Shown one piece after another: positions 1 to 34,598 of a stretch of DNA of 34,598 nucleotides. Source of the stretch: a virus. Position 1 is the first letter of the stretch. Each line of letters starts with the position of its first letter. The stretch is from the IMG/VR virus record IMGVR_UViG_3300013094_000148, positions 1-34,598 of that record; one strand, given 5' to 3'. The notes beneath the pieces are model-generated. The model saw only the letters and a program-made list of their open reading frames with translations. It made no database searches and was not told the origin of the DNA. Both the position numbers and the translations under genes were made by a program.

Positions 1-86
1 ACAGCCTAAGCCAAAACGAAGTTGTCTACGCTATTGCCGCTTCAGGCACACCTAAAGTAGCTCTATTGCAGGTAACCTCAGCGTGA
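1..86 (+). CDS. 3' end of an unidentified upstream gene (partial)
   Basis: An open frame enters from the left edge (first full codon at 3) and stops at TGA 84-86. The visible 27 residues end in a hydrophobic run (VVYAIAAS...VALLQVTSA). Position just before small head-region genes suggests a capsid-associated or decoration protein, but nothing in the tail end is diagnostic. The next possible gene starts at GTG 83, overlapping this stop by four bases. Confidence 0.5.
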   Translation, partial: SLSQNEVVYAIAASGTPKVALLQVTSA

Positions 87-181
87 GTGTTCGTATCCGT
101 AAAAAGGGTGAAGCCATTACTCTCAGTGGTAGTGCGACCTCTACTAAGGCTAAATCTTCAATTACTGTAAAGAAACCGTAA
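83..181 (+). CDS. Small basic protein, 32 aa, unknown
   Basis: A 33-codon frame runs from GTG 83 to TAA 179-181. The GTGA overlap with the upstream stop and the TAATG overlap with the next ATG (181) fit the tight translational coupling seen across this window. The product is short, basic and Ser/Thr/Lys-rich (starts MSVRIRKKGEAITLSG). No family is recognised. It may be a real coupled micro-gene or only a chance frame between two genes; overlap at both ends is the main support. Confidence 0.4.
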   Translation: MSVRIRKKGEAITLSGSATSTKAKSSITVKKP

Positions 182-315
182 TGCCATTCAAATCCCGTGC
201 CCAAGAGAAGTGGATGTACGCAACCCACCCTCAAATGGCGCGTCAATGGCAAAAAGAAACACCAAAAGGTAAACTACCTGAGAAAGTAAAGGAGAAGAAG
301 TATGACAAAGGCTAA
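181..315 (+). CDS. Small conserved phage-type protein (MPFKSRAQEKWMYATHP)
   Basis: The 44-residue product starts at ATG 181 (overlapping TAA 179-181) and ends at TAA 313-315. Its start, with a K-S-R-A-Q-x-K-W-M-Y-A-T-H-P pattern followed by M-A-x-x-W, resembles a small protein type I recall as common in phage genomes and of unknown role. It is strongly basic towards the C-terminus. It overlaps the next gene by 14 bases in another frame. Its place among small basic genes before the head-tail connectors suggests a virion or head-associated role, which is inference. Confidence 0.7.
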   Translation: MPFKSRAQEKWMYATHPQMARQWQKETPKGKLPEKVKEKKYDKG

Positions 316-490
316 ACTAGGCTCAGGCTCACGCTTTAAGAAGGTTGAAGCAGAGGCTGCTAAGTCAGGCGCTAAGAACCCAGCGGCTGTCGCTGCTGCT
401 GCTGGCATCAAGAAGTACGGTCAAAAGAAAATGACAAAAATGGCAGTTGCTGGCAAGAAGCCAACAATGAATCGTAAAAAGGGGATGTAA
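302..490 (+). CDS. Small Lys/Ala-rich basic protein, 62 aa
   Basis: ATG 302 is preceded by the purine-rich GGAGAAGAAG, a usable ribosome binding site. The protein has an Ala-rich central helix (around residues 26-34) between two strongly basic segments, which suggests nucleic-acid contact or a virion-internal protein; no enzymatic motif is visible. It lies between two other small basic genes and shares their direction and spacing (2 bp before the next gene), so all are probably co-transcribed up to the hairpin at 725. Function unknown. Confidence 0.75.
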   Translation: MTKAKLGSGSRFKKVEAEAAKSGAKNPAAVAAAAGIKKYGQKKMTKMAVAGKKPTMNRKKGM

Positions 491-492
491 GT

Positions 493-711
493 ATGTGCAA
501 ATCATGTGGTTGCGGTTGCTCTAAGCCAAATTGCAAGGGCGCCTGTAAGAAAGCCGATAAGAAGCAAGACGCCAAGGTAATGAAGGGCATGTCCCCTAAG
601 CAGAAGTCTGCTTTTGAAAAAGCCGACAAGAAGATGGACGCTAAGAAGCCATCTGCCAAAGAAGATATGAAGATGGACAAGGCTCTTGCCAAGAAGGTCA
701 AGAAGAAGTAA
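493..711 (+). CDS. Cys-rich N-terminus plus Lys-rich tail, 72 aa
   Basis: The first 18 residues hold six cysteines (C2, C5, C7, C9, C14, C18), and the remaining residues are dominated by Lys, Ala, Met and Asp with no further Cys. The cysteine cluster looks like a compact metal-binding knot; the tail is highly basic. No known family is recognised with certainty. It is the last gene before the terminator at 725. It could be a small metal-dependent nucleic-acid-binding or virion protein; metallothionein-like is only a description of composition. Confidence 0.75.
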   Translation: MCKSCGCGCSKPNCKGACKKADKKQDAKVMKGMSPKQKSAFEKADKKMDAKKPSAKEDMKMDKALAKKVKKK

Positions 712-724
712 ATACTTAGTAGTT

Positions 725-755
725 AGGGCCTCCTAGAAATAGGGGGCCCTTTATA
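725..755 (+). terminator. Hairpin terminator after the small-gene cluster
   Basis: AGGGCCTCCTA (725-735) pairs with TAGGGGGCCCT (740-750) over 11 bp with one wobble pair, closed by a GAAA tetraloop (736-739) and followed by TTTATACTTT. This is a convincing intrinsic terminator after the 493-711 gene, although the T tract is interrupted. Confidence 0.8.
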
Positions 756-827
756 CTTTAAGGGAGTCCGTGCGGATTCACAGTAAGACCCTTGCGAAAC
801 ACCCTGCTACTCCATTGGAGACTTGCC

Positions 828-959
828 ATGGCTAATATTGATAAAGCCTCTGGAAAAGAGTTTGTGAAAGGCGCCTTTGACGTACCTTCTGCGCCCGATA
901 ATCACAATGTAGCAAAGGGAGTTCTCGCACTCGCCCTCTGGCGATTGTGGCGCAAGTGA
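828..959 (+). CDS. Short protein, 43 aa, unknown
   Basis: ATG 828 has a GGAG ribosome binding site at 817-820 with a 7-nt spacer. The frame ends at TGA 957-959, overlapping the following GTG-started gene (947). The product starts MANIDKASGKEFVKGAF and ends in a hydrophobic/aromatic LALALWRLWRK stretch that could be an amphipathic helix. It is the first gene after the terminator and opens the connector operon. No family is recognised. Good start signals and overlap make it likely real. Confidence 0.55.
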   Translation: MANIDKASGKEFVKGAFDVPSAPDNHNVAKGVLALALWRLWRK

Positions 960-1282
960 ACGTTGCCATGGAGAAAGCCGCAAAAAAGATAGCGGCAAGC
1001 GCAGCCAATAAGCTCACATCTCAGCTTCGTGAAATGGCATACCGAGCAGAGTGGCCTTCAGACATTATTGTTCAACTCTCAGTAAAAGCTGAGGGCGAGA
1101 ATCTATATATCTCATACCCAGATTCTCTTAACACTCAAATTGAAAATCTTGAGTACGGCACCCCTGACACAGCACCTACCGCTGTCATCCGCCCTTTTAT
1201 GGCGCGATATGCTGAAAATCTAGAGACAGAAGTTTCTGAGAGCATCGTAGATATCCTATCGAATATGGGGGCTTTCAATTGA
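947..1282 (+). CDS. HK97 gp10-like head-tail connector / tail completion protein
   Basis: The 111-residue protein starts at GTG 947. Its N-terminal half is helical and basic; the C-terminal part carries the pattern (L)EYGTxxxxPTAVIRPFMA, matching the E-x-G-T...(R)PF signature of HK97 gp10-like tail-completion/minor capsid proteins. These sit at the head-tail interface. Location directly before the putative tail terminator and the sheath supports this role. It overlaps the next gene by four bases (TTGA). Family assignment is by motif and position only. Confidence 0.6.
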   Translation: MAQVNVAMEKAAKKIAASAANKLTSQLREMAYRAEWPSDIIVQLSVKAEGENLYISYPDSLNTQIENLEYGTPDTAPTAVIRPFMARYAENLETEVSESIVDILSNMGAFN

Positions 1283-1896
1283 CTTTTGTTCTTGCTGAAG
1301 ATGCGGCTCTTAAAGCATACCTACAGGGCCTGACAGTTAGTGATGAAGCTAACCCCACACGCCCAGTAAAAGTGTGGTTTGGATTTCCTGACGTTGAAGT
1401 ACGCACACAGAACTATCCATACATCACAATTGAGCTTATTGACGTGCGTGCTGCTGCAGAGCGTCAGGTATCTGGAAGTTTGGTAGACAACGATTATATG
1501 GGCACTGTTACCCCAAACGTTAACATTGCTTACCGATACGAGTTTCCACTTCCCTATGACCTTACCTATCAGGTCACATCCTATGCACGTAACCCACAGC
1601 ATGACCGTTCCCTTATATTTCAACTACAAAAGAAGTTTCCTAGTCAATACGGAACATTGCAAGTGCCTAATGATTTGGGCACGGCAACTTCAAATCGAAC
1701 AATGATTCTCGACGGTTTCTTAAAAAGAGACATGATTGAGGAAGGACGTCGTTTATTTAGAAACGCGTTCACTGTCAGAGTTATCAGCGAAATGACACCT
1801 GCAGACGCTGGCAACGCCCTATACACCGTACAATCCGTCAACATTAATACGTCAACATCTGAAATACCATCTGGTTTCACACCTGTTCAAAAATAA
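1279..1896 (+). CDS. Putative tail terminator / tail completion protein
   Basis: The 205-aa product starts at TTG 1279, overlapping the upstream TGA. It contains a beta-rich core, with YPYITIELID around residues 47-56 and an RYEFPLPYDLTYQV strand region around 86-99, resembling phage proteins that cap the tail tube and join it to the neck. No catalytic motif is seen. It lies immediately upstream of the sheath gene, where myoviruses commonly place the tail terminator. Function is inferred mostly from position; it could also be another neck protein. Confidence 0.55.
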   Translation: MTFVLAEDAALKAYLQGLTVSDEANPTRPVKVWFGFPDVEVRTQNYPYITIELIDVRAAAERQVSGSLVDNDYMGTVTPNVNIAYRYEFPLPYDLTYQVTSYARNPQHDRSLIFQLQKKFPSQYGTLQVPNDLGTATSNRTMILDGFLKRDMIEEGRRLFRNAFTVRVISEMTPADAGNALYTVQSVNINTSTSEIPSGFTPVQK

Positions 1897-1912
1897 CCCA
1901 AGGAGATAAATA

Positions 1913-3409
1913 ATGACCGCTTACCTACGCCCAGGCGTGTATGTTCAGGAAACCCTGAATCCTACAGCGCCAGTTGTTGGTGCGAACTCCACATCAGTAG
2001 CTGCTTTTATTGGCGCTAATGCTCGTGGTCCTTTGACACCTACACTTGTTACATCATGGAGCCAGTATCTTAACTACTACGGCAGCTGGAGTTCAAACAA
2101 CACATTGGCTCTCTCTGTATTCTTGTATTTTGCTAACGGCGGAAGCCAAGCATACATCCAACGCGTAGTAACGGGCTCAACTGCTGCAGCAACTCGTACT
2201 CTTCAAGATAGCGAGGGTTCCCCAACTAACACCCTTACTTTGACTGCTGTTAACCCAGGAACATGGGGAAATAGCATCAACGTATCCACACAATCATCCC
2301 CAGGAAACGCTGGACACTTTGACCTTATTGTCTACTACGGTGGCACAACATCGTCATACAAGGTCGAGACATTCCCTGGCCTATCAATGACACCAACAGA
2401 TGCTCGTTATGCCCCATCAGTAATTAACTCACAGTCGGCATATCTTGTTGCAACAGACGCTGGTTCATCAGCAACTGGTGCAACACGTAACCCAACAGCT
2501 GTGACAAACCAAGCTCTTGCTTCTGGCGCAGATGGAACAACACCAGCTGCTCAAGACATCGCTAACGGAGTTACTGGTTTTGACACAATCCTTTCATCCC
2601 TCGTATTGAACGCACCAGGAATCACAGACTCAACCTCTGTGAACATTCTTCTTTCTTATGCGCTAAATCGGGGCGATGTATTTGTTGTTGTTGACCCAAT
2701 TAATGACACTGTAGCTAACCAACTTACATTGGCTGCCGAGTACACGCAGACTTCTTATGGTGCTGTTTACTACCCACCAATTACAATTAACGACCCAACA
2801 AATACAACACCAGGAACTGTTATCACAGCAGCAAATCCAGGTGGAGCAATTGTTGGAAAGTACGTTGCTACAGACACTGCTCGTGGAGTATTTAAAGCCC
2901 CTGCTGGTCTGGCTGTTCGTCTTGCTGGAGCTATCTCAGTACCTTCATTGACCAACGCTAACTTGGATTCTTTGAACTCTGCAGCAGCACCAGTAAACGC
3001 TATCCGCTTCATTCCAGGTTCTGGAATCGTAGTAATGGGCGCCCGTACCCTACAACCTGGTTATGCCAGCATGTATGTTCCAGTACGACGCACTCTTATT
3101 TACTTAGAGAAGGCTTTGGTAGACCTTACCAACTTTGCCATCTTTGAGCCAAATGACACAGTTCTATACCGCCGAATTACTGCGGTTGTAGGCAACTTCT
3201 TGAACCAGTTCTGGACACAAGGCGGTCTTCGTGGAACAACCCCACAACAGGCTTACTTCGTCCTCTGCGATACGACAAACAACACCTTGTCTACCGTAGA
3301 AGCTGGACAAGTAAACATTCAGGTAGGCGTTGCTCTACAACGTCCAGCTGAGTTCGTAGTAATCAATATCGGTCAGTTCGATGGCGGCGCGACCGTCACA
3401 GTGGCTTAA
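1913..3409 (+). CDS. Contractile tail sheath protein
   Basis: The 498-aa product begins M-T-A-Y-L-R-P-G-V-Y-V-Q-E, the characteristic start of phage and contractile-injection sheath subunits, followed by a self-assembly core and a C-terminal domain with V-P-V-R-R-T-L-I-Y-L-E-K (around 390-400) and F-x-P-N-D-T-x-L-Y-R-R (around 412-422). It polymerises round the tail tube and contracts to drive it through the host envelope. ATG 1913 has an AAGGAG ribosome binding site at 1900-1905. The tube gene follows 12 bp downstream. This gene is the main evidence for a myovirus-type particle. Confidence 0.95.
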   Translation: MTAYLRPGVYVQETLNPTAPVVGANSTSVAAFIGANARGPLTPTLVTSWSQYLNYYGSWSSNNTLALSVFLYFANGGSQAYIQRVVTGSTAAATRTLQDSEGSPTNTLTLTAVNPGTWGNSINVSTQSSPGNAGHFDLIVYYGGTTSSYKVETFPGLSMTPTDARYAPSVINSQSAYLVATDAGSSATGATRNPTAVTNQALASGADGTTPAAQDIANGVTGFDTILSSLVLNAPGITDSTSVNILLSYALNRGDVFVVVDPINDTVANQLTLAAEYTQTSYGAVYYPPITINDPTNTTPGTVITAANPGGAIVGKYVATDTARGVFKAPAGLAVRLAGAISVPSLTNANLDSLNSAAAPVNAIRFIPGSGIVVMGARTLQPGYASMYVPVRRTLIYLEKALVDLTNFAIFEPNDTVLYRRITAVVGNFLNQFWTQGGLRGTTPQQAYFVLCDTTNNTLSTVEAGQVNIQVGVALQRPAEFVVINIGQFDGGATVTVA

Positions 3410-3421
3410 GGAGCTTAACAA

Positions 3422-4039
3422 ATGGCAACACCAGGAAACAACATCAATCGCTTTTCTACCATTGCGACAGACCCATTACGCAATTTTAAGTTTATTGCGG
3501 AATTTACTGCCGCTAATGGACTGCCGTTTGATGCAGCAATTGCCCCTACAGTAGCTGCTGGATTTACTAGCATCACTGGATTGGGCATTAACACACAGTC
3601 AATTCCATACCGTGAGGGTGGCTACAACACCACTATTCACCAGATTCCTGGAATGACAACATTTACACCTATTACATTCCAGCATGGTACCCTTAACGGA
3701 AACTACCAAGGAATTAAATGGATGCGCGGATTATTTGCTGCCGCTCAAGGTGAAGGCCTAGCCATTACCCCAGGCACAAATGATTTTCGCTGCAACGTCA
3801 AGATTTACATTCTTGACCACCCAGTCCAACCAACATCAGACACCTCTGACTTGGTAGCTAATGCAAAGATGCGCTTTGATGTGCATAACGCATGGATTAC
3901 CACACTTCAGTACTCTGACCTCAACGCAGGCGACCAAAACATCCTGTTTGAGCAGATGACTCTAGTACACGAGGGTCTTTCTGTTGGATTTATGAATGGC
4001 GCAACAGTAGACACTAACACACCACTAGGACTCAACTAA
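3422..4039 (+). CDS. Tail tube protein (gp19-like)
   Basis: The 205-residue product has the tube-protein layout: a start around D-P-L-R-N-F-K-F-I-A-E-F, a V-A-A-G-F-T-S-I-T-G-L segment, Y-R-E-G-G-Y-N-T-T-I-H-Q-I-P-G, then a long beta-sheet region ending near FEQMTLVHEGLSVGF. Subunits form stacked hexameric rings making the inner tube through which DNA passes. The AAGGAG box just upstream of ATG 3422 and position right after the sheath fit. Length and motif order agree with phage_T4_gp19/contractile tube families. Confidence 0.92.
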   Translation: MATPGNNINRFSTIATDPLRNFKFIAEFTAANGLPFDAAIAPTVAAGFTSITGLGINTQSIPYREGGYNTTIHQIPGMTTFTPITFQHGTLNGNYQGIKWMRGLFAAAQGEGLAITPGTNDFRCNVKIYILDHPVQPTSDTSDLVANAKMRFDVHNAWITTLQYSDLNAGDQNILFEQMTLVHEGLSVGFMNGATVDTNTPLGLN

Positions 4040-4063
4040 ACAATTAACTAAGGAGCACGATTC

Positions 4064-4855
4064 GTGGCAAATATTACGGACCCAAAGGTAGTCAACGCAG
4101 CAATTGCGGAAGCTACAAAAGAGGCGCCTGTAGAAGTTATTACAGTAGCACCATCGAATAACGAGGTTAATCTTCCTGGGGGGTACATCTCCCAGGAAGG
4201 TATCCTTGCAAAATACGCAGAAGTAAAAGAGTTAAATGGAGCTGATGAGGAGGCTATTGCAAAAGCTGGTTCTTTAGCCCGAGTTTTTAACACTATTATC
4301 CAAAGAGGTTTAGTAAGCCTTGGAGGAGAAAAGCCTGGAAAAGATTATATTGATGAACTGCTCTCTGGTGATAGAGACGCAATTCTTCTCGGTATACGAA
4401 AAGTAACTTTTGGTTCAATAGCTGAGTACAACTTGGTATGTCAAAAATGCAACACACAATCTATCGTTGAGATTGATTTGGATAACGATGTTCCTGTTAC
4501 GGAACTTGGAAACCCAATCGCAGATAGAAACTGGAAAGTAGAACTTCGTAAGAGTGAAGCGACTGTGACATTTCCTAACGGCAGGGCGCAAACCCTACTC
4601 TTGGAAAACTCAACAAAAACAACTGCGGAACTAAACACGATTCTTCTTGAAAATTGTGTGCTTGGTATAGATGGGAAAGCTTCACTAGGAGCATCTACTG
4701 TACTTAAGTTGGGCATTGCTGACAGAGATACCCTCATCTCAGACATTTTAGAAAAGAACCCAGGTCCACGCCTAGGGGAGGTGACAAAGACCTGCGAGGC
4801 ATGCGGAGAGGTTAACCCTACTCCTGTAAGTCTCGTTGCTTTGTTTCGCTTATAG
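4064..4855 (+). CDS. Tail assembly chaperone / T4 gp26-type baseplate protein, zero-frame product
   Basis: GTG 4064 follows AAGGAG with an 8-nt spacer and gives 263 residues. A helical region (about 60-120) precedes a split zinc-binding region with C126-x2-C129 and C244-x2-C247. This layout resembles T4-type baseplate hub/chaperone proteins that carry a zinc-like insertion. The gene lies between tube and tape measure, the standard place for tail-assembly chaperones, and its 3' end overlaps a +1 frame that continues to 5006. It probably escorts the tape measure during tube assembly. Chaperone versus structural hub cannot be settled from sequence. Confidence 0.65.
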   Translation: MANITDPKVVNAAIAEATKEAPVEVITVAPSNNEVNLPGGYISQEGILAKYAEVKELNGADEEAIAKAGSLARVFNTIIQRGLVSLGGEKPGKDYIDELLSGDRDAILLGIRKVTFGSIAEYNLVCQKCNTQSIVEIDLDNDVPVTELGNPIADRNWKVELRKSEATVTFPNGRAQTLLLENSTKTTAELNTILLENCVLGIDGKASLGASTVLKLGIADRDTLISDILEKNPGPRLGEVTKTCEACGEVNPTPVSLVALFRL

Positions 4856-5006
4856 TGAGAAAGATTATGAAGCTCTTCTAGACCAGTACGAAGTAATATC
4901 TCGTTCTTTTCCTGGTTGGACATTGAGCGACATTCGTTCTCTATCTTTTAGAGAGCGTGGTAACTGGATTGAAAGAACTGTAAAGAGAAGAGGCGCACGT
5001 GGCTGA
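4830..5006 (+). CDS. +1-frame extension of the chaperone (candidate programmed frameshift product)
   Basis: In the +1 frame relative to the 4064 gene, the sequence is open from just after TAA 4827-4829 to TGA 5004-5006, passing the zero-frame stop TAG 4853-4855. It has no good independent start. After the slip the peptide reads AYSEKDYEALLDQYEVIS and later SFRERGNWIER, similar in pattern to the second component of phage tail-assembly chaperones. A fusion to the upstream gene by +1 shifting would give about 313 residues. It overlaps the tape-measure start (4999) by 8 bases. Confidence 0.6.
   Translation, partial: VSLLCFAYSEKDYEALLDQYEVISRSFPGWTLSDIRSLSFRERGNWIERTVKRRGARG
4844..4847 (+). other. 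Candidate +1 slippery site TTT-C
   Basis: Between the +1-frame stop (4827-4829) and the zero-frame stop (4853-4855), the only codon whose tRNA can re-pair after a +1 move is TTT at 4844-4846 followed by C (UUU to UUC, both read by tRNA-Phe). The following codons are CGC and TTA, then TAG. A -2 shift would reach the same frame, but no matching heptamer is visible. Confidence 0.45.
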
Positions 5007-7191
5007 CGAGTTAAACCCAGAATCGGGGTCTAAGACAAAGCTCATCAATGACATGATTTCATTGATGCAGCGTCTGGCTGCTGAATTTGACAGGATTGAC
5101 GCTAAGTCTAAGGACATTGCCGCAAACCTTAAAAACGCTAACGGTGTCATAGGCGGCATTATGGGTAGCGGTGGAGGAGGCGAAACTACCTCAGAAATCG
5201 CTGATAGTAGCGGAACATACAGTGGTGGCTTTGGTTCTACAGCTGCTGCAATGGGCGGCGCTGCCGCTACTGCTGGTCTTGGTGTTCTTTCGGGCATTGC
5301 AACAATGATGCCTACGGTTCAACAGGCTGTAAGCTCCCAACTTCTTACCTCTCAAGCTAAATTTTCGGGCATGCAGGGAAATGTCAACGCCACAGTACAA
5401 AGTATTATGGCGCAAGGAACATCTGCAAGCTCTAGTGACTTACAACAAGCCATTGCCTTAGGAACTGCAAACGGAGTTCTTCCAGGACTTCCTGGCTACA
5501 ACAGCCAAATTCTTCCAGGAGTGGCTCAAGTCTCTAACCTTACTGGAAGTTTTCAAAGCGCTATGCAGGCAACTGCATCTTTGAACTCTGGTCAATCTGT
5601 TAACACACTTCGTATGATGGGTATTTCAGTACGTGGTGCAAATGGAGCTGAAAGAAGCCCGGCAGCTATCTTTAAAGATATTTGGAATTTTGCAGTATCT
5701 CAATCTGGTGGTCGTTTAAATGCGGGCAATATCGCTATCGCCCTTCAACCAGGAAACGGTTTATACAATTTACTTCAAGCGGCCTCTGCTGGAGACCCTA
5801 CTCTATTTCAAGCGCTTCAAACTGCTGCGCTTCAATTTGCTCAAGGCGGCAATCTTAGTAAAGCGAGTACAACAGCTACTGGACAAACGACAGCGGCGCT
5901 TAACTCTCAAAGCGCACTCAACGCCTCTCAATTTGGATTAACCGCTGCTTCTCAAACACCTGAGGCGGCTGGTTTTGTAGAAGCCAATAAACTACTAACA
6001 AGCGCAACTAATAGCTTGGCTAAACTTGTTGATAGTAACGCTACCGCTGCATGGGCACTTAAGCAATTGGCTAAGGGTGAAACTCTTACCAATAGCCCTA
6101 TCGGTAAAGGTGGAGCGGGAATCCTTGGAAGTATCGGTGGATTCTTTAAAAAAGCCGCAAATATTTCTGTTGATGCTGCTGAAGGTTTTGCTCTTGGTGA
6201 GTTAGTAGACCCAGCTGGTGGAGGATTTTTTGGAGGAGCTGCTGGTGCCATAAAAGGTATGCTTGGCTCTGGAAATGGAAACGGGAGCACTGGCCTTGGT
6301 CAAGGGGCAACCGTAAACCCACAAACTTCAGGAATTCAATCTAACGGAGCTATTGGTGCAGCGCTTACAGCTGCTTCAAGTGTTATTGGAGTTCCATACG
6401 CGTGGGGCGGCGGAAGTATTGGCGGTCCTACAAGGGGAACGCAACAGGGCTCTAACACCATAGGTTTTGACTGTTCTTCTTTTGTTCAATATGTTTTTGC
6501 AAAAGTGGGCGTTATGTTGCCACGCACAACCTACGCACAGGTTAACTGCGGTGTTGCGGTGCAGCCATCCCAAGCTCAAGTTGGAGACCTTCTTTTCTTC
6601 GGCAGTGCGACTGCACCAGACCACGTAGCTATTTACTTGGGCAATAATCGTTTGATTCAAGCCCCGCATACTGGTGGAGCAGTTAGCACAGCAAGCGTTG
6701 ACTTAAGCACCGTTTCTGCTTGCCGTCGTTTAGTAAGCGGAGCAACGGGAACAGCGATTAACGGCAACATTACAAAAGCTGGAACCAGCGTAACTTCTAT
6801 GTCTGGAAGCCTAAGCGCAATTCTTTCTGGAATGTCTGCTACCACAGGTCAAATCGGCACTCAAAGCATAAACATGAATGAGCTTATGGGATACGACGCA
6901 TCCCAAGCTATGAGTGGTGGAATGTCCAGCAGTTCAGGTCTTGGTCAAGGTGCAGATAGCGGTTTAACATTTTACCCATCAACAAGTATGGCTAAATCAT
7001 ACCTTTCTATCAATAGCAGAACTGGTACACTAGAAGCGTCCTCCTCTAATGGAACTACCATTAATTATGGGGGCGTAACGATTACAGTACCTGTACCTCA
7101 AGGAACACAACTCGACGAACAAAAACTTGCATCCCTAATTAAAAAGGAAATGACTTCTATTGGGATTAATGCAAAGGTGGCTAATAGCTAA
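4999..7191 (+). CDS. Tape measure protein with NlpC/P60 peptidase domain
   Basis: The 730-residue product begins at GTG 4999, overlapping the chaperone extension. Residues 1-60 are helical/coiled; about 60-430 are Ala/Gly/Ser/Gln-rich helical repeats typical of tape measures; about 450-580 form an NlpC/P60 domain with catalytic C492 (FDCSSF), H542 (PDHVAIYLG) and a third polar residue H557. The protein sets tail length, and the peptidase probably cuts host peptidoglycan at injection. It is the only long protein in the tail module at the expected position. It is short for a tape measure, so a modest tail length is implied. Confidence 0.75.
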   Translation: MADELNPESGSKTKLINDMISLMQRLAAEFDRIDAKSKDIAANLKNANGVIGGIMGSGGGGETTSEIADSSGTYSGGFGSTAAAMGGAAATAGLGVLSGIATMMPTVQQAVSSQLLTSQAKFSGMQGNVNATVQSIMAQGTSASSSDLQQAIALGTANGVLPGLPGYNSQILPGVAQVSNLTGSFQSAMQATASLNSGQSVNTLRMMGISVRGANGAERSPAAIFKDIWNFAVSQSGGRLNAGNIAIALQPGNGLYNLLQAASAGDPTLFQALQTAALQFAQGGNLSKASTTATGQTTAALNSQSALNASQFGLTAASQTPEAAGFVEANKLLTSATNSLAKLVDSNATAAWALKQLAKGETLTNSPIGKGGAGILGSIGGFFKKAANISVDAAEGFALGELVDPAGGGFFGGAAGAIKGMLGSGNGNGSTGLGQGATVNPQTSGIQSNGAIGAALTAASSVIGVPYAWGGGSIGGPTRGTQQGSNTIGFDCSSFVQYVFAKVGVMLPRTTYAQVNCGVAVQPSQAQVGDLLFFGSATAPDHVAIYLGNNRLIQAPHTGGAVSTASVDLSTVSACRRLVSGATGTAINGNITKAGTSVTSMSGSLSAILSGMSATTGQIGTQSINMNELMGYDASQAMSGGMSSSSGLGQGADSGLTFYPSTSMAKSYLSINSRTGTLEASSSNGTTINYGGVTITVPVPQGTQLDEQKLASLIKKEMTSIGINAKVANS

Positions 7192-8549
7192 TGACAACCT
7201 TCAATCTTTCTACATGGGCAAACGCAGCGTACAACTCAAAAACTAGCGATGCAAGCCCAACTGCCACCCCAAGTAGCTCAACACCTGTACCTAGCGCAGC
7301 TTCGGTAAGTAAAGCCTTAACATCAGCTCAACAAGCTATCGCACGTTCAAAACAATCGCAAAACATTGCATCGTTAAATGGGGCTATAAAAAACCTTCAA
7401 AATCAAGTTACAACGTACAAAACAAATATTTCTAATAACAATACGCTTATTGCTGAGTATAAAAACTATATTGCTACTGGAAAAGGACCGCTTGACGAAT
7501 CTCTTAGCCCTGATGAGATAATCTCTTATGGAAATCAAGTAACAAGCTTGCAGTCTGAAAATACAAAACTTCAAAATAAGATTACGGTAAATAACACATT
7601 AATTGCCGCTGATGCTCAAAAAGTTGCTAACGCTTTTATTGAAGCACCTGCTGGAACAGGCAAAAATACAGGTAATAACAAAAACTCAAAAGTAAACATT
7701 ACGAGTGCGCAAACTCAAACTCCCGCTGCTCCTCCAGAGTTTCCAGACTCTTCGTATCAATGGAATCTTCCTCCGCACGCATGGAGCCTTCCTGTGGAAC
7801 CCTCAACTATGGTTGATACCATGCTACAAAGAACAGATGACTTTCATACTACACGCCGTGGTCGAATCTTTTATTACAACGGTTATGTTGGACCTTCTAG
7901 TTCGCCAAATTATCAAGACATTGCTACTACAGGGATGCACACACCTGCGGCTAACACACCGCCATCTGTTAATAAATACGGTTTTCAATTTATTTGGAAC
8001 CCTGAAACTTTTACCCAATCTACTGCAGTAAATATGCAAGTCACTCCTAGTGGAAGTGACCCTTCTGTAGCTTTGACTGGTTTTGCTGCAGCAAATTCCC
8101 AAATGGAATTCACATTACGATTAGATAGAACTAATGATTTTGCGTGTGCTGAAACTATTTACACATCTTCTACTGGAGTTAGTTTAGACTCTATTGCTAA
8201 GTACTATTCAACAGGAAACAGCGACAGCAGTGGTGCATCTACCATAGATAAAATCACCCAACTTCTTGAATATGGGACTGAAGCAGATTTAGAATACTTG
8301 TATAAGACTGTTAATGGCGCTGGTTGGAAAGGTATTGGGGGAAGAGATACCTCTAATATCGGCTATCTCATGCCATCTCTTATCAGAGTAGACCTTGGCC
8401 AACAAAAATTTGTTGGGGTTGTGTCTTCTGTAAGCGTAAACCATCTAGCGTTTACTCGTGACATGGTTCCTATTCGCACAGATGTTGACATCACAATTGA
8501 TTTACGTGCAAATATTCAACCTACAACAAATACTGGTTCGGGGCACTAA
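7191..8549 (+). CDS. Baseplate tube-adaptor protein (contractile-injection tube/Afp7-like C-terminus)
   Basis: The 452-aa product starts at ATG 7191 in a TAATG overlap. Residues about 40-150 are a predicted coiled coil rich in N, Q, K and S; after a Pro/Thr linker, the region from about 220 contains FQFIWNPETFTQS, then a F-T-L-R-L-D-R strand and near the end a LGQQKFVGVVSSVSVNH...PIRTDVDI segment. These match the order N-P-E...L.(F)D...P-x-R-x-x-v seen in the contractile injection system tube-adaptor family that links tube and hub. The coiled-coil N-terminus is extra. Order before a LysM/gpX-like gene supports the assignment. Confidence 0.55.
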   Translation: MTTFNLSTWANAAYNSKTSDASPTATPSSSTPVPSAASVSKALTSAQQAIARSKQSQNIASLNGAIKNLQNQVTTYKTNISNNNTLIAEYKNYIATGKGPLDESLSPDEIISYGNQVTSLQSENTKLQNKITVNNTLIAADAQKVANAFIEAPAGTGKNTGNNKNSKVNITSAQTQTPAAPPEFPDSSYQWNLPPHAWSLPVEPSTMVDTMLQRTDDFHTTRRGRIFYYNGYVGPSSSPNYQDIATTGMHTPAANTPPSVNKYGFQFIWNPETFTQSTAVNMQVTPSGSDPSVALTGFAAANSQMEFTLRLDRTNDFACAETIYTSSTGVSLDSIAKYYSTGNSDSSGASTIDKITQLLEYGTEADLEYLYKTVNGAGWKGIGGRDTSNIGYLMPSLIRVDLGQQKFVGVVSSVSVNHLAFTRDMVPIRTDVDITIDLRANIQPTTNTGSGH

Positions 8550-8827
8550 TGATTTATCAAAACTCTCGTTATTACAATCAACTCATTGATTACGTTGCTT
8601 TCGATGAAACTGGGGCTGCAAATCCAATAGTTTTTTATGAATTCGACGACCCAGGAACTATTACATGGTGGTCTCACACTTACCAAGAGGGTGAACGCTT
8701 AGATGCAATTGCGTACAGTTATTACAAGCGCTCAGACTTTTGGTGGCTTATTCCAGAATACAATCCTGAAATAGGAGACTTTACTGATATAAAGCCAGGA
8801 ACGGTTTTAAGGATTCCGCGTGTTTAG
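8549..8827 (+). CDS. LysM / tail protein X-like baseplate protein
   Basis: The 92-residue protein starts at ATG 8549 (TAATG overlap). Its second half has the gpX/LysM pattern GERLDAIAYSYYKRSDFWW, then I-P-E-Y-N-P-E and finally IKPGTVLRIPRV, where the Asp-x-Ile-Ala...Trp-Trp...Asn-Pro...Gly-Thr-x-Leu-x-Ile-Pro positions are the conserved ones. P2 gpX and T4 gp53-type proteins occupy the baseplate next to the hub, as here. It overlaps the hub gene by 8 bases. Confidence 0.8.
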   Translation: MIYQNSRYYNQLIDYVAFDETGAANPIVFYEFDDPGTITWWSHTYQEGERLDAIAYSYYKRSDFWWLIPEYNPEIGDFTDIKPGTVLRIPRV

Positions 8828-10142
8828 TTATTTAGACGTTGAGTTCCCAACTTTGAGCATCCCTTTAACTAGGGGGTATAGTTTAATGTCTACGCATGCT
8901 AGGTACGAGCATGAGGTTCTTACTATTCGTTTTATTGACTGGAATGTTACTTACGACTCAGTTTCTGACGGGACACCTGTGATTGTTACGTTACAGGGAA
9001 TAGGCACTCAACGTGTTATTAATGGCTATGTACATCATATAACACCTGACGTAGCCCCTGATAAAAATTACGTTGACATTACAGTAATCGGGGCATCCCG
9101 TGTGTTTAAGCAGCAATCCCAAAAAGTTTGGTACGACACTACAGCTGACCAGGTAATAACAGATATTGCTCAATCAAATAACTTTGATTTTGTAGCCATA
9201 CCTCATCCTCGAAAGTACGACCAAATTTCTCAAGCGGGTATGTCTGATTGGGAACTCATGGTAAAGCTTGCTAAACAAAATGGCTACACTCTTAAGGCGG
9301 ATAACACTACCCTTATATTTCAACCATTAACCCAAGACTTTACAGAGATGAGACAGCAAGCCTCATATTATGTTATGCGGGGATTGGACCAAAAAGCAAC
9401 AGGAATTTATTCTTTTAAACCGCTTATTGGTGAGAATATTCCCTACGCGGATGCGGTAAAAGCCACAGTTGCTGTCAGTGGAGTAGACAGAGAGACTGCT
9501 GTTAGCCATGCTTACACTAATCAAAATCCTGTTAAAACCACACGAACAAAGTCTATAGACCCAATTTTTGACACCTACCATACAAATGTTGTGGCTCCTA
9601 CTTATGAAATTGCCCAGTATGAGGCAGCGGCAGCTGATGAAAGAAACCGATATGCCTACAGGGGAGAAGTTGTTATTCAGGGCAACCCAACAATTATTCC
9701 AGACGCACCATTGTTTTTAGATGGTCTTGGACCAACATACTCTGGATATTGGATAGCCCTTTCAGTTAGCCACAATATTAAAGGTAACGCTGAATACACA
9801 ACTACTATCGTTGTAGGAGCAGATTCCTTGGGAACGGCTTCAAGCTGGACTGACAATAAAGATATTTCGGCGCCTAACCAAAATGTAACCCGAGTCATAA
9901 CTCCTGGAATAAAGCAAAAGAACATAGTTCCTAAAACAAAGCTAGCTAAGTCAGCTCCGTCACCAAAAGAGTCTTTAAAGAAGCCTGTCTCTAAAGCTAA
10001 AAACGTTGCTAAAGTATCTAAGCCAACTGCACCTAGTTATCAATGGGGCGGTTCTGGTGGTAACCTTAAAGCGCCTTTAGTAAAAGAAGCAAGCATCCCT
10101 CCTTCAGCAGCAAATAAGATACGGAGTTCTTATGGCCACTGA
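8820..10142 (+). CDS. Baseplate hub protein (gpD / gp27-like)
   Basis: GTG 8820 starts a 440-residue protein. The first 100 residues are a beta-rich domain; about 100-180 has the phage late control D pattern (a Q-Q-S-Q-K-V-W segment, then a TADQVITDIAQ helix and a DWELMVKLAKQNGYTLKAD helix-strand), and a second beta domain follows to about 340. The C-terminal 90 residues are Lys/Pro/Ser-rich and probably disordered. The hub trimer sits below the tube and carries the spike encoded next (11-base overlap). The basic tail is unusual for gpD but common as a linker. Confidence 0.75.
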   Translation: MFSYLDVEFPTLSIPLTRGYSLMSTHARYEHEVLTIRFIDWNVTYDSVSDGTPVIVTLQGIGTQRVINGYVHHITPDVAPDKNYVDITVIGASRVFKQQSQKVWYDTTADQVITDIAQSNNFDFVAIPHPRKYDQISQAGMSDWELMVKLAKQNGYTLKADNTTLIFQPLTQDFTEMRQQASYYVMRGLDQKATGIYSFKPLIGENIPYADAVKATVAVSGVDRETAVSHAYTNQNPVKTTRTKSIDPIFDTYHTNVVAPTYEIAQYEAAAADERNRYAYRGEVVIQGNPTIIPDAPLFLDGLGPTYSGYWIALSVSHNIKGNAEYTTTIVVGADSLGTASSWTDNKDISAPNQNVTRVITPGIKQKNIVPKTKLAKSAPSPKESLKKPVSKAKNVAKVSKPTAPSYQWGGSGGNLKAPLVKEASIPPSAANKIRSSYGH

Positions 10143-10608
10143 TTCCCCACTTTATTACGGTATTTATCGAGGAATTTGTGTAGATAACGCAGACCCTAAT
10201 GGGACTAACCGCATTAAGCTAACTGTTCCACAAGTCCTTAATACTAACGTGACTAACTGGGCATACCCCTGCACACCAGTAACAGATACGGCTAACCACC
10301 TTGACCACCAAGCCCACACAGCAAGTCAAGTGGCAGCACTTCTCACCACAAGCCCTACTACAGCGTCGGACCCGCAAGGTGGGTCTGTAACTATCCCTGC
10401 GTTGACTGTTGTTGCAAAATCTGGGGCTGGAACATTAAAGCATCCGCACATAACAAGCACAGACCCTTTAGACCAAGATGGTTCTGAAGAAGGGCTGACT
10501 GCTGCGGAGCATACGTACCACAGAAGTGTCCCTGAAATTAATGAAGGTGTTTGGGTGATGTTTGAAGGCGGAGACCCTAACTTCCCTGTATGGATTGGAG
10601 TCTACTAA
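10132..10608 (+). CDS. Baseplate spike / gp5-gpV-like OB-fold protein
   Basis: The 158-aa protein begins at ATG 10132. The N-terminal segment (YYGIYRGICVDNADPNGTNRI) and the C-terminal PEINEGVWVMFEGG...FPVWIGVY form the OB-fold signature of T4 gp5 N-terminus and P2 gpV: first strand with an R-x-x-V-x-x-x-D/N-P pattern, last strands with V-x-F-E-x-G-D-x-x-x-P-V-W-x-G. A His/Thr/Ala-rich insertion occupies about 50-125. No lysozyme domain or long beta-helix is present, so the spike tip may be on another protein. Confidence 0.75.
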   Translation: MATDSPLYYGIYRGICVDNADPNGTNRIKLTVPQVLNTNVTNWAYPCTPVTDTANHLDHQAHTASQVAALLTTSPTTASDPQGGSVTIPALTVVAKSGAGTLKHPHITSTDPLDQDGSEEGLTAAEHTYHRSVPEINEGVWVMFEGGDPNFPVWIGVY

Positions 10609-11012
10609 TGGCTATAACGGAACGCTCAATTGTTCTTCCTTTTTCTGTTGATGATTCGGGGTCAATTCTGTCATCTAGTGACCAAAGAGTTATTTGGCAG
10701 ACTCGAGTTACGGCTGCGGTCATGACGCAAATAGGAGAACGTGTATTTCGCCCTGAATATGGGGGCAACATTAAAAGGTCGCTTTTTGAGACAGATGTCA
10801 ACGCCCAAAATATTGCAGAGGCAAGCGTGCGAGAAGTCTTTACAAAGTTCCTCACTTCTCTTGTTTTAGACAATGTGAGTTCTGCTATTGACCCGCAAGA
10901 AGGCACTTTAAGCATTACAATTAACTACACCCTGCCTAATCAGGATAAGGGCCAGGTTCAATTGACCACTGGCGCCCTTACCCGTTCTGGCGATGTTACT
11001 CAGGAGTACTAA
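10608..11012 (+). CDS. Baseplate wedge protein, gp25/GPW family
   Basis: ATG 10608 (TAATG overlap with the spike) gives 134 residues. The central motif ERVFRPEYGGNIKRSLFE around residues 43-60 matches the R-P-x-(F/Y)-G-x-x-(L/I)...L-F-E core of the gp25/GPW lysozyme-like wedge family, which lost enzymatic activity and nucleates sheath assembly at the baseplate. A TTG codon at 10590 would add six residues, but it lies inside the upstream gene without a ribosome binding site. It is followed by the J-like gene with a one-base overlap. Confidence 0.85.
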   Translation: MAITERSIVLPFSVDDSGSILSSSDQRVIWQTRVTAAVMTQIGERVFRPEYGGNIKRSLFETDVNAQNIAEASVREVFTKFLTSLVLDNVSSAIDPQEGTLSITINYTLPNQDKGQVQLTTGALTRSGDVTQEY

Positions 11013-12949
11013 TGGCATCTAATTACATACCTCAGGTGGACTACACCTCTAGGGATTTTGCTGCCATTCGGGATAGCATGATTGCTCAAATCCCATCATT
11101 TTTGCCTGAATGGACAAGCACAGATGCTTCGGATTTTGGCATCACCCTTATTGAGCTGTTCTCATATATGGGCGACATGCTTAATTATTACATTGACCGA
11201 GCCGCTAACGAAGGCTTCATTGCCACAGCAACCCAGAGAAGCTCAGTTCTTTCTATAGCCCAACTTTTGGGATATACCCCAAGTTCTGCCACGGCTGCGT
11301 CTGTCCTTCTTACCTTTACAAACGCAACTTCTTCTGACATCCCTTTGCCTGCCCTTACCCAAGTCTCTACAACGACTACGGTAAACGGTGTTTCTACCCA
11401 AATTATTTTTGAGACAGACTACCCAATAACAGTACCTGCCAATAGCACTCAAACAGTCACTGCTACGCAGGGCCAAACTATCTCTAATGAGTATCTTGGC
11501 GACTCTAATGGAACGTCTAATCAAATATTTGCTTTATCTAGAACCCCACTTCTTAGCATCACAAATGTCACTGTTGGAACACTTGTAGGAGGAGTCCCTA
11601 CGGGAATCTCTTACAACCAGATTCCATACATTATTGATGCGGGCTCAAATGACCCATCTTTCTCGGTAACCACAGATTCAAATAACGTATCCTCTATTAA
11701 TTTTGGTGACGGTATTAGTGGACGTATTCCTCCTGTTAATGGGGTCTACGCAACCTATAGAATCGGTGGAGGCGCCTATGGAAATGTGGGCCCTAACACA
11801 CTGACCTATCAAGTTTCTAACGTTGTTCCTGGCCTTAAAGTAACAAATACCGCTGCTGCATCTGGCGGAGCTGATGAAGAGACAACTGACAGCATACGAC
11901 TAAATGCACCGCTTGCTTACACTGCTCAAAACAGAGCCGTGTCTTTGGTTGACTACGCTTCTTTGGCCGTTGGAGTACCTTCGATTGCTAAAGCTGTGCC
12001 AGACACAACGTCTTCCTATAACAGCATTATTCTGTACATATCTCCTTTTGGAGATACCAGCCTAGGAACCCCAGGCGTAGATGCTTATGGAAATACAACG
12101 TCGGCTTTTACAAACGCTGTATCAGACCTAGCTACCTACATTGTAGGAAAAGCCCCAGCAACAACAACAATTACTGTAAATCCACCTGTATACGTGCCAA
12201 TTAACGTTGCTTTAACTGTCTACCTGCTCCCTCAGTACAAGCAGTCAGATGTTACTGCAGCAGTAAATTTGGCTTTATCTTCACTATTTGCTTTTAATAA
12301 CGTTATTTTTGCCGAGAACATTGTTCTTCAATACCTACACAGCGCTCTTGCAAACATTGACGGTGTTGATTACGTTAACATCACTTTGCTAACACGAGCT
12401 GACGCTAACCTCACAGGAAACCTTACTGCTGGTAGCCCAACAATTGGCGCCCCTTCTTCAGTACTTAACCTAAAAGTTGGCGATTATGTTGCTTTTGAAC
12501 CAGGTGCTGGCGGCACAGTCACAATTCCTAGTGGAACAACAATTGCTGATATCAACACATCTAGTGCGACTATCACTAACGCCACTGCTTCAGGTGGAGT
12601 TGTTACGTACACAGCATCCAACAGTTTCTCTGTCGGTCATCCAGTAACCATTACTGGAGTAAATCCTGTTGCGTACAACATATCAGGAGTTATTGCTAGT
12701 GCAAGCAGCACTGCGTTTACCGTTGCAAACACCTCCGCAACGGGTACTTATGTTTCTGGAGGAACTGCTGTTGCGACGACATCTCTTACTATGTCAGCAA
12801 ACGCTGGTGGAAGCGGTTCTACTACAGGTGCAAGTATTTGGGCATCTAGCCTGTCAACTACTGGTGTTAACAACATCCAGCTAAATACATACGAAATTCC
12901 AACTGCTGGGGTATTTACCATTACTCCTTCTGGCGGAATTCAAGCGTAA
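11012..12949 (+). CDS. Baseplate wedge protein J / gp6-like with C-terminal extension
   Basis: The 645-residue protein has the baseplate J start: YIPQVDYTSRDFAAIRDSM, then DFGITLIELFSYMGDMLNYY and an INFGDGISGRIPP-type strand region near residue 230, ending its core with a predicted alpha/beta region up to about 470. Residues about 470-645 are an added Ser/Thr/Gly/Ala-rich part. One portion of it (VGHPVTITGVNPVAYNISG, then AFTVANTSATGTYVSGGTA) looks like a small beta-sandwich module common in phage and microbial surface proteins. The extension may decorate the baseplate rim. The assignment of the J core is strong. Confidence 0.88.
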   Translation: MASNYIPQVDYTSRDFAAIRDSMIAQIPSFLPEWTSTDASDFGITLIELFSYMGDMLNYYIDRAANEGFIATATQRSSVLSIAQLLGYTPSSATAASVLLTFTNATSSDIPLPALTQVSTTTTVNGVSTQIIFETDYPITVPANSTQTVTATQGQTISNEYLGDSNGTSNQIFALSRTPLLSITNVTVGTLVGGVPTGISYNQIPYIIDAGSNDPSFSVTTDSNNVSSINFGDGISGRIPPVNGVYATYRIGGGAYGNVGPNTLTYQVSNVVPGLKVTNTAAASGGADEETTDSIRLNAPLAYTAQNRAVSLVDYASLAVGVPSIAKAVPDTTSSYNSIILYISPFGDTSLGTPGVDAYGNTTSAFTNAVSDLATYIVGKAPATTTITVNPPVYVPINVALTVYLLPQYKQSDVTAAVNLALSSLFAFNNVIFAENIVLQYLHSALANIDGVDYVNITLLTRADANLTGNLTAGSPTIGAPSSVLNLKVGDYVAFEPGAGGTVTIPSGTTIADINTSSATITNATASGGVVTYTASNSFSVGHPVTITGVNPVAYNISGVIASASSTAFTVANTSATGTYVSGGTAVATTSLTMSANAGGSGSTTGASIWASSLSTTGVNNIQLNTYEIPTAGVFTITPSGGIQA

Positions 12950-12957
12950 GGATAAAA

Positions 12958-13446
12958 ATGACAACTGCATCATATCCATCCAGTCAAGTTAACTTTGGTC
13001 CAGACAAGGTTAACAGCGTTGACCTTATTCAAGCCGCTGACCCTAACACGCTTCGTGCTGAAGTTGTAGCGATTGAATCAAGCATCGGTCTTAGCCCTTC
13101 AGTTTCTACCTCAGCATCTTCAACATCCTCTTGGTATAACGATGGACGAGACTACTCCACATTAACTGGTCGTCTATCTAATATTGAAATTGGCGTCGTA
13201 GCTGACACCCACAATCAATATATTCGTAAGACAAGTGATTCTGGAAACATTATCACAGCAGGCTCATCTACCAGTGTTCCCCTTGTTATTAAAGGAGCGG
13301 CAAGTCAGTCTGCTGCACTTATCCAATTTAAAGGTTCTAACGGAGATGTCCTTAGCTACATCGACGCTAATGGTAACTTTAACGGCTCTGCCACATCCAC
13401 TACGAATGCGGGATACCAAGACATTTTGATGCTAATGGGCTCATAA
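12958..13446 (+). CDS. Small fibre-like baseplate/tail protein
   Basis: The 162-aa product starts at ATG 12958 with GGATAAAA upstream. It lacks a clear domain; an early helical stretch (LIQAADPNTLRAEVVAIESSIG) is followed by Ser-rich sequence, a THNQYIRK segment and a beta-rich region with IQFKGSNGDVLSYIDANGNF, a pattern found in trimeric tail-fibre shafts. It lies between the J-like and gpI-like genes. Probably a short fibre or fibre connector; function inferred from context and composition. Confidence 0.5.
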   Translation: MTTASYPSSQVNFGPDKVNSVDLIQAADPNTLRAEVVAIESSIGLSPSVSTSASSTSSWYNDGRDYSTLTGRLSNIEIGVVADTHNQYIRKTSDSGNIITAGSSTSVPLVIKGAASQSAALIQFKGSNGDVLSYIDANGNFNGSATSTTNAGYQDILMLMGS

Positions 13447-13450
13447 CATC

Positions 13451-15478
13451 ATGGCAACATATGGTATTGATTACTACGGCGATGCGTACTATGGCTCCAA
13501 CACCTTAGTACAGTTTAACGCTGCAAATTTTAAAGCAACTCCTTTTGACTACAACACTATCCAACTTACTTGGGATACCCCCTCTGGTTTATGGGATTAC
13601 ATTCGTCTTCTAAGAAACGCATACGGCTATGCTGTAAACGCTGACGATGGAGATTTGCTTTTTGAAGATGCTAACCCAGGACGCGTTTTGTACACAGACA
13701 TTGGACAAGCACCTACAGTTGTAGGCTTAACAAGCGGTCAAGTGTATTACTACACACTATTTGTTAGAGAGACTGTTCACTCATCGTGGCAATTAGCGGG
13801 AACTGCTAGCGCAGTTTCTGTTAATAACTATGGAACAACAGATACGATGTATGAGTACCTGCCAGAAATTTTGCGCTCTAATATCCCTTATGATGCAGCT
13901 CTTGATTCAACTAATGACTTTCTTTACCGTTTTATTAAATTGTTTGCTTTTCAACTAGATTTGTACAAAACTCAAACAGATAACATCATGAATAGGTATG
14001 ACGTAGACCATCTTGATGGCTCTCTCATTCCAACCTTTATGCAAAGATTTAATCTCACTTATGAGCCAAGTATTGGTCTAAAACAATCACGTATTTATCT
14101 TAGAAACGCTGCGCGTCTATACCAAAATAAAGGCACTCTTTCTGGACTCAATGAGTACATCAAAGCATACGCTGGTTACGACAACGTTATTTCTAAAGGC
14201 AAGAACATCATGATTGACCAAAACGACTCCTCATTTGAGCAGTCAATTGGAAACTGGGCATCGGTATCAAACGCTACCTTGGCACAGCACCTAGCTACTG
14301 CTAGCCCAACTATCACTCCTTATAACGAAACTGCTTCTCAACCAGACTTTCCAAATTTACAAAAAGCAACAATGCAAGTCACGGCTGTTGCAAATGGCAA
14401 CGTTATTATTGGGCTATCTGGTGTAAACCCAAAACTGTACGCAATTCCTGTTAGCGGTCTTACTACATACACTTTTAGTGGTTTTGCTCAAGCAGGTGCT
14501 ACTGAACGTGCTGTTAGCGCTCAAGTGTGTTGGTATGATTTAAACGGTAATTCAATAAGTTCTTCGTCTTTTGGCTCATCTATTAATGACGCTTCTGGTT
14601 CATGGACTCGGTTTAGTGTATCGGCTGCATCACCAACTAACGCTGCTTTTGCCATTCCGTATATCAAAATAGCTAGCGCTTTGGCATCAGAGGTGCACTA
14701 CCTTGATTGTCTACAGTTTGAGCAAGCGTCATCTGCAACGTTTTTTCAAGATGCTCGACAAATTGAAATCACACTTATTGCCAACAGAATCAATAACATT
14801 GTTAATCCAAATTTTGCTTCTGGAGAGTACGGTTGGACTGTAACAAACGGAACTATATCTGTTACAACAGACCCAGCTGATATTGCAGGTGTAAATGGCT
14901 CTATAACCTTAAGTTCTGAAGCGGGTGAGATTTACGCTAGTGCTGCAGGGCTTGTCACTCTAACATCCTCTGCAATGCCTATATTTGCTGGTAATGATTA
15001 CACATTTAGTGTTGCCTGTGTTGCAACAGACCCAGGAGATTCTCCAACGCCAGTTACTCCATACATTAGTTGGTACGACTCAACTGATACCTTGATACTT
15101 AGTACCGAGGGTTCTACGGTAACTGCCACAAATACCTATGCTCAACTTTATGTTACTTCCCTTGCTCCAAGTAATGCAGTAACCGCACGAGCAGGAATTA
15201 CTTGGACAGCAACTGGTGCTGGAAGTGGGGGTAATGGAAACCAAGTAGTTGTTGACACCGCTCTCTTTGAAAAATCAGCTTTTGTTGGCGAGTACTTTGA
15301 TGGTAACACTGGAGTGGCAGAACTAAGTGACCTTTTCTGGGAGGGCACTCCTAGCCAAAGCCGAAGCCATTACTACAGGAACCGTTTTGCTGTGCAGAGC
15401 CGTTTGGTTGCTAACATCCCTAGCTGGATTAACTTTGGCAGCACATTTGAGTTGTTCTTAGCCCAACCAGGAACGTAG
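13451..15478 (+). CDS. Tail protein I-like with fibronectin-like N-terminus and carbohydrate-binding-like C-terminus
   Basis: The 675-residue product has three parts. Residues about 20-120 are fibronectin-III-like (FDYNTIQLTW, YYYTLFVRE). Residues about 135-255 match the gpI baseplate family: YLPEILRSN, DFLYRFIKLFAFQLDLYK, FMQRFNLTYEP, RLYQNKGTLSGLNEYIKAYAG. From about 260 to 650 there are two beta-sandwich domains, each opening with a D/N-x-S-F-E...W or N-P-N-F-A-S-G-x-Y-G-W pattern typical of carbohydrate-binding modules. It probably joins baseplate to receptor-binding parts and may itself bind host glycans. Confidence 0.7.
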   Translation: MATYGIDYYGDAYYGSNTLVQFNAANFKATPFDYNTIQLTWDTPSGLWDYIRLLRNAYGYAVNADDGDLLFEDANPGRVLYTDIGQAPTVVGLTSGQVYYYTLFVRETVHSSWQLAGTASAVSVNNYGTTDTMYEYLPEILRSNIPYDAALDSTNDFLYRFIKLFAFQLDLYKTQTDNIMNRYDVDHLDGSLIPTFMQRFNLTYEPSIGLKQSRIYLRNAARLYQNKGTLSGLNEYIKAYAGYDNVISKGKNIMIDQNDSSFEQSIGNWASVSNATLAQHLATASPTITPYNETASQPDFPNLQKATMQVTAVANGNVIIGLSGVNPKLYAIPVSGLTTYTFSGFAQAGATERAVSAQVCWYDLNGNSISSSSFGSSINDASGSWTRFSVSAASPTNAAFAIPYIKIASALASEVHYLDCLQFEQASSATFFQDARQIEITLIANRINNIVNPNFASGEYGWTVTNGTISVTTDPADIAGVNGSITLSSEAGEIYASAAGLVTLTSSAMPIFAGNDYTFSVACVATDPGDSPTPVTPYISWYDSTDTLILSTEGSTVTATNTYAQLYVTSLAPSNAVTARAGITWTATGAGSGGNGNQVVVDTALFEKSAFVGEYFDGNTGVAELSDLFWEGTPSQSRSHYYRNRFAVQSRLVANIPSWINFGSTFELFLAQPGT

Positions 15479-15491
15479 TAGTATTTGGTTC

Positions 15492-15779
15492 ATGCTGAAC
15501 CTATTATTGATTTCGGGCTTTACCGCGTTCTTTTATGCAATCATTGATTTCTTTCTATCAATGTTCTTTGTGGTAACGGACGTCCCTGTTTTTAGGGCGA
15601 TTTTATCTTTTGCCATATCTGTTGTTGGAACGTTCCTTATTGGATATTCGGGCATAAAGTTGCTCGTGCTCTACGCTTCATGCGGAGCATTCTTTGGCAT
15701 CTTTCTGACTATTGTCGTTCACAGAATCAACACGTACCAAGCAGCCGTTGTCAGGGCTGTTGGTAATCCCCGACAGTAG
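15492..15779 (+). CDS. Small membrane protein; holin candidate
   Basis: ATG 15492 opens a 95-residue protein with three strongly hydrophobic segments (about 3-28, 34-52 and 53-76) and a short basic C-terminus (VHRINTYQ...RAVGNPRQ). Size, topology and place right after the tail genes are compatible with a holin, but no holin family is recognised and no endolysin gene is adjacent. No clear ribosome binding site is seen. It could also be another phage membrane protein. Confidence 0.55.
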   Translation: MLNLLLISGFTAFFYAIIDFFLSMFFVVTDVPVFRAILSFAISVVGTFLIGYSGIKLLVLYASCGAFFGIFLTIVVHRINTYQAAVVRAVGNPRQ

Positions 15780-15790
15780 GAGTATGCTCA

Positions 15791-15808
15791 CCCTCCTAAC
15801 AAGGAGGG
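15791..15808 (+). promoter_or_regulatory. Hairpin covering the ribosome binding site of the 15812 gene
   Basis: CCCTCCT (15791-15797) and AGGAGGG (15802-15808) are perfectly complementary with an AACA loop; the 3' arm is the Shine-Dalgarno for ATG 15812. Folding would hide the site. No T tract follows, so it is not a terminator. Confidence 0.55.
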
Positions 15809-15811
15809 GTA

Positions 15812-16495
15812 ATGAAAGAACCGTATTTTGTCTTAGTCGCTGGTAGCGGCACAAGTTCCCGAGCAAACACTGAAGCACTCATGGAAGACCATTACTACGC
15901 TAATGGCTCTGAGGGCACCTTTGTGCTTGCCTTTGATAAGTCACCCACAAGAAGCCAAACAGTGGCTGCTCAATATGCTCAAGGGCAGAAAAAAGACATC
16001 GTTATTTTTTGCCACCCAGGGGGCATGACCGCAGGACTTCCTGCTGGCACGCTGGTTGAAAGCGCGACCCCTATTGTCGAGGCAATTGAGTTTCTCAAGG
16101 GCAAGAAGGCTACCGCCATGCTTTTGTGGGCAGATGAGGATAGCCACTGCTCCCTAGCCCTCCATGAAGCCACCGCCGTGGGCATCCCTTGCTTCGACCT
16201 GTCTAACGGGTTACTTCCCCTTACTGAAGTTTCGGGCGCAGAAGCCCCTATAGAGCCCAAAATACCTCAACAAGAACAATTACCTATAGACACAGAGTCT
16301 GAGGTCGTTACAGAGGTCGTAGAGGACGATTTTGAGGGTTATGAAGAGGAGTACGAGGAAGAGGAAATCGAATCTGACCTCGAAGATGAGCTCTACGAGG
16401 CTGTATGGCCGTTTGCCTCTGTACTAGCCGAAGCCTTCGCCCAAGCCCTTGTAGAGCAACTCAAGGATATTTTTGTGGTTAAGGGCAGCGAGTGA
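15812..16495 (+). CDS. Unidentified protein, possible nucleotide-binding fold with acidic tail
   Basis: The 227-aa protein starts MKEPYFVLVAGSGTSSRAN, a strand-glycine-rich-loop start, and has further hydrophobic strands DIVIFCHPGG and TAMLLWADED and then GIPCFDLSNGL. This order resembles Rossmann-like SLOG/LOG-type nucleotide-binding domains, but no signature is decisive. From about residue 145 a linker leads into a strongly acidic stretch (many Glu/Asp, about 170-195) and a C-terminal hydrophobic helix. It overlaps the next gene by GTGA. Function unknown; its start is controlled by a hairpin-embedded ribosome binding site. Confidence 0.6.
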   Translation: MKEPYFVLVAGSGTSSRANTEALMEDHYYANGSEGTFVLAFDKSPTRSQTVAAQYAQGQKKDIVIFCHPGGMTAGLPAGTLVESATPIVEAIEFLKGKKATAMLLWADEDSHCSLALHEATAVGIPCFDLSNGLLPLTEVSGAEAPIEPKIPQQEQLPIDTESEVVTEVVEDDFEGYEEEYEEEEIESDLEDELYEAVWPFASVLAEAFAQALVEQLKDIFVVKGSE

Positions 16496-17352
16496 TATCT
16501 GCCAGAGCCCTAGGGGTCCTACACAGGCTTCATACCATAAAAGAGCAGCAGTCAGCCGTAGAGTTAGCTGAGTACTTCAAGGAGGGCAAGCATGCCATGA
16601 GGGCATCCTTGGTCGAACTTGAGTCGCTTGGACTCATAGAGCGAAAAACCGTCCGTATTGGCACTCGCTACGTCCACACCCAGAAGGTAACTGACGAGGG
16701 TAGGGCTTACCTCGGTTTTTCGGAACCCGAAATTGGGAGTCCGAAAATCAGACCCCTAATACAACTGAACAAGCTAAATAACTCATTAGATACTAATAAC
16801 TCATTTAGTGTTATAACTCTTAAAAGTAATTCTCACGAAGTGAGAAAGGAAAAAACGATGGGCTATGAATTTTTTAAAAAGAACTCAAGCCTCGATGACG
16901 AAGAGTTTGAAGCCGCCCGCCTCAAAGCCGAGAAAGAGCGGCAAGTCGAGTACCGAGAGCAGAAGATGCTCTCCTCCGCCAAGACCGCGGAGATTAAAGC
17001 CAACCGCCAGCCCAAAGACTGGAGCGTCAAAGACTCGGTACATGAGTTTGCTGACCGCATGAGTATGACGTGGGGAATCCCTCCATGGAACTTTGCTGAG
17101 ACGCCGTTCTTTCAGGCTTTTGGTAAGAGCCGAAAAAAGTACATGACCAAGGGTGATGTTGAGCTAGAGATGATAAATATTTTCTACAGCAACTTAAAAA
17201 TTACTCGCGGTCTTACTACAGGAGACCTTTTGTGGAAACAATTTATCGCCCAATACGCGACACTTGCAGAACAGGCCAAACTGCGGTTAAGTACTCCCCA
17301 ACAGATTGAGCAGGCTCTTCAAGAGTCTGAAGATTCTTGGAAGGGGCTTTAG
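16492..17352 (+). CDS. Lambda-O-like replication initiator with winged-helix N-terminus
   Basis: GTG 16492 begins a 286-residue protein. Residues about 1-80 look like a winged helix (RALGVLHRLHTIKE, then AVELAEYFKEG, MRASLVELESLGLIERK and a wing near TRYVHTQKVTDEGRAYL). An Asn/Ser-rich linker (about 88-120) is encoded by AT-rich repeated DNA. The C-terminal part (about 123-286) is charged then helical (DWSVKDSVHEFADRM, WGIPPWNF). Next comes a DnaC-type loader, the same order as lambda O-P. Likely binds an origin and recruits the loader. A second start inside (ATG 16858) has a good ribosome binding site. Confidence 0.6.
   Translation: MISARALGVLHRLHTIKEQQSAVELAEYFKEGKHAMRASLVELESLGLIERKTVRIGTRYVHTQKVTDEGRAYLGFSEPEIGSPKIRPLIQLNKLNNSLDTNNSFSVITLKSNSHEVRKEKTMGYEFFKKNSSLDDEEFEAARLKAEKERQVEYREQKMLSSAKTAEIKANRQPKDWSVKDSVHEFADRMSMTWGIPPWNFAETPFFQAFGKSRKKYMTKGDVELEMINIFYSNLKITRGLTTGDLLWKQFIAQYATLAEQAKLRLSTPQQIEQALQESEDSWKGL
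16759..16826 (+). repeat. Four iteron-like repeats in AT-rich DNA, candidate replication origin
   Basis: Copies are centred on AAC at 16763, 16780, 16798 and 16815: AATACAACTGAACAAG (degenerate), AATAACTCATTAG, AATAACTCATTTAG and ATAACTCTTAAAAG (partial). Spacings are 17, 18 and 17 bp, so they are not all in the same codon phase and the repeat is at DNA level. From 16776 the sequence is strongly AT-rich. Position in the linker of an initiator-like gene parallels lambda ori within O. Confidence 0.5.
16830..16860 (+). promoter_or_regulatory. Hairpin plus internal translation start in the O-like gene
   Basis: TTCTCAC (16830-16836) and GTGAGAA (16840-16846) form a perfect 7-bp stem with a GAA loop. 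It abuts AAGGA (16846-16850), which lies 7 nt before the in-frame ATG 16858. Initiation here would give a 164-residue C-terminal product lacking the winged helix. Confidence 0.45.
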
Positions 17353-18038
17353 TGTTTAAACTTGAAGACTTAAAAGTCGGTAGACGAAACTGGGTTAAAA
17401 CATCCGCAGTACCTGCTCGCAGAATTGGGTGGACTCTTGAGGATTGCACTAAAGCGCCAGAAAAAGTTCTAGCAGATGTTACTCGCTGGGTAGAAGCCGT
17501 TAAAGACGGAAAAATAATTTTGGATATTGGTGGTGACCACTGCGGTCGAGGACTTTTGATTTACGGCACACCAGGACAGGGAAAGACGACCATTGCCATC
17601 TCTATCCTTCAAGAGATGATTAAAACTTTTCCACTTGAAGCATTTTCTCCTGAAGAAGGAAACGTCCTTGTTCGTCCGTGCTACTTCACTACCTACAGCA
17701 ATCTATTATCCCTAAAAGGGGACTTGATGGAGTCAGACTATGACGAAAGTAAAAAGGTTTTGCTTGACGGTATTTACGGAGAAGCAAAAGATGACGCATA
17801 CAACATCCGTGTACTTGTCATTGACGATGTAGGAAACGAGCACATCACCGCATCTGGTTGGCAAAAAAATATGCTTCATCATGTACTTCGCACTCGATTT
17901 GATAATGGATTTCCTACTATCATTACTACTAACATTCCAAGAGCAAATTGGTCTGCTATTTACGGTGATGCGACAGGAAGCTTTATCAAAGAGTCTTCTA
18001 TTTATATTTCATTTCCTACAGATAAGGACCTACGATGA
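17352..18038 (+). CDS. DnaC/IstB-type helicase loader ATPase
   Basis: GTG 17352 (TAGTG overlap; GGAAGGGG upstream) gives 228 residues; an in-frame TTG at 17337 is less likely. Walker A is GTPGQGKTT at about 72-80 and Walker B is VLVIDDVGNE around 155-165, with an R-x-N-x-W-S-A-I-Y segment late in the fold. This is the AAA+ layout of DnaC/lambda-P-analogue loaders, which place the DnaB-type helicase on DNA opened by the initiator. The helicase gene is three genes downstream, supporting the role. Confidence 0.82.
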   Translation: MFKLEDLKVGRRNWVKTSAVPARRIGWTLEDCTKAPEKVLADVTRWVEAVKDGKIILDIGGDHCGRGLLIYGTPGQGKTTIAISILQEMIKTFPLEAFSPEEGNVLVRPCYFTTYSNLLSLKGDLMESDYDESKKVLLDGIYGEAKDDAYNIRVLVIDDVGNEHITASGWQKNMLHHVLRTRFDNGFPTIITTNIPRANWSAIYGDATGSFIKESSIYISFPTDKDLR

Positions 18039-18349
18039 AAGAGGAGACTGTGAAGAACGAGGTCAGACTTGTTCAAGTCTTTTTGACAAAAGACAGGACA
18101 GCGCAGGACTCTGGTATCTACGAGGTAAGTATCTCCTCGGACCGAAAGATTCTGTGCACCTGCCCTGGCTGGCTTTCCCTTAATCGATGCAAGCACTCTG
18201 ACATTGTTAGGGCACGTTTAGACGAAGACGGCAACTATCCATTTGAAATCTCAGAGCGAGCAACAAAAAAAGAGGGCGAAATAGCCAATAGCTCAAATGA
18301 GAAGTTCAGAGAGTTCATCATTAAGTACGGGAAAATAGAGGTCGTATAA
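18035..18349 (+). CDS. Small SWIM-type zinc finger protein
   Basis: The 104-residue protein starts at ATG 18035 (ATGA overlap). It contains C41-x-C43...C52-x-H54 in CTCPGWLSLNRCKH, the C-x-C-x(n)-C-x-H SWIM zinc finger pattern, with a preceding beta hairpin (GIYEVSISSDRKILC) as usual for this fold. SWIM fingers bind DNA or protein and occur in recombination-associated factors. There is no catalytic domain; the rest is charged. Being translated between the loader and helicase genes, it probably acts in replication or recombination, but its partner is unknown. Confidence 0.7.
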   Translation: MKEETVKNEVRLVQVFLTKDRTAQDSGIYEVSISSDRKILCTCPGWLSLNRCKHSDIVRARLDEDGNYPFEISERATKKEGEIANSSNEKFREFIIKYGKIEVV

Positions 18350-18757
18350 GTGTTCAAGGGAGACATTAGCAATGACCTCCCTAAGCGCGTGATTGTCATT
18401 CTTGATACTTTTATTGAAGAGCAGGTAATTACTAAAAAGAAATTTAAAGTAGTACCAGTTAAAGAGAAAAAAGAAAAGTTTAATCGCGCACTTTTGAGTC
18501 GTCTTTATGTGTTTGCTCAGCGTGTCGGTTACACGATGGAGCTTGCTTCCTTTACATTAAATGAAGAAGAGCTTGAAAAAGTTATTGCTACTCTTGACAA
18601 CATGGGCACCAATCCATTTCGTTACTTTACGTCTTATGAGTCTGTGAACCACCTAGTCTCAGAACTTCCATATAGACCTGAGGTCGTAGGTGTTTTGGAT
18701 TTGCCAACAAGGCTGCTAAGGTACGGTCACTGGGGATTGGACTTCACACAACTATGA
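18350..18757 (+). CDS. Unknown replication-operon protein, 135 aa
   Basis: GTG 18350 starts directly after the upstream stop (TAAGTG). The N-terminal part is basic (ITKKKFKVVPVKEKKEK); a helical middle (LLSRLYVFAQRVGYTMELAS, then LNEEELEKVIATLDNMG) precedes a conserved-looking C-terminus YRPEVVGVLDLPTRLLRYGHWGLD. No domain is recognised. It overlaps the helicase gene by ATGA, so it is translationally coupled and likely serves the replisome. A role as a loader accessory or regulator is only a guess. Confidence 0.65.
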   Translation: MFKGDISNDLPKRVIVILDTFIEEQVITKKKFKVVPVKEKKEKFNRALLSRLYVFAQRVGYTMELASFTLNEEELEKVIATLDNMGTNPFRYFTSYESVNHLVSELPYRPEVVGVLDLPTRLLRYGHWGLDFTQL

Positions 18758-19983
18758 ATAAAGAATCGTTGCTTCTTAGCAAAGCTATCGAAGATAGGAC
18801 ATTAGCTCCTCTCTTCGATAGAGGCGTAAATGCTTCTTGGTTTGCAGACTCAGAAGATAAAAGAGTTTGGGGATTTGTACAAAACCACTTTTCTAATTAC
18901 GGAGAATGCCCAAGCCTTTCTGTTATTCAAGATAACTTTCGTTCATACAAACTATTAGAAGTAGAAGATAGCCTCGATTACCTTTTAGACGAATTGCTCA
19001 ATGCTCGTCGTAAGATTTCTATTAGCAACACTATTGGCAGTGCTATTACCGCTATCGAAGATGGCAATGACCATGAGACCGCTATCAACATCCTTCAAAA
19101 GGGTTTGGTAAAACTGGAAGAAGAAGGTCTTTCTAAAAGCACAGATATAGATATTACAGCTGACCCAATGAAAAACTGGGATGCGTATTTATGGCGCAAA
19201 GCTAACCCAGGTCTACTTGGTGTAGCAACAGGGTTTAAGACTATTGACGATGCCACAGGTGGTTTGCAGAACGGTCAACTGATTGTCATTGTTGCTCCGC
19301 CTAAGACGGGTAAATCTACCCTTGCTCTTCAGATTGCTCAAAATGTCCACATGCAAGGTAAAGTCCCGATGTTTCAATCTTTTGAGATGCGTAACGATGA
19401 GCAGTTATCTCGTTATATAGCGATGAAGGCTCGTGTCTCCCATAAGCGGTATACAGCAGGAGCGCTGACACGTGAAGAAGAGGGTCGAGTACAGGCAAAG
19501 CTTAAGTCTCTTGAGCATATGCGTGAGAAGTTTTGGCTTGTAGGTTCTGAGGGAGCAACAGTTTCCTCCATCGCAGGTAAGATTCAGATTCACCAACCAG
19601 ACATTGTTTTCATTGATGGTACTTATTTGATGATTGATGAAAACGACGAGGCGCCTAACAGTCCTCAAGCCATTACCAACATCACTCGTGGTCTTAAGAG
19701 GCTTGCTCTTCGTGTCGATAAGCCTATTGTTATTACGACTCAGATTCTTACTAACAAAATGAGAAATGGGCAAGTAACAGCTGACGCCATTGGTTACTCG
19801 TCCTCTTTCCACCAGGATGCAGATGTTATCTTTGGTCTACAGAAGGAAGATGACGCTGTAGAAGATATGCGCCTTTTGAAGGTTATCGCTAGCCGTAACT
19901 CTGGACCTGCCCAAGTGAATATGATGTGGGCGTGGGATACAGGTATGTTTAGAGAGATGAGCCCAGAAGACTATGACGCTTGA
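18754..19983 (+). CDS. dnaB: Replicative DNA helicase, DnaB/SF4 family
   Basis: The 409-aa protein has an N-terminal helical domain (1-140) and a RecA-like motor with Walker A APPKTGKST at 181-189, an F-E-M motif (QSFEMRNDEQL), Walker B DIVFIDGTYL, a sensor-like VITTQI segment and a C-terminal SSFHQDADVIFGLQ stretch. This is the order of DnaB-type helicases. It unwinds DNA ahead of the polymerase and recruits the primase encoded immediately downstream (11-base overlap). It is slightly shorter than bacterial DnaB because of a reduced N-terminal domain. Confidence 0.9.
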   Translation: MNKESLLLSKAIEDRTLAPLFDRGVNASWFADSEDKRVWGFVQNHFSNYGECPSLSVIQDNFRSYKLLEVEDSLDYLLDELLNARRKISISNTIGSAITAIEDGNDHETAINILQKGLVKLEEEGLSKSTDIDITADPMKNWDAYLWRKANPGLLGVATGFKTIDDATGGLQNGQLIVIVAPPKTGKSTLALQIAQNVHMQGKVPMFQSFEMRNDEQLSRYIAMKARVSHKRYTAGALTREEEGRVQAKLKSLEHMREKFWLVGSEGATVSSIAGKIQIHQPDIVFIDGTYLMIDENDEAPNSPQAITNITRGLKRLALRVDKPIVITTQILTNKMRNGQVTADAIGYSSSFHQDADVIFGLQKEDDAVEDMRLLKVIASRNSGPAQVNMMWAWDTGMFREMSPEDYDA

Positions 19984-20905
19984 TGAGACAGAGGACATCC
20001 TTGAACGCTTAGGAATTGAGATTATCTCTATTAGAGGTAGAGAGATTCAAGCGCACTGCCCCGCCCACTTAGAGCGCACTGGTAAAGAAGATAGCAACCC
20101 TTCTTGGTATATCAATGCTGACACTGGAAAGCATATCTGTTTCTCCTGCCAGTTCAAGGGCGGTTTAACCACACTTATCGGGTACATGCAAGGTGACGAA
20201 TACATCGACACCAAAGAGTGGCTTGATTCGGGCTCCAGAGATTTACGTAGAGCTTTTGAAAGAATGATGACTCCAAAGCCTATTCCACAAAAGGTAGAGA
20301 ACGATATTACCGAGTCAATGCTCAAAGCCTTTACCGTGCCCTCAGATGAAGCGCTGTTATCTCGCGGTATTTCCCCCACAGCGGCTGCTTATTATGAGAT
20401 TTTATGGGATGCAAAAAACCTGAATTGGATTACCGTTATTAGAAACCCTTTTACTAACAAACTTTTGGGATGGCAAGAAAAAGGCTACAAGCAGCGTTAC
20501 TTCCGAAACTACCCTTCAGGAGTAGAAAAAAGCTCCTCATTATTTGGGTTTAAACAGTATGAGAGCGGTCCAATGATTGTAGTGGAGTCTCCGCTAGACG
20601 TGGCTAGATTAGCCTCTGTAAAGGTCTTAGGAGGCGTTTCTACCTATGGTGCAGCCGTATCCCATGCCCAACTTAATCTTATTCGTGGGGCAGAGCGAAT
20701 CATCATTGCAATGGACAATGACGATGCAGGGCGTGCCTCCTCTGAGAACCTCTTGAAGGCCGCTCATGATATGCACTTTGAGTGCTGGTTCTTTAACTAC
20801 TCCCAGACCGATAGGAAAGATGTTGGCGGGATGAGCAAGTCTGAGATAGTCTGGGGCCTTGAAAATGCACGGCATAGCATGCACGGCAGGAAAGCCTTTC
20901 TATGA
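19973..20905 (+). CDS. DNA primase (CHC2 zinc finger plus TOPRIM)
   Basis: The 310-residue protein begins at ATG 19973. A zinc ribbon C29-x2-H32...C56-x2-C59 is followed by a linker and a TOPRIM core with the acidic motifs VVESPLDVARL and AMDNDDAGR, as in DnaG-type primases. It lacks a long C-terminal helicase-interaction domain, so it is about half the size of bacterial DnaG. It makes RNA primers at the fork with the helicase encoded upstream. No strong alternative is seen. Confidence 0.88.
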   Translation: MTLDETEDILERLGIEIISIRGREIQAHCPAHLERTGKEDSNPSWYINADTGKHICFSCQFKGGLTTLIGYMQGDEYIDTKEWLDSGSRDLRRAFERMMTPKPIPQKVENDITESMLKAFTVPSDEALLSRGISPTAAAYYEILWDAKNLNWITVIRNPFTNKLLGWQEKGYKQRYFRNYPSGVEKSSSLFGFKQYESGPMIVVESPLDVARLASVKVLGGVSTYGAAVSHAQLNLIRGAERIIIAMDNDDAGRASSENLLKAAHDMHFECWFFNYSQTDRKDVGGMSKSEIVWGLENARHSMHGRKAFL

Positions 20906-20924
20906 AACATGGAGTTGAGTGACA

Positions 20925-21458
20925 ATGCTTATTGGACTTATGGGGTACGCCCGTTCAGGAAAAGACACAGTTGCCAACATTCTTGTTGAGCATTATGGCT
21001 TTGAACGCATTGCTTTTGCAGACCCAATCCGAGAGTTGCTTGCGCGGATTAACCCAATACTGAACAACGGGTATTACTTAAATGAGCATGTCCAAGAGTT
21101 CGGTTGGGAAATTGCTAAAGCTCGTCCAGAGGTTCGCCGTCTACTTCAAGAACTTGGCGTAGGAGCCCGTGATATTTTGGGCGAAGATGTCTGGGTAAAC
21201 GCCGCTTTACGAAAGATGTCCAGTAAAAATAAACATTATGTTGTTACTGATGTACGTTTCCAGAACGAAGCCTTGACTATTAAATTAGCCAACGGTGTTC
21301 TATGGAGAGTAGAACGCCCAAATGTTACAGCCATTAACGAGCACATCTCCGAGCACGCCCTTAAGGATTACAAAGAAGACATGTTTATTAAAAACGACTC
21401 CACCATAGAACACCTTGCTCAAACAGTATCTGCTTGTATTTTGGGAGTGCCCGCGTGA
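20925..21458 (+). CDS. Deoxynucleoside monophosphate kinase
   Basis: The product (about 177 aa) starts near LIGLMGYARSGKDTVA, a P-loop G-x-x-x-S-G-K-D typical of phage dNMP kinases, and has FADPIRELL, a L-L-Q-E-L-G-V-G-A-R segment and VVTDVRFQNEA, the characteristic motifs of the family to which T4 gp1 belongs. It raises phage DNA precursors by phosphorylating dNMPs. GTG 20919 is an alternative start; GGAG at 20911-20914 lies 4 nt from that GTG and 10 nt from ATG 20925, so neither is ideal. Confidence 0.85.
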   Translation: MLIGLMGYARSGKDTVANILVEHYGFERIAFADPIRELLARINPILNNGYYLNEHVQEFGWEIAKARPEVRRLLQELGVGARDILGEDVWVNAALRKMSSKNKHYVVTDVRFQNEALTIKLANGVLWRVERPNVTAINEHISEHALKDYKEDMFIKNDSTIEHLAQTVSACILGVPA

Positions 21459-23044
21459 GTTTTACAGGCACTCTTTTGCCCTATCAGCCAGAGGCTGTAG
21501 ACCGCATGTGTGACCGACAAAAGATGTTAGTCGCCTATGATTTGGGTTTGGGAAAAACTGTACTAACCATAGCCGCTATTGAAAGGCTTATGGATTCACG
21601 AAGAATTACAGAGCCTGGCTTGGTAATCTGTTTATCGTCCCTAAAATACCAATGGTCTAATCAAATTGAGAAATTTACTAATGGCACTTCACGCGCTTTG
21701 GTCATTGATGGAACCAAAGCTAAAAGAACAGAGCAATACGAAGAAGCGTACAACTGGAAAGAATCCAGAATTGATTACATCATCCTTAACTACGAACAAG
21801 TTGTTAACGATTGGGAATTTGTTAAAAAACTTCCACGGGGATTTGTAGTACTTGACGAAGCTACAGCCATTAAGTCTTTTAGGTCACAGCGCTCTAAGTA
21901 TGTAAAGCGTTTATCAAACGCCCCTTTTAAATTTGCTTTGACAGGAACTCCTATTGAGAATGGCAAACCTGAAGAGCTTTTCTCCATTATGCAGTTTGTT
22001 GACGACTCTGTTTTAGGGCGCTTTGATATCTTCGACTCTGCTTTTATTGTGCGTAACACTTGGGGTGGCGTACAAAGGTATAGAAACTTACCCATACTTC
22101 ATGAGCGCCTTAAAGAGGCGTGTGTGCGCAAGGCCCAAAAAGACCCCGACGTTGCCCCATTCCTTCCTGACGCTATTCATAAAGAGCCTATTAAAGTTGT
22201 TTTTGGGCGTAAGGGTGCCCAGCTTTATAGCAAGATTAAACAAGACTTGCTCTATGACTTAGATGAAGCCCAAGATTTATTTGGCGCCAACTTCAACGTA
22301 TTTGCCCATTATGGATACGAGAACAAGGGCGGAGGACTACACGACGAATGGCGCGGAAAAATCATGTCAAAGATTGGGTGCCTCAAGATGCTTTGCTCAC
22401 ATCCAGATTTAATACGCACAAGCGCAGAGAAGTATTACCAATTGAACGGAGAGGGTTCAGCCTATGCTGCAGAACTTGTTAATGATGGCTTTCTTGACGG
22501 GATTAATAATTCACCTAAACTGGAATATCTTGTACAGTACGTTAAAGACTTTCTTGAGCAGGACGAAGCAAACAAGGTAGTTATCTTTGCCAGCTATGTA
22601 GATATGCTCGGCATGATTGCTAAAGAATTGGGGCCTGAGCAGTGCCGACTTTACTCAGGAAAACTAGACGCAAAGGAAAAAGAAAATAATAAGCTTGATT
22701 TTAATAACCTTAGTAGCGTTCGTGTGCTCATATCTTCTGATGCGGGTGGCTATGGGGTGGACCTACCGTCGGGAAATTTACTCATTAACTACGATTTACC
22801 TTGGTCTTCTGGAGCAGCAAATCAGCGAAATGGAAGAATCGTTAGAGCGTCTTCTTCCTGGAGAACAGTTGTAATCCAAGACCTATTGATGGATGGGTCA
22901 GTTGAAGTGCGCCAATTTGACGCGTTACAACAAAAAAGTTCTATTGCAGATGCCATTGTTGATGGTGAAGGTATTGATGAAGAGGGCGGAGTGCCACTTA
23001 CAGTGGAAAGCCTAAGGCAGTTCCTTACCCTATCAAGTGTTTGA
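21455..23044 (+). CDS. SNF2-type helicase-like ATPase
   Basis: GTG 21455 has GGGAG at 21443-21447 with a 7-nt spacer and overlaps the upstream TGA, so it is preferred to a TTG at 21434; it gives 529 residues. Motifs in order: YDLGLGKT (Walker A), FVVLDEATAIK (DEAT in place of DEAH/DEAD), FALTGTPIENGKPEELF, VVIFASYVDML, then SSDAGGYGVDLPSGNLLINYD and QRNGRIVRA (motif VI). This is SF2/SNF2 translocase architecture. Phage members are linked with replication or recombination fork remodelling. It ends back-to-back with the reverse-strand gene. Confidence 0.88.
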   Translation: MSFTGTLLPYQPEAVDRMCDRQKMLVAYDLGLGKTVLTIAAIERLMDSRRITEPGLVICLSSLKYQWSNQIEKFTNGTSRALVIDGTKAKRTEQYEEAYNWKESRIDYIILNYEQVVNDWEFVKKLPRGFVVLDEATAIKSFRSQRSKYVKRLSNAPFKFALTGTPIENGKPEELFSIMQFVDDSVLGRFDIFDSAFIVRNTWGGVQRYRNLPILHERLKEACVRKAQKDPDVAPFLPDAIHKEPIKVVFGRKGAQLYSKIKQDLLYDLDEAQDLFGANFNVFAHYGYENKGGGLHDEWRGKIMSKIGCLKMLCSHPDLIRTSAEKYYQLNGEGSAYAAELVNDGFLDGINNSPKLEYLVQYVKDFLEQDEANKVVIFASYVDMLGMIAKELGPEQCRLYSGKLDAKEKENNKLDFNNLSSVRVLISSDAGGYGVDLPSGNLLINYDLPWSSGAANQRNGRIVRASSSWRTVVIQDLLMDGSVEVRQFDALQQKSSIADAIVDGEGIDEEGGVPLTVESLRQFLTLSSV

Positions 23045-23530
23045 TTACTGGTAGATAAGGCGCTCAGCCAAATCCCCAGGAACTACGATGTAATCTGGCT
23101 TATCCACAAGATGCACGCCAGCCTTGTTATAGGATTCAGCAACTAGTTCTGAGCAAATAAATCCATCCATCTTTGATAACTTGACAAAAAATGGCACATT
23201 AGCAAGTACCTTAAGCCCCAAAATTCTAAAGGCAAGAAGAGCGATAGTGAAGTAGCCATAAGGGCTGCCAAGGGTACTCATTGCATAATCAGCAATAGCT
23301 TCTCGTTGCTTCTGGGTAAGCTTCTCGTGCTTATTCCACGCAATGTCTTTGTAGTTTTTTACAGGGCTCATTTTTACGCCAGTTGGGTCAGCGCCTACAA
23401 TGATGTCGTTTCCTACGTAAATGAAGCAGTGATTCCAACGACTCATGGTTCCTAGTCGAATAAGCCAACCAAAGAATCCATTGGTCTTAACACAGCCGTA
23501 ATCCCCTATTTTGGGCGCATAAATACTCAT
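23045..23530 (-). CDS. Permuted papain-like (YiiX/NlpC-related) putative hydrolase
   Basis: The only clear reverse-strand gene, 161 aa. An early H34 in RWNHCFIYVG and a later C126 in FICSELVAESYNKAG give the His-before-Cys order of permuted papain-like amidases (YaeF/YiiX group). A hydrophobic stretch (about 93-116, FTIALLAFRILGLKVLANV) lies between them. Such enzymes act on peptide or amide bonds, including cell wall or acyl groups. No ribosome binding site precedes ATG; a CATAAT box 7 nt upstream suggests a leaderless mRNA. It could be a lysis or superinfection factor, or moron-like. Confidence 0.75.
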   Translation of the reverse strand: MSIYAPKIGDYGCVKTNGFFGWLIRLGTMSRWNHCFIYVGNDIIVGADPTGVKMSPVKNYKDIAWNKHEKLTQKQREAIADYAMSTLGSPYGYFTIALLAFRILGLKVLANVPFFVKLSKMDGFICSELVAESYNKAGVHLVDKPDYIVVPGDLAERLIYQ

Positions 23531-23580
23531 ATATTTAATTATGGCGGGTAAATACGCTTAAAAACCTATAAACTATATGA
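23531..23580. promoter_or_regulatory. Divergent promoter region for leaderless genes
   Basis: Fifty bases separate two divergent starts. Reverse strand: CATAAT (23543-23538) lies 7 nt before its ATG. Forward strand: TATAAA (23567-23572) ends 8 nt before ATG 23581. Neither start has a Shine-Dalgarno, so both mRNAs probably begin at or near ATG. CATATA (23528-23533) and TATATG (23574-23579) form an inverted repeat flanking the region. No convincing -35 boxes were found. Confidence 0.5.
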
Positions 23581-23727
23581 ATGCCTAACGCACCTAAGAC
23601 TCCGACACGCACTATCCGTGTCCCTGACGACCTCTGGAAGGCCGTACAAAAGAAGGCTGCCTCAGAAGGCGTCACCGTTACAAGCGTGATTATTGAGGCT
23701 CTTGAAGCCTATCTTGACAACAAGTAA
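23581..23727 (+). CDS. Ribbon-helix-helix (CopG/Arc-like) DNA-binding protein
   Basis: The 48-residue protein has a basic strand RTIRVPDDLWKAVQKKA followed by a turn and helix TVTSVIIEALEAYL, the classic RHH pattern (strand, helix, turn, helix). Members bind DNA as dimers through the strand pair and are usually repressors. Its place at the divergent region, with an apparent leaderless start, makes self-regulation and control of the reverse-strand gene likely. It may also control the + strand operon beginning at 23768. Confidence 0.75.
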   Translation: MPNAPKTPTRTIRVPDDLWKAVQKKAASEGVTVTSVIIEALEAYLDNK

Positions 23728-23741
23728 TTAGGCTACTAATC

Positions 23742-23763
23742 TCCTCCTTAACACATAGGGGGA
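23742..23763 (+). promoter_or_regulatory. Hairpin covering the ribosome binding site of the 23768 gene
   Basis: TCCTCCT (23742-23748) can pair with AGGGGGA (23757-23763) over 7 bp including one wobble, with the 8-nt loop TAACACAT. The 3' arm is the Shine-Dalgarno of ATG 23768. No T tract follows. Confidence 0.45.
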
Positions 23764-23767
23764 AATT

Positions 23768-24178
23768 ATGGATATGTCTAAAGAGCAACTAGTTGATGTT
23801 GTTCGTCAATACGTTGGTATAAAAGACCAAATGGCACTTCTTGCTAAACGCGAATCAGAGCTTAAAAAACGCCTTAGTGACGTTGTTGAAGCCGAAGGTG
23901 AAGTCGATGGCAAAGGTCACATTGTCCTTGAAATAGATGACTCGACATCTGGCGTGGGCAAATTGGTAAAGCAGCGCAAGGTATCTAAGTCATTAGACGA
24001 AGATGCAGCAAACAGAATACTGGCTGAAAAGAATCTAACCGAGACGTGCATTGAGATGGTTCCTCAAATCAACCAAGACGCTGTTATGGCTTCTTTCTTC
24101 AAAGGTTTACTAACCGAAGAAGATGTCGACACTATGTATCCATCTAAAGTCACATACGCATTTTTGGTGAATCGTTAA
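23768..24178 (+). CDS. Unknown protein, 136 aa, coiled N-terminus
   Basis: ATG 23768 follows AGGGGGA with a short spacer. The N-terminal half (LVDVVRQYVGIKDQMALLAKRESELKKRL) is a likely coiled coil; a small beta region (GHIVLEID) and a helical C-terminus with ITGLL-like hydrophobic spacing follow. Such short coiled proteins are common near phage SSB and replication genes, but I recognise no family and no catalytic motif. It overlaps the HTH gene (TAATG), indicating shared translation. Confidence 0.65.
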   Translation: MDMSKEQLVDVVRQYVGIKDQMALLAKRESELKKRLSDVVEAEGEVDGKGHIVLEIDDSTSGVGKLVKQRKVSKSLDEDAANRILAEKNLTETCIEMVPQINQDAVMASFFKGLLTEEDVDTMYPSKVTYAFLVNR

Positions 24179-24648
24179 TGTCTGATGATTTAATTGCTTC
24201 AACTTTTGGCGACTTAGACGCTTACTATCCAAATAGCAAACGTAAACGTCGTTCACTTGTTGAAACTAAATCAAAAGACGCGCCTAAAGTTGCGTCATGG
24301 GATTCCCGCCCATATGTTAAACCGCTCCCAAATGGTAAAGACATTGAGCTTTTTACCGCAGGAGCACTCGCAAGTGCTTTAGGTAGGCCTTTCGTATCCA
24401 TTAAAGTCTGGAATGAAAAGGGATACCTACCTACACCACCGTACCGCCTACCTACTAAGAAGACCAAGCATGGCGAAGACCACAAGGGCAGACGCCTTTA
24501 CAGTCGAGCCATGATTGAGAAAACTATAGAAATCTTTGCAAAGGCTGGACTTTTAGACGCAAAGCGTATAGAGTGGGCTCACTACCGAAACGTCACGCTA
24601 GAGATAGCAGAAGCGTGGGCAGTAATCAAAAATGAAGAGATGCAATAA
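24178..24648 (+). CDS. MerR/excisionase-like winged-helix protein
   Basis: The 156-aa protein has a basic N-terminus (SKRKRRS) and an HTH domain at about 60-125: ELFTAGALASALGRPFVSIKVWNEKGYLPTPPYRLP followed by GRRLYSRAMIEKTIEIFAKAGLLD. The order helix, turn, recognition helix, W-x-x-x-G-x-L-P, then R-R-x-Y-S is the MerR/Xis-type winged fold. It may regulate middle or late phage genes or act as a DNA-architectural factor. It directly precedes the SSB gene and its stop overlaps the repeat region. Confidence 0.75.
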   Translation: MSDDLIASTFGDLDAYYPNSKRKRRSLVETKSKDAPKVASWDSRPYVKPLPNGKDIELFTAGALASALGRPFVSIKVWNEKGYLPTPPYRLPTKKTKHGEDHKGRRLYSRAMIEKTIEIFAKAGLLDAKRIEWAHYRNVTLEIAEAWAVIKNEEMQ

Positions 24649-24696
24649 TCACTAACAATCACAATAATCACCAACAATCACAAAGGAAATAATCAC
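24644..24696 (+). repeat. Tandem 19-bp repeats in a G-free leader before the SSB gene
   Basis: AATAATCACTAACAATCAC (24644-24662) is followed by AATAATCACCAACAATCAC (24663-24681), differing at one base; a half unit AATAATCAC recurs at 24688-24696, next to ATG 24697. The motif AATCAC appears five times. The only G residues are the two of the AAAGGA ribosome binding site, so the RNA would be unstructured. Confidence 0.75.
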
Positions 24697-25356
24697 ATGG
24701 CAATTCAACAAACAGAAGATTTCATCCCACAAGTAGATGAATTCTCATTAGACTCAGACACCCTTGATGCACGTCCAGCAGATTCAGGCGCTATCAAGTC
24801 AGGTTGGGATGCAGCTATCTCAACAGTAAAACCTGCACAGTCGGATTTCCCAGAAACTTTCTCTGTTCCCGAGAAGCCACAAGTCATTAAGATTTTGGAT
24901 ACAGATGGTCCATGCGCAACTTATGCACTTCACTGGCTTACAAAGGAAGGTCGTCGTGGATACGCATGCGTAGGCAATGGCTGCCCATTGTGCGTAACAC
25001 TTAAGGACACTCCTCAAAACAAGTACGCATTTAGCGTAGCCGTTATTGAGAACAATGTTGTCACCCGTAAAAAGATGATTGGTGGAGTTCGTTTGTTTAA
25101 GACTCTACTAGCCGCTGATTCTTCACCACAAGGCCCACTATCTAAAAACTTTTGGGCTATCAGCAAGTCTGGCACTATGGCTGCTACTATCTACAGCCTC
25201 AATGCTGTCAAGGCTCGTGACCTCAATGAAGATTGGGGTATTGATGAAGAGGCTGTCTCAAAGCAAATCGCAGTACTCAAGCCATTTACTCGCCGTGAAA
25301 TTATCAGCGATGTAACGTTTGAAGAACTACAGCAGATTGCTAAAGACCTAGCCTAA
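24697..25356 (+). CDS. Single-stranded DNA-binding protein, gp32-like with zinc motif
   Basis: The 219-aa protein begins at ATG 24697 after AAAGGA. Residues 60-105 hold a likely zinc site in the order H79, C91, C96, C99 (HW...YACVGNGCPLC), comparable to the His-Cys-Cys-Cys site of T4 gp32, followed by a beta-strand region (KYAFSVAVIENN) for the OB-type core and a helical C-terminus. Acidic segments flank the core. It coats ssDNA at the fork. Location between HTH and polymerase genes fits. The SSB call is by motif order, not by a search. Confidence 0.65.
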   Translation: MAIQQTEDFIPQVDEFSLDSDTLDARPADSGAIKSGWDAAISTVKPAQSDFPETFSVPEKPQVIKILDTDGPCATYALHWLTKEGRRGYACVGNGCPLCVTLKDTPQNKYAFSVAVIENNVVTRKKMIGGVRLFKTLLAADSSPQGPLSKNFWAISKSGTMAATIYSLNAVKARDLNEDWGIDEEAVSKQIAVLKPFTRREIISDVTFEELQQIAKDLA

Positions 25357-25367
25357 CAAATAGCTGT

Positions 25368-25425
25368 AGAAGGGCTAGACCAGGACATCCCCTTTCCCTG
25401 TTCTAGCCCTTCTGCCTTAAGGGGA
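25368..25425 (+). promoter_or_regulatory. Hairpin with loop-SD complementarity before the polymerase gene
   Basis: AGAAGGGCTAGACCAGG (25368-25384) pairs with CCTGTTCTAGCCCTTCT (25397-25413), 17 bp with one mismatch. The 12-nt loop contains TCCCCTT (25388-25394), the exact complement of AAGGGGA (25419-25425), the Shine-Dalgarno for TTG 25430. A pseudoknot would block translation initiation. There is no T tract, so a simple terminator is less likely. Confidence 0.6.
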
Positions 25426-25429
25426 CAAC

Positions 25430-27421
25430 TTGAACATTATTACAACTAAAGAGCAACTAGATGAGATGCTCGAATATTATTTAAAACAAGATGTATTTGC
25501 ATACGATTTGGAAACTGTGGGGCCTAACAGAGGCGTAACAGTTCTTAACGAAGTTTTATGGCTTTCTTTTGCAACCCACGGTCGTGGAGACGTTATTCCT
25601 TTAGGTCACCCAAATGGTGATGATGTTGAGCTTGTCTATCCATTGACAGGTCAAGGACAAAAGCGCGTAGAGCAGGGTCTTAAAGCGCGACCTAGCGATT
25701 ATTCACGTGACGCTAAAAAAGCCACCAAAGTATTCAGTGAGCCTCCCGCTCAGCTATTTCCTGCAGAGGTTTTTTCTGCACTAAAGCCTTTATTTTTTGG
25801 CGATAAACGCCTTGTAGTTGGTCACAACCTTATCTTTGACTTAACTTCTATTGCTAAGTACTACGATGGCAAGGTTCCTACAGGGCCTTATTTCGACACC
25901 ATGGTCGCCTCATTTATTTACGATAACAAGAATAAGAACAAGTGTGGACTGGACGACTGCTTGGCTCGAGAGTTTGAGTACCACATGGTTAAAGGCGTTG
26001 GTAAAGAGGTTGAAGCCTACGGGTTTAACGAGGTGGCTAAGTACGCATATTTAGACGCTAAGTACACTTTCCTCCTTTACAGGAAACTTGATGCCCTTAT
26101 TGAGGAGCGCAATATACGCACAATTATGAACCTCGAAATGAGCGTTCTTAAAGTGCTGTGTGACATGAAGCTAACAGGTGCCCCTATTGATAGGGATGGG
26201 CTTGTTGTCCTACACGATAAGTTTGAAAAAGACATCGAGCAAGCTAGAGCAAACATTTATGAAATTGCGGGCAAAGTATTTAATATCAACTCTAATCCTG
26301 ATAAGCAGATGATGCTGTACGGCTCTGTAGAAAATGGGGGCCAAGGACTTAAACCTAAGATTCTTACCCTTAAAGGAAAGCAGAAGGACCAAGAAGGTCA
26401 GCCCTTAACTATCAATGACTACTCCGTATCCGCAGATGCCCTAGAACTGTACCGAGATAGCAACCCATTAGTTGCGGCGATGTTGGAATACTCTGACTTA
26501 AATAAGTTGTTAAGTACCTACATCATCCCTTATTTGGGCGGAGATATTACCCGTACTACAAACGGAAAGAGCAAGACTGAGTATAAAGAGAGCATGTTGG
26601 TCAATGGTCGCATTCATTGCGACTTCATCCAGCATGGCGCTGAGACAGGCCGTTTCTCTAGCCGAAACCCTAACCTTCAGAATGTGCCCGCACCTAATAA
26701 AAAGCTTCCTCCAGAGAAGGATTACGGCACCATCATCCGTACCCTTTTTTATGCGCCTGAGGGATACAAGCTTGTAGTTGCTGATTACTCACAGATTGAA
26801 CCTAGAGTCATTGCCTCTATGTCTAAAGACCCAATCATGATGAAGAACTATCTTGAAGACGGGGACATCTACACCACCATTGGCGACACCATGGGGGTAG
26901 ACCGTAAAGCAGGTAAAGTCCTTGTTCTTGCCATGGCTTACGGTGTTGGACCCGACAAAATTGCATCCCAGATTGGCTGTAAGGTCGAGGAGGCTAAAAA
27001 GCTCCTTAATGACTTTTCTGACAAGTTCAGTGCGGTTAATAAGTACCGATTGAAGGTTGTGGGAATCACCCGTTCTACAGGCTACGTGTCTACTATTTTG
27101 GGGCGTAAGCGGTTCCTACCAGAGATTAACTCCAAGAACTTCGGAGATAAGGCTTCTGCCGAACGCCAAGCCTTCAATACTCGCATCCAAGGTTCTGCAG
27201 CAGACATCATCAAGATGGCTATGGTAAGAGCTCACGACATGATTCCAGAGGGCGCCAAGATACTTCTGACGGTACACGACGAACTTGTTGTCCTGACACC
27301 TGATAGTATTGCGGATGAAACAGCAGAAGCCATTCGTGAAGCCATGGAAGGCATAGACCTTTTAGATGTCCCACTTATAGCTGACGTCAAAATAGTACAA
27401 CGTTGGGGCGAGGCAAAATAA
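25430..27421 (+). CDS. DNA polymerase, family A with 3'-5' exonuclease domain
   Basis: TTG 25430, 5 nt after GGGG, gives 663 residues. The N-terminal proofreading domain has D26-x-E28 (FAYDLETVG), VVGHNLIFDLTSI and YAYLDAKYTF. The polymerase domain has VVADYSQIEPRVIASM (motif A), KVLVLAMAYGVG (motif B region) and LLTVHDELVVL (motif C). There is no 5'-3' flap exonuclease domain. This is the phage replicative DNA polymerase, between SSB and RecA genes; its translation may be controlled by the hairpin upstream. Confidence 0.95.
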   Translation: MNIITTKEQLDEMLEYYLKQDVFAYDLETVGPNRGVTVLNEVLWLSFATHGRGDVIPLGHPNGDDVELVYPLTGQGQKRVEQGLKARPSDYSRDAKKATKVFSEPPAQLFPAEVFSALKPLFFGDKRLVVGHNLIFDLTSIAKYYDGKVPTGPYFDTMVASFIYDNKNKNKCGLDDCLAREFEYHMVKGVGKEVEAYGFNEVAKYAYLDAKYTFLLYRKLDALIEERNIRTIMNLEMSVLKVLCDMKLTGAPIDRDGLVVLHDKFEKDIEQARANIYEIAGKVFNINSNPDKQMMLYGSVENGGQGLKPKILTLKGKQKDQEGQPLTINDYSVSADALELYRDSNPLVAAMLEYSDLNKLLSTYIIPYLGGDITRTTNGKSKTEYKESMLVNGRIHCDFIQHGAETGRFSSRNPNLQNVPAPNKKLPPEKDYGTIIRTLFYAPEGYKLVVADYSQIEPRVIASMSKDPIMMKNYLEDGDIYTTIGDTMGVDRKAGKVLVLAMAYGVGPDKIASQIGCKVEEAKKLLNDFSDKFSAVNKYRLKVVGITRSTGYVSTILGRKRFLPEINSKNFGDKASAERQAFNTRIQGSAADIIKMAMVRAHDMIPEGAKILLTVHDELVVLTPDSIADETAEAIREAMEGIDLLDVPLIADVKIVQRWGEAK

Positions 27422-27879
27422 TGAGTTGGTTTAAGAGGTTTTTCAACAAAGGCGAAGGCTTTGACATAGAAATAATTCAAAACGATGTCCCTACAAGTAC
27501 GCTCGTCCGTTGGTACTTACACGATTTAGTTGTTGAATCACCCAACGAAATTGCCGCTAAATTTGGGCTTACCCCAATCAGTGATGAGGGTATTCAAAAA
27601 GAGGAACAAGATAGCCAATATCGTATTCAAAAGCTTGCGCCATTGATTCCTTACCTAAACCTTATCGCAGATATAAACGCCCGTGCTATTGCTTACACAC
27701 AGCTTAGAGCGTCAATGTCTGAAGGCTTGGAAGATGAGATTGAAGAACTTATGGAGTTCTACGCAGCCGTAGGTATGTCTGCTTTAATATCCGCCTTTGC
27801 ATCTGGCATAGAAATTGGTATTATCCAACCAACAAGTCTTAATACGACTATCGATATTCAGGAGCAAGACTATGAGTAA
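27421..27879 (+). CDS. Unknown acidic protein, 152 aa
   Basis: ATG 27421 overlaps the polymerase stop (TAATG), preferred over a TTG at 27403 inside the polymerase gene. The product is acidic and mostly helical, with SWFKRFFNKGEGFDIEI at the start and LEDEIEELMEFYAAVGMSAL in the C-terminal half. No domain is recognised. Its coupling to the polymerase gene suggests a DNA-metabolism role. The next gene starts within its last codons. Confidence 0.65.
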   Translation: MSWFKRFFNKGEGFDIEIIQNDVPTSTLVRWYLHDLVVESPNEIAAKFGLTPISDEGIQKEEQDSQYRIQKLAPLIPYLNLIADINARAIAYTQLRASMSEGLEDEIEELMEFYAAVGMSALISAFASGIEIGIIQPTSLNTTIDIQEQDYE

Positions 27880-28240
27880 TTTTTGGGATAAAGTCGCAGG
27901 AAACGCAAACCAACAACAACCTGTAGCACCCATTTACCGACAGGCTCCAACACCCCCTACAACTTCACAACCTGCGTATGTTCCACAAGAACTAAGAGAG
28001 CATCAACTACCAGCGAGCGCAACCTCTGCTTCTCGTTGCCCAGGATGCGGTAGCGGTAACTATTCAAATGATGGGCAGCATAAAGCCCGTTGCTATGATT
28101 GCGGTTACCCACTACAACAATCTGGTTCTGGAGTAGGCAAGGGAATTGTTGGCGGTCCCACACCTTCAGGTCCTGCTCAACCAGCACGACAAATCGCAAC
28201 AGGCGGATTCCAACCTCAAACAATCATTGGACACATCTAA
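27872..28240 (+). CDS. Zinc-ribbon protein with disordered flanks, 122 aa
   Basis: ATG 27872 has GGAG at 27861-27864 and overlaps the upstream gene by 8 bases. The product has Pro/Gln-rich disordered ends and one compact zinc ribbon: C56-x2-C59 in RCPGCG and C74-x2-C77 in RCYDCG. Such ribbons bind DNA/RNA or stabilise complexes. It sits next to RecA-like and polymerase genes. No specific function is evident; the start at 27815 used by a longer frame lies inside the previous gene and lacks a ribosome binding site. Confidence 0.7.
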   Translation: MSNFWDKVAGNANQQQPVAPIYRQAPTPPTTSQPAYVPQELREHQLPASATSASRCPGCGSGNYSNDGQHKARCYDCGYPLQQSGSGVGKGIVGGPTPSGPAQPARQIATGGFQPQTIIGHI

Positions 28241-28243
28241 CAC

Positions 28244-29311
28244 ATGGCTACACTTAACGCAGACCTCACTAAAGTTCTTAACAGCATCAATAAAAAAATG
28301 GGGCCCGATACAATAGTACTAGGGTCTGAAATTAGAAATGACATCCTTGATAGAGTTACCACAGGGTCATTGGCATTTGATGTTGCCCTTGGTGGAGGAT
28401 GGCCTGTCAACCAATGGCATGAGATTGTTGGTGAAGCGAGCAATGGAAAGACAGCCATTGCACTTAAGACAATCGCTGCCAACCAGCAACGCGACCCAGA
28501 ATTTACAACAGTATGGGTAGCAGCAGAACAATGGGTGCCCGCTTACGCAGAGATGTGCGGAGTTGATACCTCACGAGTATATGTAGTATCAACCAACCTC
28601 ATGGAGGAGGCGTATGAAGCGGTTATCCAAATCGTCGAAAGTAAAGCTATTGATTGCATTGTTATTGATTCCCTTCCTGCCCTGGTTCCTGGGGCAGAAA
28701 ATGAAAAAGAAATGGGAGAATTTACAGTTGGACGAGGAGCACTTTTAACCAACACGTTCTTCCGTAAGGTAGGGCTTGCCTCCAAACGCTCCCTAACATC
28801 CTATGAGCGCCCTTTTGTGGGCATCATGATTAACCAGTGGCGTTCAAAGATTGGCGTCATGTACGGCGACCCACGCACCACCCCAGGCGGTCAGGGCAAG
28901 GATTACGCCTTCTTTACCCGTATTGAGGTTAAGAGGGATGACTGGATTGAGGCAGGAACGGGTCAAGAAAAGCACCGTGTAGGTCAAACCATCAAGATTC
29001 GTACCCTGAAGAACAAGTCTGCCCCACCATCTCAGACTGCCTTCCTAGACTTTTATTTCGGCTCTGGGGGTATCGTAGACCGAGGTCAATACGACTTTGC
29101 CAAAGAGATTGTGGCCATGGGTATTATTAACAAGGTCATCACCCGAGCTGGTGCCTACTACCGATACGCGGATAGACAGTGGCAAGGCGCAGATGCTATG
29201 CTTAGCTCAATACGGGAAGAAATAGAATTGAAAGAGACCTTGGAACGTGATGTTCTTGACTCTGTGAAAGCAGGCTCAAAGTTCGTTGCAGACGACTCAG
29301 ATGAAGAGTGA
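28244..29311 (+). CDS. RecA/UvsX-like recombinase
   Basis: The 355-aa protein has a RecA core: Walker A GEASNGKT at 63-70 (S/N in place of the usual S-S), a catalytic-type Glu near residue 95 (VAAEQW), Walker B CIVIDSLPAL near 140, and an M-I-N-Q-W-R-S loop similar to the L1/L2 region. It forms filaments for strand exchange and recombination-dependent replication. The C-terminal acidic end (ADDSDEE) is also typical. It is short of the extended RecA C-terminal domain. Neighbours are resolvase-like nucleases. Confidence 0.85.
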   Translation: MATLNADLTKVLNSINKKMGPDTIVLGSEIRNDILDRVTTGSLAFDVALGGGWPVNQWHEIVGEASNGKTAIALKTIAANQQRDPEFTTVWVAAEQWVPAYAEMCGVDTSRVYVVSTNLMEEAYEAVIQIVESKAIDCIVIDSLPALVPGAENEKEMGEFTVGRGALLTNTFFRKVGLASKRSLTSYERPFVGIMINQWRSKIGVMYGDPRTTPGGQGKDYAFFTRIEVKRDDWIEAGTGQEKHRVGQTIKIRTLKNKSAPPSQTAFLDFYFGSGGIVDRGQYDFAKEIVAMGIINKVITRAGAYYRYADRQWQGADAMLSSIREEIELKETLERDVLDSVKAGSKFVADDSDEE

Positions 29312-29678
29312 AGGTCAAAAGCAATCTCAGAAACATGAGGCTCGACTAGCCAAACTGCTCGACGGGAAGACAAACGCGGGAAGTGGCGCATTTTGGAGTC
29401 GAAAGGGTGATGTACGTTCAGACGACCTTTTGGTCGAACATAAGTGGACGGGCAAAGCCTCTTTTACTTTAAAAGCTGCTGTTCTTGAAAAGATTGTCAA
29501 AGAAGCTATTCTTGAAAGTCGAATGCCCGCATTAGGTATTAGCCTTAACAATGAGAATTACATCATGCTTACTGAAGATGACTTCATGGAACTGCGCCAA
29601 ACATTCCTGGAGTGCACTTGTCAGAAAGTTATGGAAGTCCCGAAGACTGGCGTTATGACGCCAAATGCAGAGGACTAG
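29301..29678 (+). CDS. PD-(D/E)xK resolvase-like nuclease (Hjc type)
   Basis: ATG 29301 (overlapping the RecA stop) gives 125 residues; a TTG at 29286 is weaker. The motif order E13, then NAGSGAFWSRKGD (D37), then D41/D42 and E46-x-K48 (LLVEHKW) is that of archaeal Hjc-like/PD-(D/E)xK Holliday junction resolvases. It probably cuts branched DNA made by the recombinase. It ends within the WhiB gene region, with a 61-base overlap in another frame. Confidence 0.7.
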   Translation: MKSEGQKQSQKHEARLAKLLDGKTNAGSGAFWSRKGDVRSDDLLVEHKWTGKASFTLKAAVLEKIVKEAILESRMPALGISLNNENYIMLTEDDFMELRQTFLECTCQKVMEVPKTGVMTPNAED

Positions 29679-29947
29679 ATACCGAGTTTTGGTACCCACC
29701 ACGCGATAAAAGCAAATATAAACCAATTGCAGACATAGCAAAAGATGTGTGCTTTGGTAGGGACGGCGCACCCGAATGCCCAGTACGTTTGCAATGTCTT
29801 CTATATGCGGATAAGATGGATGAACAGCACGGAATTTGGGGTGGCATGAGTCACCGTGAAAGAAATGCGCTTAAGAGAAAAGCCGCTAAAGCAGGAATGA
29901 CATTGGAAGAGTGGGTAACAACAGATGGTAAGCGCAAAAAACAATAG
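29618..29947 (+). CDS. WhiB-like iron-sulfur transcription factor
   Basis: Preferred start TTG 29618, 5 nt after GGAG (29609-29612), gives 109 aa; GTG 29612 overlaps that box. Conserved features: W11, C17, then C45, C54-P-V and C60, the turn GIWGG (72-76) and the E-R basic C-terminus. Four cysteines bind a 4Fe-4S cluster in Wbl proteins. The C45-x8-C54 interval is longer than the common C-x2-C. Wbl proteins act with the principal sigma factor, so this may control host or phage transcription. It places the host in Actinobacteria. Confidence 0.85.
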   Translation: MSESYGSPEDWRYDAKCRGLDTEFWYPPRDKSKYKPIADIAKDVCFGRDGAPECPVRLQCLLYADKMDEQHGIWGGMSHRERNALKRKAAKAGMTLEEWVTTDGKRKKQ

Positions 29948-30803
29948 GCCAACAGGTGACTTTAAAAACTTTTTAGCGGCAAATAAAAACAACACACGTG
30001 TTTTAGGGGCGTTAGAACGCCACATTATTGCAATGCCAGAGGATACCTCACGTAGAACAGATGTTCTGCACCCCTCAGCTATGGTTAAAGATGATTGGTG
30101 CCACAGAGGTTCCTACTTTCAACTTCTAGGGTTTCCTTCACCACCAAGCAAATACGCTAAGTCTATGCGCCAATACATGGTGTTTGAGACAGGCCATGCT
30201 ATCCACGCACGTTGGCAAAACTTATTTCGTGACATGGGTAAGCTTTGGGGCAAATACAAATGCTTAGAATGCGACCAAATATTTACAGGACTACCTTCAG
30301 ACCACGATAGCGAGCTAGGGCCAGAGGCTTATGAGTACCGAGAAGTGTCCCTAACCTATGAGCCATTAAGAATTGCTGGGCATTCAGATGGGTTACTTGT
30401 AGGTTTAGGTGAACCGCTTATGCTAGAAATAAAGTCTATTGGACCAGGAACATTTAGGTATGAAGCACCACATATGACTTATTCCACTAATGGCCACTTA
30501 GACCAAATGTGGAAAGCGTTAGACGCACCGTTTCAAACACACGTTGCACAGGTGCAAATTTATATGCGCCTAGCAGAACTGTTAGAGCTTGAGTACCAGC
30601 CTCAAGAGGCTGTTATGTTGTATGAGAACAAGGCTACGCAAGAGACTAAAGAGTTTGTAGTCCCTAAGAGTATGTTCGGGATTAAGCATTTATTTGACGC
30701 TGCGGAGATGATTTGTGCGGCTGTAGATGCTAAAACTCCACCACCGTGTAATATTGCGGGTCAAGAAGGATGCCAACAATGTAAGGGGTACGCAAATGTT
30801 TAA
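29925..30803 (+). CDS. Cas4/RecB-like PD-(D/E)xK nuclease with putative Fe-S cluster
   Basis: The 292-residue protein starts at ATG 29925, overlapping the WhiB gene by 23 bases. Nuclease motifs are D155 (HSDGLLV), E168-x-K170 (LEIKS), and Q209 (HVAQVQIYM). Cysteines C59 near the N-terminus and C275, C283, C286 near the C-terminus match the 1+3 arrangement of Cas4/AddB Fe-S nucleases; C113 and C116 form an extra pair. Probably a 5'-3' exonuclease for end resection feeding the RecA-like protein. Not a CRISPR component here, as no array is present. Confidence 0.8.
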   Translation: MVSAKNNRPTGDFKNFLAANKNNTRVLGALERHIIAMPEDTSRRTDVLHPSAMVKDDWCHRGSYFQLLGFPSPPSKYAKSMRQYMVFETGHAIHARWQNLFRDMGKLWGKYKCLECDQIFTGLPSDHDSELGPEAYEYREVSLTYEPLRIAGHSDGLLVGLGEPLMLEIKSIGPGTFRYEAPHMTYSTNGHLDQMWKALDAPFQTHVAQVQIYMRLAELLELEYQPQEAVMLYENKATQETKEFVVPKSMFGIKHLFDAAEMICAAVDAKTPPPCNIAGQEGCQQCKGYANV

Positions 30804-31290
30804 GTTAGAGTTTGACGGTCTAAGCGCAGACATTATCAAGGTACTGGAGAAGCAAGGTCTGCCTATCCGCAAGAGCCTTTCTATTGAGATTCCAAATTTT
30901 CCTGAAGACATTACCTTAGTTGATGACCAAGAACTTATGGTCATCGCATCACAGTACATGGAGAACTACAACCTATTAAGCACACAGGTAGCTATTGCTT
31001 ATGTTGCTGAAAAAGAAGCAGAGAATGATTTTGATATGGCAGAGGCACAAGCCCTGTTGTCAATGACCACTGGCAAAGCTACAGAGAAAGCGGGCTTATT
31101 AAAAGCAGCCGTCTTAGCACAGCCACATATGCAGGACAAATTAAAAGCCAAGAGCTATACCTATGCTTATCGTAAACTCATTGAAACAAATAAAGAAAAC
31201 CTAGAGCGCTATTACCTTCTAGTTAGTCGTGAGTTGACTCGCCGTACATCGAGCGGTGACCGTATGAAGACTAATCGGTACACTCCTTAA
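30796..31290 (+). CDS. Helical protein, possible recombination mediator (UvsY-like guess)
   Basis: ATG 30796 has AAGGGG upstream, preferred over a start at 30727 in the upstream gene. The 164-aa product is helical: YMENYNLLSTQVAIAYVAEKEAE, SMTTGKATEKAGLLKAAVL, then YRKLIETNKENLERYYLLVSRELTRR. The order of a long helix, a TGKATEKA-type turn and a C-terminal helix with R-x-x-x-x-R resembles UvsY-type mediators in pattern, and the Cas4-like and RuvC-like neighbours support a recombination role, but the match is weak. Otherwise unknown. Confidence 0.6.
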   Translation: MFKLEFDGLSADIIKVLEKQGLPIRKSLSIEIPNFPEDITLVDDQELMVIASQYMENYNLLSTQVAIAYVAEKEAENDFDMAEAQALLSMTTGKATEKAGLLKAAVLAQPHMQDKLKAKSYTYAYRKLIETNKENLERYYLLVSRELTRRTSSGDRMKTNRYTP

Positions 31291-31832
31291 TGGCACTTAA
31301 AGTATTTGGGCCAGGGGTTGATTACTCAAAGCCAGTCCATATTGGCATTGACCAGTCTTATAGTGGGTTTGCCCTAACAGCCATAAAAGGTGCCGATTTT
31401 TATACAGAGGTGTATAAATCACCAAAGCATGGAGTCGAAAGGCTACGGGATATCCAGTCCCATATGATGGATTGGATAGTTAAGTTTGAGCATATAGAAG
31501 ACGTGGCTATGGAAGGGTACGCCTTTGGTTCCCAGATGGCTAATATGCTGGGAGAACTTGGCGGTATGGTCAAGCTCACCTTACTGGAGTTCAACATCTA
31601 CCCTCTGATAGTCCCGCCCACTAACCTTAAGAAATATGCAACAGGAAAAGGCAACATACCCAAGAGCCAAATCATTCTGTATGTTTATAAAAATTTTGGG
31701 GTTGAAATTCCAGAAGACAACGCTGCAGATTCCTACATACTTGCACACCTAGTATCAGGGCAGTACACTCGCGCATACGAAAAAGAGGTCTATGAGAAAC
31801 TTCAAGACCCCAAATTTAGGGAGAGGCCATGA
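31290..31832 (+). CDS. RuvC-like Holliday junction resolvase
   Basis: The 180-aa protein begins at ATG 31290 (TAATG overlap). RNase H-fold acidic residues are visible: D21 in IGIDQSYSG, E75 in VAMEGYA and D143/D147 in NAADSYILAHL. Between them is a helical region with M-A-N-M-L-G-E-L. Spacing and length match RuvC-type resolvases of phages. It would cut four-way junctions made during recombination-dependent replication. A second, unrelated resolvase-like gene lies at 29301. Confidence 0.82.
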   Translation: MALKVFGPGVDYSKPVHIGIDQSYSGFALTAIKGADFYTEVYKSPKHGVERLRDIQSHMMDWIVKFEHIEDVAMEGYAFGSQMANMLGELGGMVKLTLLEFNIYPLIVPPTNLKKYATGKGNIPKSQIILYVYKNFGVEIPEDNAADSYILAHLVSGQYTRAYEKEVYEKLQDPKFRERP

Positions 31833-32011
31833 CCGCATCAGAAGATTCTATGGAGTTTGAGATTTGGCTAAGAAATGGCGTTGACAGAGGTTGGATTTCT
31901 ACTCCTTTTTGCAACACTCACGAAGGCCCTCCGCTTTCCGATGAAGAAGAATATGAATGGAATAACGATGGAGACCCTTGCTCATTTCACGTTAAACTCA
32001 TGGAGGATTAA
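31829..32011 (+). CDS. Small acidic conserved actinophage-type protein, 60 aa
   Basis: ATG 31829 overlaps the upstream TGA. The product has the pattern W-L-R-N-G-V-D-x-G-W, then C-N-T-H-E-G and D-E-E-E-Y-E-W...D-G-D-P-C. Similar W-L...G-W...C...H-x-G...E-E-E-x-E-W...G-D-P-C proteins are, from memory, common in actinobacterial phages, with unknown function. The paired Cys/His residues may bind a metal. It is coupled to the next small zinc-ribbon gene. Confidence 0.7.
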   Translation: MTASEDSMEFEIWLRNGVDRGWISTPFCNTHEGPPLSDEEEYEWNNDGDPCSFHVKLMED

Positions 32012-32012
32012 A

Positions 32013-32180
32013 GTGCCTAACTACGATTTTAAATGTAACGAGTGCCAAACCACTGTAGAGATGTACATGGGGTTTGATGACCAGAACGTACCATTCTGCG
32101 TTACTTGTGAAGGACCACTTACTAAAGTTTTTACCCCCACACCAGCCCACTTTAAAGGGGGCGGATGGGGTGGCAAGTAA
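32013..32180 (+). CDS. FmdB-type small zinc ribbon protein
   Basis: GTG 32013 has GGAGG upstream at the right distance; longer upstream frames lie in other genes. The 55-residue protein starts with PNYDFKCNECQTTVE (C8, C11) and continues with C29 and C32, the C-x2-C...C-x2-C zinc ribbon of FmdB-like proteins, ending in a Gly-rich tail. Function is unknown; it may regulate transcription or stabilise another protein. It overlaps the next gene by 11 bases. Confidence 0.8.
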   Translation: MPNYDFKCNECQTTVEMYMGFDDQNVPFCVTCEGPLTKVFTPTPAHFKGGGWGGK

Positions 32181-32385
32181 ATCTATTAGGGAGCTAAAGC
32201 CCGATTACACAGGGACTATGAAGTACGCCAATGAGGTGCTCCATGAGTGCCCTCACTGCGAGAGTAACCTTTGGCTCCTTAAAGTTTCCTTCGAGGACTA
32301 CGAGATATCTCAGTACCTGCTGGAAATGGAATGCGCCATTTGTGGTTCCTACGCCAAAGCCCCAACACCCTTAGATAAACCCTGA
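32170..32385 (+). CDS. Zinc-ribbon-like small protein, 71 aa
   Basis: GTG 32170 follows AAAGGGGG (32154-32161) with an 8-nt spacer. The protein has C27-x2-C30 (ECPHCES) and C55-x2-C58 (ECAICGS), two Cys pairs as in zinc ribbons, joined by an acidic helical stretch (FEDYEISQYLLEME). No family is recognised. It overlaps the upstream FmdB-like gene and the next gene (TGATG). An internal ATG at 32218 is possible. Confidence 0.7.
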   Translation: MASKSIRELKPDYTGTMKYANEVLHECPHCESNLWLLKVSFEDYEISQYLLEMECAICGSYAKAPTPLDKP

Positions 32386-32600
32386 TGTGGTCGTGGGTAC
32401 TCGCCTGCGTAGGGGTGACTGGTATCTATTTTGTAGGGCGCAAAACAATATGGGGATGGTTTGTACTACTTTTTAATGAGTGCCTATGGATGGCTTACGC
32501 GATAACCACTAGGCAGTACGGGTTTATATTCGCCTCCTTAGCCTATTCAATTACCTATGTAAAGTCCTACCTTCATTGGAGAAAACCTAACACTATGTGA
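32385..32600 (+). CDS. Small membrane protein, 71 aa
   Basis: ATG 32385 overlaps the upstream TGA. Three hydrophobic stretches are visible: WVLACVGVTGIYFVG, WFVLLFNECLWMAYAI and IFASLAYSITYV, with a W-G-W...E-x-L-W-x-A-Y pattern that occurs in small actinophage membrane proteins as I remember them. The C-terminus is basic. Function is unknown; it could affect the host membrane or be a second holin-like protein. It ends at the inverted repeat region. Confidence 0.65.
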   Translation: MWSWVLACVGVTGIYFVGRKTIWGWFVLLFNECLWMAYAITTRQYGFIFASLAYSITYVKSYLHWRKPNTM

Positions 32601-32636
32601 GGTTTAGCCTGTAAAACTTCACACAAAACCTCACAC
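32596..32636 (+). repeat. Inverted plus tandem repeats, alternative hairpins
   Basis: TGTGAGGTTT (32596-32605) is a perfect complement of AAACCTCACA (32626-32635). AAAACTTCACAC (32613-32624) and AAAACCTCACAC (32625-32636) are tandem copies differing at one base, so the left arm can pair with either copy (with one wobble for the first). No T tract follows. It precedes the SpoVS-like gene and may be an operator or RNA switch. Confidence 0.55.
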
Positions 32637-32681
32637 TTTATGCCACGGGGAAACACAAAACGTAAACCCAAGGAGCATAAA

Positions 32682-32957
32682 TTGTCAGACCAAGAAGAGA
32701 ACATCCTGCGTGTTTCAGCAGGCAGCAACCCACAGGCAGTCGCATCTGCCATAGCCCACAGCATCTATGAGACCCGCAAAGCCAAGCTTCGCGCAGTAGG
32801 CGCTGGAGCAACAAACCAAGCCATCAAAGCTATTGCAATCGCAAGCGGATTTACAGCACCACGAGGTATTAGCCTTGTCTGTATTCCTGGTTTCACCACT
32901 GTAGAGAGCCATGACGGGCCAATCAGCGCCGTTGTCCTTACAGTAGAAGTGCGTTAA
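32682..32957 (+). CDS. SpoVS-like small protein
   Basis: TTG 32682 has AAGGAG (32670-32675) with a 6-nt spacer and gives 91 residues, close to the usual SpoVS length; ATG 32640 has no ribosome binding site but would add 14 basic residues. The sequence ILRVSAGSNPQAVASAIAHS, then AVGAGATNQAIKAIAIASGF, APRGISLVCIPGF and a closing AVVLTVEVR follows the SpoVS pattern closely (S-x-S-N-P...A-x-G-A-G-A-x-N-Q-A-x-K-A-x-A-I-A...C-I-P-x-F). SpoVS is an Alba-like nucleic-acid-binding sporulation protein in Bacillus; its phage role is unknown. Confidence 0.78.
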   Translation: MSDQEENILRVSAGSNPQAVASAIAHSIYETRKAKLRAVGAGATNQAIKAIAIASGFTAPRGISLVCIPGFTTVESHDGPISAVVLTVEVR

Positions 32958-33017
32958 GCCATATATTTTGGGCAAAAAGTCCTATCCTTATTTAAACCCC
33001 TTTGCAAAGGACACATA

Positions 33018-33344
33018 ATGGAAAAACCAAAGAGCGAAAAGCATCTTGCACCAGCTTCGGCTAAGGTAAGCAAGGTTGACTTTAATGATGCTTCAGCAAA
33101 GCCTGAAAAAGGCACTCTTGTTAAAAAGAAGAATGCTGCAGCTGGCGACCCAACCCGTGAGGCTAAGCCTTCTCGTAAGAATGTAACAGCTGATGGACAC
33201 CGTGCAGGTGCTCGTTACGGAATCAAAGTAGGATTCCAAAAGCAAGTTGCACCAGAGGCAGGCGCTGTCCAATCTAACGGTCGTTTGATTCCACCTGCTG
33301 TTAAGCGCAGCAAGCCAAACTTTACTTCAGGTATGGCTGACTAA
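33018..33344 (+). CDS. Lys/Ala-rich basic protein, 108 aa, unknown
   Basis: ATG 33018 follows AAAGGA. A weak promoter-like pair TTGGGC (32968) and TTTAAA (32991), spaced by 17, lies upstream. The product is basic and low in complexity (PKSEKHLAPASAKVSK, TLVKKKNAAAGD, TADGHRAGARYGIKVGFQ). A strong terminator follows, so it may form its own transcript. No family recognised; it resembles virion-internal or nucleic-acid-binding basic proteins by composition. Confidence 0.65.
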   Translation: MEKPKSEKHLAPASAKVSKVDFNDASAKPEKGTLVKKKNAAAGDPTREAKPSRKNVTADGHRAGARYGIKVGFQKQVAPEAGAVQSNGRLIPPAVKRSKPNFTSGMAD

Positions 33345-33357
33345 GCTTTAAAAACTA

Positions 33358-33394
33358 AACCCCGTCGTCCTTAGGGATTGGCGGGGTTTTTTAT
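33358..33394 (+). terminator. Strong intrinsic terminator
   Basis: AACCCCGTC (33358-33366) pairs with GGCGGGGTT (33380-33388) over 9 bp with one wobble; TCC/GGA pairs may extend inside the loop. It is followed by TTTTATTT. It ends the transcript of the 33018 gene. Confidence 0.88.
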
Positions 33395-33430
33395 TTGCGC
33401 CGATGATGAAACTGTGGTTGAATTACACCC

Positions 33431-33685
33431 ATGTCGTTAAAGGAAGAGCTCAAAGAATACAAAGCTTCACCTTCTATTGCTGGAGCATCGTCTAGAGGAC
33501 GTTGTGCTGTTGGGGCATGGCTTAAACAACAAGACCCCGAATTTATTATTGATTTTAAAGACATTCTAGATGTAGATGAATCAACAATGGCTTTGTACAG
33601 ATTCCTTGCCGATAAGTTTGATGATTTGCCTTTTAAGCTAACCACATTCCGCCTACACAGAAATCGCTGGTGCTCATGTCTATAA
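33431..33685 (+). CDS. Unknown small protein, 84 aa
   Basis: ATG 33431 begins after the terminator and has no visible ribosome binding site, so a leaderless transcript is possible. The product has a helical start (LKEELKEYKASPSIAG), a C-A-V-G-A-W-L segment, a helical middle and a C-terminus with R-L-H-R-N-R-W-C-S-C. The end pattern with two cysteines near His may bind metal. Its stop overlaps the phosphoesterase gene. No family identified. Confidence 0.6.
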   Translation: MSLKEELKEYKASPSIAGASSRGRCAVGAWLKQQDPEFIIDFKDILDVDESTMALYRFLADKFDDLPFKLTTFRLHRNRWCSCL

Positions 33686-34598
33686 AAGACGAGTTCAATA
33701 AGTTCGTTCAAACAGGAAAAGAAGGCTCAGACAAAACATCGAAAGGTATTCCCGAAGCGTGGAGACCTCGGTCAGAGATTGACCAAACCACAGGCGGATA
33801 CATTATTAGTTCACCACGAACTGATAGCAACACCCCAGGAGCAGAAGAGATACTACGTGACGCTAATTTAAACCCAGAAGAATGGGTATTAGTTAGCAGT
33901 CGTAGAGGTAGTTGGCAAAAGTTTGATGGTGAATGGCTGCACTCGTGGCGTGTTAACGTAGTTCCAGCATCACCTGCTAACGCAGACTACGATGCAGAAA
34001 AACTTATTGACGAGCTTATTAAATGGAAACCCTCAGGAAAAGTATCTGACTTTGACGGTGATTTAACAGCCGTGTATAGCGTTGGAGATACCCAGTACGG
34101 AAAAGACGACACCCCTGCAATTGTAGACCGTATGCGTAGAGGTATCGAAGAGTCTGTTTCACATCATAAGTTCTTGCAGAAAAAATACACAATTGGTCAG
34201 ATTGCACTTCCACAACTTGGAGATTGCATCGAAGGAATGACCAGCCAAAAAGGTAAGGTTATGGGGCGCCATGATATTGGCGTATCCCAACAAGTTCAGG
34301 TGGCTCGTCGTGTCCTGATGGCACAGATTAAAGCGATGGCTCCCCTTGCATCAAAGATTATTATTCCCGTAGTTCCAGGAAACCATGATGAAGTGCAGCG
34401 TTTTCTAGTTTCGCGCCCAGAAGATTCATGGGCGTTAGAAGTTGTCAAGGCTGTAGAAGATGCGTGCATGGAAAATGATTTCCTTAGAAATCGCGTTGAG
34501 TTTCGTTATCCAGCTTTAGATGACAGCACCTTGTGCGTTAATTTAAGTGGAACTATGTACGGAATGGCTCACGGACACCAAGGCCGTGACATGATTAA
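33676..34598 (+). CDS. Mre11/SbcD-like metallophosphoesterase (partial, runs off right end)
   Basis: ATG 33676 opens a frame to the window edge (307 codons seen, no stop). Calcineurin-type motifs in order: VGDTQYGK (D138), LGDCIEG (D183), VPGNHDE (N236, H237), and AHGHQ (H299, H301). This is the order of SbcD/Mre11 nucleases, which process DNA ends and hairpins. Motif I has D-x-Q instead of the usual D-x-H. The first 100 residues precede the domain. Neighbouring recombination genes support the role; an SbcC partner would be expected downstream. Confidence 0.82.
   Translation, partial: MSIKDEFNKFVQTGKEGSDKTSKGIPEAWRPRSEIDQTTGGYIISSPRTDSNTPGAEEILRDANLNPEEWVLVSSRRGSWQKFDGEWLHSWRVNVVPASPANADYDAEKLIDELIKWKPSGKVSDFDGDLTAVYSVGDTQYGKDDTPAIVDRMRRGIEESVSHHKFLQKKYTIGQIALPQLGDCIEGMTSQKGKVMGRHDIGVSQQVQVARRVLMAQIKAMAPLASKIIIPVVPGNHDEVQRFLVSRPEDSWALEVVKAVEDACMENDFLRNRVEFRYPALDDSTLCVNLSGTMYGMAHGHQGRDMI

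Follow-up and report, generated by a model that had tools for sequence, protein, structure and literature searches.

The window, by which we mean the whole 34,598-nucleotide stretch of viral DNA that was analyzed, carries a predicted replication initiator gene with genes for a helicase loader and a DnaB-type helicase downstream of it. The initial annotation had proposed the order initiator, DnaC-type loader, DnaB-type helicase and primase, and this order is borne out, the primase being of DnaG type and two small genes separating the loader from the helicase. The genes are as follows.

16492–17352, + strand: initiator gene encoding 286 aa, assigned from the ORF and its neighborhood, an alignment of 53 relatives and matches of family members to PHROGs replication-initiation, O-like or DnaD-like families
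17352–18038, + strand: DnaC-like AAA+ helicase loader (PHROGs phrog_50, E = 6.6e-30), a conserved neighbor
18754–19983, + strand: DnaB-like replicative helicase (PF03796, E = 3.4e-33; phrog_19)
19973–20905, + strand: DnaG-type primase (Toprim and zinc-ribbon matches; phrog_47)

The GTG start codon of the initiator gene overlaps the TGA stop codon of the preceding gene (15812–16495), whose product has a very acidic C-terminus and is without a family match; a gene resembling it occupies the same position in two relatives (L001 and L002). Four other relatives (L099, L241, L242, and L257) have an extra small gene between initiator and loader. No split-gene version of the initiator was found among the loci with enough upstream sequence.

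AlphaFold2, run with 53 sequences, predicted a confident winged helix, a disordered linker lying over the repeats described below and a helical C-terminal domain, in agreement with the earlier proposal of a winged-helix initiator-like protein with repeats in its linker. The N-terminal part of the gene is divided accordingly.

16492–16719, + strand: winged-helix domain, residues 1–76 (pLDDT mostly ~90 or higher; MarR-like fold; profile matches to winged-helix regulators)
16726–16869, + strand: disordered linker, residues 79–126, bearing the candidate origin elements (pLDDT below 50; third codon positions not relaxed among relatives)

In structure comparison the winged helix is similar to MarR-type domains (VIA Z of ~10–11 over 66–101 residues). 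Many members of the family match PHROGs families named replication initiation, O-like or DnaD-like; 14 of the 53 match phrog_678, "replication initiation O-like" (best E = 1.4e-5), although direct hhalign comparison with lambda O shows no such relation. For the C-terminal domain, no confident PDB fold or solved relative was found, and a viral structure library returned mainly uncharacterized phage proteins. A likeness to TRIP13 (best VIA Z 7.0, 83 residues aligned, rmsd 3.0) was too low to be trusted and was set aside. Residues 54–145 of the C-terminal domain model (window 17017–17292) weakly resemble AAA+ lid regions, which could hint that this domain docks on the AAA+ loader.

The initial annotation had described four related repeats in AT-rich DNA of the linker, with AAC cores at 16763, 16780, 16798, and 16815; the cores are indeed at these positions. 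The region contains the following elements.

16750–16829, no strand: AT-rich tract enclosing the iterons, a candidate DNA unwinding element
16774–16789, + strand: candidate iteron 1, CTAAATAACTCATTAG, whose exact 11-nt core is repeated 18 bp on; relatives show a two-copy arrangement with an AATAGC core
16793–16808, + strand: candidate iteron 2, CTAATAACTCATTTAG, as iteron 1; the two copies co-vary in the relative L005
16812–16822, + strand: weak partial third repeat, TATAACTCTTA, matching at ~8 of 11 positions, with its core at 16815

The AT-richness of the repeat region was as described: the best 60-bp window at the site has 47 A+T out of 60, equalled by 0.03% of the windows in the contig. 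The 11-bp sequence AATAACTCATT occurs exactly at 16777–16787 and 16795–16805, 18 bp apart, and nowhere else in the contig. Two strong copies, one partial and one degenerate had been counted; the two exact copies and the partial one stand, and the fourth (core at 16763), with ~6 of 11 bases matching, is not above chance. An 11-nt direct repeat within the 78-bp stretch has P = 0.003 in a dinucleotide shuffle, but P = 0.018–0.023 when the protein was kept fixed and only synonymous codons were varied, and with two mismatches allowed the AATAACTCATT motif is no commoner in the contig than in shuffles. Judged from the window sequence alone, the repeats thus have moderate support. The initial annotation had further argued that a 17-bp spacing, not being a multiple of 3, precludes protein repetition as their cause. 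With the two strong copies this argument breaks down, since their 18-bp spacing corresponds to six codons (NNSLDT/NNSFSV).

Comparison with relatives decided the matter. The initiator itself recovers few, and its DnaC-like neighbor recovers hundreds; relatives were collected via the loader, the initiator being taken as the ORF ending at the loader start. The loci taken were the best 80 per query of 387 loader-linked loci; 222 genes in 260 loci were reduced to 84, of which 80 non-redundant genes were used after three bacterial-genome loci and one partial gene had been left out. The encoded proteins share the winged helix and the C-terminal domain, and the linker varies. Since the nearest isolated phages by DNA polymerase are Streptomyces phages (~40% identity) and every loader match lies in phages of Actinobacteria, the host of the window virus is likely to be actinobacterial.

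Across 222 pairs of relatives anchored on the stem described below, linker identity at codon positions 1, 2, and 3 was 0.58, 0.54, and 0.58, compared with 0.64, 0.71, and 0.41 in the C-terminal domain and 0.53, 0.62, and 0.36 in the winged helix. The window and its nearest full relative, L005, gave the same picture (0.58, 0.53, and 0.68 in the linker; 0.75, 0.80, and 0.51 in the C-terminal domain). Third codon positions of the linker are thus as conserved as first and second positions, unlike those of the C-terminal domain, and this comparison of sequences indicates that the disordered linker is under constraint at the DNA level. Short linker repeats at lags of 8, 16, 17, 18, and 31 bp exceed a synonymous-codon null in which the protein is kept; with 18 clade representatives, z = 2.5–3.1 was obtained at every one of these lags, and lags not divisible by 3 account for 189 repeats against 144 ± 16 expected, z values and counts that overstate significance because the relatives are phylogenetically non-independent. 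The linkers contain 76 copies of AATAGC, where its frequency in the rest of the loci predicts 1.1, and AATAGC-type cores recur at 16–18 bp in relatives, and also at 8 and 31 bp. In L005 both repeat copies carry the identical change, AACTCATT to AGCTCATT, a pattern that recognition of both sites by a single protein would predict. When whole genomes were scanned for the densest ATAGC cluster, the origin did not stand out in most of them, the motif being too short and too variable from clade to clade. The earlier conclusion against protein repetition is rescued on other grounds, since relatives space their repeats by 16 and 17 bp and the codon-position test points the same way; the check that had been suggested, namely conserved repeat positions without conserved linker residues, favors an origin.

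Directly 3′ of the AT-rich repeats, the initiator gene contains a DNA hairpin followed by an internal start, both of which the initial annotation had missed.

16830–16846, no strand: DNA hairpin TTCTCAC-GAA-GTGAGAA (family-wide stem counts, compensating changes, ssDNA fold)
16847–16850, + strand: Shine-Dalgarno (SD)-like AGGA
16858–17352, + strand: internal in-frame ATG and predicted short product of 164 aa comprising the C-terminal domain only (start in every gene scored; domain model; GiJojo gp100, see below)

In the family, the hairpin has a GC-rich stem of 5–8 bp and a loop mostly of 3 nt (3, 4, and 5 nt occur, and ~9 in L099). When the search was anchored only on the AT-richest 45 nt of each gene, a stem of at least 6 bp was found at +42 to +78 in 66 of the 80 genes, against 1.3 expected after synonymous recoding, and no other place within the gene approached this count. 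Two clade members, L176 and L181, show no clear stem. Among 74 odd-loop stems, which have 29 different 5′ arms, the inner five pairs are Watson-Crick in 367 of 370 cases and G·T in none, and all 135 synonymous single changes able to create a G·T pair are unused. Differences in stem pairs between close relatives, which are phylogenetically non-independent, comprise 93 double compensating changes and 2 single ones; L058 and L065, for example, differ by a compensating double change in linkers that are 98% identical. For the window stem, a stable ssDNA fold is predicted for either strand (−5.1 and −4.8 kcal/mol; z = −3.7 and −3.8). The absence of G·T pairs points to selection on the stem as DNA rather than as mRNA, and the variability of the arms in sequence and of the loop in length favors a hairpin over a duplex operator. 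Since the distance from stem to internal start varies from 9 to 45 nt and that from stem to AT-rich tract is nearly fixed across the family, the stem appears to be tied to the origin rather than to translation.

An intrinsic terminator was considered and rejected for both strands: on the + strand no T-run follows the stem, and on the − strand a scan scores the stem as terminator-like, with the tail TTACTTTTAA, but there is no convincing − strand gene there. L005 retains this − strand tail, and other clades (e.g. L031) are without a T-run. Rfam gave no match to a known RNA family at the stem. A second stem, TTTCGG-AAC-CCGAAA (6 bp, 3-nt loop), lies 5′ of the iterons at window 16718–16732; strong GC-rich hairpins occur near this position in L241 and L099, but the family as a whole does not share it.

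An in-frame ATG, GTG or TTG lies within 60 nt 3′ of the stem in all 78 genes scored, at 9–17 nt in most of them. A strict SD (AGGA, GGAG or GAGG) accompanies it in 58 of the 78; the corresponding rates are 5.2% for control windows and 7.6% for in-frame start-type codons further on in the gene. Among the remaining 20, several carry a near miss, for example GGGG or GGAA. The internal start is GTG in 33 of the 58 strict-SD genes, and GTG makes up 21% of the valine codons in these genes. A short product consisting of the C-terminal domain would be made from this start. An SD precedes the full-length start in only 10 of 79 genes, which is consistent with translation of the full-length initiator by coupling to the upstream gene. 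Comparison across relatives supports both the hairpin and the internal start well as features of the family; the functions proposed for them below are our reading of these features.

Cumulative GC skew, which the initial annotation had suggested as a check, has its minimum in the window at 15.2 kb, 1.6 kb from the site, with flanking genes running mostly in the same direction on both sides. The minimum lies within ~1.1 kb of the homologous site in four of nine long relatives (G003, G004, G010, and G016) and, after detrending, in two more (G008 and G014), making six of nine; it is elsewhere in the remaining three (G001, G005, and G015). The minimum is thus close to the site in the window and in four to six of the nine relatives, and we treat skew as supporting, not decisive, evidence for an origin.

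Together, these results strongly support, by comparative evidence, an intragenic iteron origin in the initiator gene. The candidate origin of the initial annotation is supported by the codon-position test, repeats above the synonymous null, the predicted fold, the PHROGs matches and the nearby skew minimum. The comparisons likewise favor DNA-level selection on linker and stem, a conserved stem–tract geometry, an internal start with its SD, a conserved gene order and the predicted fold. In our view the locus is very probably a theta-type origin lying within the reading frame that encodes its own initiator, comprising iterons, a melting tract, a stem and an internal start for a short product. 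From this we infer iteron binding, melting, a role for the stem, production and a role of the short protein, and origin activity, in the following manner. The full-length initiator, made by translational coupling, would bind the AATAACTCATT iterons via its winged helix, and its assembly there would melt the AT-rich tract. The C-terminal domain would then recruit the adjacent DnaC-like ATPase, which would load the DnaB-like helicase, to be followed by the phage primase. Once the strands are separated, the stem-loop would fold in the single-stranded DNA and mark the bubble edge or hold it in place, serving as a boundary or a loading site for helicase or primase, and the product containing only the C-terminal domain could supply an extra loader adaptor or limit initiation. 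The more specific proposal that the triloop stem is an ssDNA hairpin site placing the loader–helicase or primase at a dsDNA phage origin, with the same gene making the initiator and a separate loader adaptor, is tentative, and we rate it as possible rather than probable.

Several other explanations were weighed against an origin. That the repeats merely reflect a repetitive, low-complexity protein linker fits the six-codon spacing of the strong pair, with NNS encoded twice, and the modest P of ~0.02 when the protein is fixed; it is contradicted by linker third positions that are as conserved as the first and second, and by relatives that repeat similar cores at 16 and 17 bp, so that we regard it as highly improbable. 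The locus might instead be a regulatory region, with a winged-helix autorepressor acting on the repeats and the AT-rich tract containing a promoter from which the short product and the replication genes further downstream are expressed. The MarR-like winged helix and the internal start with SD that follows would suit such a region, in which DNA-level conservation is equally expected. Its probability nevertheless appears low, given the initiator–loader–helicase–primase context, the skew turning near the site in several genomes and the PHROGs naming of replication initiators; no sigma-70-like promoter was found in 16400–17400, though host promoters may differ. Initiators often autoregulate too, and the origin and regulatory readings can coexist.

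The stem itself could be accounted for in two further ways. It could be an RNA element controlling translation of the internal start, being situated 9–17 nt upstream of the start codon, beside the SD, in most genes. Such an element would be expected neither to avoid G·U-type pairs (0 of 370 inner pairs despite 135 synonymous routes) nor to keep a nearly fixed distance to the AT-rich tract at a start distance of 9–45 nt, and with no Rfam match as well, we consider it improbable. Less easily dismissed, if still unlikely, is the idea that a dimeric protein binds the palindrome as a duplex operator, since perfect symmetry without G·T suits any DNA-level palindrome; against it stand the 29 different 5′ arms, arms that change between relatives with linkers up to 98% identical, and loops of 3, 4, 5, and ~9 nt (the last in L099).

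With an intragenic origin as the preferred reading, comparative evidence assigns one to a large set of phages that are uncultured and probably actinobacterial. Their initiator is without a close relative in the collection of phages searched, tblastn against the annotated phages having given no match. The family also offers a natural experiment in which an origin-adjacent DNA hairpin has been rebuilt many times with new sequence, making its role directly testable. If the proposal of an ssDNA stem and a loader adaptor is true, one short stretch would be origin, linker and gene start at once.

The predicted pair of products has parallels in plasmids. TrfA of RK2, π of R6K and RepR′ of pIGRK are in-frame short initiators made from an internal start codon, and the short forms of π and RepR′ restrain initiation (PMC6854812). 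One gene with two in-frame products acting in replication control would be common to these systems and the window, where the short product is predicted from a conserved internal start with SD; the known cases are plasmid proteins, and the predicted short form here is without the entire winged helix. With a conserved internal start in a phage initiator, this control device would reach beyond the handful of plasmids in which it is known. A probable stand-alone homologue of the C-terminal domain is gp100 of Streptomyces phage GiJojo (PP725410; L298:2822–3298), matched with E = 1.3e-4 but a probability of only 54%. It directly precedes gp101, a DnaC-like loader clearly related to that of the window, and differs in being a separate protein of 159 aa without winged helix or AT-rich iterons. 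Close to the start of gp100 there is an 8-bp GC-rich stem (GGGGACTC...GAGTCCCC). Mycobacterium phage JayJay gp203, tried as another stand-alone C-terminal domain, was unsupported by hhalign.

Among phage origins, oriL of Bacillus phage SPP1 lies inside gene 38, followed by loader and helicase genes in the order 38-39-40; by the published description it shares with the window direct repeats and an AT-rich unwinding element in the initiator gene, with loader and DnaB-type helicase next (PMC6316719). In lambda, the central part of gene O contains four 18–19-bp iterons and an AT-rich tract, and P follows (PMC7466680, PMC3349717). The initiator gene of the window likewise has both elements in a central position, with the loader gene next: its spaced repeats are conserved as DNA within the coding sequence, in two strong copies rather than four, and its AT-rich unwinding region encloses the iterons rather than lying beside them. 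The lambda-style arrangement of iterons inside an initiator gene beside a loader, which the initial annotation had invoked, thus agrees, with the difference that the loader here is a DnaC-like AAA+ protein. Hhalign found no sequence relation between lambda O and the window initiator; the anatomy appears lambda-like, the initiators not being demonstrably homologous. Lambda also carries an inverted repeat with 12-nt arms (L297 563–590; NC_001416 ~39162–39189) directly 3′ of its AT-rich tract. Inverted repeats are similarly placed in phi80, PhiR12_2, PhiR70_1, and phiES15, four of six other lambdoid O genes, and the same rule found none in HK544 or mEpX1, so that this feature is not universal in lambdoids. 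The window hairpin shares its placement directly 3′ of the AT-rich tract and is roughly as far from the AT maximum; the conserved internal start with SD distinguishes the window, none being seen on inspection after the lambda inverted repeat. The role of the matching inverted repeat in lambda ori likewise becomes testable, and if the stem and adaptor act as proposed, that repeat would be the counterpart of the hairpin described here.
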